Below are positions 1 to 64,000 of a stretch of DNA of 64,000 bases, one piece after another (position 1 is the stretch's first letter; every line of letters starts with the position of its first letter). Below the pieces are notes generated by a model. That model had not been told where the DNA came from. It did not search any database and was given only the letters and a program-made list of their open reading frames with translations. The stretch is from contig NZ_JNXC01000036.1 of NCBI RefSeq assembly GCF_000716595.1, positions 1-64,000 on the forward strand, given 5' to 3'. Both the position numbers and the translations under genes were made by a program. The DNA comes from Saccharothrix sp. NRRL B-16314. GTDB lineage: Bacteria > Actinomycetota > Actinomycetes > Mycobacteriales > Pseudonocardiaceae.

Positions 1-155
1 TGTCAGTTGTCCAGTAACAATCTCAAAGGAAACCTCTTGACGAGGTTCATAAATTTACTGGCTATTCGGCACGCTGTTGAGTTCTCAAAGAACACGCGCT
101 CACCATCTTGTCCCGCATCTTACCGCGGTTCATTCCGGGGCTTTGTGTTTCCGTT
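1..155 (-). other. Pre-rRNA leader of a leftward rRNA operon; 16S gene lies beyond the left edge
   Basis: Read on the minus strand, 92-53 contains TTTGAGAACTCAACAG followed by GTGCCGAATAGCCAGTA. This block is typical of the processing/antitermination leader just upstream of 16S rRNA in actinobacteria. The leader continues to the window edge without reaching the start of mature 16S. No protein gene is credible here; short reading frames in this stretch have no coding character. The identification rests on remembered leader sequences. Confidence 0.8.
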
Positions 156-163
156 CTGTCGAA

Positions 164-193
164 AGCTTAGCTGGTTCGTTTTCTCGGTGTCAA
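164..193 (-). promoter_or_regulatory. rRNA operon promoter P3 (closest to 16S)
   Basis: On the minus strand TTGACA (193-188) is followed after 18 bp by TAAGCT (169-164). It is the third copy of the TTGACACC start and lies roughly 70 bp before the conserved leader motif at 53-92. Confidence 0.65.
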
Positions 194-316
194 ATCGGCC
201 GGTTTCGGCTTCTCTGCTCCGCGACGAACTCGCTTTGCATTCAATTTGTTCTGGTTTCCAGAGCGGAGGCAGCACGCTGTGCTGCTTATTCGTTTCTGGG
301 AGCTTGACGCCGCAGT

Positions 317-345
317 AGTCTACTCGGCCCGATTCGCGGTGTCAA
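317..345 (-). promoter_or_regulatory. rRNA operon promoter P2
   Basis: On the minus strand TTGACA (345-340) and TAGACT (322-317) are separated by 17 bp. The -35 element sits in the same 8-mer, TTGACACC, as in the two neighbouring promoters, which supports a tandem promoter array rather than chance matches. Confidence 0.75.
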
Positions 346-381
346 CCGCTCGTTCCGAGGTTCTTGCTGGCGACTCGGTAA

Positions 382-410
382 AAGTTACTCATGACCTTGG
401 CCGGTGTCAA
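382..410 (-). promoter_or_regulatory. rRNA operon promoter P1 (most upstream)
   Basis: Read leftwards, TTGACA (410-405) is followed after exactly 17 bp by TAACTT (387-382), a good sigma-70/HrdB-type promoter. It starts only 9 bp after the stop codon of the glycosyltransferase/FkbM gene. Two more promoters with the same TTGACACC start lie downstream, ahead of a recognisable pre-rRNA leader, as in many actinobacterial rrn operons. Confidence 0.75.
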
Positions 411-419
411 ATCGCCTGG

Positions 420-3400
420 TCAGCGGGCTGCGGGAGCGACGCGGACCGGTGCGGCGACCTGTGGACCGGGTCCTTTGGGGGCCACGGGACGGGGTCGCAA
501 CCACAGCGAGATGGTCCGCATGCCCTGCATCGCGGTCACGATCTGCTCCGGTGAGGCCGGTTCGCGGGTCGCCACCGGCACCAGGTCGTAGCCCCAGATG
601 CGGAACTCCTTCAGCACCGTGACCGGATCGTCGCCGAAACCCTCCGTCGTCGTCGCGGAGAACTCGAGGAACACGTGCGGGCGGTCCCGGCGCAGGAGGC
701 GCACCAGGCCGGCCAGCGCACGGTGACCACGACCGGGGGTGTCCACCCGAACGACTGAAAGCTTGCGGCCCTGCAACGTCGGCACGTCCTCCAGCTCCTT
801 GTCGAGCCTGGCGGCACGCACCCTCGGCACGTCGTCACCGGCGTCGTCCGGCAACGGCGCCACCGACACCCCGCCCGTCAACGCCGGTTGGGAGGCCAGC
901 TCACCGGTGCTCTCCCACGCCGCGGCGTCGACCAGGACGAGCTGTTGGGCGAGCCGTTCGGGCAGGTTGACGTCGACGTTGTGCCGCAGCAGCGCACGCG
1001 CGGACGGGCACGGCTCGACCGCGACCACCGCGCCGCCCGAGCCGAACCTGCTCAGCATGCGCACGGTCTGGTAGCCGACGTACGCGCCGACGTCGAGGAA
1101 GATGCCGTCCGGCTCGACCACCGAGTCGATCAGCTCCGACAGGTCGGTCTCCCACACCCCGTTGCTGGACAGCATCGGCAGCATGAACGCGTCGTCCGAG
1201 GGCAGGCGGAGCAGGCCGACGTCGGTCAGCACCAGTGAGCTCCGCGGCACGGTGTCGCTGTGCCGTTCGTGCTCGCGCACCACGACCCGGCGCAGGGCGT
1301 CGGCGGTCTGCTGCGCCTGGGTGGCGGCACGCAGGCTGGAGTCGAGCTTGGTGTCGCGCTCCCGCAGCGCGTCCACGACCTTGGACTCCAGCGAGTCGAT
1401 CCGGTCGAGGGTGCGTTCGAGCGCGACGGCGAGCTTGTCGATCCGCTGGGCCATGGCGTCGCCCTGCTTCGCGCGCTTCCCGGCCTCGGCGACGACGGCG
1501 TCCTCGATCTCGCGCAGCCGCCGCCCCTGACCGGACATGTCGGCCCGGACCCGGACCACGCTGTCGTCGATGCCCACGAGCTGGTCGGCGAGGTGGCCCT
1601 GGTGGTCGGCGTGCTGCTCGAGTTCGGCGCGCAGCACTTCCAGTTCACCGAGGCCGACGCCGGTGGAGATGTCGTCCTGGCGGCGGACCAGCTCGGAGAC
1701 CGTGCGCTCGACCCCGTCGATGAGGGACGCGAGCACGTTTCGCATGTGGTTGTCGTAGTGGTCGAGCACGCGCAGGACGACCTTGCGCAGCTGCGGCGCC
1801 ATGGGCGTGCGGCTGGCGGTGCCGACGTCGGGCTGGCGCAGCAGGGCGTGCTTCGCCGAGTGCAGGGCCTTCATCGGGTCGACGGTCGGTGCGGGCTTCG
1901 CCCGGCGGGCGCGCCAGCCCCGGTAGGCGTGTTCGACCCGGTCGCGGAGGAGTTCGCCGACCTTGGTGACTTCGCGGGTGGCGCGGACGTGGTCGCGTCC
2001 CTTGGCGCCGATCGCCACCGCCGCGGGCAGGTCGTCGGCCAGGGCGCGCATGAGCTTGACGGCGGCTTGGAGGTCGGGCTCGACGCCTTGGCGGCACGGC
2101 ACGAAGATCACCGCGGACTTGTCGAACAGCTCGGCGACCGCGCCGTGGTGCGAGGTCAGGATGGGTGTCGCCTCGGCCGCGTGGCGGGCGAGGGTGTGCG
2201 CGATCCGGTCGCAGGCGCCGCCCCGGTGCAGGTGGATCAGGCAGTCGACGGTGCCGAGGGTGTCGACCAGTTCGATGCGCGGGTCCGCGGAGGTGGCGAG
2301 GCGCAGGCGTTCGGCGGCTTCGGGGTGGGTGTCCGCGTTGGTGACCTCGATGCGCAGCGTCACGTCGGTGCGGTCGGGGAAGGCGGACAGGAACGCCGAG
2401 ACTGCTCCCAGCGCGTTGCCCGCCCGGTCTGCTGCGTGGTCGGCGAGGGCGCCGAAGACCACCCCATCGTGTGGTTCCCGGTCCTTCACGACGGCTTCCG
2501 GGACGGGGAGCGGGAGGACGCGGACAGCCGGGCCGCCTTGGCGTTCGATGGCGGCGCGGGTCGTTTCGGAGGGGACCCAGATCTCGGTGGCGTCGGTGGG
2601 CTGGTCGTCGTCCAGGACGTAGTCGACCACGAAACGGCTGTCCGGGACCTTCTCGGTGGTGCCGACGCGGACCACGACCGGGTAGCCGGCGGTGGTGGAG
2701 GTGGGCAGGCCGGAGGCGCGGGCGGCGGCGTGGACGAGTTCGGCGATGGGGCCGGTGCCGAGGACGGAGACGCCGAGCTGGTCGTGCAGGACCGGGACTT
2801 CGGGGCGTGAGCTCGGGACTGCGGTCACGGGCAGTCGGCCGGCGGCCACGCCCACGGAGGCGCACCAGTCGCGGAAGGCCTCGCCGTCCGCGCCGAAGGG
2901 GTCGGGGAACTGGGTGCGGAGGGCTTCGTCGGAGCGCCAGAGCGCGGCGGCCCAGCGGGTGCTGCCGGGGAGGTGGGGTGCGGGTTCACTCGCCCAGGCA
3001 ACGAATCCCGCTCCGCCGTCCGGGCCGAAGGCCGGAGGCGGGGCGGTCCGAACCGCTGCGGTCTGCGCGGGGGCAGAGGGCTGCGCTGGGACGGATGCCT
3101 GTGCTGGGGCAGCGGGTTGGGAGGGCGCGGGAGTCTGCGCCGGAGCAGAGGGCTGCGTCGGCGCGGAGGTACCCGCCGGGGCAGAGGGCTGCGCCGCGTC
3201 AGAGGTAAGCGCGGAGGCAACGGGCTGCGCTGAGGAGGAGGGCGGCTGCGCGGGCACAGGAGTCTGCGGCGGGGCAGGGGGCTGTTCTGGGGCGGAGGTC
3301 TGAGCCTGGGCCGGGGTTGGTGTGGAGGCCGCCGGGGCCGGTGTGGCAGCGGCGGGGGGTGGGGCGACTGCGGGGATCTCGCAGGTCTCGGCGCGTTCGG

Positions 3401-4880
3401 CAGCGGCGGGGGTAGCAGCGGTTGAGGTCTTGGCGGCGGAAACTGCCGGGGTGGCTGCGGCTGCGGTTGCGGCTGGCGTGGCTGCGGTCTCGCACGGGGT
3501 TGCGCCGGCGGGGGTGGTGGTCGCGGCGGCGGTGGGGAGCGCAGCGGGGGTGGTGGGGGTGGTGGCTGCTACCGAGGGCTGCGGGGCTGGGGGGTTGGTC
3601 GCGGCCGGCTCTTCGGGGGCGGCTGAGGGGGCCTTGGTTTCCTGGCTGTCCGATGCCTCTTGTGTGAGGGGGACGGCTCGGCCGTTCAGGGCCTCCGGGG
3701 CGACCACGGTGACTGGGGCGATCACGGTAGCTGGGGTGACTGGGGTGACGCGGGTGGCTGGGGTCGGCTGGGCGACCGGTGTCTCCGGGGTGTCCGCGCC
3801 GTTCGAGTTGGGCGGGGAGGCTGGGAGCGCTGGGCGGGGGGTTGGGCTGAACGCGGAGCCCGGGTGAGTTCGGGCGGTGTCGCGGTAGTCCGTCCTCAGC
3901 TCGTCCGGGATCTGGGTACCGTCCGCCAGCTGCCCGAAGCCGTAGCGCACCTTCTGCGGCGTGTGGCCCTTGCGCACCAGTTCCGCCCGGTACGCCGTGC
4001 ACAGTTCGGCCAGTTCCGGGTGTTCCGACAGCAGCACGCGCGGCCGGTCGGCGAAGTCTGCCGACAGCAGCCACGGCCGGTTGGGGTCGAAGCCTGCGAA
4101 GTGGACGCTGCGGACCGGTTCGCCGATGGTCGTCAGCGTCCCGTCCTCACCTCGGTGGAGGTCTCGTTGCGGCGCGTTCCACACCGACAGGCCGACCGTC
4201 GCGTCACGCAGCACGTGCAGGTTCACCAAGGCGGGCGCCATGTCCAGCACGGCCTTCGTGGCGTCCGGTGTCCGGCGCAGCTGCTCGCCCAGGGACTGCA
4301 GGAACGGCTCGGCCCCCGGCGCGACCAGCAGGAAACCCGGGTCGAACACGCCCGTTTCGAGCAGTTCGGTGGGTGTCGGGCGCAGGCCGTCGTCCGGCAA
4401 CGGCCGGAGCGACCTCGGCAGCAGGACCAGCGGCCCGCGCCGAACCGCCGACTCGACCAGGTCCGTCAGCGGGTTGAGGATCTGCACCCACGGGTCCAGG
4501 TACAACACCGGCAGCCCCTGGCCCAGCAGCTGTTCCAGGAGCTTGGGCCGCAGCACGCCGCACAGCTGCGACGCCGTGCACCCGGTCGCCAGCTCCGCCA
4601 GCTCCTCCGCGCCCACGCCCAGGTCCGCGGGCGTGACCAGCCCCGGACCGGATCTCTCCGGCAGGGCGTCGACCACCAGGGCCATGAACCTGGCCTGCGG
4701 GTGGCTCGCCAGGAACGAGCTCGACAGCACCTTCACCGCAGGCAGGTCGGCGGCGGTCGCCACCGTGCAGGCGATGAACGTGGGACGGGATTCCGAACGT
4801 CCGGGCACCTCGGTCACGGTCTGCAAACCTAGCTTCTCCGAGTGCCCGGTGTGGACCACCCGCACGGGTGTCTTCCTCAC
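420..4880 (-). CDS. Giant multidomain protein: glycosyltransferase-like domains plus C-terminal FkbM-type methyltransferase
   Basis: About 1486 residues. Residues 1-330 resemble a nucleotide-sugar transferase-like region of unclear family. Residues 340-620 are an extreme Ala/Pro/Thr/Ser/Gln-rich linker. Residues 625-1005 look like a GT4-type glycosyltransferase. Residues 1040-1190 are helical, probably coiled coil. The C-terminal ~270 residues have an FkbM-like SAM-binding start (FLDVGAYVGYQT, then VAVEPCPSARALLRHN). The GTG start is chosen because GTGA overlaps the glnA2 stop, implying translational coupling; longer reading frames would run into glnA2. It likely modifies a surface or secreted glycan, but substrate and partners are unknown. 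The catalytic Asp or Glu motifs of either transferase domain are not obvious. The gene ends just before the rRNA promoters. Confidence 0.75.
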   Translation of the reverse strand: MRKTPVRVVHTGHSEKLGLQTVTEVPGRSESRPTFIACTVATAADLPAVKVLSSSFLASHPQARFMALVVDALPERSGPGLVTPADLGVGAEELAELATGCTASQLCGVLRPKLLEQLLGQGLPVLYLDPWVQILNPLTDLVESAVRRGPLVLLPRSLRPLPDDGLRPTPTELLETGVFDPGFLLVAPGAEPFLQSLGEQLRRTPDATKAVLDMAPALVNLHVLRDATVGLSVWNAPQRDLHRGEDGTLTTIGEPVRSVHFAGFDPNRPWLLSADFADRPRVLLSEHPELAELCTAYRAELVRKGHTPQKVRYGFGQLADGTQIPDELRTDYRDTARTHPGSAFSPTPRPALPASPPNSNGADTPETPVAQPTPATRVTPVTPATVIAPVTVVAPEALNGRAVPLTQEASDSQETKAPSAAPEEPAATNPPAPQPSVAATTPTTPAALPTAAATTTPAGATPCETAATPAATAAAATPAVSAAKTSTAATPAAAERAETCEIPAVAPPPAAATPAPAASTPTPAQAQTSAPEQPPAPPQTPVPAQPPSSSAQPVASALTSDAAQPSAPAGTSAPTQPSAPAQTPAPSQPAAPAQASVPAQPSAPAQTAAVRTAPPPAFGPDGGAGFVAWASEPAPHLPGSTRWAAALWRSDEALRTQFPDPFGADGEAFRDWCASVGVAAGRLPVTAVPSSRPEVPVLHDQLGVSVLGTGPIAELVHAAARASGLPTSTTAGYPVVVRVGTTEKVPDSRFVVDYVLDDDQPTDATEIWVPSETTRAAIERQGGPAVRVLPLPVPEAVVKDREPHDGVVFGALADHAADRAGNALGAVSAFLSAFPDRTDVTLRIEVTNADTHPEAAERLRLATSADPRIELVDTLGTVDCLIHLHRGGACDRIAHTLARHAAEATPILTSHHGAVAELFDKSAVIFVPCRQGVEPDLQAAVKLMRALADDLPAAVAIGAKGRDHVRATREVTKVGELLRDRVEHAYRGWRARRAKPAPTVDPMKALHSAKHALLRQPDVGTASRTPMAPQLRKVVLRVLDHYDNHMRNVLASLIDGVERTVSELVRRQDDISTGVGLGELEVLRAELEQHADHQGHLADQLVGIDDSVVRVRADMSGQGRRLREIEDAVVAEAGKRAKQGDAMAQRIDKLAVALERTLDRIDSLESKVVDALRERDTKLDSSLRAATQAQQTADALRRVVVREHERHSDTVPRSSLVLTDVGLLRLPSDDAFMLPMLSSNGVWETDLSELIDSVVEPDGIFLDVGAYVGYQTVRMLSRFGSGGAVVAVEPCPSARALLRHNVDVNLPERLAQQLVLVDAAAWESTGELASQPALTGGVSVAPLPDDAGDDVPRVRAARLDKELEDVPTLQGRKLSVVRVDTPGRGHRALAGLVRLLRRDRPHVFLEFSATTTEGFGDDPVTVLKEFRIWGYDLVPVATREPASPEQIVTAMQGMRTISLWLRPRPVAPKGPGPQVAAPVRVAPAAR

Positions 4881-6220
4881 AGGACCGGCAACAGGGTGCG
4901 CAACTCGTACGGCGTCACGCTGCGCCGGTACGCGTCCCACTCCGTGCGCTTGTTCCGCAGGAAGAAGTCGTACACGTGCTCGCCCAGCGCCTCGGGCAGC
5001 AGCTCCGAGTTCTCCATCTCGGTCAACGCCTCACCCAGGTTCTGCGGCAGGTTGTCGTACCCGGCCGCGCGGCGCTCGCGATCGGTCAACGACCACACGT
5101 CGTCCTCGGCGGGCGGCGGGAGCTCGTAGCCCTTCTCGATGCCCTTCAGGCCTGCGGCGAGGATCACCGCGTACGCCAGGTACGGGTTGCAGGCGGAGTC
5201 GAGCGACCGGATCTCGACCCGGCGGGACGACGACTTGCCCGGCGAGTACATCGGCACGCGCACCAGCGCGGACCGGTTCGCGTGGCCCCAGCACACCGCC
5301 GTCGGCGCTTCACCGCCCACGATCAGGCGTTTGTAGGAGTTCACCCACTGGTTGGTCACACCGGAGATCTCACGGGCGTGCTTCAGCAGGCCGGCGACGA
5401 ACATCTTGCCGGTGTCGGACAGCTGGTACGGGTCCTCGGCGTCGTAGAACGCGTTCCGGTCGCCCTCGAACAGGCTGACGTGCGTGTGCATGCCGCTGCC
5501 GGGCTGGTCGGAGAACGGCTTGGGCATGAACGACGCCCGCACGCCCTGCGTGATCGCGACTTCCTTGATCACGTACCGGAACGTCATCACGTTGTCGGCC
5601 ATGGTCAGCGCGTCGGCGTAGCGGAGGTCGATCTCCTGCTGGCCGGGCGCGCCCTCGTGGTGGCTGAACTCGACCGAGATGCCCATGGCCTCCAGCGCCT
5701 CGATGGCGTGCCGGCGGAAGTGGGTCGCGGTCTCGTGGCTGGTCTGGTCGAAGAAACCGCCGTTGTCCGCCGGAACGGGCTCGCTCCCGTCGTCCGGCAG
5801 GCCCTTGAGCAGGAAGAACTCCATCTCGGGGTGCACGTAGCAGGTGAAACCGGCTTCGCTGGCCTTGGCCAGGGTCCGCCGCAGCACGTGCCTCGGGTCC
5901 GCCCACGACGGCGAGCCGTCCGGCATGGCGATGTCGCAGAACATGCGCGCCGAGTAGTGGTTCTTGTCCGGGGTCTGCCACGGCAGCACCTGGAACGTCG
6001 CCGGGTCGGGCTTGGCCACCATGTCCGACTCGTAGACCCTGGCGAAGCCCTCGATCGCGGAGCCGTCGAACCCGATGCCCTCGCTGAAGGCGCCTTCGAG
6101 TTCGGCGGGCGCGATCGCCACCGACTTGAGGAAGCCCAGAACGTCCGTGAACCAGAGCCGGACGAACCGGATGTCGCGTTCCTCAAGGGTGCGGAGCACG
6201 AACTCCTGCTGGCGGTTCAT
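4877..6220 (-). CDS. glnA2: Type I glutamine synthetase, GlnA2 subgroup
   Basis: 447 residues, the usual length for GlnA2, with near-identity over long stretches to the M. tuberculosis GlnA2 (Rv2222c) sequence as I remember it. Visible hallmarks are GFDGSAIEGFARV near residue 50, HPEMEFFLL, the ATP/glutamate-binding block EFSHHEGAPGQQEIDLR, MHTHVSLF and NRSALVRVP. The tyrosine-bearing NLYDLPPEE loop adenylylated in GlnA1-type enzymes is absent; the equivalent region reads EDDVWSLT, so control by adenylylation is unlikely. Canonical activity is ATP-dependent glutamine formation in the cytoplasm, but actinobacterial GlnA2-4 paralogues have also been linked to glutamylation of polyamines or similar amines. 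It is first in a two-gene unit with the downstream giant transferase. Confidence 0.95.
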   Translation of the reverse strand: MNRQQEFVLRTLEERDIRFVRLWFTDVLGFLKSVAIAPAELEGAFSEGIGFDGSAIEGFARVYESDMVAKPDPATFQVLPWQTPDKNHYSARMFCDIAMPDGSPSWADPRHVLRRTLAKASEAGFTCYVHPEMEFFLLKGLPDDGSEPVPADNGGFFDQTSHETATHFRRHAIEALEAMGISVEFSHHEGAPGQQEIDLRYADALTMADNVMTFRYVIKEVAITQGVRASFMPKPFSDQPGSGMHTHVSLFEGDRNAFYDAEDPYQLSDTGKMFVAGLLKHAREISGVTNQWVNSYKRLIVGGEAPTAVCWGHANRSALVRVPMYSPGKSSSRRVEIRSLDSACNPYLAYAVILAAGLKGIEKGYELPPPAEDDVWSLTDRERRAAGYDNLPQNLGEALTEMENSELLPEALGEHVYDFFLRNKRTEWDAYRRSVTPYELRTLLPVL

Positions 6221-6370
6221 GACCTGAAGCCTAGGTAAGGACGGTCGGCGGCGCGTTGCCGACTCGGCCGAACGCGCTCGGCCGTTTGCCGCATGACGAC
6301 AAACCGCAGGTCATGGTCGTGCACGGGCGTTTCGGCCTGGCAGCGGCCGGTGGGATCTACGATTCACCCC

Positions 6371-7021
6371 ATGCTCCCTCGTCGTGCCCTGATCGGGTCG
6401 CTCGTGCTCGCCGTCGTGGCGGGCTGCACGTCGTCCGGTGGCGGCGGTGGCCTGCCCGCCGGGCCGGAACTGCTCGACAAGGCCGCCGAGAGCATGAAGT
6501 CGGTGACCAGCACCCACTTCTCGATCAAGGTCGACGGTGAGCTGCCGAACGTGCCGGTGAAGTCCGCCGAGGGCGACCTGAACGCCCAGGGGGAATCGCA
6601 GGGCCGGGCGACGGTCGACCAGTTCGGCCAGCTGATCGAGGTCGAGTACGTGCTGGTCGGGAAGGACCTGCACTTCAAGGGGCCGACCGGCGGCTACACC
6701 AAGCTGCCCGCGGCGCTCGCGGGCCAGGTGTACGACCCGACCGCGATCCTGGACCCGGACAAGGGCGTGGCCCGCGTGCTGGCCGACGCGCGTGACGCGA
6801 AGACGGTCAGCTCGGAGGACGGCGTCTCGGTCGTCACGGCCACCGTGCCGCGCGACGTGGTGGCCGGGCTGGTGCCGGGGATCGACGCCGACGTGGCGTC
6901 CACGTTCTCGGTGCGGGCGGACAAGCTGGAGAAGGCGGTGTTCGAGCTGCCGAGCGGGGCGAAGGTCACCATCGACCTGTCCGAGTTCAACAAGCCCGTC
7001 ACCGTCTCGCCGCCCGCGTGA
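6371..7021 (+). CDS. lprG: LprG/LppX-family lipoprotein
   Basis: 216 residues. It has a lipoprotein signal, positively charged MLPRRAL then a hydrophobic core and lipobox VVAGC, with Cys17 as the predicted lipidated residue and a Ser/Gly-rich tether behind it. The rest fits the LolA-like LprG/LppX fold that carries triacylated lipids across the mycobacterial periplasm. The downstream gene overlaps by GTGA and is a P55-type exporter, the same pairing as the lprG-Rv1410c operon, which strengthens the call. A -10-like TACGAT ends 7 nt before the ATG, so the message is probably leaderless. The substrate in a bacterium without mycolic acids is unknown. Confidence 0.85.
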
Positions 7022-8589
7022 GTTCGCCGGTGAAGGGCTCGCCGATGGAGGGCTCGGCTGTGGAGGGTTCAGCTGCGGAGGGCTCGGTGAAGGCGCGGCG
7101 GTTGGCGATCGGCGCCGGTGCGGTGGCCGTGCTGCTGGGCGCGCTGGACGCGTACGTGGTCGTCGGCGTGCTCGTGGACATGGTGCGTGACCTGGGCATC
7201 CCGGTGAACCACCTGGAACGCGCGACGCCCGTGGTCACGGGTTACCTGCTCGGGTACGTCGCCGGGATGCCGCTGCTCGGGCAGCTGTCGGACCGGTTCG
7301 GGCGGCGGTTGGTGCTGCACGTGTGCCTGGTCGGGTTCGCGGTCGGTTCGGCGGTGACGGCGCTGGCCGGCGACCTGCCGCTGCTGGTGGCCGGGCGGGT
7401 GGTGCAGGGACTGGCCGGTGGCGCGCTGCTGCCGGTGACGCTCGCCCTGGTGGCGGACCTGTGGTCGGCGGAACGGCGTGCTTCGGCGCTGGGCGTGGTG
7501 GGTGCCGCGCAGGAGCTGGGCAGCGTGCTGGGCACGCTGTACGGCGTGGGCGTGGCGTCGCTGTTCAACGCCTGGACGTTCTTCGAGTCGGTGGAGCCGC
7601 AGAGCTGGCGGTGGGTGTTCTGGGTGAACCTGCCGCTCGCCGCTATCGCGGTGGTGGTCGTGCAGCTGACCGTGCCGCGGTCCGCCCGGTCGGCGGTGCG
7701 GATCGACTTCGTCGGCGGCGGTTTGCTGGCGTTGGCGCTGTCGTTGCTGGTCGTGGGGCTCTACAACCCCGATCCGGCGCACGCGGTGCTGCCGTCGTGG
7801 GGTCTGCCGGTGCTCGGCGCGGCGGCGGTGGTGTTCGTCGGGTTCGTGTGGTGGGAGCGGCGGTCGTCGGTGCGGCTGCTGGACCCGGCGGGCGTGGCCA
7901 TGCGGCCGTTCCTGGCGTCGCTGGCCGTGTCGTTGGCGGCCGGTGCGGCGCTGATGGTGACGTTGGTGGACGTGGAGCTGTTCGCGCAGACCGTGCTGGG
8001 ACGTGACTCGGGCGCGGCGGCGGCGATGCTGGCCCGGTTCCTCATCGCGTTGCCGGTGGGCGCGGTGCTCGGCGGGTGGCTGGCGGCGCGGGTCGGCGAC
8101 CGGTGGGTGTCGTTCGTCGGGTTGGCGGTGGCCGCGGTCGCGTACGTGCTGATCGCGCAGTGGCCGGCCTCGGTGTCGTCGTTCGTGATCGGGCGGGACC
8201 TGGCGGTGGCCGGGTTCGGGTTGGGGCTGGTGATCGCGCCGGTGTCGGCGGCGGTGCTGCGGGTCGTGCCGGCTTCGCAGCACGGTGTCGCGTCGGCCGC
8301 CGTGGTGGTCGCGCGGATGACCGGGATGCTCGTCGGCGTGGCCGGGCTGTCGGCGTGGGGCCTGCACCGGTTCCAGGAGCTGACGGCGGACCTGGACACC
8401 CCGCTGCCGTTCGGGATGTCACCGGAGGAGTTCACCGAGAAGGCCGCCGCTTACAAGACGGCGCTGACGGACGCGTTGCTGACGGAGTACCACGAGATCT
8501 TCTGGATCACGGCGGTGATCTGCGGCTTGGGCGCGGTGTTCTCGCTCCTGCTGCCCGGACGTCCGTCGGGTGCCGGTTCGCACCGGTGA
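7018..8589 (+). CDS. MFS exporter, P55 (Rv1410c)-like
   Basis: 523 residues starting at a GTG that overlaps the stop of the lipoprotein gene (GTGA). After a variable cytoplasmic tail of about 25 residues there are many hydrophobic helices, consistent with a 14-helix drug:H+ antiporter. MFS motif A is present as [10 protein letters not shown] after helix 2, preceded by the acidic LGALDAYVV helix 1. In mycobacteria P55 works with LprG in lipid export and drug tolerance; coupling here suggests the same partnership. No frameshift is evident. Confidence 0.88.
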
Positions 8590-8620
8590 AAGCAACGGTG
8601 CGGTTGGTTATCATCGCGGC

Positions 8621-9202
8621 GTGGCTTGGAACACCGAGGAGACCCGTCGGCGCCTGAAGGAGGCGGCGGTCGTCGAGTTCGCCGCGCACGGGCTCGCGGG
8701 CACCCGGGTCGAGCGGATCGCGGCACGGGCCGGTGTCAACAAGGAACGGCTCTACAACTACTTCGGCGACAAGGAACGGCTGTTCGCCACGGTGTTGTCG
8801 GACGAGCTGGCGAAGATCGCGGCGGCGGTGCCGTTCGACGAGCTGCGGGACGTCGGCGCGTACGCGGGGCGGTGCTTCGACTACCACGTGGCCAACCCGC
8901 ACCTCGTGCGGTTGTTGCAGTGGGAGGCGCTGGCGTACGGCGACGGCGCGGTGCCCGACGAGGACGTGCGGGCCGCGCACTACGGGCGCAAGGTGGACGC
9001 GTTCCGGGCGGCGCAGGCGGACGGCGTGCTGGCCGCTTCGCCGGACGCCGCCGACCTGGTGCTGATGATCATGTCGTTGACGTCGTGGTGGCTGGCCGTG
9101 CCCCAGGTGTCCCGGATGGTGACCGGTGGGGACGACCTGGCCCGGCGACGTGCGGCCGTGGTCGAGGCCGCGCGTCGCCTCGCGTCGCCCCCGACCGCTT
9201 AG
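8621..9202 (+). CDS. TetR-family transcriptional regulator
   Basis: 193 residues. The N-terminal helix-turn-helix is clear (TRVERIAARAGVNKERLYNYFGDKERLF, shown in two parts in the protein at residues ~28-55). The C-terminal ligand domain is TetR-like but not assignable to a subfamily. GTG 8621 is preferred over upstream starts because TATCAT (8609-8614) sits 6 nt before it, giving a leaderless transcript. It follows the P55-like exporter by 31 bp and faces the MFS gene at 9207-10388, so it may control either exporter; no operator was proven. Confidence 0.85.
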   Translation: MAWNTEETRRRLKEAAVVEFAAHGLAGTRVERIAARAGVNKERLYNYFGDKERLFATVLSDELAKIAAAVPFDELRDVGAYAGRCFDYHVANPHLVRLLQWEALAYGDGAVPDEDVRAAHYGRKVDAFRAAQADGVLAASPDAADLVLMIMSLTSWWLAVPQVSRMVTGGDDLARRRAAVVEAARRLASPPTA

Positions 9203-9206
9203 GGCT

Positions 9207-10388
9207 TCAGCCGGCGACCGGCACAGGGGCCGGGCGCGGACCCAGGACGAGGGTGGCCGCGGCGACGAGGAGCAGGCCGGCGAGGGTCAGGCAGATGACG
9301 GCGAACCCGGCGGGTGCCAGCGCGGTGACCAGGACGGGGCTGATGCCGCCGCCCAGGCCGACGAGGAAGGCGTAGGCCGCCAGGCCCGTCCCCCTCGCCT
9401 CGCCGGAAGCCCGTGCCACCAACGACACCAGCGCCGGGATCGTCACGGCGAGTCCCGCCACGAAGATCGCGCTGCCGACCAGCAGGACCGGCAGCGTGGC
9501 GGAGGTGGCTTCGAGGACCAGGCCCGCGGCGGCGACCACGAACGCCGCCGGCGCCACGCGGTGCGCGCCGAAGCGGGTGATCAGCGGACCGGCGAACAGG
9601 CCCAGCGCGATGCCCGGCAGGCCGGGCAGGCGGACGAGCAGCAGGTCCACGGCGTCGTGGATGCCGTAGCGCTCGCCGACGGTGGCGGTGAGGGCGGTGT
9701 ACATGCCGACGAACGTCAGCAGCAGGGTGATCGCGCCGACGTAGGCGACCAGCAGCGGCGGGCGGCGCAGGAGTGCGCCGAGCCGGGTGAAGGTCGTGAC
9801 CAGTGGAACGGGGGTCGGGCGGGGCGTCGCGGGCAGGCGGGTCAGGAGCGCGGCCACCACCAGCAGGAGCGGCACGAGCAGCCAGAACACCCAGCGCCAG
9901 CCGATCGCCTTGTCGACGCCCAGCGCGTAGGCCTGGCCAACCAGCCCGGCCAGGAGGAACGAGCCGGAGAGCGCCGTGACGCCCACCGCGCGGCGGGCCG
10001 GCGGCAGCGCTTCGGCGACGTAGGCGAGTGAGACGGCCGGGATCGAGGCGGCCAGGAAGCCTTGTGCGGCACGGGCCACGAGGAGCGGCGCGAACGCGGG
10101 GGACGCGCCCGCGACGATGCCCGCGACCGCGCCGAGGGTCAGGCCGAAGGCCATCACGTGGCGGCGGTCGTAGCGGTCGGAGAGGGTGCCGAAGACCAGG
10201 TTGCCCAGGGCGAAGGCGAACCCGAAGCCACCGCCCACCCAGGCGGCCGTGGCGAGGGGGACGTCGTACCGGTCGGCGACGCCGGGCAGCAGGGGCACCG
10301 TCAGGTAGAGCTGGCCCACCGCGAGGATCACGGCCGCGACCAGGATCGAGACGAGCACGGGTGGGCGGCTGAGGGTAGTGCGCAACAC
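9207..10388 (-). CDS. MFS transporter, 12-helix drug-efflux type
   Basis: 393 residues with about twelve hydrophobic segments. Motif A appears as GTLSDRYDRRHVM after helix 2, and the protein ends in a short basic tail. The start GTG 10388 follows a 278 bp intergenic stretch with repeated TCCAAC boxes. It is convergent with the TetR gene, separated by only 4 bp, so the two are likely functionally linked but not co-transcribed. Substrate is unknown; sugar efflux and drug efflux remain equally possible from sequence alone. Confidence 0.85.
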   Translation of the reverse strand: MLRTTLSRPPVLVSILVAAVILAVGQLYLTVPLLPGVADRYDVPLATAAWVGGGFGFAFALGNLVFGTLSDRYDRRHVMAFGLTLGAVAGIVAGASPAFAPLLVARAAQGFLAASIPAVSLAYVAEALPPARRAVGVTALSGSFLLAGLVGQAYALGVDKAIGWRWVFWLLVPLLLVVAALLTRLPATPRPTPVPLVTTFTRLGALLRRPPLLVAYVGAITLLLTFVGMYTALTATVGERYGIHDAVDLLLVRLPGLPGIALGLFAGPLITRFGAHRVAPAAFVVAAAGLVLEATSATLPVLLVGSAIFVAGLAVTIPALVSLVARASGEARGTGLAAYAFLVGLGGGISPVLVTALAPAGFAVICLTLAGLLLVAAATLVLGPRPAPVPVAG

Positions 10389-10392
10389 CGAT

Positions 10393-10483
10393 CTCCAACC
10401 TGGGGTGCGAGGAGGCGCCTGATTCCAACCTTGGCGTTGGATTCAGGCTACGACCGGTCGCGGGCAAACTCCAACGGTGGAGA
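10393..10483. promoter_or_regulatory. Cluster of TCCAAC boxes upstream of the MFS gene (possible operator)
   Basis: CTCCAACCTGG (10393-10403), the inverted repeat TCCAAC-6 bp-GTTGGA (10424-10441) and CTCCAACGGTGGAG (10470-10483) recur within 90 bp immediately upstream of the exporter start. Such clustered dyads are typical of repressor or activator sites, but no regulator can be assigned. Confidence 0.4.
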
Positions 10484-10513
10484 TGGAATGTGGGCCGGGT
10501 CACCCCCGAAGCC

Positions 10514-10654
10514 GCGTGAGTCCTACATCCAGAACGCGTGAGTCCTACGTTCGGAACCCCTGAGTTCAACGCTCAGTACAAGATCCACTGTTCTGAGCGT
10601 TGAACTCGGGGGTCGTGAACGTAGGACTCACGCGTTCCGAACGTAGGACTCACG
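10514..10654. repeat. Large inverted repeat built from a 22-bp unit (hairpin form)
   Basis: The left arm holds two copies of a GCGTGAGTCCTAC-type 22-mer followed by a GAGTTCAACGCTCAG unit. After a loop of about 16 bp the right arm (10593-10654) is nearly its exact reverse complement, so the RNA would fold into a stem of about 60 bp. It lies just beyond the nadE stop, so it may end nadE transcription. The same units occur as a direct tandem array at 39688-39819. Confidence 0.85.
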
Positions 10655-10666
10655 GTCCTTGTGGGG

Positions 10667-12382
10667 TCAGCCTTCGCGCCAGCCGCTGGTGATGGGCAAC
10701 CGGCGGTCGCGGCCGAAGGCCTTGAACGTGATCTTGGTGCCCGGCGGGTACTGGCGGCGCTTGTACTCGGCCTTGTCGACCATGCGCAGGACCCTGTCGA
10801 CCAGCTCGTGCGAGAACCCCATGGCGATCAGGTCGCGGTAGCCCTTGTCGCCCTCGACGTAGTCGTCCAGGACGGAGTCGAGCAGGTCGTAGTCCGGCAG
10901 CGAGTCGGTGTCGACCTGACCCGGTCGCAGCTCGGCCGACGGCGGCTTGGCGATCGAGTTCTCCGGGATCGGCGGCAGCTCGCCCAGCTTCTCGGCCTGC
11001 GCGTTGCGCCACCGCGCCAAGTCCCAGACCAACGTCTTCAGCACGTCCTTGATCGGCGCGAACCCGCCGACCGCGTCCCCGTAGATCGTCGAGTAGCCGA
11101 CCGCCAGTTCGGTCTTGTTGCCGGTGGCGAGCACCAGGTGGCCGTGCTGGTTCGACAGGCCCATCAACGTGACGCCGCGACACCGCGCCTGGACGTTCTC
11201 CTCCGCCAGCCCGGTCAGCCCGAGCTGGTCGACGAACACGCTGACCATGTCCGCGATCGGCTGCTCCGAGTAGTGGCAGCCGGTGCGCTGGGCCAGGTCG
11301 TACGCGTCGGACTTCGAGTGGTCCGACGAGTACACCGACGGCATCGACACGGCGTAGACGTGGTCCGCTCCGAGGGCGTCGACCGCCAGGGCCGCGACGA
11401 CCGCCGAGTCGATACCGCCCGAGAGCCCGAACACCACCGAGTGGAAGCCGTTCTTGTGCACGTAGTCGCGCAGGCCGGTGACCAGCGCGTGCCACACCTC
11501 TGCCTCGTCGGACAGCGGCTCGGCCGACTGCGGCACGGGCAGCGGCTCGTAGGCCGGGAGCGGTTCGTCGGACACCGTCCGGCGGTGGACCGTGAACCCG
11601 CCGTACGCGCCTTCGGTGCGCGGCGTGCCGCCGGGCAGGTCGAGGTCCAGCACCACCAGGTGCTCCACGAACTGCGGCGCGCGCGTGATCAGCGTGCCGT
11701 CGGCGGTGACCACCATCGTGTCACCGTCGAACACCAGCTCGTCCTGCCCGCCGATCAGGTTCACGTAGGCGAGCGGCGCACCGGCCTCGGCCGCGCGACG
11801 GGCCACCAGCGGCAGTCGGGCGTCGTCCTTCTTCCGCTCGTACGGCGAGGCGTTCGGCGAGACCACGAGGTCCACGCCCGCCTCACCGAGGGCGGCGATC
11901 GGGCCACCGTCCTGCCACAGGTCCTCGCAGATCACCATGCCGACTTCGAGCCCGTGCACGCGGACGACGTCCAGCGTGTCGCCCGGCGTGAAGTAGCGGC
12001 GCTCGTCGAACACGCCGTAGTTCGGCAGGTGGTGCTTGTTCTGCCGCGCCACCACCTCTCCCCGGTGCAGCACGGCGGCGGCGTTTCGCATCCCGTGCTC
12101 GTCGCGGTCGAGGTAGCCGACGAACACCGCCAGGTCGCCGCACCCCGCCTCGTCCAGCCTGGTCGCGAGCTTGGTCAACGCCTCTTTGGACGCCTCGGCG
12201 AACGACACCCGCAGGGCCAGGTCCTCGACCGGGTACCCGGTCAGCGCCATCTCGGGGAAGACGGCCAGGTGGGCGCCCGCCTCGACGGCCTTGCGCGACC
12301 ACTCGACGACGAGTTCGGTGTTGCCCGCCAGGTCGCCGACACAGGCGTTCACCTGGGCGAGGGCGAGTCGGAGCTGTGGCAT
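10667..12382 (-). CDS. nadE: Glutamine-dependent NAD+ synthetase
   Basis: 571 residues. The N-terminal ~270 residues are a CN-hydrolase glutaminase with the catalytic triad visible as Glu44 (FPEMALTGYP), Lys116 (RQNKHHLPNYG) and Cys152 (VICEDLW). The C-terminal part is the amidating synthetase with the PP-loop SGGIDS near residue 285. It makes NAD+ from deamido-NAD+ using ammonia channelled from glutamine in the cytoplasm. The start ATG 12382 gives the family N-terminus PQLRLALAQ; a longer frame adds an unconserved basic stretch overlapping the divergent promoter. It is shorter than the ~680-residue mycobacterial NadE but fits the ~570-residue bacterial type. Confidence 0.95.
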   Translation of the reverse strand: MPQLRLALAQVNACVGDLAGNTELVVEWSRKAVEAGAHLAVFPEMALTGYPVEDLALRVSFAEASKEALTKLATRLDEAGCGDLAVFVGYLDRDEHGMRNAAAVLHRGEVVARQNKHHLPNYGVFDERRYFTPGDTLDVVRVHGLEVGMVICEDLWQDGGPIAALGEAGVDLVVSPNASPYERKKDDARLPLVARRAAEAGAPLAYVNLIGGQDELVFDGDTMVVTADGTLITRAPQFVEHLVVLDLDLPGGTPRTEGAYGGFTVHRRTVSDEPLPAYEPLPVPQSAEPLSDEAEVWHALVTGLRDYVHKNGFHSVVFGLSGGIDSAVVAALAVDALGADHVYAVSMPSVYSSDHSKSDAYDLAQRTGCHYSEQPIADMVSVFVDQLGLTGLAEENVQARCRGVTLMGLSNQHGHLVLATGNKTELAVGYSTIYGDAVGGFAPIKDVLKTLVWDLARWRNAQAEKLGELPPIPENSIAKPPSAELRPGQVDTDSLPDYDLLDSVLDDYVEGDKGYRDLIAMGFSHELVDRVLRMVDKAEYKRRQYPPGTKITFKAFGRDRRLPITSGWREG

Positions 12383-12453
12383 GGGGGCATTCTCGCTCAC
12401 TCGGAGGGGCCATGGCGGGCGTTGTGGCCGACGAGTCACCATACGATCGAACC

Positions 12454-14016
12454 GTGCGCCGTCGGATGATGCTCCTCCTCGCCCTCCCGCTCCTCGCCTC
12501 GTGCACGAGCGTGGTCACCGGGTCGCCCACCGCCGGGACGGCACTGGAGCAGAGAGGGCCGGCCGGCGTCGTGCCCGCCGGCTTGGAGCGGTTCTACGGG
12601 CAGCGCCTCGGCTGGGAGGACTGCGCGCCCTACGCCACCACCGGGTCGACGACGACGCTCTACAAGACCAAGAAGTCGATCGAGTGCGCCCGGATGGAGG
12701 TGCCGCTCGACTACACCAAGCCCGAGGGCCGCACCATCAAGATCGGACTGCTGCGGCAGCGCGCGGCCGGTGAGCGGATCGGGTCGTTGATCATCAACCC
12801 GGGTGGTCCCGGCGCGTCCGGCATGTCGGCGGCGGCGAGCCTCGGCTCGGAGGTCAAGGCGACTGATCTGGGCGACCGGTTCGACCTGGTCGGGTTCGAC
12901 CCGCGCGGTGTCGGGGCGAGCCAGCCGCAGGTCAAGTGCCTGACCGACGCGGAACGGGACACCGATCGGCTGGACGACGACCTGGACACGTCACCGGCGG
13001 GCGTGGCGCAGACCGAGGCGGAGAACAAGCAGTACGCGGAGAAGTGCGCCGCGTCGACCGGCGTCGACGTGCTGGCCAACGTCGGCACCAGGGACGTGGT
13101 GCGGGACCTGGACGTGATGCGGTCGGCGCTCGGCGACGAGAAGCTGACCTACCTGGGTTACTCGTACGGCACGCACATCGGCGCCGCGTACGCGCAGGCG
13201 TTCCCCGGCAACGTGCGGGCGCTCGTGCTGGACGGCGCGGTGGACCCGACGCAGGGCCAGGTCGAGTCGCTGATCGCGCAGGCCGCCGGGTTCCAGAAGT
13301 CGTTCGACGCGTTCGCGGCGTGGTGCGCGACCCGGCAGGACTGCGCGCTGGGCAGCGACCCGTCGAAGGCCAACCAGGTGTTCCGCGACCTGACGTTGCC
13401 GCTGGTGCAGCGGCCGGTGGCGGTCGGCGACCGGAAGCTGTCGTACAACGACGCGATCACCGGCGTCATCCAGGCGATGTACACCGAGGAGCTGTGGGCG
13501 CCGCTGAACACCGGGTTGACCGAGCTGAAGAACAACCGCGGTGACGTGCTGATGCTGTTGGCGGACAACTACTTCGACCGGGACAAGGAAGGTCGGTACT
13601 CCACCATCACGGACGCGTTCACCGCGGTGAAGTGCGTGGACGAGCCGCGGGTGACCGACAAGGCCCTGCTGGACGACCTGGCGCGCCGGTACAAGGCGGC
13701 GGCGCCGTTCCTGGACGACGGTCAGCCGGCCGCGGCGGCGCTGGACACGTGCGCGTTCTGGCCCGTGCCGCCGAGCGTGCAGGAGCACAAGGCCGTGGCC
13801 GGGCTGCCGCCGGTGCTGGTGATCTCCACGACCGGTGACCCGGCGACGCCGTACGAGGCGGGCGTGAGCCTGGCGAAGGCGTTGGGCGGCGGGCTGCTGA
13901 CGTACGAGGGGAACCAGCACACCGTGTACCTGCACGGCAACGAGTGCGTGGACGACGCCGGGCACGAGTACCTGATCAACCTGAAGCTGCCCGCCGACGG
14001 GACGCGCTGCTCTTAG
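12454..14016 (+). CDS. Secreted lipoprotein alpha/beta-hydrolase, CaeA/tripeptidyl aminopeptidase-like
   Basis: 520 residues. The signal peptide starts at GTG 12454 (VRRRMMLLLALPLL) and ends in lipobox LASC, so the enzyme is probably membrane-anchored outside the cell. The nucleophile elbow is GYSYGTHIG, the acid lies in STTGDPATP, and the histidine in NQHTVYLHG; a TAP-like C-terminal lid is present. Related mycobacterial proteins Rv2223c/Rv2224c (CaeA/Hip1) are cell-envelope serine hydrolases encoded beside glnA2, and the same neighbourhood holds here with nadE between. TACGAT ends 6 nt upstream of the GTG, suggesting leaderless transcription. Esterase versus peptidase activity cannot be decided. 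Confidence 0.88.
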   Translation: MRRRMMLLLALPLLASCTSVVTGSPTAGTALEQRGPAGVVPAGLERFYGQRLGWEDCAPYATTGSTTTLYKTKKSIECARMEVPLDYTKPEGRTIKIGLLRQRAAGERIGSLIINPGGPGASGMSAAASLGSEVKATDLGDRFDLVGFDPRGVGASQPQVKCLTDAERDTDRLDDDLDTSPAGVAQTEAENKQYAEKCAASTGVDVLANVGTRDVVRDLDVMRSALGDEKLTYLGYSYGTHIGAAYAQAFPGNVRALVLDGAVDPTQGQVESLIAQAAGFQKSFDAFAAWCATRQDCALGSDPSKANQVFRDLTLPLVQRPVAVGDRKLSYNDAITGVIQAMYTEELWAPLNTGLTELKNNRGDVLMLLADNYFDRDKEGRYSTITDAFTAVKCVDEPRVTDKALLDDLARRYKAAAPFLDDGQPAAAALDTCAFWPVPPSVQEHKAVAGLPPVLVISTTGDPATPYEAGVSLAKALGGGLLTYEGNQHTVYLHGNECVDDAGHEYLINLKLPADGTRCS

Positions 14017-14061
14017 CCCGTTTCCGGCCGTCGTGGACCACGATCGTGGAAAACTTCGATC

Positions 14062-15114
14062 ATGCTTCCGGAGCCGACCGTCAGGGCCGATGCCGTGGAC
14101 CACTACGCCGCGCTGTTGGCGGACAACGGGTGGCCGGACGAGATGATGTGCCTGACGGTGGTGCGGGGGCTGTCCGTCGAAGAGGCGCTGGTCCGCTTCG
14201 ACGGCGTGGCCACAGGCCGTGAGGCGACGCTCGTCGACGCCGGTCGGGCCGCGATGTCGGCTTTCCCCGAGGACCTGCGGCTGGTGGTCGCCGACGTCCT
14301 CGACGGGTGGGTGGTGCTGGCCGAGCACAACGGTTACCACGGGTCCATGCCCGAGGTCTTGTCCCGGTTGTCCGCCGGCACGGTGGCCGCGAGCGCCTAC
14401 TGGAACGTCAACATGGTCTCGCAGATCACTCTCGCCCACGACGGTGCGGTGGTCGACGACTTCGACCCCGTGACCGACGAGCCGCCCGCCGAGGGTGCGT
14501 TGGAGCCGTTCGTCCGGGGCTTGGACTTCGAGGAGCTGACGTGCGAGTCGGCGCTGGCCGTCCTCGAACGAGTGAGCGGCGTGCGAGTGCCGATCGAGTG
14601 GGCGAGCCGGCCGCACCCCGCCTCGGTGATCGGCGGATTCCCGTGGCTCGACCTGTCGGACCCGGTGAAGTGGGTGGAGGTCGGCGCGCCGGGGCTGCAC
14701 GCCGCCCTGTCCACGGCCGGTGGCGCCCAACTGCGTTCGGCGGCCACCCTGGCTGTCACCTCGGCCTGTGAGACGGCGGGTGTCGACGATCCCGTCGTGC
14801 TCGACAGCCTCGCCCGGGACGTCGACTCCCTGTCGGCGGCCGAACGCACCGATCTCCGCGAGCGCCTGGCGAACCGCGCCCAGGAGGCGTATCGGCAGGC
14901 CTTGACCCTGCGCTGGGACCGCTGCCGCACGTCAGCCTCCTCCGACCTGCCGACAGAGCACGGCCTCGTCTCCCGCGCACATGCCATGGCGGCGGCTCAC
15001 GGCCGGCTGGTGGACGACGCGCGCGTCGGCCTGAGCCTGGCGGTCGCCAACGCCTGCCAGATCGACAAGACGACCTGGCCCGACCTCCGCGACCGCCTTG
15101 CCCAGGCCCTCTGA
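14062..15114 (+). CDS. Uncharacterised protein with DUF6461-like N-terminal half
   Basis: 350 residues, no signal peptide or membrane segment. The first ~170 residues have the pattern I associate with DUF6461 (GLSVEEALVRF, then a Trp-rich GWVVLAEHNGYHG region and a short WNVN motif). The C-terminal ~120 residues are helical with no recognised domain. It begins 45 bp after the hydrolase gene and stands alone. Function unknown; families like this are common in Streptomyces-type genomes near polymorphic or contact-dependent loci, but nothing here proves such a link. Confidence 0.65.
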   Translation: MLPEPTVRADAVDHYAALLADNGWPDEMMCLTVVRGLSVEEALVRFDGVATGREATLVDAGRAAMSAFPEDLRLVVADVLDGWVVLAEHNGYHGSMPEVLSRLSAGTVAASAYWNVNMVSQITLAHDGAVVDDFDPVTDEPPAEGALEPFVRGLDFEELTCESALAVLERVSGVRVPIEWASRPHPASVIGGFPWLDLSDPVKWVEVGAPGLHAALSTAGGAQLRSAATLAVTSACETAGVDDPVVLDSLARDVDSLSAAERTDLRERLANRAQEAYRQALTLRWDRCRTSASSDLPTEHGLVSRAHAMAAAHGRLVDDARVGLSLAVANACQIDKTTWPDLRDRLAQAL

Positions 15115-15141
15115 CCACCCGCGGTTCGGTCAGAGGTCCGA

Positions 15142-16107
15142 TCAGAGATCCCAGCGGGCGCGCAGGACGCCGTCGTCATCGGGCAGCACGGCGGCGAGCA
15201 GTGGGTGGCGGTCGCGCGCGTACCCGGAGATCGCCAACGCCGCGCGAGCGTCGGCCAGGAGCGCGGGCAGCTCCGGGTAGTGCTCGTCCTCGGCGTGGCA
15301 GCTGGTGATCCGCCCGTCCCGGTGCTCCCAGACGATCTCCGAGCAGTCCTCCGGCAGTTCGCGCAGGACGGCGGCCACGTCGTCGTCGAGGTCGGGCCAC
15401 ACCCACAGCCTCGACCGAGGGGTGAGCCGGGCTCGGATCGCGTCGACGTCGGAGGCGGCGACGCGATGCCAGCGGCAGGCGTTGAGGACGTAGCCCTCTT
15501 CCAAGGTCACCACGCCGCGATGGGTGGCGAGGTCGGTCAGCTCGGTCCAGAAGGCGTCGTCGGCCGGCCGCTGCGGAGGAGGGCGTTCGAGGCTCCGATA
15601 GTAGTGGTCGGGATCCATCGATTCCGGGAACAGCCCGAGTGACCGGGTGCGGGAGATCGCGTTCTCGCAGGGCTCCGCGCTGCCGATGACCATGTACTGG
15701 TCGAAGCTGACGTGGACGAAGAACCTCTCGTCCACCTCCAGGTCGCACGAGGCGCCGTTGTCACGCAGCATCGCCCGCAGGAGTTCGAGCCCGGTGGCCA
15801 GGTCGACCTCCGCGCCGTCGTGGAAGCCGGTCAGGTCCGGCGGGAAGAGCCCGGCCAACCCCCAGCCCTCGATCGGCGCCTCCACGCCGAAGGTGACGAC
15901 GCCCGGGAGCAGGGGGTCGCGGATGGCCAGGCGGGTCACCCCGGTGTCCTCGGCGAAGGCGGCCATGGCGGAGAGGTAGGCCGCTTCCACGACTCCGTGA
16001 TCACTCGTGACGTCCTCGGGCCCGTGGTAGCGGCCGTGTTCGTCGCGATCAGCCGGGTCGTACTTGGTGACTTGGAAGACGTGTGGCAGGGGCACGGGGC
16101 ACATCAT
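15142..16107 (-). CDS. Conserved actinobacterial protein of unknown function
   Basis: 321 residues, acidic and soluble. Conserved-looking blocks are HVFQVTKYDPADRDEHGRY near the start, FGLEP-like GVEAPIEGWGLAGLFPP, and FVHVSFDQYMVIGS in the middle. Homologues in Streptomyces are often labelled RNA-binding protein without experimental basis that I know of. The start is uncertain: the first Met is at 16107, but the conserved region begins about ten residues in, and the preceding gene overlaps by 59 bp. It is convergent with the DUF6461-like gene. Confidence 0.65.
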   Translation of the reverse strand: MMCPVPLPHVFQVTKYDPADRDEHGRYHGPEDVTSDHGVVEAAYLSAMAAFAEDTGVTRLAIRDPLLPGVVTFGVEAPIEGWGLAGLFPPDLTGFHDGAEVDLATGLELLRAMLRDNGASCDLEVDERFFVHVSFDQYMVIGSAEPCENAISRTRSLGLFPESMDPDHYYRSLERPPPQRPADDAFWTELTDLATHRGVVTLEEGYVLNACRWHRVAASDVDAIRARLTPRSRLWVWPDLDDDVAAVLRELPEDCSEIVWEHRDGRITSCHAEDEHYPELPALLADARAALAISGYARDRHPLLAAVLPDDDGVLRARWDL

Positions 16108-16318
16108 CGACCCACATCAGCTCCGAACCGCGGAAGAGGTGCAGGCAGCTGTCCGGGCCTTGCAGGTTCATGCGCAGGGTGCCGTCCTCGGAGACGACCT
16201 GGGCGCTGTCCTCGAACGCCAGGCCCCACGCCGCCACCTGGAACTCGGGGTCGCGCTCCACCACGGCGAACAGGCGCGGAGCCTCCTCCACCACCCATTC
16301 ACGCTCTTCATCGGTCAT
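16049..16318 (-). CDS. Small hypothetical protein
   Basis: 89 residues from ATG 16318 (MTDEEREWVVEEAPRLF). Acidic N-terminus, a central AAWGLAFEDSAQVVSEDG stretch and a tail rich in Arg/Pro that overlaps the next gene by 59 bp. The overlap and shared direction suggest an operon with the 321-residue protein. No domain recognised. The C-terminal third may be less real than the front, since the frame there is shared with the downstream gene start. Confidence 0.55.
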   Translation of the reverse strand: MTDEEREWVVEEAPRLFAVVERDPEFQVAAWGLAFEDSAQVVSEDGTLRMNLQGPDSCLHLFRGSELMWVDDVPRAPATRLPSHQVRPG

Positions 16319-16425
16319 GGCCAAACGCTAAAGCTGAACACTCAGGTTGAGTAGTCGCCTGATCAGGTGACGAGATCGTGGGCGGGGCTCGGGCAGACTG
16401 TCGGCGATCTACGTCGAGGAGACCC

Positions 16426-17256
16426 ATGACCACCAGCGGTCAGAGCCCGACCGACTACCGCACGCGGCTCGCCGAACGGCTCAAGGAGCTGATGCGGCGC
16501 AGCGGCAAGGACCGCGCGGACATCATGCGGACGCTGGGCTGTTCGGTGTCGAAGGTCGGCACGATCCTGCGCGGCGACACCTCGGTGCCGCCGCTGGAGT
16601 TGGCGGCCCTGCTCGACCTCTTCGACGTGCAGGACGAGGAGCGGGCGGACCTCCTGCACCTGGGCGAGGAGGCACGTCGGCGGCGGCCCAAGACGCCGTG
16701 GGGTTCGGCCATCCCCGACCGGCTGCGGAAGTTCTTCAACACCGAGGAGACCGCGCGGCGCATCGAGTTGTACCGGCCGGATCTGTTGCACGGCTTGGTG
16801 CAGACCGAGGCCTATGCACGGGCGGTGATCGAGACGAACTCGGCGCTGCGGCCCGCCGACGTCGAACGCCTGGTGCAGGCGAGGATGGCCCGGCAGGCTC
16901 GCATCACCGGGCAGAACCCGCCGGACTACACGCTGGTGATCCGGCAGTCGGTGTTGCGGGCTCCGGTCGGGTCGGAGGAAACCAGGGTCGAGCAGATCGC
17001 GCACTTGAGGAAGCTGGCGGAGCTGCCCCACGTCACCATCCGGATCATCCCGGACAGTGTCGGACTGACGAGCGCGCTGTACTTCCCTTTCATGATCCTC
17101 ACCCCGCCGGAGGACCGCGCCAAGACCGTGTACGTCGAGACGTTGACCGACGGGCTGCTGGTGGACGAGGAGAGCCGGATCTCCCACTACGAAGCCGTTT
17201 TCCAGGAGCTGTTGGCGGTTTCGAGCACGGATTTGCTTGCTAGCGTTGAGCCATGA
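16426..17256 (+). CDS. XRE-family regulator with DUF5753 domain
   Basis: 276 residues. Residues ~10-70 form a Cro/C1-type helix-turn-helix (DIMRTLGCSVSKVGTILRG). The remainder is the DUF5753 ligand/partner domain, with the typical YRPDLLHGLVQTEAYARA and ending in a FQELLAVSSTD helix. These proteins pair with small DUF397 proteins in actinomycete development regulators and Scr1-type toxin-antitoxin-like modules. Exactly such a DUF397 gene overlaps its stop (ATGA). A purine-rich GAGGAGA precedes the ATG. Confidence 0.9.
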   Translation: MTTSGQSPTDYRTRLAERLKELMRRSGKDRADIMRTLGCSVSKVGTILRGDTSVPPLELAALLDLFDVQDEERADLLHLGEEARRRRPKTPWGSAIPDRLRKFFNTEETARRIELYRPDLLHGLVQTEAYARAVIETNSALRPADVERLVQARMARQARITGQNPPDYTLVIRQSVLRAPVGSEETRVEQIAHLRKLAELPHVTIRIIPDSVGLTSALYFPFMILTPPEDRAKTVYVETLTDGLLVDEESRISHYEAVFQELLAVSSTDLLASVEP

Positions 17257-17429
17257 CCTGGAGGAAGAGCAGCTACAGCGGGAACAGTGGTGGTGATTGT
17301 GTCGAGTTGCGGGCGGGATTGGGCGCCGTGCGCGACTCGAAGAACGTCGACGGGCCGGTGCTGGAAGTCAGGCCTGCTGCTCTGAGGGCGTTCCTGAAGG
17401 CTCTGCGGACCAGCTGGCCAGCAGCTTGA
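17253..17429 (+). CDS. DUF397 small protein
   Basis: 58 residues with the family signature: WRKSSYSGNSGGDCVE at the start, then VRDSKN and a C-terminal AFLKALR helix. It starts inside the last codon of the XRE/DUF5753 gene (ATGA), so the two are translationally coupled. DUF397 proteins are known or proposed partners of DUF5753 regulators. Its last 62 bp overlap the 3' end of the opposite-strand MmyB-like gene, so the two messages are antisense to each other there. Confidence 0.9.
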   Translation: MTWRKSSYSGNSGGDCVELRAGLGAVRDSKNVDGPVLEVRPAALRAFLKALRTSWPAA

Positions 17430-18213
17430 GGCGTTCCTCGGTCGGCGAGCCGACCCGGGCCGTGTACATGGCCAGGACCACGTCCGGGTCGCCGGTGGGT
17501 TGCAGGGTCTCGTAGTCGAGGTCCAGGTCGCCCACCACCTGGTGGTGGATGAGCTTGGTGCCGTGCGTCTTCTCCATCACCCGGTGCTGCGCCCACAGCT
17601 TGCGGAACGTCTCGTCCTTGACCGACAGCTCCCCCACCAGCGCGGCGAGCCTGGCGTCGTCGGGGTAGCGGCCCGCGTCCAGCCTGAGGAACGCCACCAT
17701 GTCCTCGGCGACGGTGGGCCAGTCGCGGTAGAAGGTGCGGGCTTCCGGGCGCAGGAACGTGTGCCTGGCGGCGTTGCGGTCCTCCGGCGCCTGTCCGGTG
17801 AAGCCGTAGAGGGCGTCGGCCAGCGGGTTCCACGCGAGGATGTCCGCCCGGCGGCCCATCACGAACGCCGGCACGTCGTCGGCCATGGCGAGCAGCCGCC
17901 GCAGGCCGGGGCGGACGTGCTGGGGCGCGGGGCGTTTCGACGGGACCGGGCGGACGAGGTTGCGCAGGTGGGCGCGTTCGGTCTCGTCCAGGCGGAGCAC
18001 GCGGGCGACGGCGTCCAGGACCGAGTCGGAGATCGCGGGAGCCCGCCCTTGCTCCAGTCGCATGTAGTAGTCCACGCTCACGCCCGCCAGCATCGCCAGC
18101 TCCTCGCGGCGCAGGCCTGGGACGCGGCGGCGGCCACCACCGGGCAGGCCCACGTCGTCCGGGCGCACGCGAGCCCGGCGGCTGCGGAGGAATTCGCCGA
18201 CGTCGTGGTTCAC
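17368..18213 (-). CDS. MmyB-like XRE-family transcriptional regulator
   Basis: 281 residues from GTG 18213 (VNHDVGEFLRSRRARV). N-terminal helix-turn-helix with the typical GLRREELAMLAGVSVDYYMRLEQGR; the C-terminal ~180 residues are the MmyB ligand-binding domain (ILAWNPLADALYG, FLRLDAGRYPDD). Such regulators usually stand divergent to an oxidoreductase that they repress; here an SDR gene starts 121 bp away. CATACT ends 6 nt before the GTG, suggesting a leaderless message, and the dyad at 18241-18267 covers its -35 position, consistent with autoregulation. Confidence 0.9.
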   Translation of the reverse strand: MNHDVGEFLRSRRARVRPDDVGLPGGGRRRVPGLRREELAMLAGVSVDYYMRLEQGRAPAISDSVLDAVARVLRLDETERAHLRNLVRPVPSKRPAPQHVRPGLRRLLAMADDVPAFVMGRRADILAWNPLADALYGFTGQAPEDRNAARHTFLRPEARTFYRDWPTVAEDMVAFLRLDAGRYPDDARLAALVGELSVKDETFRKLWAQHRVMEKTHGTKLIHHQVVGDLDLDYETLQPTGDPDVVLAMYTARVGSPTEERLKLLASWSAEPSGTPSEQQA

Positions 18214-18240
18214 CTGTCCAGTATGGGTGCCTCGGACCGC

Positions 18241-18267
18241 CCTAGCCTGGGTACTGCCAGACCTAGG
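18241..18267. promoter_or_regulatory. Imperfect palindrome between the MmyB-like and SDR genes (likely operator)
   Basis: CCTAG and CTGG on the left are mirrored by CCAG and CTAGG on the right around GTACTG, with a one-base offset. It lies in the 120 bp divergent promoter region, over the -35 position of the regulator gene. Confidence 0.55.
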
Positions 18268-18333
18268 GAACGGCTCTCCACAGGTGGCGCAGGGCCTCTG
18301 GTACCGGCGGCGACCGGCCCCAGTGTTGTTGCC

Positions 18334-19083
18334 ATGACCTACGACCTGAACAACCGCACTGCCGTCGTCACCGGTGCCGCGAGTGGCATCGGCGCCGAGA
18401 TCGCGCTCGTCCTCGCCCGGTCCGGGGCGAAGGTCGCGCTGCTGGCCCGCCGCGCGGACCGGCTCACCGAACTGGCCGGGAAGATCGCTGCCGAGGGTGG
18501 GCAGGCGCTCGCGGTCGCCGCCGACGTGACGGGTGACCTCACCGAGGCCGTGGAGGCGATCCACACCGCTTTCGGGCGGGTCGACCTGGTGGTGAACAAC
18601 GCCGGCGTGATGCTGGCCAACCCGATCACCGAGGGCCGCGACGACGAGTGGCACCGGATGATCGACACCAACGTCAAGGGCCTGCTCAACGTGACCAGGG
18701 CGTTCACCGGAGACCTGGTCGCAGCCGGCGCGGAGGGCACGGCGGACCTGGTGAACATCTCGTCCGTCGGCGCGCACATCACCTTCCCCAACTACGGCGT
18801 CTACACCGCGACGAAGGCCGCCGTCACGCACCTGTCGGCGAACCTGCGCACCGAGTTCGGCCCGCTGGGCGTGCGGGTGACCAACGTCGAACCCGGCCTG
18901 GTCAACAGCGAGCTGGCCGACCACATGGACAACCCGGAGGTGGACGCGCACCTGGAGGCGTGGCGGGAGCAGGTGCCGCCGCTGAACCCGGCCGACATCG
19001 GCGACGTGGTCGGGTACGCCACCAGCCGACCGAAGCAGGTGAACCTGCGGCAGCTCATCGTGCTGCCGACCGTCCAGGTCTGA
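18334..19083 (+). CDS. Short-chain dehydrogenase/reductase
   Basis: 249 residues, classical SDR length. Cofactor motif TGAASGIG near residue 13, NNAGV near residue 88, the catalytic serine in ISSVGAH, and the active-site YxxxK as YTATK. The Arg pair RRAD after the second strand favours NADPH. Substrate unknown; broad-specificity ketoreductase is a safe description. Divergent from the MmyB-like regulator, which probably represses it. The message ends in a strong hairpin. Confidence 0.92.
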   Translation: MTYDLNNRTAVVTGAASGIGAEIALVLARSGAKVALLARRADRLTELAGKIAAEGGQALAVAADVTGDLTEAVEAIHTAFGRVDLVVNNAGVMLANPITEGRDDEWHRMIDTNVKGLLNVTRAFTGDLVAAGAEGTADLVNISSVGAHITFPNYGVYTATKAAVTHLSANLRTEFGPLGVRVTNVEPGLVNSELADHMDNPEVDAHLEAWREQVPPLNPADIGDVVGYATSRPKQVNLRQLIVLPTVQV

Positions 19084-19144
19084 CGACTGGACAAGCGCCG
19101 CCCATCGACCCCTCCGTCGGGGCCGATGGGCGGTTCCAGTCGTC
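19082..19144. terminator. Strong bidirectional hairpin between convergent genes
   Basis: Two nested perfect arms: GACGACTGGA (19082-19091) with TCCAGTCGTC (19135-19144), and CCGCCCATCG (19098-19107) with CGATGGGCGG (19124-19133). It lies between the stops of the SDR gene and the lipoprotein gene and can serve both. There is no U-tract, as is common in high-G+C genomes. Confidence 0.8.
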
Positions 19145-19161
19145 GCCCGGCGTCCGCGCCA

Positions 19162-19989
19162 TCACTCTTCGTGCCACACGACGTCCCTGATGATCATCCG
19201 CCCCAGGTTGGGGTCCGCGTAGCACTCGACGGTTCCACCGGCGAGCCTCGGTTCCGCGATGGGCCGCTCGGAGAACTTGGCCTTCGCGCTGTCGCCCGGC
19301 TGAAGCTCGGCCATGGCCTTGCCGTCCATGCCGCCCACGATGACGCCGTCGGCATCCCGCACCACCGCTGTCGCTTTCGGCTTCAGCGGGACGTCGTAGG
19401 TGTTGGTCACCTCGACCGTGACCGACTCGGCCCTGCTGTTCCGCTCGCCGGCGACCGGGTCACCCGTCTTCAACTCGGTGTAGGAGCCAGGCGGCTTCCG
19501 GTACCGCTTGCCATCCGGGGTGTCCAGCGCCTGGATCATGGTGATCTTGACGTTCATGCCGGCGATGGCCGGGCGGTCGCCACCGGGGGCCGGGCCGGCG
19601 AACAGGTCGGTGCGTCCGGCGCCCATCTGCCGACCGGGCAGCACGACGCTGAACTCGCTGCCTCCGGTTTTCAGGTCCGGGATGGGGTCGCCCGCCGCGT
19701 CGGTGAACTCCACCTTGACCCGGACGGTGAGGGCCACCTCGTCGGTGACGTTCTCGATGACGTACCCGTAGCTCACGTAGTCGCTCTCGACACCGGGCTT
19801 GACGAGGCGGTAGGTGAGGAAGCCCTGGTCCACGACCTTGATCACCTCATCGGCGCTGGTGATCGCCTTCGGCTTGCCGGCGTCGCCTGTGCCGCCCCCG
19901 GCTGACGACCCACCCCCGTCACCGCACGCGGTCGTCACGGCCAGTGCGGCGACAGCGACCGCGACGATCTTCCTGGTTCGATGCCCCAT
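19162..19989 (-). CDS. Putative lipoprotein of unknown function
   Basis: 275 residues. Signal peptide MGHRTRKIVAVAVAALAV with lipobox TTAC, lipidated Cys at ~22, followed by a Gly/Ser tether. The body is predicted beta-rich and resembles FxLYD/DUF4352-type extracytoplasmic immunoglobulin-like folds (VEVTNTYDVPLKP, PGDSAKAKF), which is only a fold-level impression. Probably surface exposed. Monocistronic, convergent with the SDR gene. Confidence 0.75.
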   Translation of the reverse strand: MGHRTRKIVAVAVAALAVTTACGDGGGSSAGGGTGDAGKPKAITSADEVIKVVDQGFLTYRLVKPGVESDYVSYGYVIENVTDEVALTVRVKVEFTDAAGDPIPDLKTGGSEFSVVLPGRQMGAGRTDLFAGPAPGGDRPAIAGMNVKITMIQALDTPDGKRYRKPPGSYTELKTGDPVAGERNSRAESVTVEVTNTYDVPLKPKATAVVRDADGVIVGGMDGKAMAELQPGDSAKAKFSERPIAEPRLAGGTVECYADPNLGRMIIRDVVWHEE

Positions 19990-20067
19990 GGAGCCGGAAC
20001 CTATTGCCGATGACGAGGCGAGCGTGTCAGGCGTTCGCTCTACACGCCCCCGTGGACCTGACCACGG

Positions 20068-20883
20068 TCAGTTCGCCTTGCGTTTGCGGTAGGCGCGCTG
20101 TTGGCACCCGCGCGAGCAGTACGCGCGGGGCCTCCCGGACGTCGGTTGCTCGACCGGTTCGCCACACATCCGACAGGTTTCATCACGCTTTACATCACGC
20201 TCGCGGATGAGTATTTCGATACCGTCGAGCAGCCGGGCCAGGCCGAACTCGAACGGCGACACGGACTGGTCGAAGCCACCGGCCTCCCACAGCCCGGTCA
20301 GCACCGGGTAGCGGTCGAACCGGGCGTAGAGCGTGTCGCGGGCACCCCACCACTCGTCGTCGCTCATGCCGGTGCTCTGCTCCGCGCGTACCGCCTCGAC
20401 CAGCGCCAGCGCCTCGGCGTCCACGAACCGGGCGACCAGGCCGACCGCCGCGACCACCTCGGCCGGGGTGAGGCCGGTGTCCACGAGGATGCCGAGCGCG
20501 TGCTCGTAGTGGGCGAGCGCGTGGGGACCGGGCACGTGCCGACCTCGCACCTCAGCCAGCCACTGATGCCGTTTCCGCTGATCCAAGGCCTGCCGGGCGA
20601 AGTCCGCCAGCCTGGACCGCCAGTCGCCGCCGGACGCCTCGACCGGCTGCCCCAGCACGGCGTCGCGCATGAGGTCCACCAGGTGCGCGCGGCCCGGCAC
20701 GTGGCGGTAGAGCGCCATGGAGGTGAAGCCGAGCCGTTCGGCGACCTTGCGCATGGACAGGCCGGCCAACCCCTCGGCGTCGGCCACCTCGACCGCGGCG
20801 GCGACGATCCGGTCCAGGCTCAACGCCGGCCGGTCGTCCCACAGCAGCTCGACCCCGCGGTCGGGATCGTCGGCTTTCCCCAT
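20068..20883 (-). CDS. TetR/AcrR regulator with a C-terminal cysteine cluster
   Basis: 271 residues. TetR helix-turn-helix at ~25-70 (LSMRKVAERLGFTSMALYRHV), then a TetR_C_1-like ligand domain. Unusually, the last ~35 residues carry CRMCGEP then YCSRGCQQRAYRKRK, four cysteines arranged CxxC...CxxxC, probably a small zinc site. Divergent from the beta-helix gene with a perfect palindrome between them, so it likely controls both. ATG 20883 is chosen; a GTG three bases upstream is equally possible. Confidence 0.88.
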   Translation of the reverse strand: MGKADDPDRGVELLWDDRPALSLDRIVAAAVEVADAEGLAGLSMRKVAERLGFTSMALYRHVPGRAHLVDLMRDAVLGQPVEASGGDWRSRLADFARQALDQRKRHQWLAEVRGRHVPGPHALAHYEHALGILVDTGLTPAEVVAAVGLVARFVDAEALALVEAVRAEQSTGMSDDEWWGARDTLYARFDRYPVLTGLWEAGGFDQSVSPFEFGLARLLDGIEILIRERDVKRDETCRMCGEPVEQPTSGRPRAYCSRGCQQRAYRKRKAN

Positions 20884-20917
20884 CACGCACCTCCGCGCCC
20901 ATGGTATACATCAACAC

Positions 20918-20934
20918 TGTTTACGCCATAAACA
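20918..20934. promoter_or_regulatory. Palindrome TGTTTA-N5-TAAACA: probable TetR operator
   Basis: A perfect 6-bp dyad with 5-bp spacer in the 66-bp gap between the TetR gene and the beta-helix gene, just before the GGGAAGG ribosome site of the latter. Its A/T-rich content stands out from the surroundings, and a second small palindrome GTATAC lies at 20904-20909. Confidence 0.65.
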
Positions 20935-20949
20935 AGGGAAGGTGTGCTC

Positions 20950-22645
20950 ATGATCGAGTTCCACGTCTCCCCGACCGGGCACGATGCCACGTCGGGCACC
21001 GCCGACCGGCCGTTCGCCACCCTGGAACGTGCGCGGCGGGCGGCCCGCGAGGCGACCGGTGATGTGGTCGTGCACCTCAGAACGGGCACGCACGTGCTCA
21101 CCGAGCCGTTCGAGCTGACCGAGGACGACTCCGGCGGCGACGGCCACCGGATCGTCTACCAGGCGTTCGGCTACGGCACCGACGCGCGGGAGGAGGTCGT
21201 GATCAGCGGCGGACGGGAGGTCACCGGCCACCGCACGGCGGAAGGGGTGTGGCTGGCCGAGGTCGGCGACCTGGTCACCCGCCACCTCGCGGTGAACGGC
21301 CGGCGGGCCGAGCGCGCCGGTGTCGACGGGCTGCCCGGCGACGTGCGCCGGACGCCGACCGGTTACGTCACGGACCACCCGTTGGACTGGCGGAACGCGG
21401 CGGGCGTCGAGTTCGTGCACCGGGGCGTCTACCCGTGGACGGAGGCACGCCTGGCCGTCGCCGAGGTCACCCGCGAGGGCGACGAGACCGTGATCACCAT
21501 GGCGCGGCCCGCGTTCGACCGGGCCCTGGACCTGTACAACGCCGAGTGGTACGGCCAGGTGACCGCCGGTCCACCGGCGCCGACCCGCGTCGAGAACGAC
21601 CCGGCGCTCCTCACCGAGCCCGGCACGTTCGCCCTGGACCGGTCGCGGCCGGGCGGGCACGTCCTGCACTACCTCCCGCGCCAGGACGAGGACCCGCACG
21701 TGGTCGTGCCCGCGCTGGAAGTGCTGGTGCACGCCACCGGCACGCGGAACGTGACGTTCCGGGGCCTGACGTTCGCCGACACGACGTGGCTGCGGCCGGG
21801 CAGCGACGACGGCTTCCCGCACTACCACGGCAACGGCTACTACGACGGCGGCCCGATCGAGAAGATCGAGATGGGCGAGGGCGCGTGGCTGACCGCGCCG
21901 AGCGGGCAGGAGCAGGTCCCGGCCTGCGTGCGGCTCGACGGCACCACCGGGATGAGGTTCGAGGGCTGCCGCTTCACCCGCCTGGGCGCCACCGGCCTCG
22001 GCGCGACCGGCGGCGCGGACCTCGTGGTGCGCGGTTGCGACTTCGACACGCTGGCCGCCTCCGCCGTCGCGGTCACCGGCAGCCGGGCCGTGCTGATCGA
22101 GGACAACCTCATCGCGCACGTCGGCCTCGACCACTCCGGCTCACCCGGCGTCACCGTCCTGGGCACCGAGGACTGCACGATCACGCACAACCACGTCCAC
22201 GACGTGCCGCACAACGGCATCGTCGCCGGTCCGGGCCGGAGCACCCGGATCACGCACAACCTGGTGATCGGCGCCATGGGCGTGCTGGCCGACGGCGGCG
22301 GGATCTACCTGTCCGGCCCGCAGGGCGACGCCGACAACCGCTCGGTGATCAGCGGGAACGTCATCGAGGACGTCCGCACGCCGTACAACTTCGGCCTCTA
22401 CACCGATTACGGGGCGAGCTGGGTCACGGTCGAGGAGAACGTGGTCGCCCGCGCGGACAACACGTCCGTCCTGCACGTCAGCCCGCCGTTGGAGCACGTC
22501 GTCTACCGGGGCAACTTCTGGGACGCCGACCCGGTCGGCGGCGACGCCGTGCCGGCGGGCGTCACGTACGAGGGGAACACCACGATCGTCGACGCCGCCG
22601 CGCTCGACGCCGCCACGGCGGACATCCGGGCCCGCGCCGGCCTCC

Positions 22646-22662
<17 letters not shown>
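20950..22662 (+). CDS. Right-handed parallel beta-helix protein (carbohydrate-active enzyme-like)
   Basis: 570 residues, no signal peptide. It opens with FHVSPTGHDATSGTADRPFATLERA, the usual N-terminus of PL/GH-type parallel beta-helix enzymes of the pectate-lyase fold. Residues ~250-530 contain repeated coils (VRGCDFDTL, IEDNLIAHVG, ITHNHVHDVPHNGI, ISGNVIEDV). Several His/Asp-rich turns may form an active site, so a glycan lyase or glycosidase is plausible but unproven. ATG 20950 has a strong GGGAAGG 7 nt upstream. Its last 17 bp overlap the end of lysX on the other strand. Likely repressed by the divergent TetR protein. Confidence 0.8.
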
Positions 22663-25909
<3,247 letters not shown>

Positions 25910-26200
25910 CCGGCCACCGCCACGACGCGTTCCAAGAAATCCGGTTGTCCGCCATGATCGCCTCCCTCGCCGATCGCGACCACGTGAACGCGTCCGGATC
26001 CCCCCGACGGGCCGGTGGTCGTGCTCGGCTCGGCGGGGTTTTCCGGATCGGTGCAGTCGGATTCGGCCCCGAACGCGGGCCGTGTGAAGCACCTCGCACT
26101 CCGCGCAATTCCTCCCGCGACGGTGTCACGCTGGTCCGGTAACCGTGCAACAAGGCCCGGGGACCCGCGACGACGCAGGCCCCGAGGGAGGACGGTCGAC

Positions 26201-28103
<1,903 letters not shown>

Positions 28104-28113
<10 letters not shown>

Positions 28114-28859
28114 AGCGCGGTCTCCAGGGCGGTGCGCGCCTCGACCAGCGACGGGCCGTACCAGGTGAGGTAGCGGCCGGAGACGTGCACCGGGCGCAGG
28201 CCGGGGAAGTACTGGGGTCCGTCGTCCGGGGTGAACAGGTAGGGCTCGTCGGGCAGCACGGCGAGGTCGGCGTCCTGGAGTTCGTCGAGGCGGGGACGCG
28301 GGTAGCGCTCGGGGTGGTCCGCGAAGGCGTTGACCACTCCGAGGCGCAGCAGGACGTCGCCGGCGAACGTGTCGCGGCCCAGGATCACCCACGGCTTGCG
28401 CCACACCGGGATCACCGCACGCGTCCACGGCGGGGTCACCTCGCGCCACAGCTCTTCCGCTTCGACCAGCCAGCCCGGCTCCACGTCCCACGCCGTGCCG
28501 AGCAGGCGGCGCAGCGAGCCGAGGGCGGCGGGGACGGTGGCGGGCGCGGCCGTGACCCACACCGGGATGCCGTCGGCCCGGAGGCGTTCGACGTCCTCGT
28601 GACGGTTCTCCTCGCTGTTCGCCAGCACGAGGTCCGGCCGGAGAGCGAGCACCCGGTCCACGTCCGGGTACTTCGAGCCGCCGACCCTCGTCACGTCGAG
28701 GTCCGGCGGGTGCGTGCAGTAGTCCGTCGCGCCGATCAGCACGGCCGGGTCGACCGCGTCGGTGACCAGCGCTTCGGTGAGCGACGGCACCAGGCTGACC
28801 ACGCGCCGCGGCGGGCCGGGCAGCACGACCGGCTCGCCGAGGTCGTCGACGGGGAGCAT
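28104..28859 (-). CDS. BtuF-like helical-backbone metal receptor protein
   Basis: 251 residues. The sequence follows the periplasmic cobalamin/iron-siderophore binding fold (RRVVSLVPSLTEALV, LIGATDYCTHPP, VGGSKYPDVDRVLALRPDLVLA). No signal peptide or lipobox is visible at ATG 28859, and the start overlaps the stop of the npdG gene (TGATG), so a cytoplasmic protein is indicated. No ABC permease or ATPase gene is nearby. It may be a cobalamin-related scavenging or chaperone protein rather than a transporter part. Confidence 0.82.
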
Positions 28860-29527
28860 CAGATGTCGGTGATCTTCAGGCCGGCGTGCGCCTTGTACCG
28901 GCGGTTGATGGCGATGAGGTTCGCGGTGAACGCCTCGACCTGGTGGGCGTTGCGCAGCCGGCCGCCGTAGACGCCGCGGAAGCCCGGGATCGCCTCGGCC
29001 AGCGCGCGGACCAGGTCGGTGGCCTCGCGGTCGTCGCCGAGGACCAGCACGTCGTTGTCGACCCGCTCGATGGCCAGGTCGGCCAGGTTGACCGCGGACA
29101 CGTGGTGGAACGCGGCCGTGACGCGGGAGTCCGGCAGGAGCGCGGCGGCCTGCTGGGCGGCGCTGCCCTCCGGCACGGGCAGGGCGAACGGGCCCTGCTT
29201 GTCGAAGCCGAGCGGGTTCACGCAGTCGATGACGATCTTGCCCTGGAGGGGTTCGCGCAGCGAGGCCACGGTGTCGGCGTGCCCGTCCCACGGCACCGCG
29301 ATCAGCACGACGTCCGCCTGCGCCGCGCACCCCTCGTTGTCCGCGCCGCTGACGTGGCCGACGCCGGCCTGCTCGCGCACCTCTTCGGCGGCGGCCTCGG
29401 CGCGTTCGGCGTTGCGCGACCCGATGACGACCTTCAGTCCCGCCTTGGCCCACCGCAGCGCCAGGCCCTTGCCCTGCGCACCCGTACCACCCAGGACCCC
29501 GACGGTGAGCTCACGAATATCAGTCAC
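28859..29527 (-). CDS. npdG: NADPH-dependent F420 reductase (F420H2:NADP oxidoreductase)
   Basis: 222 residues. Rossmann motif GVLGGTGAQGKGLALRWA with the following GSRNAERA loop, IAVPWDGH, NPLGFDKQGPF and AFHHVSA, all typical of Fno/NpdG. It exchanges hydride between coenzyme F420 and NADP+ and so supplies reduced F420 for F420-dependent enzymes. First gene of a two-gene unit with the BtuF-like gene. Confidence 0.93.
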   Translation of the reverse strand: MTDIRELTVGVLGGTGAQGKGLALRWAKAGLKVVIGSRNAERAEAAAEEVREQAGVGHVSGADNEGCAAQADVVLIAVPWDGHADTVASLREPLQGKIVIDCVNPLGFDKQGPFALPVPEGSAAQQAAALLPDSRVTAAFHHVSAVNLADLAIERVDNDVLVLGDDREATDLVRALAEAIPGFRGVYGGRLRNAHQVEAFTANLIAINRRYKAHAGLKITDI

Positions 29528-29552
29528 CGGGCCATCACATCACACGCGCACA

Positions 29553-30959
29553 TCACACGCGTTCGAAGACGACCTTCCGGCGCTCGGGGTCGGCTTCGAC
29601 CAGCCGCACCGCGATGCGTTCGCCTTCCGGCAGGTTCTCGCCCGTGCAGCGGCCCATCACCGGCGGGTTGGCGACGAAGACGTCCGCGTCGTTCGTGTCC
29701 GCCCGCAGCACCACCGCCTCGAACCGCTGGCCCACCCGGTCGGCGAGGACCCACGCCTCCACCTGGTCCAGGCACGCCCGGTCCACCTTGCTCGCGAGGG
29801 TGTCCGAGCTGCCCATCAGGCCCGGCAGCAGGGGCAACGCCTTGACCAGCCACTCCGGGACCTCCTCGCCGGCGGTGACGGCCAGGCACACCTCGGTGGC
29901 GAAGCGGTCGACCAGGCGGCGCAGCGGAGCGGTCACGTGCGCGTACGGCGCGGCCAGGCCGGCGTGCGTGGAGACGGTGGGCACCGCGCCGTTGAACGCC
30001 GTGTACCCGGCGCCGCGCAGCAGCCGGGTCGCGTCCACGAACAGCGCCAGCGCCTCCGGTCGGCTCGGGTCGAGGCTCGCCAGCAGCCTGGACGGGGTCG
30101 TGCCGTCCGGCCACTCCACCCCCAGCGCGTGCGCGGACCGGCGCAACGCGTCCACCGCGCCGTCGTCCGCGTCGGGCAGGGTGCGGAGCACGCCCACCTT
30201 CGCCGACAGCATGATCTTCGCCGCCGCCATGCCGGTGAGCAGCGAGACCTCGGCGTTCCAGGAGTCGACGTCCGCGCGGGGGCGGACCGCGAGCTTCCAG
30301 TCACCGTCGCCGTTCGGCACGATCTCCTGCTCGGGCAGCTGCAACTCGACCGCACCGCGTTCGGCCGCGCGCTCCCGGCGCAACCGGCCGAAGTCCGGCA
30401 GTGCCTCGATCGACGGGTGCGGGTTCCCGGCCTCGAACGACGCCTGGACTCCCTCGTAGTCGAACTGCGCGGTGGAGCGCACCATCGCGCGGCGCACCCG
30501 CACGTCGACCGGCTCGCCGTCCGGGCCGCACTCGAACGTCCACAGCACCGACGGCCGCGTCTGACCGGGCAGCAGGCTCGCCGCGCCCTCGGACAGCACC
30601 GGCGGGTGCAGCGGCACGTTGCCGTCCGGCAGGTAGAGGGTCTGGCCGCGCTTGCGCACCTCGGCGTCCAGCGCGCCGCCGGGCACCACGAACGCGCCGA
30701 GGTCGGCGATCGCGTAGTGCACCCGGAAACCGGAGCCGACGCGTTCCACCAGCAGCGCCTGGTCCAGGTCCTTCGCGCCGGGCGGGTCGATCGTCACGAA
30801 CGGCAGCGCGGTGGCGTCCTCGCGCTCGGCCGGGCCGATGTCGCGGGACACGGCGGTCTGTGCCTCGGCGAGCGCCGCCGCCGGGAACTCCCGGGGCAGG
30901 CCGAACTCGGTCCGGACGCCGGCGAAGTCCAGGTCCGCTCGGCCGGTGCGGATCAGCAT
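29553..30959 (-). CDS. RNB-domain ribonuclease (RNase II/R family)
   Basis: 468 residues from ATG 30959, or 471 from GTG 30968. The catalytic RNB core is clear: TIDPPGAKDLDQALLVE with the metal-binding Asp residues near residue 60, YAIADLGAFV, and the C-terminal half with YAHVTAPLRRLVDRF. Cold-shock and S1 domains of full RNase R are missing at both ends, so this is the short actinobacterial form. It likely degrades RNA 3' to 5'. Neighbours do not point to a dedicated partner. Confidence 0.9.
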   Translation of the reverse strand: MLIRTGRADLDFAGVRTEFGLPREFPAAALAEAQTAVSRDIGPAEREDATALPFVTIDPPGAKDLDQALLVERVGSGFRVHYAIADLGAFVVPGGALDAEVRKRGQTLYLPDGNVPLHPPVLSEGAASLLPGQTRPSVLWTFECGPDGEPVDVRVRRAMVRSTAQFDYEGVQASFEAGNPHPSIEALPDFGRLRRERAAERGAVELQLPEQEIVPNGDGDWKLAVRPRADVDSWNAEVSLLTGMAAAKIMLSAKVGVLRTLPDADDGAVDALRRSAHALGVEWPDGTTPSRLLASLDPSRPEALALFVDATRLLRGAGYTAFNGAVPTVSTHAGLAAPYAHVTAPLRRLVDRFATEVCLAVTAGEEVPEWLVKALPLLPGLMGSSDTLASKVDRACLDQVEAWVLADRVGQRFEAVVLRADTNDADVFVANPPVMGRCTGENLPEGERIAVRLVEADPERRKVVFERV

Positions 30960-30980
30960 GTCCTGCACCCTAGGCCGGCC

Positions 30981-31169
30981 TCAGCGCTTGCCCCACTCCT
31001 TATCCGATTTGTCCTCGGCTTTGGTCCGCTCCCGTGCCAGGTCCAGCGCGCGCTGCGCGGTGGCCTCGTCCGGGTAGGGGCCCATCCGGTCCCCGCCCCG
31101 GCAGCCCACACCGTGCTCGACCGTCTGGTGGGTCAGGCAGTAGTACCAAGCGTTCGGATCAGAAGCCAT
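30981..31169 (-). CDS. Small conserved SPOR-like actinobacterial protein
   Basis: 62 residues from ATG 31169, with GGAGG four bases upstream. It contains WYYCLTHQTVEHGVGC and GPYPDEATAQRALDLA, a pattern I know from short actinobacterial proteins annotated as SPOR-domain-like. The two Cys may bind metal. It lies between the RNB gene and the secretion operon, same direction, and could belong to either. Confidence 0.75.
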   Translation of the reverse strand: MASDPNAWYYCLTHQTVEHGVGCRGGDRMGPYPDEATAQRALDLARERTKAEDKSDKEWGKR

Positions 31170-31206
31170 GCCTCCAGGTTTCCATGCACCGGAGCGCATG
31201 TCATGT

Positions 31207-31734
31207 TCACCACCGGGGTGTCGGAGGCGCCTGGACCGGGAGAGGACCCGACTGGGGGTACGTCGGCTGCGGCACCACCGGCGGCTGCGGGAAGCCGCGG
31301 GGCGGGGTGTTCTGGTTGGCGTTGGCGAAGTCGCCCGGGATCGGGTCGAGCACCGACACCAGCACGTTCTGGTGCTCGGGATCGGTGATCAGGGCTCCGC
31401 TGCGGTCCCGGTACACCAGCTCGCCGTCCACGTCGAGCTCCGCGATCGCGCCGACCTCGGCCAGCTGCTCCTCGTCCAGGTCGACCAGCCGTTCCACCCG
31501 GGACGGCACCACCCGGTACACCGGCCAGTCGAGGTGCGCGTAGGCGCGGTGGAAGTCGGACAGCAGGTGCGCCATCTGCTGCTGCCACGGCAGCGGCATC
31601 GCCTCGACCAGCGACCGCGGCAGCACCGCGTACGACTGGTCGGTGCCGGGCGGCCTGGTGTTCAGGTAGTCCCGCGCCGGGGTGCTCGACGCGGGTGGCC
31701 CGGACGGGCGCTGGATGGGTTCGGGGTTGAACAC
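31207..31734 (-). CDS. Last gene of the secretion-like operon; unknown function
   Basis: 175 residues, GTG start with GGAGG 7 nt upstream. N- and C-terminal tails are Pro-rich and probably disordered; the central ~90 residues (SYAVLPRSLVEAMPLPWQQQ, YRVVPSRVERL, ELVYRD) form the conserved core. No signal or membrane segment. It starts 12 bp after the peptidoglycan hydrolase gene, so it is part of the operon. A cytoplasmic accessory factor is possible; nothing more can be said. Confidence 0.7.
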   Translation of the reverse strand: MFNPEPIQRPSGPPASSTPARDYLNTRPPGTDQSYAVLPRSLVEAMPLPWQQQMAHLLSDFHRAYAHLDWPVYRVVPSRVERLVDLDEEQLAEVGAIAELDVDGELVYRDRSGALITDPEHQNVLVSVLDPIPGDFANANQNTPPRGFPQPPVVPQPTYPQSGPLPVQAPPTPRW

Positions 31735-31746
31735 CGTCGTGCCTCC

Positions 31747-32748
31747 CTACACGCCCGGCCGGACGGCCAGCGGCATCAACTCGTGATAGTTCCAGTTGAT
31801 CTTGCTGATCTTCACCACGTCACCCGTCTGCGGCGCGTGGATGTACTCGTCGTTGCCCAGGTACATGGCGACGTGGTGGACGGTGACCGGGTTCGCCGGG
31901 TTGGTCGCCCAGAAGATCAGGTCACCGGCCTTGGCCTCGCGCACCGGCAGGTACGCGCCGCCGGCCATGTACTGGTCGTTCGCCACGCGGGGGATCTTCA
32001 CGCCGGCCTTGGCGAAGGCCTTGACCAGGATGCCGGAGCAGTCCCAGCGGTCCGGGCCGTTGCCGCCCCACAGGTACTCCTCGCCCAACTGCTCCTTGGT
32101 GAACTCGATCGCGGTACCCGCCGCGTTCGACGCCAGCAGGTAGCCGCCCGCGCCCTCGCCGCAGCCGGCCGGGTCGCTCACGTCGCCTTCCTTGCCGATC
32201 AGGAAGGCGGCCATGGCCTCCCAGCGGTGGTACCGGTCCGGGAACGCGGACCTCTCCACGTCCTGCGCCGAGTCACCGGGACGCTGCTCCTCCCAGTTCG
32301 GGAGCTTGAGCAGCACGTCGTAGAACTTGCGGATCGCGTAGTCGGGGTTCGTGACCTCCGCGGGCGTGCCCCAGCCCATCGACGGCCGCATCTGGAAGAT
32401 GCCCAGCGAGTCGCGGTCGCCGTAGTCGAGGCTGCGCAGCCCCGATTCGGTCATGCCCGCCTGGATGGCGATCTGCCACGCCAGCGGGGGCAGCCCGCGC
32501 TGACGGCCGATGGAGATGATGTTGGCGACGGTGGTCAGCTGCTCCTTGGTGAGCCGTTCCGCGTCGCCGCGGCCCTTCTCCTCACCGCCGGCCGTCCACG
32601 GGCCGATCGAGGCGTTGCAGCTCGCCATCCGGATGTTGGCGGCTTCCTCCGACGGCGTGTTCTCGTTGATCACGGTGGAGACACCGTTGGTCACGGCCAC
32701 GGCGATCACAGCCACCACCGCGACGACCACGAGCCCGATCTTCAGCAT
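31747..32748 (-). CDS. VirB1-like two-domain peptidoglycan hydrolase (lytic transglycosylase-like plus NlpC/P60)
   Basis: 333 residues. One N-terminal membrane anchor (residues 3-20). Residues ~65-190 are a lysozyme/SLT-like domain with Glu101 (AGMTESGL) as likely catalyst and the GIFQMRPS motif. Residues ~205-325 are NlpC/P60 with Cys237 (RWDCSGIL) and His291/292 (VHHVAMYLG). Such two-domain enzymes open the wall for Gram-positive type IV secretion machines. It begins 1 bp after the VirB8-like stop, so it is translationally coupled. Confidence 0.9.
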   Translation of the reverse strand: MLKIGLVVVAVVAVIAVAVTNGVSTVINENTPSEEAANIRMASCNASIGPWTAGGEEKGRGDAERLTKEQLTTVANIISIGRQRGLPPLAWQIAIQAGMTESGLRSLDYGDRDSLGIFQMRPSMGWGTPAEVTNPDYAIRKFYDVLLKLPNWEEQRPGDSAQDVERSAFPDRYHRWEAMAAFLIGKEGDVSDPAGCGEGAGGYLLASNAAGTAIEFTKEQLGEEYLWGGNGPDRWDCSGILVKAFAKAGVKIPRVANDQYMAGGAYLPVREAKAGDLIFWATNPANPVTVHHVAMYLGNDEYIHAPQTGDVVKISKINWNYHELMPLAVRPGV

Positions 32749-32749
32749 G

Positions 32750-33361
32750 TCACCCCACCTTGTCGAACTCGTGCACGCGCCAACCCTCGGGGAGCTTCAC
32801 CACGGTCACGACGAGCTTGCCGTCCTCCAGCCGCGCTTCGAACTCCGCCGAATCGGTGAACGACTTGACCGCCTTGACCGGCTGGTCGATCACGACGGGC
32901 ACGTTCGCCGGCTCGATCGACTCCAATCGGGGGAACAGCTCCTCCGACGTGTGAGGTTTGAGGTCGGCCAGCCACTTGTCCTTGGTCGTCTTGCCCGGTT
33001 CGAAGGAGCCGAACGCGTCCACCCACATGTCGGCGACCAGCTGGGCGTTCGCGTTCACCGGAGCCGAACTGGGTGCCGCGGTGGGGCTCGGCGCCTTGGT
33101 CGGCAGCGGCGTGGACGTGGTGGAGGGCAGCACGCCGACCTGGTTGCCGCCGCCGGCGACCGACCGCGTGGTCGACGTGGTGGCGCCGCCCTGGCCACCG
33201 GCGGACCGCTGGTTGACCGCGTTCGGGATGACGACGCTGATCGTGGTGACCAGCACGGTCACGCCGACGATCGTCGCCACCAGGTGCTTCGGCGAGCGCA
33301 GCGGCCAGCCCCACAGGCGTCGGTACACGGCCGCCCGGCCGCGATTGGTCCGGATCGGCAT
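32750..33361 (-). CDS. VirB8/TcpC-like bitopic membrane protein (inferred)
   Basis: 203 residues. Short basic cytoplasmic tail, one membrane helix (HLVATIVGVTVLVTTISVV, residues ~26-45), a Ser/Thr/Pro-rich stalk of ~55 residues, then a ~100-residue domain with helix-then-sheet predictions compatible with the NTF2-like fold of VirB8/TcpC. Position between VirB6-like and VirB1-like genes fits this role. The start overlaps the upstream stop (TGATG). Assignment is by topology and context, not by motif. Confidence 0.65.
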   Translation of the reverse strand: MPIRTNRGRAAVYRRLWGWPLRSPKHLVATIVGVTVLVTTISVVIPNAVNQRSAGGQGGATTSTTRSVAGGGNQVGVLPSTTSTPLPTKAPSPTAAPSSAPVNANAQLVADMWVDAFGSFEPGKTTKDKWLADLKPHTSEELFPRLESIEPANVPVVIDQPVKAVKSFTDSAEFEARLEDGKLVVTVVKLPEGWRVHEFDKVG

Positions 33362-35268
33362 CAGCTGTCCCTGACTTCGAGCCCGCGTGACGGCCGGTAG
33401 ATCACGTGGACCTGGCGGCCCGCCACGACCTCCGTCTCGGCGCGGCGCGGGGCAGGCAGGACGTGCGCGTCCGCGACCCGGTTGAACCCGTTGGTGCGCG
33501 ACGGCACCAGCACCGCGTCGTCCGCCCGGTCGTAGCTCCGGTCGGCGACGGGCGGCGCGTCGACCACCCGCGACCGCCCCGACGGCAACGCCGCCCGCGG
33601 ACCGCCCTGCGCACCGACGGGCAGCGCCGCGGCGCCGTTCCGGCCGACACCCATGCCCAACTCCCCCACGCTGTTCCCGGCCCGGTCCAGCCGCTGCGCG
33701 GTCGCCGCCACCGGGTTGGTCGCCTCCGGCCGCACCCGCCGCCGATCCCGCTGCGGCACCTCCGGACCGTCCGGGTCCGTGTCGCGCACGGTGTCCCAGA
33801 ACTCCTCCTGCGGCGACGGCCCTTCCTGCTTCTTGCGCAGCCTCGACAAGATCCCGCCCCGCATCGGCAACGCGTTGCTCGCCGACCCGATCGACATCTC
33901 GACCATCTGCCACATCCGGCGCAGCGGTTTGCCGACCATGAAGCAGACGAGCGTCAGCATCAGCCCGAGCAGGGTCCTCGTCAGCAAGGACAACCCGGTC
34001 GCGTTGAAGATCGCCTGGAGCAGCAGTGCGTGCGTGCCGGCCAGGACCGCGAGCACCAGCACGTTGAACACCGTCACGGCCGCCGCGCGGGCGACCTTGC
34101 GCAGCAGGTCGTGGTGGATCAACGCGACCAGGCCGATGAGCGGGCCCGCCAGCGTGAGCACCCGCAGCAGCAACTGCGCCAGCAGCACGGCGGCCTTCGC
34201 GAACAGCTGGAACAACGAGAACGCGACGGCTTGCAGCAGGGACAGGAACCCGGCGCCGGTCCGGCCGCCGTCCTCACCGCTGAAGTAGCCCTTCGTCGGG
34301 CCGAGCTGCGCGTAGATGTTCTTGTACTCGGCCTTCTTCGCGTCGAGCGCGGCCTGGTCGCCGTCCTTGTGCTCGCCGAGCTCCTGCACCGTCCACGCCT
34401 GCGCGGCCAGCAGCTTCGGGCCGAACTCGGCCGCCTGCGGCGCCTCGGGCGCGCCGAACTCGCCGCGCAGCCAGCTCTGGTAGACGACGGAGTCGTGCAG
34501 CCGCGACGGCAGCACGTCGAGGTTGTCCTGGCTCTCGTCCACGTTGATGAAACCGGCCTGGATCTCGGACGTCTTGCTGACCAGCGTGTTGTCGAGCAGG
34601 TCGTAGAACTGGGGCAGCGCCAGGGTGGACGTCGCCAGCCACATCGCGGCCAGCGCCCACAGCCCCCGCTTGCTGATCGACGCCAGGTCGCCCTGCCAGA
34701 TCTGGCGGAACATCAACACCGCCAGGATCAGCGCCACCAGGCCGAACCAGCGCAGGTAGACGTTGTCGTAGACCTTCTGGACGCCTTCCTTCACCGCCTC
34801 GTCCAGCGGCTGGAGCAGACCCTGGCCGACGACCGTGTAGTGCAGGGCGTTCGTCGCGCCGACGATGTTCTTGCCGACGTTGAACAGCTCGTTGCCCATC
34901 CAGGTGTCCAGCACCGGGGTGGCGTTGGGCACCAGGCACTTCTCCTGGTAGGTGTGCCAGACCATGCCCGCGTACCCGTAGGTCAGGTACGGCGTGCCCG
35001 GCATGCCGTTGCCGATCGGCGGGTCGATCGCACCGACCATGCCCGAGCCGGGCCGTTCCGGGTTCGGCGCGTCACCGCACGGCGCGGCCTGCGCGGGCGC
35101 GGCCCCGATGACGGCCTGGAGGCCGACGATCGCCACCACCACGGCCATCGCGCGCCACCGGGCACGGCCCGGTCTGCCTTGCGCCACCGCCTGTTCCTGC
35201 GCGCGTCTGAAACGCCGCCGCGCGTAGAGCGCGACGGCGACCAGCGCCACCAGGAAAAGGGTGCTCAT
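33361..35268 (-). CDS. VirB6/TrbL-like polytopic membrane protein
   Basis: 635 residues. A signal-anchor region and a cleavable-looking segment ending AAPAQAAPCG, then a large extracytoplasmic loop with two Cys, membrane helices at ~155-200, and a cluster of 4-5 helices in ~350-460 (LLAQLLLRVLTLAGPLIGLVAL, shown in pieces), then a ~150-residue Arg/Pro-rich cytoplasmic tail. Topology matches the VirB6/TrbL channel family. ATG 35268 has GAGGTGGG upstream and overlaps the preceding 26-residue frame. Confidence 0.78.
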   Translation of the reverse strand: MSTLFLVALVAVALYARRRFRRAQEQAVAQGRPGRARWRAMAVVVAIVGLQAVIGAAPAQAAPCGDAPNPERPGSGMVGAIDPPIGNGMPGTPYLTYGYAGMVWHTYQEKCLVPNATPVLDTWMGNELFNVGKNIVGATNALHYTVVGQGLLQPLDEAVKEGVQKVYDNVYLRWFGLVALILAVLMFRQIWQGDLASISKRGLWALAAMWLATSTLALPQFYDLLDNTLVSKTSEIQAGFINVDESQDNLDVLPSRLHDSVVYQSWLRGEFGAPEAPQAAEFGPKLLAAQAWTVQELGEHKDGDQAALDAKKAEYKNIYAQLGPTKGYFSGEDGGRTGAGFLSLLQAVAFSLFQLFAKAAVLLAQLLLRVLTLAGPLIGLVALIHHDLLRKVARAAAVTVFNVLVLAVLAGTHALLLQAIFNATGLSLLTRTLLGLMLTLVCFMVGKPLRRMWQMVEMSIGSASNALPMRGGILSRLRKKQEGPSPQEEFWDTVRDTDPDGPEVPQRDRRRVRPEATNPVAATAQRLDRAGNSVGELGMGVGRNGAAALPVGAQGGPRAALPSGRSRVVDAPPVADRSYDRADDAVLVPSRTNGFNRVADAHVLPAPRRAETEVVAGRQVHVIYRPSRGLEVRDS

Positions 35269-35345
35269 CGACCCACCTCGCCGGGGTTCGGCGCGGCAGG
35301 TGCGCAGTGCCCCGCACTGGACGATTCGCTCACGAGCCCGTTCAT
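35265..35345 (-). CDS. Candidate 26-residue micropeptide coupling virB4-like and virB6-like genes
   Basis: The frame MNGLVSESSSAGHC... starts with ATGA overlapping the VirB4-like stop and ends with ATGA overlapping the VirB6-like start. It thus fills the 73-bp gap exactly, with coupling overlaps on both sides. It is hydrophilic with one Cys. It may be a real small protein or just a relay that keeps ribosomes moving; two ATGA overlaps in the right frames are unlikely to be chance. Confidence 0.5.
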   Translation of the reverse strand: MNGLVSESSSAGHCAPAAPNPGEVGR

Positions 35346-38203
35346 GCCGCGCCTTCCCGGCCCGGTCGGCGGTTTCCTCCCTCGCCGTGCGCCGAGTCGA
35401 CCAGCTCGTCGGCCAGGCCGACTTCCAGGTCGGCGGCCAGTTCGTCGTCGTACTCGTCGCTGTACTGCTCGGCGTACGCGAACGGGTCCTGCGGCGGGGA
35501 GGAGACCTCGACCTCGGCGGGCGCCGCACCGTCGCGCAACGCGTCCGGGGTGGTGTCGAGGCCGTTGCGCAGGTGCTCCAGGTGCGGTCCGGAGAAGTCG
35601 ATCCGGATGCGCTCCACGCCGCCCGCGCCGTCGGCGAAGATGAACTGGCGGGGCGCGCGGTCGCGTTCGAGGTTGGTGCGGACGCCGCCGGGGCGACGGC
35701 CCAGTGACGCCACGACCTGCTCGTAGCCCGCACCGATCGGCACCTTGAGCAGCCGCAACGCGTCGGCCTGCGCTGAGTCGTCGTCCAGCCGGCCGACGAA
35801 CACCGAGTCGAGCAGCGTGACGAAGCCCTGGATCTTCAGGAAGTCCGCCGGGATCTGCGACGACAGCAGCACCCGGACGTTCCACTTGCGCGAGTCACGG
35901 GCGAAGCGGTTCATCAGCACGCGACCCGTCGGCACTTCGGACAGGAAGAACGCCTCGTCGATCCAGACGCCCTTGCGCAGGTCCTTCGGCCGCTCGTAGA
36001 TCGACCGCTGGGTCAGCCACGCGGCGAGGTTCAACATCTCCACGCCGAGCGCTTCCGCGTCCGTCCAGTGCTCGCGGCCGACGCCGTCCTTCGGCAGGTT
36101 CAGCCCCGCCATGGTCAGCACGGTGAGCCGGTCGTCGCGCGCCTCGTTGTACGGGTCCGCGTCCTGCTCGGGGATGAGCAGCGACATGCGTTCCCGCATC
36201 TCGTCCAGGAAGTCGGCCACCACGACGGCGTGCTCGTGGTGCTCCGAAGCGTCCCGCCGCAGCGCCTCGAACACCTGGCCGGGGTGCGCGTCGGGCCGGC
36301 CGCCGACCGTGCGGACCGCCCGCAGCAGCACGATCCGGGTCTGCGGCAGCCGTGCGACCTCGTACGGCAGCAGGCCGGACAGCACGTCCAGCACGAGGCG
36401 ACGGCGGGTCGCCGCGGCCAGCGCGCGTTCACGCCGCCACGACCGTTCCGGGTCCTCCTCGTCCATGAAGTGCTCGAGCTGCGGCTCGGCCACCACCCGG
36501 TAGGGGTTGAGGATGCCCGCCTGCGCGTTGAGCAGGTTGATCGGCCGCGCGTACGGCTTCAGCTCGGGCAGCTCGCACAGCGCCGCCAGCGGACCGGACG
36601 GGTCGAGCAGCGTCCAGTGCGCCCCGGCGCGGAGCGTCTTGTAGACGATGCCACCGCCGAGGAACGACTTGCCCGCGCCCAGACCGGCGACCATCGCGGT
36701 CAGGCCGGACGAGTCGCGCAGCTCCTGCGCCATCCACGGGTCCCACGCCACCGGACGCCGGGTCGCGGTGACCGTCTCGCCCAGCAGGATGCCCCGCCGG
36801 TCGCCCACCTCGGCGGTCGCGGTCGGGACGGCGGACGCCGCCCACAGCACCGAGCCGCGCCGCAGGTAGGCCGACGACGACAGCGGCTCACCGGGGATGA
36901 ACTCGCGGGCGATGGCGTACTGCGCCTCGGGGTGCTCGATCGCCACCTTCGGCTTGTAGAGGTCGAGCAGGCCCTGGGCGAGGCGCAGCGCCTCGCGCTC
37001 GGTCGGGCCGGACACGGCGAGCCGCCACCAGCTGCGCACGCGCGTGCCCAGCGCCGTGAAGCCCGACGTCATCTCGTCGTCGATCTCCAGCACCCGGGAC
37101 GCCTGGCGGGCCAGCGACTGCGGCGGGTCCAGCTCGTGCTCGTCCGTGTAGTGCCGCACCTGCGAGCGGACCTTGCTCATCTGCCGCTGGAGTTCACCGG
37201 CGACCTCTTCGGGACGCCGAACGTAGATCCGCGCGGACCACTCGACGGACGCGGGCAGCCGGTCCGACCGCTGGATCCACGGGTCGTCGACCTCGGGGAT
37301 CTGGAGGCCGTGCATCAGACCGACGGTGAGCACCGCGACGTGCCGCTTGATGCCCGCGTTGGAGCCGGTGCGGCCACGAACGGTGACCGTCGGCGAGTAC
37401 GGCTCCTGGTGGAAGTCCGCCGCGTCGGTGAAGCTGGCCAGGTCTTCGGGTTCCCACGGCGCACCGGGGACGGCCGGCAGGTTGCGCGGCGCGGGCAGGC
37501 CCAGCGAGCACGACCGGTGCATCAGCCAGGACATCTCCTCGGACGTGGCCGGACGGCCCTCCAGCCCGGCGGAGCCGATCACCTGGTCGAGGTGGTCGAT
37601 CTCGGACTCGATGGCGACCAGCTCGGCGTCCACCGCGTCCGGGAAGACCTTGCGCAGCACGGGAGCGGCGCGTTCGACCGCGCGGTCCATCATGTTGCGG
37701 GTCTGCACCTGGACGCCGAGGTAGACCTCCTTCTCGGCCATCGACCGGCCCATCAGCTGCTGCTGCTCGCCGACCATGTAGTCGTCGAAGCTCAGCGTGC
37801 CGGGCGTGTCGGGCAGCCTGCGCACCGCGTTGTGGACGTGCGCCTCGGCCCACATCCGGATCGGGTACGGGCGGGTCGTCACGCGCAGGTGCATCCAGCG
37901 GCCCTGCAGCTCGGCGTACTGGCCCGCGATCGCCGCGATCAGGTCCTGGCGCTGCGAGTCCGACCGGAACGACCAGCGCTGCGGCGCGAGCCGGTACCAG
38001 GCGTAGACCTCCTGGCCGGTGCGCAGCAGGTGGCCGTCGATGCTGCGGGCCGAGATCGACGGTGTGTAGCTGGGCACGGCCTGCTCGCCCGGCAGGCGGC
38101 GACCGCGCTTGCTGTACACCTTGTGGTCGTCGCGCGCGGCGGCGGCGTGCTGTGCCACGTGCGCAGCGGATCGTCGGTCACGGTCACGCCGGCGTCCGAA
38201 CAC
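35342..38203 (-). CDS. VirB4-like secretion ATPase
   Basis: 953 residues. The N-terminal ~450 residues are the VirB4/TraC N-domain (SARSIDGHLLRTGQEVYAWY near the start). The ATPase has Walker A AGLGAGKSF near residue 505 and Walker B VWIDEAFFL near 745. It should energise pilus-like assembly or substrate passage at the inner face of the membrane. GTG 38203 is preferred since GGAGG (38210-38214) lies 6 nt upstream and frames starting earlier would overlap the VirB3-like gene fully; the chosen start overlaps that gene by 20 bp. Confidence 0.92.
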   Translation of the reverse strand: MFGRRRDRDRRSAAHVAQHAAAARDDHKVYSKRGRRLPGEQAVPSYTPSISARSIDGHLLRTGQEVYAWYRLAPQRWSFRSDSQRQDLIAAIAGQYAELQGRWMHLRVTTRPYPIRMWAEAHVHNAVRRLPDTPGTLSFDDYMVGEQQQLMGRSMAEKEVYLGVQVQTRNMMDRAVERAAPVLRKVFPDAVDAELVAIESEIDHLDQVIGSAGLEGRPATSEEMSWLMHRSCSLGLPAPRNLPAVPGAPWEPEDLASFTDAADFHQEPYSPTVTVRGRTGSNAGIKRHVAVLTVGLMHGLQIPEVDDPWIQRSDRLPASVEWSARIYVRRPEEVAGELQRQMSKVRSQVRHYTDEHELDPPQSLARQASRVLEIDDEMTSGFTALGTRVRSWWRLAVSGPTEREALRLAQGLLDLYKPKVAIEHPEAQYAIAREFIPGEPLSSSAYLRRGSVLWAASAVPTATAEVGDRRGILLGETVTATRRPVAWDPWMAQELRDSSGLTAMVAGLGAGKSFLGGGIVYKTLRAGAHWTLLDPSGPLAALCELPELKPYARPINLLNAQAGILNPYRVVAEPQLEHFMDEEDPERSWRRERALAAATRRRLVLDVLSGLLPYEVARLPQTRIVLLRAVRTVGGRPDAHPGQVFEALRRDASEHHEHAVVVADFLDEMRERMSLLIPEQDADPYNEARDDRLTVLTMAGLNLPKDGVGREHWTDAEALGVEMLNLAAWLTQRSIYERPKDLRKGVWIDEAFFLSEVPTGRVLMNRFARDSRKWNVRVLLSSQIPADFLKIQGFVTLLDSVFVGRLDDDSAQADALRLLKVPIGAGYEQVVASLGRRPGGVRTNLERDRAPRQFIFADGAGGVERIRIDFSGPHLEHLRNGLDTTPDALRDGAAPAEVEVSSPPQDPFAYAEQYSDEYDDELAADLEVGLADELVDSAHGEGGNRRPGREGAA

Positions 38204-38654
38204 CGCGCACCTCCTTCTGACGGCGGTCTTGCTGCCCGCGGTGCTGGGATCGGGTGGCGGCGCTCGCGCGTTTCGCCCCCTTGGGACGTTTACGGGGGCG
38301 GTGCGAACTGATCCGGATCCGCGCGGCGCTGGACGCGCCACCACGGCCCGAGGTCGTCTCGCGCGGCGCGGTCAGCTCGCGCACCCACATCGTCAGGACC
38401 GACGACAGCGGGCGCTCGTGGCTGATCCGCGAGCAGATGAACCTGGTCAGGGCGATCGTGATCACGAAGCCCCAGCCGGTGTTGATGAAGTCGAACCCGA
38501 AGCCGACCTGCCGCTGGACAGCGGTGACCAGCAGGAACACCACGATGCCGACACCCCACGCGACGTAACGCGCACGCCACGGGAAGGTCGCTTTGGGCGG
38601 GCCGAGCCAGACGGCGTCGACCCGGTAGACCTCGTCGTCAGTGCGTACCCGCAA
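38184..38654 (-). CDS. VirB3/PrgI-like membrane protein
   Basis: 156 residues, probable TTG start 38654, 3 bp after the preceding stop. The sequence runs DAVWLGPPKATFPWRARYV, then two membrane helices (YVAWGVGIVVFLLVTAV and WGFVITIALTRFI), then a long basic tail. Small two-helix proteins directly before VirB4 are typical for VirB3/PrgI. The basic tail overlaps the VirB4-like start by 20 bp. Confidence 0.7.
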   Translation of the reverse strand: MRVRTDDEVYRVDAVWLGPPKATFPWRARYVAWGVGIVVFLLVTAVQRQVGFGFDFINTGWGFVITIALTRFICSRISHERPLSSVLTMWVRELTAPRETTSGRGGASSAARIRISSHRPRKRPKGAKRASAATRSQHRGQQDRRQKEVRGVRTPA

Positions 38655-38657
38655 GGG

Positions 38658-38936
38658 TCACCCGCCGGTGAAGAGGCCGGCGATCCACTGGCCGATGTTG
38701 GCGCCCGCGTTCGTGGTCACGGCCAGTCCGATGATCGCCAACGCGATGATGACACCGCCCAGGCGACGCATGACCCCGGCGTTGTCGCCCTTGCCGCCTC
38801 CCAGCCAGAGCAGCAGGAGGGCGACGGTCAGCAAGAGCAGCGGAACCAGGTTGTCGAGGATCCACTGGCGCAAGCCGCCTGTGCCGGGCGCGAGCGGTTG
38901 CTGCTGCGCGAGTGTTACCAGGGTCTGGGCGGTCAT
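38658..38936 (-). CDS. VirB2/TrbC-like pilin-type protein, first gene of the operon
   Basis: 92 residues. Two hydrophobic helices (VPLLLLTVALLLLWLGG; GVIIALAIIGLAVT) joined by a short basic loop and ending GQWIAGLFTGG, the hairpin topology of VirB2-type pilin subunits. ATG 38936 has CAGGAG 6 nt upstream. Whether it is polymerised into a pilus or simply stays in the membrane cannot be told. Confidence 0.7.
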   Translation of the reverse strand: MTAQTLVTLAQQQPLAPGTGGLRQWILDNLVPLLLLTVALLLLWLGGGKGDNAGVMRRLGGVIIALAIIGLAVTTNAGANIGQWIAGLFTGG

Positions 38937-39318
38937 CTCGTACTCCTGAGTACGCAGGACTTCGCCGGGCGAGCCGAGGGGTGCCCGTCCGGTTGGTGCG
39001 CTATCGAGTAGAACACGTCTTCGTCACGAGGTGTATCGGTCGGCTAGCGGTGGGTAGATCAATAACCGTTCCCCTGGCAGTCGATTACGTCTAATCTGGC
39101 CACGGACATCATGGTTCGGGGGAAGCCGGTGGAGAACCGACCTCTCCGGATTCTCCCGATTGCTGCGATAGTTCACCCGGCTGCGAACCCCCTGGTCACG
39201 CACAGTGTGCACGACCTCCAGCCCTCTGTCCGCCGGCCCTTCGGACTACCCCGTCCGGCCGAGCGTTCGAGCCCGAACGGACCGCAGCCCGACGTGACGA
39301 CGCCGAGGAGGCTCGCCG
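38937..39318. other. Divergent intergenic region between the secretion operon and the RHH-like gene
   Basis: About 380 bp without a convincing gene. The middle part (39030-39100) is richer in A/T than its surroundings and probably holds both promoters, but no clean -35/-10 pair was found. GAGGAGG (39304-39310) is the ribosome site of the rightward gene. One frame starting at 39111 is open but has no coding character. Confidence 0.5.
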
Positions 39319-39663
39319 ATGACCCAGCCGCCCGAGGCCGTGCCCGAACCAGCCGCCGGAGTGAACGAAATCACCGTCTCCGTGACCGTCTCGGGCAATG
39401 ATCAGGTTACCGGTGCGGACCGGCAAACCGGGCGGCGGGTGCAGCGGACCGTCAACTTCGACCAGGACGTGTTGGAGCGGGCGCGGGCGGCGGCGACCTA
39501 CCTGGCGGCGTACGAGGGCGAGGCCGGGGTGCGGAGCCTGGCCGACATCGTCAACCCGGCCGTCGAGGCCTACGTGGCCGACCTCGAACGCCGCTACAAC
39601 AACGGCGAGGCCTTCCGCCCGGTCTTCCGGATGCCCCCCGGCCGCCCCGCCCGCCGCACCTGA
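39319..39663 (+). CDS. Probable ribbon-helix-helix DNA-binding protein
   Basis: 114 residues. A ~40-residue acidic leader is followed by QRTVNFDQDVLERARAAATY and SLADIVNPAVEAYVADLE, a beta strand plus two helices as in ParB-C-terminal/omega-like ribbon-helix-helix proteins. It is divergent from the secretion-like operon and may regulate it or bind a centromere-like site. No ParA gene is present. Confidence 0.65.
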   Translation: MTQPPEAVPEPAAGVNEITVSVTVSGNDQVTGADRQTGRRVQRTVNFDQDVLERARAAATYLAAYEGEAGVRSLADIVNPAVEAYVADLERRYNNGEAFRPVFRMPPGRPARRT

Positions 39664-39687
39664 CCCCGCGAGTCCCACGCTCCCGTC

Positions 39688-39819
39688 GCGTGAGTCCTAC
39701 GTTCAGAACGCGTGAGTCCTACGTTCGGGACGCGTGAGTCCTACGTTCGGGACGGGTGAGTCCTACGTTCGGGACGGGTGAGTCCTACGTTCGGGACACC
39801 CGAGTTCAACGCTCAGAAC
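39688..39819. repeat. Direct tandem array of a 22-bp unit (six copies)
   Basis: Exact 22-bp periodicity at 39688, 39710, 39732, 39754 and 39776 with consensus GCGTGAGTCCTACGTTCGGGAC; the sixth unit at 39798 is a variant (ACCCGAGTTCAACGCTCAGAAC), and a broken seventh follows. The same two unit types form the hairpin at 10514-10654. It sits between convergent genes. Confidence 0.95.
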
Positions 39820-39859
39820 GCGCGAGTCGGGCTTCGAGGAGCGGACGGTGAAGCGCCGG

Positions 39860-39900
39860 AAGGGGCCCCTTCCCACCCCCAGGTGTGGAAGGGACCCCCT
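39860..39900. terminator. Hairpin downstream of the DUF6345 gene
   Basis: AGGGG...CCCTTCCCAC is mirrored by GTGGAAGGG...CCCCT with a short loop, a GC-rich stem 13 bp past the stop of the leftward gene. It could also stop rightward transcription from the RHH-like gene. Confidence 0.6.
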
Positions 39901-39912
39901 CGGTGCTGCGGG

Positions 39913-41523
39913 TCAGCTGGAGCCGGAGATGCGCCAGAAACCGCCGGTCGGCAGGGTGTCCGGTCCGACCGGGCCCTTGTTCCAGAAGTAGTCGTTGAAG
40001 TTGGCGAGCCCGCCGCTGCCGATCGGCCCCATGGTCGCCCACCGGACCTGCGCCGGCTGGGTGTCGATCGAGGCCTGCGCCCACGCGCTGCGGACGTTCA
40101 TCGGCTTGTTCCACCACAGGAACGGCGTCCGCACCAGGTAGTTGGCGAACCTCCCGCCGTGCACGCCGCTGTGGTACGACACGGTGTCGAAGCTGTTGAT
40201 CTGGTGCAGCCCCTTGAACGACTTGCCCCAGCGCTGCGCCCAGCTCAGCCCGCCCGACGAGCTCTTCAGGATCGAGCAGGTGAAGAGGCTCATCCACTCG
40301 ACGTCCCGGTTGCCCCAGCGCGCGTCGTTGTTGGACAGGAACGTGTCGGTGTTGCTGCTGCACCCGGCGAACGAGAAGCCGGTCGGCGAACCGTGCCCCT
40401 GCCAATACGTCATGTCCACGTCATCCGCGTACACGTGGTCGAGGCCGCCGAAGAACGCCGGGTCCTTGAAGTCCCGCTCCCACGCGTTGGCGTTGAGCCA
40501 GCTGAACTGCACCGGCACGCCGGCCGCGGTGAACCGGTTGTTGAACGCGGCCAGGTTGTTCCCCGTCAACGGCAGGCCCGAGCACGACCCGGTGCCCTCG
40601 CTGCCGACGTCGATCCGGTTGGTCCACTGCGGGCTGACGGCGCTCTCCGAACGCGGCGGCTGCACCGGGTCCGGCTCCGGCAGCCGCGTGTCGAAGGTCG
40701 CGCCCACGATGACGGACTGGACGTCGGCGCCGTCGGCGTTGACACCGTCACAGCGGAACCCGGGCTCCAGCTTGTCGACCCGCGCGGACAACGCCGGCGC
40801 CTCGTAGACATAGGACACGCCGGTCGGCTTCACGCTCGACCCGAGCGCCTTCGCGCACCGATCCCGACCCTCGTCCAGGCTGAGCACCGGCACGGTGCCG
40901 ACCTTGACCACGTCACGGGTGCTGTAGCTGAGGCCGGCGACGCCGCCCCGGCCGTCGAACGCGATCCTGATCTTGGCGCCGGGTCCTTCCAGCGGCACGC
41001 CGTCGAGGGTGAAGGCGAACGACACCGCGGTGTCCAGCGGCGCGGAGATCACCGGCTTGTCGTACGCGTCGACGACCTCGAACGTCGTCTGCTTGGCGGT
41101 CGGGGTGGCGTTGGCGGGCAGCAGGCCGATCCCGCGCAGGCTTTCGAGGGCCTTCTTGGTGGCGTCCTCGACGGGGATGGCGGTGAGGCGACGCAGGGCT
41201 TCGACGTCGAGCAGCGTCTGCGTGGTCTCGCTGCCGTCCTCGTCCGGCTTGCCCGCGCCCTTGTCCAGGCCGGGGACGTGCAGGTAGGTGGACTCGTCGG
41301 CGAACGCGACGGAGCCGTCGTCGGCCAGGTGGACGTCCTTGAGGCCGAACGCGCGTTGCAGGGCGGCGGCCTGGTCCGGGTTGAGCCCGGCGGACCGGAC
41401 CCCGTACACCGGCAGCTCCGCCGATGCGGCCGTGGCGGTGGCGGCGGACCCGGTGATCGCCGCGGCACCCAACAGGCCGGTCAGGGCGAGCCAGGTGGTG
41501 GCGCGCCTCGTCGTAGTGGACAT
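39913..41523 (-). CDS. Secreted DUF6345-domain protein
   Basis: 536 residues. Sec signal peptide MSTTTRRATTWLALTGLLGA with probable cleavage near ATA-AS. The N-terminal half (~30-260) is an unassigned mixed domain with repeated Asp/Lys strands; the C-terminal ~280 residues match my recollection of DUF6345 (WERDFKDPAFFGGLDHVYADD, YWQGHGSPTGFSF, WMSLFTCSILK), with Gly-His-Gly and several Cys that might form a gingipain/caspase-like active site. That last idea is speculative. GGAGGG precedes ATG 41523. Exported, function unknown. Confidence 0.75.
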   Translation of the reverse strand: MSTTTRRATTWLALTGLLGAAAITGSAATATAASAELPVYGVRSAGLNPDQAAALQRAFGLKDVHLADDGSVAFADESTYLHVPGLDKGAGKPDEDGSETTQTLLDVEALRRLTAIPVEDATKKALESLRGIGLLPANATPTAKQTTFEVVDAYDKPVISAPLDTAVSFAFTLDGVPLEGPGAKIRIAFDGRGGVAGLSYSTRDVVKVGTVPVLSLDEGRDRCAKALGSSVKPTGVSYVYEAPALSARVDKLEPGFRCDGVNADGADVQSVIVGATFDTRLPEPDPVQPPRSESAVSPQWTNRIDVGSEGTGSCSGLPLTGNNLAAFNNRFTAAGVPVQFSWLNANAWERDFKDPAFFGGLDHVYADDVDMTYWQGHGSPTGFSFAGCSSNTDTFLSNNDARWGNRDVEWMSLFTCSILKSSSGGLSWAQRWGKSFKGLHQINSFDTVSYHSGVHGGRFANYLVRTPFLWWNKPMNVRSAWAQASIDTQPAQVRWATMGPIGSGGLANFNDYFWNKGPVGPDTLPTGGFWRISGSS

Positions 41524-41738
41524 GGGATTCCCTCCTCGTGGTACCGCGGGGCAGGGCCCGTGGTCTGCGAGGAGGATCGGCACCGGGCCGGGTTGATACG
41601 AGGAACCACTCGAACGGCCTCACTTGTGTAACAACGTTGGCGCGCAAGGGATTTACCAGGCGGACAGGTAGGTCGATCGGACTGGGCCGCGGGTCACGCC
41701 GGGCCGGATTGTCGGACCCTGCCGGCAGAATGAAGATC

Positions 41739-41763
41739 AGGGGTCCCCCTGGAGAGGACCCCT
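41739..41763. terminator. Perfect 8-bp hairpin AGGGGTCC/GGACCCCT
   Basis: Arms 41739-41746 and 41756-41763 with a 9-base loop. It lies between rnpB and the DUF6345 gene, both leftward, so it may stop transcription from rnpB or nearby; direction is not certain. Confidence 0.5.
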
Positions 41764-41917
41764 GCGAAGCGTTCGATCGGTGGAGGGTGTGGGCTGTCGG
41801 GCCGGGGGGCGCTGGGGTCTCGGCGAGGAGCGCGGGGCCGAGGAGGTTCCTGCGGGCCAAGCGGCTCGGGGCGGGTTGGGCCGGGCGGGGGCCGGTGGGC
41901 CACGCGTCGGAGGGCGG

Positions 41918-42025
41918 GAGCCGGGGTACGACGGCCGCGACTGACTGGCGGACACCACACACTGGAGACGAGAGCCGGGATACGACGACCCCGAGTGACT
42001 GGCGGACACCGCGCAACGGGGGCGA
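41918..42025. repeat. 54-bp tandem repeat, two copies
   Basis: Units 41918-41971 and 41972-42025 share GAGCCGGG.TACGACG and TGACTGGCGGACACC at the same offsets. It lies in the ~715 bp non-coding stretch between the DUF6345 gene and rnpB. The remaining parts of that stretch are GC-rich with short imperfect repeats (for example around 42145-42180), and I see no credible gene there. Confidence 0.75.
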
Positions 42026-42239
42026 GACCGGGCCGAGGGGAACCGGTGGATCACGCACGGGAAGCCGAGAGCCGAAGGGCGGTGCCTGGAAGGATCGGCG
42101 AACCGGGCAACAGGAGCCGACGGCCAGGTAGCCGGAACCGAAGGCAGGCACCGGCAACTGGAGGCAGGCACCGGCAACCGAAGGCCACGGAGCGGGAGCC
42201 GAGGCCTGGAGGAGCCGGCAGGGACCGGCTGGATCGGGC

Positions 42240-42640
42240 GGATGAGTCGGCATGTAAGCCGGATTCTGTTCCCGGGTGCCTTGCGGCGGTCCCGTTCGGC
42301 GGCCATCCATCTCGGCCTGCCGTTGCCGACAGGCTCTTGCGGCCTACCCGCAGGCATCGGGCGGGCCGCCCTCGATCGCCTGCGCAGGTGCCCGGAGGCA
42401 CCCTCTTGGCCTTGCTCCGGGTGGGGTTTACCTAGCCGCTCCCGTCACCGGGAGCGCTGGTGGTCTCTTACACCACCGTTTCACCCTTACCCCGGCTCGC
42501 GCCGAGGCGGTCTGTTCTCTGTGGCACTGTCCCGAGGGTCGCCCCTGGTTGCCGTTGACAACCACCCTGCCCTGTGGAGTCCGGACTTTCCTCGGCGACG
42601 GATCGGAATCCGTCGACGCGGCCGCCCTGCCGACTCATCC
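42240..42640 (-). ncRNA. rnpB: RNase P RNA, class A
   Basis: The minus-strand RNA begins GGATGAGTCGGCAGGGCGG and ends with a perfect 12-bp P1 partner (42240-42251 with 42629-42640). The universally conserved GAGGAAAGTCCGGACTCC block and ACAGAATCCGGCTTACA near the 3' end are present. It processes tRNA 5' ends. TATCCT (42654-42649) sits 8 nt ahead of the predicted 5' end and is a likely -10 element. Confidence 0.95.
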
Positions 42641-42710
42641 GCCCCACCAGGATACCGGCGTGTTCCCAGGCCGTGGCACCAGGCCGGTCCCCGGAGCGGA
42701 CTGCGCGGAC

Positions 42711-43823
42711 CTATGCCAGGTGCGACGTGTCGTTGACCAGCCGCACGGAGGCGTGCCCGTCGGGGTAGAACTCGACCACCGACAACGACGCCAGGTCCAG
42801 GTGCAGCCGGAACAGCAGGGACGGGCCGACGTCCAAGCCCATCCGCAGCAACGACTTGATCGGCGTGACGTGGCTGACCACGACGACGTTGGCACCGCCG
42901 AACCGGGACACGACGGCGTTGCGCGCCCGCCGCACCCGGTGGTGCACCTGGTCGAAGCTCTCGCCACCCGGCGCGGGCACGGACGGGTCGCCGAGCCACC
43001 GCCGGTGCACGTCGGGGTCGCGTTCGGCGGCTTCGGCGAAGGTCAGGCCCTCCCACGCGCCGAAGTCGGTCTCGATCAGGTCCTCGTCCACCGCGACCTC
43101 GACCCCGGTGGCCGCCGCGACGGCCCGCGCCGTCTCCTGGGCCCGCGCCAACGGGGACGCCACCACCGCGCTCAGGCCTTCGATCTTCGCCAGCCGACGT
43201 GCCGCGGCCTCGGCCTGCCCGCGCCCGATGTCGGTCAACGGCGGGTTGCCGCGCCCGGAGTACCGGCGGGCCACCGACAGCTCGGTCTGCCCGTGCCGCA
43301 GCAGGTACAGCCGCGTCGGCTCACCGACCGCGCCCGTCCACGACGTGGGTGACTGCGTCGCCGCCACGTCCGGCTGCTGGGGCTCCGGCCGCGCCGCTGT
43401 CTGCTTCTCCGGCCGCGCCACGCCCGCCTGCTCGTCCATCGCCTGGTTCGCCAGCCGGTCCGCGCGCTGGTTGCGCTCGCGCGGGATCCACTCGTAGCCC
43501 ACCCGGTCGAACGCCCGCGCCAGCTCACGGGCCTGCGCGACCAGCGGCTGCATGGACGGGTGCTTCACCTTCCACCGGCCGGACATCTGCTCGACCACGA
43601 GCTTGGAGTCCATCCGCACGTCGACCTCGGACGCGCCGACCTCCGCCGCCGCCCGCAGGCCCGCGAGGAGCCCTTGGTACTCGGCGACGTTGTTGGTCGC
43701 GACCCCGATGCCCTCGGACCGCTCGGCCACGACCGCGCCGGACTCGTCCAGCACCACGGCCCCGTACCCGGCGGGCCCGGGGTTGCCGCGCGAGCCGCCG
43801 TCGGCCTCGACGACGACCCTCAC
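42711..43823 (-). CDS. Bifunctional RNase HI / histidine (acid) phosphatase
   Basis: 370 residues, GTG start overlapping the upstream stop (GTGA). Residues 1-135 are RNase HI with the metal-binding acids visible (VEADGGSRGNPG, NVAEYQGLL, VRMDSKLVV). After a ~50-residue linker, residues ~170-365 are a histidine phosphatase (LLRHGQTELSV, DFGAWEG) related to alpha-ribazole phosphatase CobC. The architecture equals Rv2228c, for which both RNase H and phosphatase activity are known. It removes RNA from RNA/DNA hybrids and may take part in cobalamin synthesis. Confidence 0.95.
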   Translation of the reverse strand: MRVVVEADGGSRGNPGPAGYGAVVLDESGAVVAERSEGIGVATNNVAEYQGLLAGLRAAAEVGASEVDVRMDSKLVVEQMSGRWKVKHPSMQPLVAQARELARAFDRVGYEWIPRERNQRADRLANQAMDEQAGVARPEKQTAARPEPQQPDVAATQSPTSWTGAVGEPTRLYLLRHGQTELSVARRYSGRGNPPLTDIGRGQAEAAARRLAKIEGLSAVVASPLARAQETARAVAAATGVEVAVDEDLIETDFGAWEGLTFAEAAERDPDVHRRWLGDPSVPAPGGESFDQVHHRVRRARNAVVSRFGGANVVVVSHVTPIKSLLRMGLDVGPSLLFRLHLDLASLSVVEFYPDGHASVRLVNDTSHLA

Positions 43824-44557
43824 AGACCCGATTCCCCGGTCCGCACCATGATCGCGCCGCACTCCTCGCACTGGATGACCTCGTCCGGCGCTGCTTCCTT
43901 GATCTGGGCGAACGCGTTGCGGTCGAGTTCGATGCGGCACGCGCCGCAGCGGCGTGACTGGAGCAGCGCCGCGCCGATGCCCTTGTGCGTGCGCACCCGG
44001 TCGTACAGCGCGAGCAGCGGCGCGGTGAACTGGCCGACCATGAGCTTGCGGTCGGCGGCGCGCTTGGTCTCGGTCGACTCCAGGTCGGCCAACGCGCTGT
44101 CCCGGCGGCGCGCGGCGTCGGACATCGCCTCCTGGGCCTTGTCCAGGGCGACCCGGGCGTGCTGGCCGTCCGCTTCGACGGCTTCGCGGCGTTCCATGAG
44201 CTCCAGCAGGTCGTCCTCCAGCGCGCCGCGGCGGCGGCCGAGGGTGGCCAGCTCGTGCTCCAGGTCGGTCAGCTGCTTGGCGCCGACGGTGCCCTCGCGG
44301 AGCAGCTTGCGGTCGCGCTCCTCGCGGGCGCGGACCTGGTCGATCTCGGTCTCCTGCCGCTTGACCTCGCGGTTCAGGTCGCCGAGCGTGGTCTCGATCG
44401 TGGTCAGCGCGTCCTGCTTGGCGCGGAACTGCTTCTCCGCCTCGGCGATCTCCGCGATCTCGGGCAGCGTGCGGCGTCGATGGAGGACGCGCGACAGTTC
44501 GGCGTCGACCTGCGCGAGGTCGAGCAGCCTGCGCTGCACGGCGGGATCGGCTTTCAC
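43820..44557 (-). CDS. Zinc-ribbon coiled-coil protein (Rv2229c-like)
   Basis: 245 residues. Residues ~10-190 are a long coiled-coil hairpin rich in Glu/Arg/Leu; the C-terminal zinc ribbon has CGAC...CEECG. GTG 44557 overlaps the Nif3 stop (GTGA) and has AGGAGGATC upstream. The family (CdsZ/HP0958-like) is proposed to bind nucleic acid or act in ribosome/secretion-related roles; function in actinobacteria is not settled. Coupled on both sides, so it is part of the same operon. Confidence 0.92.
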   Translation of the reverse strand: MKADPAVQRRLLDLAQVDAELSRVLHRRRTLPEIAEIAEAEKQFRAKQDALTTIETTLGDLNREVKRQETEIDQVRAREERDRKLLREGTVGAKQLTDLEHELATLGRRRGALEDDLLELMERREAVEADGQHARVALDKAQEAMSDAARRRDSALADLESTETKRAADRKLMVGQFTAPLLALYDRVRTHKGIGAALLQSRRCGACRIELDRNAFAQIKEAAPDEVIQCEECGAIMVRTGESGL

Positions 44558-45429
44558 TGGGATGATCCTCCTGTTCGGCTCGTCACGCCGACGGTCCACG
44601 GGTCGGTCCGGCGGGTCGAGACGAGGACTTCGACCGTACCGCCGAGCGCGGCGCGCACGACGTCTGCAGCCTGTCCGCACCACGGCCACTCACTGGCCCA
44701 GTGCGCGACGTCGACCAGTGCCGGGCCGCCCGCGGCCAGGTGCTCGCCCGCCGGGTGGTGGCGCAGGTCGGCGGTGACGTAGGCGTCGACGCCGGCGCGG
44801 GACGCGGCGGCCAGGTAGCTGTCGCCCGCGCCGCCGCACACCGCCACCCGCCGGACGGGTCGATCGGGGTCGCCCGCCGAGCGCACGCCCCACGCCGTCG
44901 CGGGCAGGGCGTCGGCGACGCGGCGGGTGAACCGGTGCAGCGGTTCGGGCCGGTCCAGCTCGCCGATCCGGCCGATGCCGGTGCGTGAGTCAGTGCGTGA
45001 GTCGGTGTCGGTGCGTGAGTCGGTGTGTGAGTCGGTGTCGGGGTGGGGCACGAGCGGGCCGGTGACGCGCAGGCCGATGGCCTGGGCCAGGGCGTCCGAG
45101 ACGCCGGGGTTGGCCGTGTCGGCGTTGGTGTGCGCGGTGTAGAGGGCGACGCCGGACCGGATGAGCCGGTGGACCAGCCCGCCCTTCGGGTCGTCGGCGG
45201 GCACGCCGGTGACGCCGCGCAGCATCAGCGGGTGGTGCGCCACCAGGAGTTGCGCGCCCACCTCCAGCGCCTCGTCCACTGTGGACTCGACCGGGTCGAC
45301 GCAGAACAGCACCCTGGACACCGGTTCGGCGCGGTCGCCGCAGACCAGGCCCACGGCGTCCCAGGACTCGGCGGTCGCGGGCGGGTAGGCGGCCTCCAGG
45401 GCTGCCAGCACGTCGCCGAGCGTCGTCAC
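44554..45429 (-). CDS. Nif3-like dinuclear metal center protein
   Basis: 291 residues. Metal-binding motifs of the Nif3 family are present: AHHPLMLRG, HTNADTANPG, and VDVAHWASEW near the end. An inserted stretch around residues 131-150 reads as repeats of Asp-Thr-Asp-Ser-Arg. Start GTG 45429 overlaps the CobC-like stop (GTGA). Often called GTP cyclohydrolase I type 2 in databases, but the real activity is unknown. Confidence 0.93.
   Translation of the reverse strand: MTTLGDVLAALEAAYPPATAESWDAVGLVCGDRAEPVSRVLFCVDPVESTVDEALEVGAQLLVAHHPLMLRGVTGVPADDPKGGLVHRLIRSGVALYTAHTNADTANPGVSDALAQAIGLRVTGPLVPHPDTDSHTDSRTDTDSRTDSRTGIGRIGELDRPEPLHRFTRRVADALPATAWGVRSAGDPDRPVRRVAVCGGAGDSYLAAASRAGVDAYVTADLRHHPAGEHLAAGGPALVDVAHWASEWPWCGQAADVVRAALGGTVEVLVSTRRTDPWTVGVTSRTGGSSQ
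44981..45040 (-). repeat. Short tandem repeat inside the Nif3 gene
   Basis: GTGCGTGAGTCGGTGTCG-like 6/12/18-bp units repeat five or more times in frame, encoding a hydrophilic TDSRTDTDSRTDSRT run. The length is a multiple of three, so the reading frame is kept. Confidence 0.85.
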
Positions 45430-46469
45430 CGCTCCTCCAGCACCACTCGCAGGGCGTCCACAAGGGACGCGAACTCCCCGGGCGCGCGGACCGCGACCCG
45501 CAGGTGGTCGGGGGTCAGGCCGGGGAACGTGTCACCGCGCCGCACCGCGATCCCCTTGTCCCGCAACGCTTGCCGCACCCGTTCACCCTCGGGCACGCGC
45601 AGCAGCACGAACGGCGCGTCGGGCGGCACGACCACGAGGTCACCGAGCTGGGACACGGCGTGCGCGGTGTGCTCACGCGCCTCACGCGCCAACGCCTCTG
45701 CCTCGGCCACGGCGTCCGGCTCGCAGCACGCGACGACGGCCTCCAGCACCAGGCTGCCCACCGGCCACTGGGGACGCGGCAGGGCGAGCCGGGCCAGCAG
45801 CTCCGGCGCGCCGAGCAGGTAGCCCGCGCGCAGACCCGCGAGCCCCCACGTCTTGGTCAGGCTCCGCAGCACCAGCAGACCCGGCACGTCGGCGCGGCCG
45901 GCGAGCGACTCCGGCTCACCGGGGATCGTGTCGGCGAACGCCTCGTCCACCACCAGCACCCGACCGGGCCTGCTCAGCGAGGCCACGACCGCCGCCGGGT
46001 GCAGCACGGACGTCGGGTTGGTCGGGTTGCCGAGCACGACCAGGTCGGCTTCCTCCGGCACCAGTTCGGGCCGCAGCGCGTAGTCGTCCTCGGGCCACAG
46101 CTGCACCCGGTGCACGGGCACGCCCGCGTCCCGCAACGCCACCTCGGGCTCGGTGAACGACGGGTGCACCACCGCGGCCAGGCACGGGTGCAGGTTCGGC
46201 AGCAGCGCGAACCCCTCCGCGGCACCGTTGAGCACCAGGACCTCGTCGGCGGCACGGCCGTGCCTCGCCGCGACGGCTTGACGGGCGCGTTCTTCGGCGG
46301 CGGCAGACGGGTAGGAGCCGAGGTCGTCCAGCGCGGCGACCAGCCGGTCGCGCAGCCACGCGGGCGGCGCGGGCAGCCGCACGTTCACCGCGAAGTCCGC
46401 GAGTCCGGGCGCGGCGTCGACGTCCCCGTGGTGGCGCAGGAGCGCCCGGCCGGAATCCTGGCTGGTCAT
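45426..46469 (-). CDS. cobC: PLP-dependent aminotransferase, Rv2231c/CobC type
   Basis: 347 residues, fold-type I. The PLP-lysine lies in RSLTKTWGLAGLRAGY and the substrate Asn in LGNPTNPTSVLHP; the fold and neighbours fit threonine-phosphate decarboxylase-like (CobC/CobD) or histidinol-phosphate aminotransferase-like enzymes. In M. tuberculosis the orthologue Rv2231c has the same neighbours. TAGACT ends 7 nt before the ATG, so the message may be leaderless. It heads a four-gene coupled operon (aminotransferase, Nif3, zinc ribbon, RNase HI/phosphatase). Confidence 0.9.
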   Translation of the reverse strand: MTSQDSGRALLRHHGDVDAAPGLADFAVNVRLPAPPAWLRDRLVAALDDLGSYPSAAAEERARQAVAARHGRAADEVLVLNGAAEGFALLPNLHPCLAAVVHPSFTEPEVALRDAGVPVHRVQLWPEDDYALRPELVPEEADLVVLGNPTNPTSVLHPAAVVASLSRPGRVLVVDEAFADTIPGEPESLAGRADVPGLLVLRSLTKTWGLAGLRAGYLLGAPELLARLALPRPQWPVGSLVLEAVVACCEPDAVAEAEALAREAREHTAHAVSQLGDLVVVPPDAPFVLLRVPEGERVRQALRDKGIAVRRGDTFPGLTPDHLRVAVRAPGEFASLVDALRVVLEER

Positions 46470-46479
46470 CGCCGCGAGT

Positions 46480-47472
46480 CTAGGCGATCTGGGACGCCGC
46501 CCAGTCCAGGTAGGCCCCGGGCAGCTCGCGCAGCACGCCGAGCGCCTCCGACTCGGGCAGGTCCGGCAGTCCGCGCACCGCCTGCGCGGCCAGCGACGTG
46601 CAGTGGGCGAGGGTGTCCGCGACCAGGCTGGTGTCGCGCAGCTCCATCAGCAGGTGGTCGAGCTCCGCGTCCGTCAGGTCGCGGCCCCGCTTCTCGAGCA
46701 GCGCTCGCTGGTCCGAGGTCATCGCCCTGAGCAGCGGGAACGTGTAGACGCCCTGGCGGATGTCGTTGCCGACCGGCTTGCCCAGCCGTTCCGCAGTGGA
46801 CGCCAGGTCCAGCAGGTCGTCGAGGATCTGGAACATCAGGCCGAACAGCGCGCCGTACTGGGACAGCGCGGCGGCGGTGGCGTCGTCGGCGTCGGCGCAG
46901 TGCGCGGCCAGCACGCAGCCCACCTCGAACAGGGCGCCGGTCTTCAGCTCGATGGACCGCAGGGCGTTGTCCGGGGTGCGGTGCGCGTTGTAGAGGTCGA
47001 GCACCTCCAGCACCTGGCCCTCGACCAGCTGGGTGACCGACTGCGCCATCACGCTCGCGGCGTACGGGGAGATCTGGTCGAGCGCGGCCTGGCTGGCGCG
47101 GGCGAGCATGAAGTCGCCGACGAGGACGGCGGGGCCGACGCCCCAGTCCGCGTTGACGGTGCGCACGCCGCGGCGTTCCTCGGCGTTGTCCATCAGGTCG
47201 TCGTGCACCAGTGAGCCCGCGTGCAGCAGCTCGACGCAGGCCGCGGAGGTGATGCCCTTGTCGGTGATCATGCCCGACGCGGCCAGCTCGCCGGCCAGGA
47301 TCAGCACCGAGCGGAGTCGCTTGCCGCCCGCCGCGGTGATGCGGCCGGTGTAGGTGTTGACGATCGGTAATGACGACGACGTCGCCAGGGCCCGGATCTC
47401 GTCCTCGACCTTCGGCAGCGCCCGGGCGAGCGCCGGCATGGTCGGCATGGTCGACGGCTTCACGGTGGACAC
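46480..47472 (-). CDS. Polyprenyl diphosphate synthase
   Basis: 330 residues. Both aspartate-rich motifs are intact: DDLMD (LVHDDLMDNAEERRG) and DDLLD (FQILDDLLD), with the GGKRLRS substrate-binding stretch at the start and GDFMLARA. It makes a long-chain trans-polyprenyl diphosphate, probably for menaquinone (heptaprenyl to nonaprenyl length cannot be set by eye). Start GTG 47472 has GACGAT 6 nt upstream. The gene sits upstream of the CobC-like gene by 10 bp but has its own promoter. Confidence 0.93.
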   Translation of the reverse strand: MSTVKPSTMPTMPALARALPKVEDEIRALATSSSLPIVNTYTGRITAAGGKRLRSVLILAGELAASGMITDKGITSAACVELLHAGSLVHDDLMDNAEERRGVRTVNADWGVGPAVLVGDFMLARASQAALDQISPYAASVMAQSVTQLVEGQVLEVLDLYNAHRTPDNALRSIELKTGALFEVGCVLAAHCADADDATAAALSQYGALFGLMFQILDDLLDLASTAERLGKPVGNDIRQGVYTFPLLRAMTSDQRALLEKRGRDLTDAELDHLLMELRDTSLVADTLAHCTSLAAQAVRGLPDLPESEALGVLRELPGAYLDWAASQIA

Positions 47473-47606
47473 GGGTTGATCGTCTCGCGTCGCACCTGAG
47501 AGCGCACTGAGATTGTCGAAACCCGAAGCCGCGCGCGGCGGACCGGCCGGGTGCCGCCGAAACGGCTCACAACCCCGTGACCTGCGAGTTCCGAGTCAGG
47601 GGCCGT

Positions 47607-47849
47607 TCAGACCATCGAGCTGGCCATGGCGAAGAACACCATGGCGAGGCTCATGACCAGGTGCGTGAGCGAGGGCACCTCGCACCTGTTCCACCGGCAC
47701 AGCGACGGCTCGTTCACCGGTCCCCGACCTTCCTCGGCCGCCCGGACACCCCGGTGCGCCCCGGCGCCACCCGCTCCGAATAGGACGGACGAACCCGGCG
47801 CACGACACATGTGCGAGTCATTCACTTTCCTTCCCGACGCATTCCCCAC
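47607..47849 (-). pseudogene. Possible gene remnant in the 407-bp gap 47473-47879
   Basis: An open frame of 80 codons ends in HLVMSLAMVFFAMASSM, a His/Met-rich membrane-helix start that recalls the beginning of DUF5134-type proteins, but then it stops. The upstream part has no recognisable sequence. It may be a truncated relic, a very small membrane protein, or nothing. The rest of the gap holds nothing I can name. Confidence 0.25.
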
Positions 47850-47879
47850 ACATTGGCGTCGGAATTACGGGCTCGTTCG

Positions 47880-48347
47880 TTACCCGTTCTCGCGCTTTCG
47901 CAGGCTCTCCTCCGCCGCGGACAGCAGCCGGGCCCGGTCCTGCCTGGCCAGCAGTCTCCGATCCCGCTCACGAACCCAGGTCAGCACGTCGTCGGGCCCC
48001 AGCCCGGCCGCCTCGCGATAGAACTCGTCCCGGTACCACCACCACGTTCGAATGCCGTGCCGGGCAATGCGCACAGGCTGTTCCCGACGCAACACGTCGA
48101 GTGACCGGAAATCGGTGACGAGGACCGGCGGGCAGCCCGTGCCGACGAAGAAATGCCTTTTCCGGAACAGCAAACCGCGGTGGGTGAAGAATCCGGCGTC
48201 CGGGTCGCGGGCAGGTCCGCCGGGCGACGTCACGGGGCGTGGTCTGGCGAACGCGGGCGTCTCGGGCCAGGACCGGCGGCGCACCGCGACCACCACGGCG
48301 ACCGTGGCCGCGAGCAGCACGACGACACCGACCAGCACCCCCGACAT
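47880..48347 (-). CDS. Membrane-anchored hypothetical protein
   Basis: 155 residues. One N-terminal membrane helix (MSGVLVGVVVLLAATVAVVVAV) followed by a basic cytoplasmic domain with conserved-looking FRKRHFFVGTGCPPVL, TWWWYRDEFYREAAGLGPDDV and an Arg-rich end. ATG 48347 is chosen since the upstream frame runs into the divergent ptpA promoter. Function unknown. Confidence 0.6.
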   Translation of the reverse strand: MSGVLVGVVVLLAATVAVVVAVRRRSWPETPAFARPRPVTSPGGPARDPDAGFFTHRGLLFRKRHFFVGTGCPPVLVTDFRSLDVLRREQPVRIARHGIRTWWWYRDEFYREAAGLGPDDVLTWVRERDRRLLARQDRARLLSAAEESLRKRENG

Positions 48348-48420
48348 GCGGACCCCCCACGAACGCCGGCCGATTCGAGTGGCGAGGACCCGGGCCGCAC
48401 ACCTGGCAGACTCACCTGCC

Positions 48421-48882
48421 GTGACGCTGACCGTCTCGTTCATCTGCACCGGCAACATCTGCCGTTCCCCCGTAGCCGCGATCATATTCCGCGAGCACCT
48501 GCGCCGGGCCGGGTTGGGTGATCTTGTGGAGGTGACCAGCGCGGGCACCGGGGGCTGGCACGTGGGCGACCCGGCCGACCCCCGGGCGGCGAAGTCGCTG
48601 GCCGACAACGGCTACCCGACCGACCACGCCGCGGCACAGGTCGGTGAGGACCACCTCGACGCGGACCTGCTGGTGGCGCTGGACTCCGGGCACGCGCGGG
48701 CGTTGCGGCGGATGGTCCCCGAACCGGAGCGGGTGCGGCTGCTGCGCTCGTTCGACCCGGACGCGGACGGCGTGGACGTGCCCGATCCCTATTACGGCGA
48801 CAAGGCCGGGTTCGACGCGGTGGTGGGGATGGTCGAGGCCTCCGTGCCGGGGCTGCTGGCGTGGGTGCGCGAACGGCTGTGA
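48421..48882 (+). CDS. ptpA: Low-molecular-weight protein tyrosine phosphatase
   Basis: 153 residues. P-loop CTGNICRS (catalytic Cys and Arg) near residue 10, general acid Asp in PDPYYGD, and TSAGTGGWHVGDPADPRA as in mycobacterial PtpA, with which it shares place (between CobC-like and SURF1 genes). It removes phosphate from tyrosine in cytoplasmic or secreted targets. CAGACT lies 8 nt before the GTG, so a leaderless message is possible. Confidence 0.95.
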   Translation: MTLTVSFICTGNICRSPVAAIIFREHLRRAGLGDLVEVTSAGTGGWHVGDPADPRAAKSLADNGYPTDHAAAQVGEDHLDADLLVALDSGHARALRRMVPEPERVRLLRSFDPDADGVDVPDPYYGDKAGFDAVVGMVEASVPGLLAWVRERL

Positions 48883-48910
48883 CCAGCGGTCCGGGCCACC
48901 GGGGACGACG

Positions 48911-49741
48911 GTGACAGCCGCCGAAGCGGCGGGTGGGCTGACCGGGGTGCGCGCGGTCGGGGCGCGGCGGTTGGGCGGCGACGTGTGGGAAGTCGACCTG
49001 GCCGACGGTGACCTGGTGGTGGCCAAGCGGCACGACGACCCGGACGCGGTGTCGGCCGAGGCGGCGTCCTTGGCGTGGTTGGCCGAGCCGGCAGGACCGC
49101 CGGTGCCGAGGGTGCGCGGCCACCGGGGGCACTGGCTGGTGCTGGACCGGGTGGAGCGCGGCCGACCAACACCGAGTGCTGCCGAGGAGTTCGGGCGTCG
49201 GCTCGCCGCCCTGCACGCGACGGGCGCGCCCGCGTTCGGCGCTCCCCCGCCCCACGGGCCGGTGAACGCGGCGATCGGGCTCGCACCGATGCGGAACACC
49301 CCGTCCGCGACCTGGGCGGACTGGTTCAAGGAGCACCGGATCGCCTACTACGCCCGCCTCGCCGTGGACGCGGGCGCGTTGACCGCCCGAGAAGCCCGGA
49401 TCTTCGACGCCGTGGCGGTCGAGGCCCCCGACGAGCCACCGGCCCGGCTGCACGGCGACCTCTGGAACGGCAACGTGCACTGGGCCGCCGACGGCCGCGC
49501 CTGGCTCATCGACCCCGCCGCCCACGGCGGTCACCGGGAGAGCGACCTGGCCATGCTCGCCCTGTTCGGCTGCCCCCACCTGGACCGCGTCCTCGCCGCC
49601 TACGACGAGGCGGCACCGCTCGGCGACGGCTGGCGCGGCCGGTTCCCGCTGCACCAGCTCTTCCCGGTGCTCGTCCACGCTGCGCTGTTCGGCCGTGGTT
49701 ACGCACAACAGGCGTTGTCCACGGCACGTTCGCTGACATGA
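48911..49741 (+). CDS. Fructosamine-kinase-family protein
   Basis: 276 residues. Kinase-like fold with the catalytic loop LHGDLWNGNV and metal-binding IDPAAHGG, plus VAKRHDD as the ATP-binding lysine region, all typical of fructosamine-3-kinase/aminoglycoside-phosphotransferase relatives. It probably phosphorylates glycated amines to repair proteins or metabolites. It follows ptpA by 28 bp, and the next gene overlaps its stop (ATGA). Confidence 0.9.
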   Translation: MTAAEAAGGLTGVRAVGARRLGGDVWEVDLADGDLVVAKRHDDPDAVSAEAASLAWLAEPAGPPVPRVRGHRGHWLVLDRVERGRPTPSAAEEFGRRLAALHATGAPAFGAPPPHGPVNAAIGLAPMRNTPSATWADWFKEHRIAYYARLAVDAGALTAREARIFDAVAVEAPDEPPARLHGDLWNGNVHWAADGRAWLIDPAAHGGHRESDLAMLALFGCPHLDRVLAAYDEAAPLGDGWRGRFPLHQLFPVLVHAALFGRGYAQQALSTARSLT

Positions 49742-50313
49742 TGTCGCACATGGGGATCAAGGCGTTCGACCGCGACGACTGGCGGTGGCTCAACGAGCCC
49801 CGCGCCTGGAGCGACCAGGACGGGCTGAGCATCACCAGCGACCCGGACTCCGACTTCTGGCGGACCACGCACTACGGCTACGTCCGCGACAGCGGGCACG
49901 TGCTCGGGGTGCCGCTGACCGGCGACTTCACCATCGTGGCCTCGTTCACCGCCGACTACGCCGCCCAGTACGACCAGGCCGGCATCGCGCTGTGGGTCGA
50001 CGGCCGGAACTGGATCAAGGCGGGCGTCGAGCTGGTGGACGACGAGTTCCAGGTCAGCACGGTCGTCACGCGCGACGTGTCGGACTGGTCCGTGGTGCCC
50101 GGCGGGCCGGTGCAGCGGGCGACGATCTCCGCCGTGCGCGAGGGCGACGCGGTGACCGTCCGCTACGGCATGGGTGACGCCGAGCCGACCACGATGCTGC
50201 GCCTCGCCTACTTCCCGCCCGAGGTGGAGGCGCTGGTCGGGGTGATGGCGGCGGCACCGACCGGCCCCGGTTTCACCACGCGATTCGACCGGGTGCAGGT
50301 CACAACGGCCTAG
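49738..50313 (+). CDS. DUF1349 (concanavalin-like) protein
   Basis: 191 residues, no signal peptide. The beta-rich fold shows FTIVASFTADYAAQYDQAGI, WIKAGVELVDD and TTRFDRVQV, typical of DUF1349 proteins, which have a lectin-like jelly roll and are often linked to sugar metabolism. Start ATG 49738 overlaps the kinase stop (ATGA); a second ATG directly follows. Coupling suggests a joint role in handling glycated compounds. Confidence 0.85.
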   Translation: MMSHMGIKAFDRDDWRWLNEPRAWSDQDGLSITSDPDSDFWRTTHYGYVRDSGHVLGVPLTGDFTIVASFTADYAAQYDQAGIALWVDGRNWIKAGVELVDDEFQVSTVVTRDVSDWSVVPGGPVQRATISAVREGDAVTVRYGMGDAEPTTMLRLAYFPPEVEALVGVMAAAPTGPGFTTRFDRVQVTTA

Positions 50314-50329
50314 GGCTTACCGTGGTCAC

Positions 50330-51142
50330 GTGCGGTTGAAGTTCCTGTTGCAACCCGGCTGGCTGGCCTTGACGCTGGTGGTCTGGGTGTTCGCGGGCGC
50401 GTGCTTCACGCTGCTCGCACCGTGGCAGTTCAGCCGCGACGTGGAGCGCGAGGCGCAAAACAGCGCGGTCACCTCGTCCGTCCGCACCGATCCGGTGCCC
50501 GTCACCACGCTGCTCGACCGGCCGAACGCCGACGTCGAGTGGCGGCGCGTCACGCTGACCGGCCGCTACCTGCCCGAGGGGCAGGCCGTGGCACGGCTGC
50601 GGACCGTCCAGGGCGAGGCGGCGTTCGAGGTGCTGACCCCGTTCCAGCTGACCGGTGGTCCGATCGTGCTGGTCGACCGGGGCTACGTGCGGCCCGTCAA
50701 CGGCATCAAGGTGCCCGGGTTGAAGCCCGTGCCGACCGACGAGGTGACCCTGGTCGCGTTGGTCCGGCGTGAGGAGTCGGACCAGCGCGAGGCGTTCCAG
50801 GAGGACCAGCACCGCCAGGTGTACTCGGTGAACGCGGCCGTGGTCGGGCGCGCGGCGGGGCTGGACATCCGGCCGGGCTACTTCCAGCTCACCGAGGGCC
50901 AGCCCGGCGTCGAGGAGTCGTTGCCGCTGCCGAAGCTCGACGCGGGGCCGTTCTTCTCCTACGCGTTGCAGTGGATCGCGTTCGGCGCGATGGCGCTCGG
51001 CGGCTGGCTGTACTTCACCGTCCGCGAGGTCCGGCCCGGCGGCGCGCTGGACGACCGCGACCGGGACCAGGGCAAGACCAAGGTCAGGCGGAAGTCCGTC
51101 GCCGAGCAGCTCGCCGAAGACGAGGCCGCACCAGCGCGATGA
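50330..51142 (+). CDS. SURF1-family cytochrome oxidase assembly protein
   Basis: 270 residues. Two membrane helices (about residues 11-30 and 212-230) enclose the extracytoplasmic domain, with GPFFSYALQWIAFGAMAL being the SURF1 signature before the second helix. It helps assemble cytochrome c oxidase. TACCGT ends 6 nt before the GTG, which indicates a leaderless message. Its 3' end overlaps the convergent cobD gene by 59 bp. Confidence 0.93.
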   Translation: MRLKFLLQPGWLALTLVVWVFAGACFTLLAPWQFSRDVEREAQNSAVTSSVRTDPVPVTTLLDRPNADVEWRRVTLTGRYLPEGQAVARLRTVQGEAAFEVLTPFQLTGGPIVLVDRGYVRPVNGIKVPGLKPVPTDEVTLVALVRREESDQREAFQEDQHRQVYSVNAAVVGRAAGLDIRPGYFQLTEGQPGVEESLPLPKLDAGPFFSYALQWIAFGAMALGGWLYFTVREVRPGGALDDRDRDQGKTKVRRKSVAEQLAEDEAAPAR

Positions 51143-52052
51143 CCGCGGTCACGGCCGCCGCCGAGGCGCCGACGACCCGGGACAGCTCCACCGCCCGCGT
51201 CACGTGGCCCGCGTCGGGGTTGCGGCCGTGGCCGAGCACCGGCCGGTCCTCCGCGCCGTGCGCGTACACGGTCCGCCCACCCAGCCGGACCTCCAACGCC
51301 CCCGCGAACGCCGCCTCCACCTGACCCGCGTTGGGGCTGGGGTGCGCCGCCGCGTCGCGTCGCCACGTCCGCCAAGCCTCACCCGCGGACCCGCCGACGA
51401 CCGGCGCGCCCGCCGTCGTGAGCAGTGCCGCCAGCCGTGACGGCACGAGGTTCGCCACGTCGTCCAACCGGGCCGCCGACCAGCCGAACCGCAGGTAGCG
51501 CTCGTTGCGGTGGCCGACCATGGCGTCCAGGGTGTTCGCCGCGCGGTAGCCGAGCAGACCGGGCACGCCCGCGACCGCTCCCCAGAAGAGCGGGGCCACC
51601 ACCGCGTCGGACGTGTTCTCCGCCACGGACTCGACGGTCGCCTTCGCCAGGCCCAGCGTGTCCAGCTTGCGCGGCTCACGCCCGCACAGGTTGGGCAAAC
51701 GATTGCGCGCCGCTTCGAGGTCGCCGCCGTCCAGCTCGCGGCCCATCGCGGTGCCCTCGTCGGCCAACGACGACCCGCCGAGCACGATCCACGTCGCCGC
51801 GGCCGTGGTCAGGGCCTGCGCCACCTGGCTGCGCCGGCCCAGCCGTTCCACCGCGACACCGGCCAGCACGGTGCCGCCGACCAGCGCCACCGTGTGCGCG
51901 ACCCCCGCCGCCTTGTGGTCGCGGTGCAGCTTGCGCTCCAGCGCCGCCGCAGCCCGCCCGAATCCCGCTACCGGGTGATACTTCCGGGGGTCGCCGAACA
52001 CCGCGTCGGCGGCCACGCCCAGCACCAACCCCACCGCCCGCCCCAGACTCAC
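51084..52052 (-). CDS. cobD: Adenosylcobinamide-phosphate synthase (CobD/CbiB)
   Basis: 322 residues, several membrane helices. Conserved DAVFGDPRKYHPVAGFGR at the start, TVESVAENTSDAVVAPLFW in the centre and SPNAGQVEAAFAGAL near the end define the family. It attaches the aminopropanol (or its phosphate) arm to cobyric acid. Start GTG 52052; the Wadjet-like operon begins 51 bp away on the other strand. Confidence 0.95.
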   Translation of the reverse strand: MSLGRAVGLVLGVAADAVFGDPRKYHPVAGFGRAAAALERKLHRDHKAAGVAHTVALVGGTVLAGVAVERLGRRSQVAQALTTAAATWIVLGGSSLADEGTAMGRELDGGDLEAARNRLPNLCGREPRKLDTLGLAKATVESVAENTSDAVVAPLFWGAVAGVPGLLGYRAANTLDAMVGHRNERYLRFGWSAARLDDVANLVPSRLAALLTTAGAPVVGGSAGEAWRTWRRDAAAHPSPNAGQVEAAFAGALEVRLGGRTVYAHGAEDRPVLGHGRNPDAGHVTRAVELSRVVGASAAAVTAVIALVRPRLRRAARRRTSA

Positions 52053-52103
52053 ACCGGCACGGTAGCCCGCAGGTGTCGGACCGCCGCATTAGGGTGGCCC
52101 ACC

Positions 52104-53585
52104 GTGGAACCAGCCGGCCGCCTCAAGCTCTACGCCTACCTGGACGCGCGCGACCACCAGCGCACGTACCTGGCGATCATGCGGCTGTTCACCTCGACAC
52201 TGCTGGCCGACCTGTCCGCGGGCGAGGTCGCGGGCGCCCTGGCCGGCGCCGAGCGCGAGGGCCGGGTCGAGCCGGGCGAGTCGCGCATCGAGAACGTGAT
52301 CAACCGGCTCCGGCAGCTGGTCGAGTGGGGCAACCTGGTGCAGGGCCGGCGCGAGGTGGTGGCGTCGAGCATCGCCGAGTTCCAGCACGGCAGCGTGCGC
52401 TACCAGGTCAGCAAGCTCGCGGTCCGGGTGCAGCGCGACGTGGACGAACTGCTGCGCGTGCCCGAGGGCGCGCGGGAGGTGTCCCGGGAGCTGCTGCCCG
52501 CCGTGGAACGCGGTCTGGGCGGGCTGGGGCAGTCGCTGTCGGAGGCGTTGATCAGCGGCGGTCGCCGGCCGCGCGAGGTGCTGGCCGAGCAGGTCACCAC
52601 GCTGTTCCTGCAGCACGCCGAGCTGGCCGCGACCGTGCGCGACTTCTACGCGTACCTGGGTCAGGTCGTGACGCGGCACCACCTGGCGCCGGAGGAGATC
52701 TCGGGGTTCCGGAACCTGCTGGTCGAGTACATCCAGATGGTCGTGGAGGACGTGCTGCGGCACACCCCGGCCATCGCGGACGCCCTGGCGCGGGTGAACT
52801 CGGCGCGGTCCGAGCTGCTGCGGCTCCTGGGCCGCGCCGACCTCGGCGAGCAGGTCGAACGAGCGCGCGGGCGGTCCGCCGAGGACTGGCAGGAGCTGAC
52901 GGACTGGTTCGTGGACCGGCCCGGCCGGCCGAGCCAGGTGACGGCGTTGCGCGAGGCCACCGCGCGGGCGATCGGGTCGCTGCTGGCCAGCGTGAAGCGG
53001 GCCACGTCCGGCGGCGGGCTGCTGCCGAGCCGCCGGGCCGAGCTGCTGAAGCTGGCGTCGTGGTTCGACTCCGGGTCCCGGGCGCAGGCCAACGAGCTGT
53101 ACGCGGCGGCGTTCGGGCTCTACTCCGCGCGGCACGTCTCGCCGGCGCCCGAGCACGACAGCGACAACGAGCGCACGCCGTGGCGGGACGGTCCGGTGGT
53201 CGACGTCACCGTGAGCGTGCGCAGCCGCAGTGATCGCGGCGCGCGGGGGCGGGCGTCGCGGATCCTGGACGACCCGATGACCGAGCAGTCGTTGCTGGCC
53301 GAGGCGCGGGAGGCGGACGAACGGCGGGCCGCGTCGGTGGCGGAGCTGGCCGCGGCGGCGCCCCGGTTGGCCGAGACGACGTTGTCCGGTGAGGCCCTGG
53401 GCGTGTTGTGCGAGCTGCTGACGCTGGCCATGGCGCAGCGGGACACGGCGTTCGACCCGGGTTCGGCCACCGACCCGGTGCGCGGCCTGCGGGTCACCGT
53501 CGCGCACGCCCGAGGCCGGGAGACCCGCATCCGGTCGGCCGCGGGCACCCTGACCCTGCACGACTCGACGTTGGTGCTCGACTGA
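52104..53585 (+). CDS. jetA: Wadjet type III JetA (TIGR02677/DUF2397 family)
   Basis: 493 residues from GTG 52104, with AGGGTGG in front. Family blocks are YLAIMRLFTSTL near residue 25, LRQLVEWGNLVQG at ~70 and SIAEFQHGSVRYQVS, followed by a long helical body and a small C-terminal domain. In Wadjet, JetA is the kleisin-like subunit bridging the two JetC heads of an SMC-type loop-extruding complex that finds small closed circular DNA. Coupled to jetB by TGATG. TAGGGT upstream could instead be a -10 element of a near-leaderless message. Confidence 0.9.
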   Translation: MEPAGRLKLYAYLDARDHQRTYLAIMRLFTSTLLADLSAGEVAGALAGAEREGRVEPGESRIENVINRLRQLVEWGNLVQGRREVVASSIAEFQHGSVRYQVSKLAVRVQRDVDELLRVPEGAREVSRELLPAVERGLGGLGQSLSEALISGGRRPREVLAEQVTTLFLQHAELAATVRDFYAYLGQVVTRHHLAPEEISGFRNLLVEYIQMVVEDVLRHTPAIADALARVNSARSELLRLLGRADLGEQVERARGRSAEDWQELTDWFVDRPGRPSQVTALREATARAIGSLLASVKRATSGGGLLPSRRAELLKLASWFDSGSRAQANELYAAAFGLYSARHVSPAPEHDSDNERTPWRDGPVVDVTVSVRSRSDRGARGRASRILDDPMTEQSLLAEAREADERRAASVAELAAAAPRLAETTLSGEALGVLCELLTLAMAQRDTAFDPGSATDPVRGLRVTVAHARGRETRIRSAAGTLTLHDSTLVLD

Positions 53586-54751
53586 TGTTCGACGACCTCT
53601 CCGAGATCGACGCGGCGAACGCGGTGCGGTGCGCCCGCACCCTGCTGCGCCGGCCGTTGCTGCGCGCGGACGGCCCGGACGGCGAGCTGCTGTCGCTGGT
53701 CTACCGGCACCGGGCCGCGTTGCAGGACCTGTTCGCCCGGACGCTCGGGTACCGGCTGGCGGTGGAGCGGCGGTTCGCCCGGCTCTACAAGTCCGGGCCG
53801 GGCGCCGACGACTCCCGCGGCGTGCTCGGCATGTCACCGCGCGGGTACGCGTACGTGGCGTTGACGATGGCGGTGCTGACCGGGGTCGGCCGGCAGACGC
53901 TGCTGTCGCGGCTGGTGGCGGACATCCGCGCGGCGGCGGCGGAGGCCGGGATCACCGTCGTGGACGACGTGGCGGACCGGCGCGCGTTGACGGCGGCGTT
54001 GCGGCACCTGGTGTCGCTGGGCGTGCTGCACGAGACCGAGGGCACGGTGGACGCGCAGGCCGAGGCGTTGATCACCATCGACACGGACCTGCTCGGGCAG
54101 CTGCTCACCGGTCCGGTGGCCGAGGCGACGTCGCCCGATCAGCTGGTGGCGCTGGCCGCCCGGCCGGGTCCGCGCGGTGTCGAGCACGCGGTGCGGCGCA
54201 AGCTGGTGGAGAACCCGGTGGTGCTGTACGCGGACCTGCCGGCCGAGCAGGCGGACTGGCTGCGGCGCAACCAGCGCAAGGAGTCCGCGCTGCTGGAGAC
54301 GTGCTTCGGGCTCCACACCGAGTGCCGGGTGGAAGGCGTGCTGGCCGCCGACCCGGAGGACTACCTGACGGACCTGTACTTCCCCGGCACGTCCACGGTC
54401 GCGCGGATCGCGTTGCTGGCGCTGCCCGAGCTGCTGTCCGCGGACCCGCGCCCCGACGGCCGGCACGCGGTCGAGCGCGCGGAGTTGCGGTCGGTGTGCG
54501 AGCAGTTGGTGGAGGACTACCCTGCCGCGTGGTCGAAGCAGTTCACCGAGGACCTGGACCGGCTGACCGACGAGGTGCTGGAACTGCTGCGCCGCATGGG
54601 GTTGGCGGTGCCAGGGGATGACGGGTGGCTGCTCAACGCCGCCGCGCACCGCTGGATACCGCAGCCCGACGGCGATCCGGAACGGGAAGCGGAGCCCGTC
54701 GTCGTCCCCGAAGTGCCGAGCTGGTCGTTGTTCGATGAGGAGACCGCGTGA
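53585..54751 (+). CDS. jetB: Wadjet type III JetB (TIGR02678/DUF2398 family)
   Basis: 388 residues. Motifs are RCARTLLRRPLLRADGPD at the start, LGYRLAVERRFARLYK, RGYAYVALTMAVL and VGRQTLLSRLV, fitting TIGR02678. JetB is the winged-helix KITE-like subunit that binds the kleisin. ATG 53585 overlaps the jetA stop, and its own stop overlaps jetC (GTGA), so the three are made in fixed order and probably fixed ratio. Confidence 0.92.
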   Translation: MFDDLSEIDAANAVRCARTLLRRPLLRADGPDGELLSLVYRHRAALQDLFARTLGYRLAVERRFARLYKSGPGADDSRGVLGMSPRGYAYVALTMAVLTGVGRQTLLSRLVADIRAAAAEAGITVVDDVADRRALTAALRHLVSLGVLHETEGTVDAQAEALITIDTDLLGQLLTGPVAEATSPDQLVALAARPGPRGVEHAVRRKLVENPVVLYADLPAEQADWLRRNQRKESALLETCFGLHTECRVEGVLAADPEDYLTDLYFPGTSTVARIALLALPELLSADPRPDGRHAVERAELRSVCEQLVEDYPAAWSKQFTEDLDRLTDEVLELLRRMGLAVPGDDGWLLNAAAHRWIPQPDGDPEREAEPVVVPEVPSWSLFDEETA

Positions 54752-57700
54752 ACAGGTGGCGGCTGCACAGGGGCGGCATCGTCAACATCTGGCAGTACAC
54801 CGAGCAGTCGTTCGACTTCTCCGGTGGGCGCGCGATCTTCCAGGGCACCAACGGGTCCGGCAAGTCGCGCACGCTGGAGCTGCTGCTGCCGCTGTGCCTG
54901 GACGGCGACCTGCGGCAGGTCGGCTCCAAGGGCTTCGACACGGTGTCGCTGCGGCGGCTCATGCTGGACGACTACGACGGCGGGCCGAACCGCATCGGGT
55001 ACGCGTGGGTCGAGCTGGAACGCGAGGGCGAGTTCCTGACGTGCGGGTTGGGCGTGAAGGCGTCCAAGACGTCGCAGGCGATCACCGACTCGTGGCGGTT
55101 CATCACGCCCCTGCGAGTGGGGCACGACCTGGCGCTGGTGGGCGCGGAGCGGACGCCGCTGGGCCCGGTGCAGCTGCGCGACCTGGTCGGCGCGGACTGC
55201 GTGCTGGAGGAGGCCGCGTTCCGGGCTCGCGTGGCGGAGACCGTGTACGGCGTGCCCGCGGCCCGGTACGGCGACCTCCTGCACCTCCAGCGGACGCTGC
55301 GCAACCCGGACGTCGGGCTGAAGGTGCTGGAAGGGCAGCTGGAGCAGATCCTGTCCGACGCGCTGCCGCCGTTGGACCAGGTGATGGTGGAGCAGCTGGC
55401 GACGTCGTTCGACGACCTGGAGTCGATCCGGGAGAACATCACCCGGCTGTCGTCGGCGGACGCGGCGCTGGGGACGTTCCTCAAGACGTACTCCGACTAC
55501 GCGTTCGGCGGTTTGCGCACGGCGGCCGAGCGGTTGGGCTCGGCCGAGGACGGGGTGCGGAAGCTGGAACGGGCGTCGGCTCGGCTGTCGGCGTCCTTGA
55601 CCGGGTCGCTGGCGGCCCGTGCGGCGGCGGAGCAGTCGCTGTCGGAGCTGGAAGCCGGTGAGCAGCGGGCCGAGGAGACCATCGGCGCGCTGAAGGAGCT
55701 GCCCGCGTTCCGGGATCTCCAGGACTTGCAGACGCGCGAGAAGCTGGTGGCGGAGAAGCGTTCGTCGGCCGTGGCGGCGTTGGACATGGCGAACAAGCAG
55801 CGGTTGCAGGAGGACGGCGCGGTCGACGGCGTGCTGCGGCTGTTGCGGCGGCTGGCCGAGGACCTGGGCTCGGCGGAGGAGCTGGTGGAGCCGCTGCGCC
55901 ACCACCTGCGCGCGGCCGGCCTCTCCCCCGCGGCGGTGCCGGACGTCCCCCGGGTGTCCACTTTGGACGCCATGGTGCGGACGGAGTCGGTGCGGGCCAA
56001 GCCTGATCCGGAAGCCGAGCCGCTGCCGATCGAACGCCGCGTGCCGCCGGCGTTGGACGAGCAGGGGTTGGACGAGCCGGCGTTGGACGACCTCGTGTCG
56101 CGCACGTCGTCGATCGCGTCTTCGGCACGGCAGCGGGGTGCCCTGGCGCTCGCGCTGGCCGCGCAGGCGGCTGAGCTGGACACCGCGCAACGCCAGGTGG
56201 ACGCCCTCCAGCTGACCGCGCGGGACGCGCAGCGCGCGGCCACGGAGGCGGCGGCGTTGCGCAACCAGGAGGCGCAGGAGCTGGCCGAGGTCGCGCAGGC
56301 GTGGCTGGCGGACGTGGAGGCCTGGCAGGACGCCGGGCCGACCCGGCCGGAAGGCGGGCTGGCGCTGCCCGCGTCGGTGGACCCGTCCACGGCGCGGGCG
56401 TTGGCCGGTGCGGCTCGTGAGTGGGTCGGGCCCCTGGTGACGGCGGCGCGGGAGCGCGCGCACGCGATCGGGCAGCGGAACGCCGAGCTGAGCCGGACCA
56501 TCGACGCGCGGGACGCCGAGTTGACCGGCCTCCGGTCGGGCACGGCGCAGGCGCCCGCGCGGGGGCGTTTCGTGGCGGCCGACCGTGATCCGTCGACCGG
56601 GGCGCCGTTCTACCGGCTGGTGGACTTCCAGGCGGGCGTGGACGTGGAGCAGCGCGCCGGACTGGAGGCGGCCCTCGAAGCGTCCGGGCTGTTGGACGCG
56701 TGGGTCGGGCCGACCGGGGCGGTGGACGGCGATGTCGTCGCCGTCGCGGCCGACCCCGTGGACGGACCGTCGCTGGCGTCGGTCCTGGTGCCCACGGTCG
56801 AGCCCGACTCGCCGGTGTCCCCTTCGGTGGTCGCCGGCCTGCTCGCGTCGGTGTCGCTCGACCGGGGCGCGTTCGCGGTGTCCGTCGACGGCCGGTGGCA
56901 GGCGGGCGTGCTGACGGGCGGCTGGCGCAAGGAGATGGCCGAGTTCATCGGCGCCGGCGCGAGGGAAGCGGCCCGGCAGCGGCGGATCGGCGAGCTGGAG
57001 GACGAGCTGTCGGCGTTGCGGGCCGACCTGGGCGTCGCGGCGGCCGACCTGCTGGCGGCACGCGGTCTGGTCGAGGAGTGGGAGCAGTACGTCGACCGGT
57101 TCCCGTCCGACCGGGACCTGCTCGCGCGGCACGGGCGGCTCCACACGGCGCGGGAGACGGCCGACCGCGCCGCCGCCCACGCGGAGAAGCTGCGGGCCGA
57201 GCTGGAAGCGGCTCAAGCGCGTTACGAGGCGTCACGTGCCGCCGTGGTCCGGCAGGCGGGCGAGGCCGAGCTGCCGGCGGACACGGAAGGGCTCCGGAGC
57301 GCGCAGGGCGACGCGGCCGAGGCCCAGCGCATCGCGGACCGGCTCGGTGACGTGCTGCGCCGTCAGTGCCAGGCCACCGTGCGGGACCTGACCGACGCGA
57401 CGCACCGCTACCACGCGGCCGTGGACGACCGGGTGGCCGCCGAGTCCGAGGCCGAGGCGCGGTGCCGGGACTACGGGACGCAGGCGTCGACCCTGGCCGA
57501 GCTGACCGACGCGATCGGCGGTGAGGCGCGGGAGATCGCCGAGCAGCTGTCCGGTGTGGAGCGTTCACGGGTGCAGATCCGGGCCGACTTGAAGCGGGTG
57601 CGGGAGGACGTCACGTCGGCGCGCGAGGAGGCGGCGAAGCTCAAGGCGCAGATCGAGACGGCGGCGGAGCAGCTGGCGTCGGCGCAGGACGTGTCGGCAC

Positions 57701-58779
57701 GCGCGGCGGAGCACTTCAAGGCGGCGCTCGACGCGCCCGGTGTGCTGGCCGCCGCGCTGCCGGACGGGCCGGTGGACGTGCCGGTGGACGTGCCTTCGGT
57801 GCGCGAAGCCCTGGCCGGGAGCGACCGGCGCGGTGCGGGTGAGGCGACGGTGATCGCCAAGTTGCAGGCGTTGCAGACGTCGTTGGCCGGCAGTCACGAC
57901 ATCACCGCCGACCAGCACGCGGGGCTGCTGACGGTGATGGTCAGCGGTGAGGAAGGCGCCCGGCCGGTCGCGGCGGCGGCGCGGCAGGTGACGACGAAGC
58001 TCGGCGAGCAGCGCGGTCTGCTGGACAGCCAGTACCAGGTGATCTTCGCCGACTACCTGATCCGCGACCTGGCCGAGTGGTTGCGCGGCCAGATCGCGGT
58101 GGCCGAGGACCTGTGCAAGCGGATGAACGGCGTGCTGTCGCGGGCGCGGTCGAGCCAGGGTGTGCACGTCAAGCTGGCGTGGAAGCACTCGGCAGCGCTG
58201 GACGAGGCGACCCGGGACGCGTTGACGCTGGTCCGCTTGCCGTACGCGGAGCGGACGCCGGAGCAGGACGCGACCCTGCGGCGGGTGTTCACGGAGCGGA
58301 TCGAGGAGGAGCGGGACCGGCACAGCGGCAACTACGCGGACGTCCTGTCCCGTGCGCTGGACTACCGGACCTGGCACCAGTTCACCGTGACCGTCGCCGA
58401 CACCGCGCCGGACGGCGGTCCCCGTGAACGCCGGCTGCGGCAGCTGTCGTCCGGTGAGACGCGGTTGATCTCGTACGTGACGCTGTTCGCCGCTGCCGCT
58501 TCGTTCTACGACGCGGTGAGCGGCGACTCGTCGCCGTTGCGCCTGGTGCTGCTGGACGAGGCGTTCGAACGGCTGGACGACCCCACGATCGCCCGCATGC
58601 TGGGTCTCCTGGTCGACCTGGACATGGACTGGGTGATCACCTGGCCGAGCGGCTGGGGCGTCTCCGACAAGATCCCCCGGATGCACATCTACGACGTCCT
58701 CCGCCCCCGCAACGGCCGCGGCGTCGCCTGCACCCAGACCACCTGGGACGGCGCCGCCCTCGACCGCGTCGATCCCTAG
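54748..58779 (+). CDS. jetC: Wadjet type III JetC, SMC/MukB-like ATPase (TIGR02680)
   Basis: 1343 residues. Walker A GTNGSGKS at residues 33-40, long coiled coils at ~270-560 and ~740-1010 around a hinge-like middle, ABC signature LSSGETRLISY near 1233 and Walker B LRLVLLDEAFERLDD near 1270, all intact. It should be the ATP-driven loop-extruding motor of the complex. Start GTG overlaps the jetB stop. The gene is followed by 37 bp and then by the TIR-domain gene instead of a standard jetD. Confidence 0.95.
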   Translation: MNRWRLHRGGIVNIWQYTEQSFDFSGGRAIFQGTNGSGKSRTLELLLPLCLDGDLRQVGSKGFDTVSLRRLMLDDYDGGPNRIGYAWVELEREGEFLTCGLGVKASKTSQAITDSWRFITPLRVGHDLALVGAERTPLGPVQLRDLVGADCVLEEAAFRARVAETVYGVPAARYGDLLHLQRTLRNPDVGLKVLEGQLEQILSDALPPLDQVMVEQLATSFDDLESIRENITRLSSADAALGTFLKTYSDYAFGGLRTAAERLGSAEDGVRKLERASARLSASLTGSLAARAAAEQSLSELEAGEQRAEETIGALKELPAFRDLQDLQTREKLVAEKRSSAVAALDMANKQRLQEDGAVDGVLRLLRRLAEDLGSAEELVEPLRHHLRAAGLSPAAVPDVPRVSTLDAMVRTESVRAKPDPEAEPLPIERRVPPALDEQGLDEPALDDLVSRTSSIASSARQRGALALALAAQAAELDTAQRQVDALQLTARDAQRAATEAAALRNQEAQELAEVAQAWLADVEAWQDAGPTRPEGGLALPASVDPSTARALAGAAREWVGPLVTAARERAHAIGQRNAELSRTIDARDAELTGLRSGTAQAPARGRFVAADRDPSTGAPFYRLVDFQAGVDVEQRAGLEAALEASGLLDAWVGPTGAVDGDVVAVAADPVDGPSLASVLVPTVEPDSPVSPSVVAGLLASVSLDRGAFAVSVDGRWQAGVLTGGWRKEMAEFIGAGAREAARQRRIGELEDELSALRADLGVAAADLLAARGLVEEWEQYVDRFPSDRDLLARHGRLHTARETADRAAAHAEKLRAELEAAQARYEASRAAVVRQAGEAELPADTEGLRSAQGDAAEAQRIADRLGDVLRRQCQATVRDLTDATHRYHAAVDDRVAAESEAEARCRDYGTQASTLAELTDAIGGEAREIAEQLSGVERSRVQIRADLKRVREDVTSAREEAAKLKAQIETAAEQLASAQDVSARAAEHFKAALDAPGVLAAALPDGPVDVPVDVPSVREALAGSDRRGAGEATVIAKLQALQTSLAGSHDITADQHAGLLTVMVSGEEGARPVAAAARQVTTKLGEQRGLLDSQYQVIFADYLIRDLAEWLRGQIAVAEDLCKRMNGVLSRARSSQGVHVKLAWKHSAALDEATRDALTLVRLPYAERTPEQDATLRRVFTERIEEERDRHSGNYADVLSRALDYRTWHQFTVTVADTAPDGGPRERRLRQLSSGETRLISYVTLFAAAASFYDAVSGDSSPLRLVLLDEAFERLDDPTIARMLGLLVDLDMDWVITWPSGWGVSDKIPRMHIYDVLRPRNGRGVACTQTTWDGAALDRVDP

Positions 58780-58816
58780 CCCGGGACCTTTCCCGCCGTC
58801 TCGGTAATGTCGGCAA

Positions 58817-59941
58817 GTGACCTTGAGCAAGGCCGATGTCCACCAGTTGTACGGCGGGGAGTCCTATCGGGGGCTCTGGGAGAAGGCGCTCAACGCGATC
58901 GAGTCGGACGATGTGAGCTTCAAGCTGCACACCGGCGATGTGCGCACCGCCAACGACATCAGCGGCCTTCTCGGTGCGTTCGACCGGCCCAAACCGGCGC
59001 GAAGGGCCGTTCGCCCGGGAACGCGGACGACGGTGACCGTTGCCGAGCTCGACACTCGGCTACGCCGCGGCAAGTTCGGCGGCGGCCTGCGCGAACTGCT
59101 CGAACTGCTCACGGGCAAGCCGGTGCTGACCCGGGCCGAACGCCGGGCGATCTTCGAATCGGAACTGGCCCGGGTCGGCCTGGCCAGGGATCACTGGGCG
59201 GACGCGTGGCTCGATCACTGCCGGAATCCGAAGCGCATGGACGCGACGGAAGTGCGGACGACCGCACGGCAGTGCGCCGCGGTACTGGCGGAGTTGGTCC
59301 TCGACCCCTCCGCGCGCACCGACGAGCACAAGCCGCTGGAAAGCTTCGCCGAGATCTTCACCGGCAGCGCCAACGGCTTGAGCACGCGGGAGCTCGCCGG
59401 GCAGCTCGTGCTCAGGGCGCTGGCCCTGGCTCACGGCAGGTCGACTCCGGTGACATCGCACGAACGCTGGCTGCTGTGGTTGAAATCCGGGGTGATCATG
59501 GACGACAAGTCGACATGGGACGTTTTCATCAGTCACGCCCACGAGGACAAGGACGACTTCGTCCGCCCACTCGCCGCCGAACTGGACCGCGCCGGACTGC
59601 GCGTCTGGTACGACGAGTTCACCATGGTGCCCGGTGACAGCGTTCGGGAGTCGATCGACCGCGGCATCCGGCGGTCCCAGGCCGGAATCCTGATCATGAG
59701 TGCCCACTTCTTCCACAAGTTCTGGACCAAGCAGGAGACGAACGGCCTGTTCAGCATGGCGAGCAGCCACGGCACCAGGTTGATCCCGGTCCTCCACGAG
59801 CTGGACCCGAAGGAACTCGTGAACCACTCACCGATGTTGGCCGACCTGTACGCGATCCGGTCGGAGGTCGGCATGGAAGCGGTGGTGGCCGGCGCGCTGC
59901 GTGCGGTCGGCAAGCGGGCCGGGGGCTCCCCGACCGGTTAG
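58817..59941 (+). CDS. JetD-like N-terminal region fused to a TIR domain
   Basis: 374 residues. Residues ~10-230 follow the N-terminal part of JetD type III (TIGR02679, DUF3323-like): VTVAELDTRLRRGKFGGGL, LRELLELLTG, LAGQLVLRALALA, and then WLKSGVIMDD, where JetD would enter its DUF2399 Toprim-like nuclease. From residue 234 a TIR domain begins (WDVFISHAHEDKDD, RVWYDEFTMVPGDSVRESID, FFHKFWTKQE). Glu307 in the WxxxE motif is the likely NADase catalytic residue. No Toprim acid motif remains. TAATGT ends 6 nt before GTG 58817, so it may have its own leaderless promoter besides the jetABC message. Its stop overlaps the convergent ROK gene by 4 bp. Confidence 0.85.
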   Translation: MTLSKADVHQLYGGESYRGLWEKALNAIESDDVSFKLHTGDVRTANDISGLLGAFDRPKPARRAVRPGTRTTVTVAELDTRLRRGKFGGGLRELLELLTGKPVLTRAERRAIFESELARVGLARDHWADAWLDHCRNPKRMDATEVRTTARQCAAVLAELVLDPSARTDEHKPLESFAEIFTGSANGLSTRELAGQLVLRALALAHGRSTPVTSHERWLLWLKSGVIMDDKSTWDVFISHAHEDKDDFVRPLAAELDRAGLRVWYDEFTMVPGDSVRESIDRGIRRSQAGILIMSAHFFHKFWTKQETNGLFSMASSHGTRLIPVLHELDPKELVNHSPMLADLYAIRSEVGMEAVVAGALRAVGKRAGGSPTG

Positions 59942-61140
59942 ACCACGCGGGTGGGGGTGCGGTGGCGGACGCCGCCCGCGGCGAGGAACTCGGCCACCGG
60001 CAGGGTCGCCGCGCCCAGCGCGACCGACTCGGGGCCCAGTTCGCACAACGTGATGGACGCCTGCTCGAACGGCCGGTGCAGGGCGTGGCGGGCGGCTTCG
60101 GCGCGCACGTCCTCCAGGATCTCCGGCCCGAGGAGCAGCCCCGCCCAGCCGCCCACTATCACCTGCGACGGGTTGAACAGGTTGATCAGGTTCGCGATGC
60201 CCACCCCGGTGTACCGGGCGGTCTCGGCCAGGACGTGCCGGGCTTCCGGCGAACCGTCGACCACCAGCGCCGCCAACGCCGCCTCCTGCTCGGCCGGCGC
60301 ATCGGCCCGCACGGCCCGGTACCGCTCGACCACCGCCGACGCGCCGATGTACGCCTCAAGGCACCCCTGCGCGCCACACCGGCACGGACGGCCGTCCAGC
60401 GCGATGGTCGTGTGACCCCACTCCCCCGCGCCACCGGACGAACCGCGGTACAGCACGCCGCCCGCGATGACGCTCGCACCGACGCCCGACCCGATCAACG
60501 CCACCACGGCGTCACCCGTGCCGCGGCCCGCGCCGAACCAGACCTCCGCCTGCCCCAACGTGTTCGCGCCGTTGTCCAAGAACAGCGGCAGCTCGGTCCC
60601 GTCCCTGAGCATCCGCTCCAACGCGACCCCGTGCCAGCCGACGGTCTGCGCGTACACCCGGCCCCGCTCGACCTGACCGGGCACGCCGATCCCGACGCCG
60701 AGCACGTCACCCACCCCGCTGTCCGCGAGGCAGCGGTCGAGCCCGGCCAGCACCCGCCGCGCCACGTCGTCCGCCGAGTGGACGTCCGGCTCCATCGGGA
60801 TCGTCGCCTCGGCCAGGCGCTGCAACGTCAGGTCGAACACCTCGACCAGCACGTGCGTCTCGCCGACATCGACACCGACCACCGCCGCGAAAGCCGGGTT
60901 GACCCGCAGCAGGATCCGCGGCCGGCCGCCGTCCGAGTCGACCTGCCCGGCCTCGACCACCACGCCGTCCGAGAGGAGTTCCGCGACCACCGTGCTGACC
61001 GACGCCTGGCTCAGCCCGGTCACGCCCGCGATCTCCTGGCGGCTGCGCGGCTGGTCGAAGTACAGCGCGCGCAGCACCCGCGCCCGGTTACCGGCACGCA
61101 GGTCGCGCACGGTCAGCTTGCGGTGCACGGCGACCCCCAT
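59938..61140 (-). CDS. ROK-family transcriptional regulator/sugar kinase-like
   Basis: 400 residues. N-terminal winged helix (SRQEIAGVTGLSQASVSTVV, residues ~32-52), then the ROK fold with GVGIGVPGQVERG, GEWGHTTI and the zinc motif CRCGAQGCLE. As in NagC/XylR types, a sugar or sugar phosphate is the probable effector. It is convergent with the TIR gene and probably unrelated to it. Confidence 0.93.
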   Translation of the reverse strand: MGVAVHRKLTVRDLRAGNRARVLRALYFDQPRSRQEIAGVTGLSQASVSTVVAELLSDGVVVEAGQVDSDGGRPRILLRVNPAFAAVVGVDVGETHVLVEVFDLTLQRLAEATIPMEPDVHSADDVARRVLAGLDRCLADSGVGDVLGVGIGVPGQVERGRVYAQTVGWHGVALERMLRDGTELPLFLDNGANTLGQAEVWFGAGRGTGDAVVALIGSGVGASVIAGGVLYRGSSGGAGEWGHTTIALDGRPCRCGAQGCLEAYIGASAVVERYRAVRADAPAEQEAALAALVVDGSPEARHVLAETARYTGVGIANLINLFNPSQVIVGGWAGLLLGPEILEDVRAEAARHALHRPFEQASITLCELGPESVALGAATLPVAEFLAAGGVRHRTPTRVV

Positions 61141-61189
61141 CGGGCGAGTTGGACCACGGCCGCCACACGGGCGTGTCGAAGTCCCGACG

Positions 61190-61663
61190 TTAGTCGGTTG
61201 CGAACCGCTTGGCGTCCCATTTGGCGTGCGCCTCCAGCAGTTTTCGCCCGATGCGCTTCAGGTCCGCGACGTCGCGGTCACTCAGCGGCGCGGCGAACTC
61301 CTCGGCGACCGCCTCCCGGTACGCGGGGGCGCTCGTGGCCGCCAGGACCTGCCGCCCGTCGTCGGTCAGCACGGCGTGGACGACCCGGCGGTTCTCCGGC
61401 GGCTGCTCGCGCGCGACCCAGCCGCGCCGCACCAGCCGTTCGACCAGCCGCGTGACGCCGCTCGGGCTGACCGCGAGCAGGTCGGACAGCTCGGACATCA
61501 GCAGGCGGCCGTTCATGTCGATCCGGTACAGCGCCTCGTGCTCCAGCAGCGAGCACCCGGCGACGGCCTCGATCCGCCGTTCCACCGCGACCCGCACCGC
61601 GTCCACGCCCTGCTGCGCGTAGAGCCACGCCAGCAGCGCGTCGCCCGGCTCGTGTCGGCTCAT
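61190..61663 (-). CDS. MarR-family regulator
   Basis: 157 residues. Winged helix with LLMSELSDLLAVSPSGVTRLVERLVRRG (in two pieces in the protein) and REQPPENRRVVHAVLTDDGR wing. Divergent from the NmrA-family gene, separated by 58 bp, so it probably represses it. TAGGGT ends 6 nt before the ATG, indicating a leaderless message. The gap contains the pair TTGAC/GTCAA (61686-61690, 61708-61712) as a possible operator. Confidence 0.93.
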   Translation of the reverse strand: MSRHEPGDALLAWLYAQQGVDAVRVAVERRIEAVAGCSLLEHEALYRIDMNGRLLMSELSDLLAVSPSGVTRLVERLVRRGWVAREQPPENRRVVHAVLTDDGRQVLAATSAPAYREAVAEEFAAPLSDRDVADLKRIGRKLLEAHAKWDAKRFATD

Positions 61664-61721
61664 ACCCGGACCCTACCAAATTGACTTGACCGGCGAACAC
61701 TTTCAGCGTCAACCTTTGCTC

Positions 61722-62585
61722 ATGGAACCTATCCTCGTCACCGGCGCGACCGGCGCCCAAGGCGGAGCCGTGGCACGCGCCCTCCTGACCCGCGGCCACC
61801 ACGTCCGAGCCCTCACCCGCACCCCGCACAGCGTTGCGGCGCAACGACTCCGACAGCTCGGAGCGGACGTCGTCCACGGTGATTTCGACGACCCCGCCTC
61901 CCTCGGCGCGGCCCTGCGCGACGTCCGCGCCGTGTTCGCCGTCACCACGCCGTTCGGCAGCGACACCGACGCCGAAACCCGCCACGGCATCGCGCTGGTC
62001 GACGCGGCCCGGGACGTGGACCACGTCGTGTTCACCTCGGCGTCCAACGCGGACCGCGGCACCGGCGTCCCGCACTTCGACAGCAAGCAGCGCATCGAGG
62101 AGCACCTGGCCACCGCCGGTCCGCGGTGGACGGCCCTCGGGCCGGCGGCGTTCATCGACGACAAGTTCGGCGAGTGGACGCTGGCGGGCCTGCGCGAGGG
62201 CACCTTCCACCTGCCTATGCCGTCGGACCGCGAACAGCACCTCGTCGCCGTGCGGGACATCGCGGACGTCGCGGTGCTGGCCCTGGAGCAGCCGGCGCGG
62301 TTCGCGGGCAGGCGGCTCGACCTGGCAGGCGAGGCCCTGACCCCGACGGCCATGGCGGAAGCCTTGACGGCGGCCATCGGCCACCCGGTCCGCCACCACC
62401 GCCCGCCGCTGGACGTGGTGGCGCGCTACTCGGCGGACCTGGCCGCGATGTTCGGCTACTTCACCGAGGTGGGCACCGACATCGACCTGCGCCGGCTGCA
62501 CGCCGAACTGCCGGAGATCACGTGGCGCCGGTACGCCGACTTCGTCCGCCTGCTGCCGTGGCCGGAGCTGCTGCAACCGGCCTGA
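61722..62585 (+). CDS. NmrA-family NAD(P)-binding protein
   Basis: 287 residues. Rossmann motif VTGATGAQGGAVARAL at the start, LTRTPHS, VFAVTTPFG and HVVFTSASNADRGTGVPHF identify an atypical SDR of the NmrA/quinone-reductase-like group. It lacks the classical YxxxK at the usual place; its role may be redox sensing or quinone/aldehyde reduction. ATG 61722 gives the exact family start. Likely under MarR control. Confidence 0.9.
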   Translation: MEPILVTGATGAQGGAVARALLTRGHHVRALTRTPHSVAAQRLRQLGADVVHGDFDDPASLGAALRDVRAVFAVTTPFGSDTDAETRHGIALVDAARDVDHVVFTSASNADRGTGVPHFDSKQRIEEHLATAGPRWTALGPAAFIDDKFGEWTLAGLREGTFHLPMPSDREQHLVAVRDIADVAVLALEQPARFAGRRLDLAGEALTPTAMAEALTAAIGHPVRHHRPPLDVVARYSADLAAMFGYFTEVGTDIDLRRLHAELPEITWRRYADFVRLLPWPELLQPA

Positions 62586-62604
62586 CCTGCGACGTCGCGC
62601 CGGG

Positions 62605-63555
62605 TCAGCCCGCCGCCACCCATGACTGGATCATCCGGTAGGCGATCGAGGCGCCCGGCGCGAGCAGCAGGTCCGGCACGCTGCCCGGCTCGGCGAGCGC
62701 CTGCCGCACGTCCGCCCGGCTGACCCACCGCGCCTGCGCGATCTCGCCCTCCGCGAGCCGCAGCGGCTCGGTCGGGTCGCCCACCGCCTCGAACCCCACC
62801 ATCAACGACCGGGGGAACGGCCACGGCTGGCTGCCGAGGTAGCGGATGCCGCCGACCTCGACGCCGACCTCCTCCGCGATCTCCCGCGCCACGCACGCCT
62901 CCAGCGACTCGCCCGCCTCGACGAACCCGGCCAGCACCGAGTACCGCGACTCGGGCCACCCCTCGCCTCGGGCGAGCAGCACCTGGTCCGCGCCGTCGTG
63001 CACCAGGCAGATCACCGCCGCGTCGGTGCGCGGGTACTCCTCGCGCCCGCACTGCTCGCAGGACCGCGCCCACCCCGACTTGATCGACTCCGTCCGCCCG
63101 CCGCACGCCGCGCAGAACTTCGCCGACCGGTGCCAGTGGAACAACGCCACCGCCGACGTGAACAGACCCGCACCGGTGTCGTCCAGCATCGCGCCGCACG
63201 CCCGAAGGTCCAGCCACTGCGGCTCGTCCGTCAGGTCCGGCCCGCTCCACGCCCGACCGCTGGGCGCCTTGACGTCCGTCTCGTCCTCGGTCAGCGGAAC
63301 CGCCCAGTACGCCACGCCGTCCTGCTCGCCGAGCAGCACGGCGGTGTCCGGCGGACCGTCGCCGAACTCCGTGGCGGGGTGGTCGACCAGGCGCGAGGCC
63401 TGGTCGGCCACCAACGTGCGGCCCTGCGCGTCCACCGTGATGACGCGCGCCTTCGGCCACAACTGCTCGATGCGCCGCGCGTCGCCGCGCAACGGCTCCT
63501 GCCGGTCCACGGTGAACCGCGAGAGGGCCGGCAGCTCCACCAGCTCGAAGCTCAC
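62605..63555 (-). CDS. nudC: NAD+ diphosphatase (NADH pyrophosphatase)
   Basis: 316 residues. Zinc ribbon CAAC...CEQCG in the middle, Nudix box [20 protein letters not shown] (GX5EX7REUXEE pattern), then the NudC-specific [11 protein letters not shown]. It cleaves NAD(H) to NMN(H) and AMP and can decap NAD-capped RNA. Start GTG 63555 overlaps the upstream peptidase stop (GTGA). Confidence 0.95.
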
Positions 63556-64000
63556 GGCAGGGTCACGCCGCCCAACGCCCGCAGCTGCGGCGCCAGCAGG
63601 TCGGCGTCGCCCACCAGCACGCCGGTGAACGCGGTCGGCGCGAAGAACTCCAGCGCCACCTCGGTGACCTGCTCGACGGTGACGGCCGCCAGCCTGGCCG
63701 GGTGCCCGGTGAACCACTCGACGTCCAGGCCCAGACCGGCGAGGTTCATCAGGAACGACGCCAAGCCGCCCTGCGACGACGTCGCCGTCAGCAGCGACCC
63801 GATCGCGTACCGGCGCGCGGTGTCCACTTCGGACTCCGACGGCGGCGCCAGGCCGAGTCGGCCCAGCTCGTACCGGGTCTCCAGCAGCGCCGCCGCGGTC
63901 ACCTCGCTCGCCGTGTCGGCGTCCACCAGCAGCGTCGCCCCGCCCGGCGTGAACTCCGAGTGCGAGCGCGCGCTGTACGTGTAGCCCTTGTCCTCGCGGA
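63552..64000 (-). CDS. M16-family zinc peptidase, C-terminal part (5' end cut by window edge)
   Basis: 149 codons are visible, ending at 63552. The piece starts [16 protein letters not shown], the classical C-terminal-domain motif of M16 (pitrilysin/MPP-like) proteins, and ends in a strand-rich VLVGDADLL. The HxxEH active site would be in the missing N-terminal half. Often a pair of M16 genes lie together; whether this is the active or inactive member is not visible. Confidence 0.85.

Follow-up and report, generated by a model that had tools for sequence, protein, structure and literature searches.

Organization of the jetABC Locus

The window (the whole 64,000-nucleotide stretch of Saccharothrix DNA that was analysed; genome G000) contains a jetABC operon followed by a fusion gene. 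The features of the locus are listed below.

51084–52052, minus strand: cbiB (CobD/CbiB family), left border of the locus (PF03186, E 1.3e-95)
52104–53585, plus strand: jetA, kleisin-type subunit, DUF2397, 493 aa, GTG start (PF09660, E 1e-122; PADLOC JetA2, 665.6 bits)
53585–54751, plus strand: jetB, KITE-type subunit, DUF2398, ATG overlapping the jetA TGA (PF09661, E 1.7e-100)
54748–58779, plus strand: jetC, SMC ATPase, 1343 aa, GTG overlapping the jetB stop (TIGR02680, 688.7 bits, cut-off 462.85; PADLOC JetC2, 1219 bits)
58805–58810, plus strand: candidate −10 element TAATGT (TANNNT), 6 bases before the fusion GTG, found by eye
58817–59941, plus strand: JetD-N/TIR fusion gene, 374 aa, GTG start (open reading frame and profile matches)
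58943–59506, plus strand: DUF3323 (JetD N-terminal domain), residues 43–230 (E 1.7e-24; AlphaFold2 pLDDT mostly ≥90)
59522–59809, plus strand: TIR_2 match, residues 236–331, with structural match to about residue 367 (E 1.3e-23)
59723–59737, plus strand: WxxxE motif, W303 to E307, aligned with the Glu of AbTIR and PdTIR
59938–61140, minus strand: ROK-family gene, right border (PF00480, E 7e-46)

The three jet genes (52104–58779) are complete and their stops and starts overlap, as had been read from the sequence originally. JetA is the sole DUF2397 match of the genome; it scores 147 bits against TIGR02677, under the model cut-off of 165.85, and JetB exceeds the cut-off of TIGR02678. The motifs of JetC are intact (Walker A GTNGSGKS, signature LSSGE, Walker B LVLLDEAF), and the ATPase motifs are complete in 44 of 44 readable loci. 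Both JetA and JetC match entry 9qe0 in a sequence search of the PDB. The dN/dS values of jetABC are 0.07–0.33.

By profile match, jetABC of the window is Wadjet type II. The original prediction of type III is rejected: the top PADLOC matches of JetA, JetB and JetC are all type II, JetC3 yields 6.6 bits, and the top Jet match of the fourth protein is type II as well. The Lamassu profile LmuB scores 32 bits on JetC versus 1219 bits for JetC2, and an LmuA-named family is absent among the 21 PADLOC matches of the fusion protein.

In each of the 25 genomes sampled from the genus, cbiB forms the left border of the jetABC locus. On the right, the stop of the ROK gene overlaps the fusion stop in all three genomes that carry the fusion. 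In the window the fusion starts 37 bases past the jetC stop codon and may be driven by its own promoter, as TAATGT fits the −10 consensus TANNNT, with spacing as for a leaderless transcript. Its counterpart in two relatives is TAGCAT (by eye).

Domains of the Fusion Protein

The N-terminal region was originally judged to resemble JetD over residues 1–233, and several profiles bear this out. Besides DUF3323, positions 5–235 (of 423) of the JetD2 profile PDLC00557 align to residues 5–232 (E 1.1e-25), TIGR02679 matches residues 63–232 with 60.6 bits (under the model cut-off of 196), and hhalign of the N-terminal part against one canonical JetD gives a probability of 95.9 (E 5.1e-9). In the structure search with the whole-fusion model the rows listed were filled by TIR structures, with no solved JetD among them; a PDB sequence search with one canonical JetD2 gave no credible relative (best E 0.084). 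An AlphaFold model of the N-terminal half alone, built from one sequence, had a mean pLDDT of 58 and was set aside.

The proposed replacement of the JetD nuclease domain by TIR holds at the level of domains: no DUF2399 match was obtained in the fusion at E ≤ 1 in the profile search, TIR_2 occupies the C-terminal half, and no DUF2399/Toprim jetD occurs within 5.2 kb after jetC of the window. The TIR half is 34–44% identical to AbTIR, BtTir and PdTIR and superposable on them, with the Glu aligned; the fusion also matches the ThsB1 profile (PADLOC, E 1e-29). The predicted WxxxE motif with Glu307 is confirmed by conservation, W303 and E307 being invariant in nine of nine fusion proteins.

The dN/dS of the fusion gene in three pairs of carriers is 0.17–0.24, and that of the TIR half is 0.10–0.21 (three pairs). 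Purifying selection is shown to act on both halves. Since both domains are present in all nine fusion proteins and dN/dS is in this range, the fusion is more than a chance product.

jetABC and the Missing JetD

All 25 sampled genomes of the genus contain jetABC at a single site, with JetA 84–97% identical to that of the window, and a neighbouring jetD-like gene is lacking at 21 of the 24 readable loci. Among the family's other genera, the jetD beside jetABC is often absent, truncated or altered at the nuclease site. The locus is therefore not simply an operon with a swapped JetD: the domain replacement that was predicted stands, and a simple exchange within one operon does not. This SMC locus has mostly lost its nuclease, and the fusion occupies it as an accessory gene.

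The original prediction was to be given up if the genome held a separate DUF2399 jetD and, at the same time, the TIR gene was not conserved beside jetABC in relatives. Such a homologue is present (G000:C29), in which R and T stand in place of the E and D of canonical JetDs; as two relatives carry the TIR gene close to jetABC, the two circumstances do not occur jointly. A JetD_C gene at G000:C19 was also considered as a partner of jetABC. It is unlikely to serve it, because it belongs to a separate set of four genes that includes one for an SMC-like protein.

Distribution and Origin of the Fusion

The same JetD-N/TIR architecture was found in eight other proteins (55–96% identity). Beside jetABC it recurs in two of 24 other congeners (G020 and G022); this amounts to three of 25 genomes of the genus including G000, and three of 390 in the family. 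In G020 and G022 the distance from jetC to the fusion is about 1.7 kb versus 37 bases in the window, and genes for a MerR regulator and an NADH:flavin oxidoreductase lie between them. Apart from these, the cbiB-to-ROK interval of carriers holds only jetABC and the fusion.

In a phylum sample DUF2399 follows DUF3323 at 27 of 28 places; in the window it does not. Among 120 of the 152 N-terminal profile matches, DUF3323 is partnered only by DUF2399 or TIR, with a few cases of DUF3323 alone; a length filter limited these matches to proteins of 134–420 aa, and longer fusions would escape it. DUF3323 without DUF2399 or TIR occurs in three other genera (G025, G034, G045), in G045 as a single open frame of 244 codons. 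A genome-contig scan, with both search patterns TIR-derived, weaker relatives left out and records close to the genome of the window possibly missing, covered 79 loci of 214 relatives; the whole fusion was detected in one (L033), and the other 78 are unmatched before residue 156. The gene was also considered as mobile-element cargo, which was rejected: none of 324 matching plasmid records covers 80% of the fusion query, and the six matching phage records and five matching viral-contig loci contain the TIR part only.

In a tree of 48 selected rows, the fusion N-terminus sides with JetDs of the cbiB-linked locus and not with other type II JetDs (support 98/93); a single origin of the fusions has support 100/99. 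The carriers occupy two places on the locus tree, where supported branches force at least two changes. Their clustering is reached by 45 of 500 shuffles, so the distribution is patchy. The dS of the fusion between carriers is 0.91–0.94, roughly threefold the values of cbiB, jetA, jetB and ROK (0.26–0.37), which together with the two tree places indicates separate entries of the gene into one and the same slot. The fusion arrived at least twice or was repeatedly lost. As the ROK junction is common to the carriers, a second arrival could have proceeded by homologous recombination via the flank rather than by independent site choice; a recombination tract in ROK is weakly hinted at in the first 150 bases. 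Co-occurrence of the fusion with jetABC is uninformative, since jetABC is found throughout the genus; adjacency alone counts.

Proposed Function and Alternatives

In Wadjet, JetABC senses and JetD executes (PMC10586767). The leading reading, given about an even chance of being right, makes the fusion an effector for JetABC: it would cleave NAD+ once DNA is sensed and halt the cell instead of cutting DNA. The DUF3323 half would dock on the neighbouring JetABC as JetD would; JetABC, stalled on small circular or phage DNA, would relay a signal to the TIR domain, a putative NADase inactive until then; NAD+ cleavage would lead to growth arrest or death. An SMC sensor would thus act through an NADase in abortive infection. 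With the operon often nuclease-less in the family, the fusion would supply an effector to a DNA motor otherwise lacking one. Counted for the effector reading were the domain architecture, the superposition of the TIR half on solved TIRs with the Glu aligned, the grouping of the N-terminus with JetDs of the cbiB-linked locus, the proximity to jetABC in three of three carriers, the separate entries into one slot, the complete ATPase motifs of JetC, and the account of JetABC, JetD and LmuA in PMC10586767. Counted against it were the restriction to just three family genomes, the two metabolic genes intervening in G020 and G022 with a possible own promoter, the solitary DUF3323 of G025, G034 and G045, the patchy distribution of the carriers, the ROK junction they have in common, and the separate JetD homologue of G000, which could partner JetABC.

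The intervening genes, the possible promoter and the retention of jetABC without adjacent JetD in most of the genus would also suit a stand-alone TIR defence protein, in which DUF3323 would do the sensing or bind DNA, jetABC having an unrelated chromosome role. This is unlikely: DUF3323 is normally part of JetD with DUF2399 next, the fusion groups with JetDs of the cbiB-linked locus, and it lies near jetABC in every carrier. JetABC could instead be a housekeeping SMC on which the JetD-N/TIR protein is held inactive until a phage protein disables the complex. Such a guard would fit the presence of jetABC in all 25 genomes and its dN/dS, but no phage protein that inhibits JetABC is known to us. 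MukBEF, a related complex, is inhibited by a DNA mimic of phage origin (PMC7617805), whereas JetD of Wadjet is described as activated via JetABC (PMC10586767), and this alternative is considered quite improbable.

Still less probable is a signalling role as in Thoeris, with the TIR domain producing a cyclic ADP-ribose isomer that acts on another effector. AbTIR and BtTir, which make cADPR isomers, are among the closest solved TIRs, and the ThsB1 match agrees with this, but within the locus the cbiB–ROK interval of carriers offers no gene beyond those named above. Least credence is given to a catalytically silent TIR serving only as an assembly module, or to a dispensable relic; the patchy occurrence in the genus would suit either, against which stand the invariant W303 and E307 and the low dN/dS of the TIR half.

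Comparison with Known Systems

Wadjet type II (JetABCD; TIGR02677–TIGR02680) shares with the window the jetA-jetB-jetC order, the overlaps, the family profiles and a fourth protein that opens with DUF3323, as JetD2. It differs in that the fourth protein of the window has TIR without the DUF2399/Toprim nuclease, and most loci of its relatives have no fourth gene. To our knowledge, neither the bacterial TIR NADases nor the TIR effectors of CBASS, SPARTA and Retron-TIR include one attached to a JetD domain. With AbTIR, BtTir and PdTIR the fusion shares the TIR fold and the aligned Glu.

Lamassu likewise pairs an SMC-like sensor with effector parts that can be exchanged, LmuA bearing various effector domains, TIR included (PMC10586767). 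However, descriptions of LmuB relate it to Rad50, and LmuA docks through a domain of its own, whereas the window encodes kleisin, KITE and SMC subunits plus a JetD-type domain. MukBEF and JetD-less members of the Wadjet group are also nuclease-free three-gene SMC complexes (PMC7617805), but the window adds the TIR fusion, and its JetC belongs to the type II family TIGR02680. No JetD/TIR fusion is described in the accessible portions of the literature searched, a scope with subscription papers and preprints mostly outside it.

Significance

Wadjet is known as an SMC motor that measures DNA circles, paired with a nuclease that cuts these circles. A JetD/TIR hybrid conserved at the place of jetD would demonstrate another kind of output for this sensor, as in Lamassu. 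JetABC may be an effector-neutral sensor of DNA topology, freed from its nuclease in this actinobacterial family and retained as a core machine; in Saccharothrix a TIR-bearing JetD docking domain would have turned it into an SMC-triggered NAD+ suicide switch, an abortive-infection Wadjet; this broader view is held tentatively, at slightly short of an even chance. The hybrid would offer a test of signal transfer from JetABC, as its docking domain would be assayable via NAD+ rather than via DNA cleavage. A second, testable question from the survey is why an actinomycete family retains JetABC when its JetD is missing, truncated or altered at the nuclease site.

Organization of the Operon

The window carries jetA, jetB and jetC, followed by a fourth gene in which the N-terminal part of JetD (DUF3323) is joined to a TIR domain:

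52104–53585, + strand, jetA (DUF2397, strong match)
53585–54751, + strand, jetB (DUF2398, strong match)
54748–58779, + strand, jetC (TIGR02680, strong match)
58817–59941, + strand, fusion gene (DUF3323 and TIR_2)

The complete jetABC of the original prediction is borne out by these matches and by the TGATG and GTGA overlaps joining the three genes; 37 bases separate jetC from the fusion gene. The predicted assignment to Wadjet type III is wrong, since the best PADLOC profiles of JetA, JetB and JetC are those of type II.

The JetD-like N-terminal region was likewise recovered by DUF3323 (residues 43–230), JetD2 (residues 5–232) and, under that model's cut-off, TIGR02679 (residues 63–232). When the fusion-family profile was compared with one canonical JetD, residues 13–233 aligned to JetD residues 8–222 (probability 95.9). 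The TIR domain begins where DUF2399 had been expected (TIR_2, residues 236–331), and the profile search gave no DUF2399 match anywhere in the fusion protein. Its top PADLOC scores overall belong to the TIR parts (PDC-S66, E 1.7e-46; ThsB1, E 1e-29).

The jetABC Locus in the Genus and the Family

JetA is present in 25/25 genomes of the genus (84–97% identity to the window's JetA in the other 24), where the jetABC locus always adjoins cbiB. One JetA-bearing genome from each of 20 other genera of the family, out of 34, brings the loci examined to 45. JetD-like domains were searched with two custom profiles (E <= 1e-3), downstream reach past jetC being at least 4.4 kb in all loci but one. In an alignment of 25 canonical JetDs, three acidic positions (E-D-D), which from JetD and Topo VI work we take to be the catalytic residues, do not vary. 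The fourth position in the genus holds the fusion in three genomes (the window's, G020 and G022) and no JetD-like gene in 21; it is unreadable in G001, whose contig ends inside jetC.

Fourth position of jetABC loci in other genera of the family
E-D-D JetD adjoining jetC: 4 (G029, G036, G037, G048)
JetD with E replaced by R: 1 (G055)
JetD with H-D-T, 2.4 kb away: 1 (G031)
DUF3323 alone: 3 (G025, G034, G045)
Nothing JetD-like: 11

JetC keeps intact Walker A, signature and Walker B motifs in 44/44 readable loci, and dN/dS of jetA, jetB and jetC is 0.07–0.33 (8 pairs, some without jetD at the locus). In contrast, a DUF2399 match occurs somewhere in the genome in 24 of the 31 other jetA-bearing genomes of the phylum sample and is lacking in 7. 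Nuclease-less operons are already stated for some Wadjet-group members in PMC7617805.

In G025 (L122:9237-9884), G034 (L119/L192) and G045 (L175:8619-9350), the protein after jetABC stops at the end of DUF3323, without a nuclease domain; inspection by eye revealed no evident effector gene beside it in G025 and G034. A 44-base repeat is present in four copies (start-to-start 72–131 bases) 3' of the truncated JetD of G025 (L122:10202-10520). More distant, additional type II sets with canonical JetD exist in two congeners (L147, G001:C233; L148, G009:C123), jetD preceding jetA in L148.

The JetB N-terminus carries the motif FDxLxxID (45 loci). By counts made by eye and ignoring kinship, its first residue in other genera is F in 4/4 loci with E-D-D JetD and L in 15/16 without, and in the genus F in 3/3 fusion carriers and 19/22 others. 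In type I, the JetB N-terminal IFDR motif touches JetD, according to PMC10586767.

Distribution and Arrival of the Fusion

Among the 25 matches listed (7997 candidates scored), the whole architecture was found in eight proteins (55–96% identity), including those of Saccharothrix sp. S26, S. saharensis and Actinosynnema sp. NPDC050801; the other 17 resemble the fusion in TIR only. Both domains are present in 9/9 fusion proteins, the window's own counted. At E <= 1e-50 the fusion occurs in 3/390 family genomes, all of one genus. In the phylum sample (396 genomes), DUF3323 was detected at 28 places in 26 genomes (E <= 1e-8); pairing by coordinates, done by hand, places DUF2399 after it in 27/28, the window being the sole exception. 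Outside this sample DUF3323 without DUF2399 exists, with TIR added only in the fusions.

In G014, the nearest relative on the locus tree, jetABC is followed by a MerR regulator, an NADH:flavin oxidoreductase and the ROK-family gene, without the fusion. The fusion lies between oxidoreductase and ROK in G020 and G022 and directly after jetC in the window, its stop overlapping the ROK stop in 3/3 carriers. Upstream of the fusion, a stretch of about 36 bases similar to the end of ROK is repeated in G022 and, more weakly, in G020 (read by eye). The carriers occupy two places on the CbiB + JetA + JetB + JetC tree (quick method, SH-aLRT support only), their clustering being matched in 45/500 shuffles. 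Between these places dS is 0.91–0.94 for the fusion, 0.26–0.37 for cbiB, jetA, jetB and ROK, and 0.50–0.56 for jetC. Since the fusion occupies two places and exceeds its flanks in dS, it appears to have been gained more than once or transferred between species. The common ROK junction allows homologous recombination via the flank, so the two arrivals may not be strictly independent site choices.

Other JetD Relatives in the Genome

A separate DUF2399 jetD elsewhere in the genome, combined with a TIR gene not conserved beside jetABC in relatives, had been named as an argument against the original prediction. A solitary 334-aa JetD homologue adjoins a peroxidase gene on contig 29 (G000:C29:13756-14760; L149:4757-5761); it combines DUF3323 with a divergent form of DUF2399 and has R-D-T instead of E-D-D. 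R-D-T, altering two of the three acidic positions, is found in 46/49 such short homologues, many named Lentzea. The contig 29 type is full length in 8/25 genus genomes including the window's (the other seven 90–94% identical), and a ninth has it as fragments at contig ends; the search of these 25 genomes found no close copy in the other two fusion carriers. Judged by sequence, this conserved JetD is probably nuclease-dead.

A JetD_C gene on contig 19 is part of a four-gene set of its own (L150:9751-16627), close to a DDE transposase-like gene. Besides the JetD_C protein, the set encodes an SMC-like protein of 1022 aa and two proteins of 210 and 429 aa. With scarcely any PADLOC match outside its JetD part, this set is perhaps a divergent Wadjet relative.

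Possible Function

According to the reviews PMC10586767 and PMC12904381, JetABC recognises small circular DNA by stalling there while extruding it, after which it activates JetD, and the type I JetD N-terminal CAP arm and its JetABC contacts are known; in Corynebacterium the nuclease is linked through the kleisin (PMC10123090). By analogy, docking on JetABC would fall to the DUF3323 half of the fusion, and the TIR half would provide the output after triggering, NAD+ cleavage followed by arrest. Alternatively, the fusion could act by itself as a TIR protein, guard a housekeeping SMC, or make a Thoeris-like signal.

In the DUF3323 tree of 48 selected sequences (midpoint root; two long rows; tool warning of long branches meeting on the far side), the nine fusions form a single group (support 100/99). 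They share a side with nine cbiB-locus JetD-like proteins and ten short homologues (98/93), apart from 20 other type II JetDs, a position which fits a docking domain suited to cbiB-linked JetABC.

The core observation of jetABC with a JetD-N/TIR fourth gene stands, on firmer ground than could be known when it was made. Nuclease is a defining feature of Wadjet, whereas the fourth protein of the window's set has none; because this feature fails, we call the set Wadjet-like and not a member of Wadjet. The background to it is surprising: the SMC operon is retained throughout the genus although its nuclease is absent.
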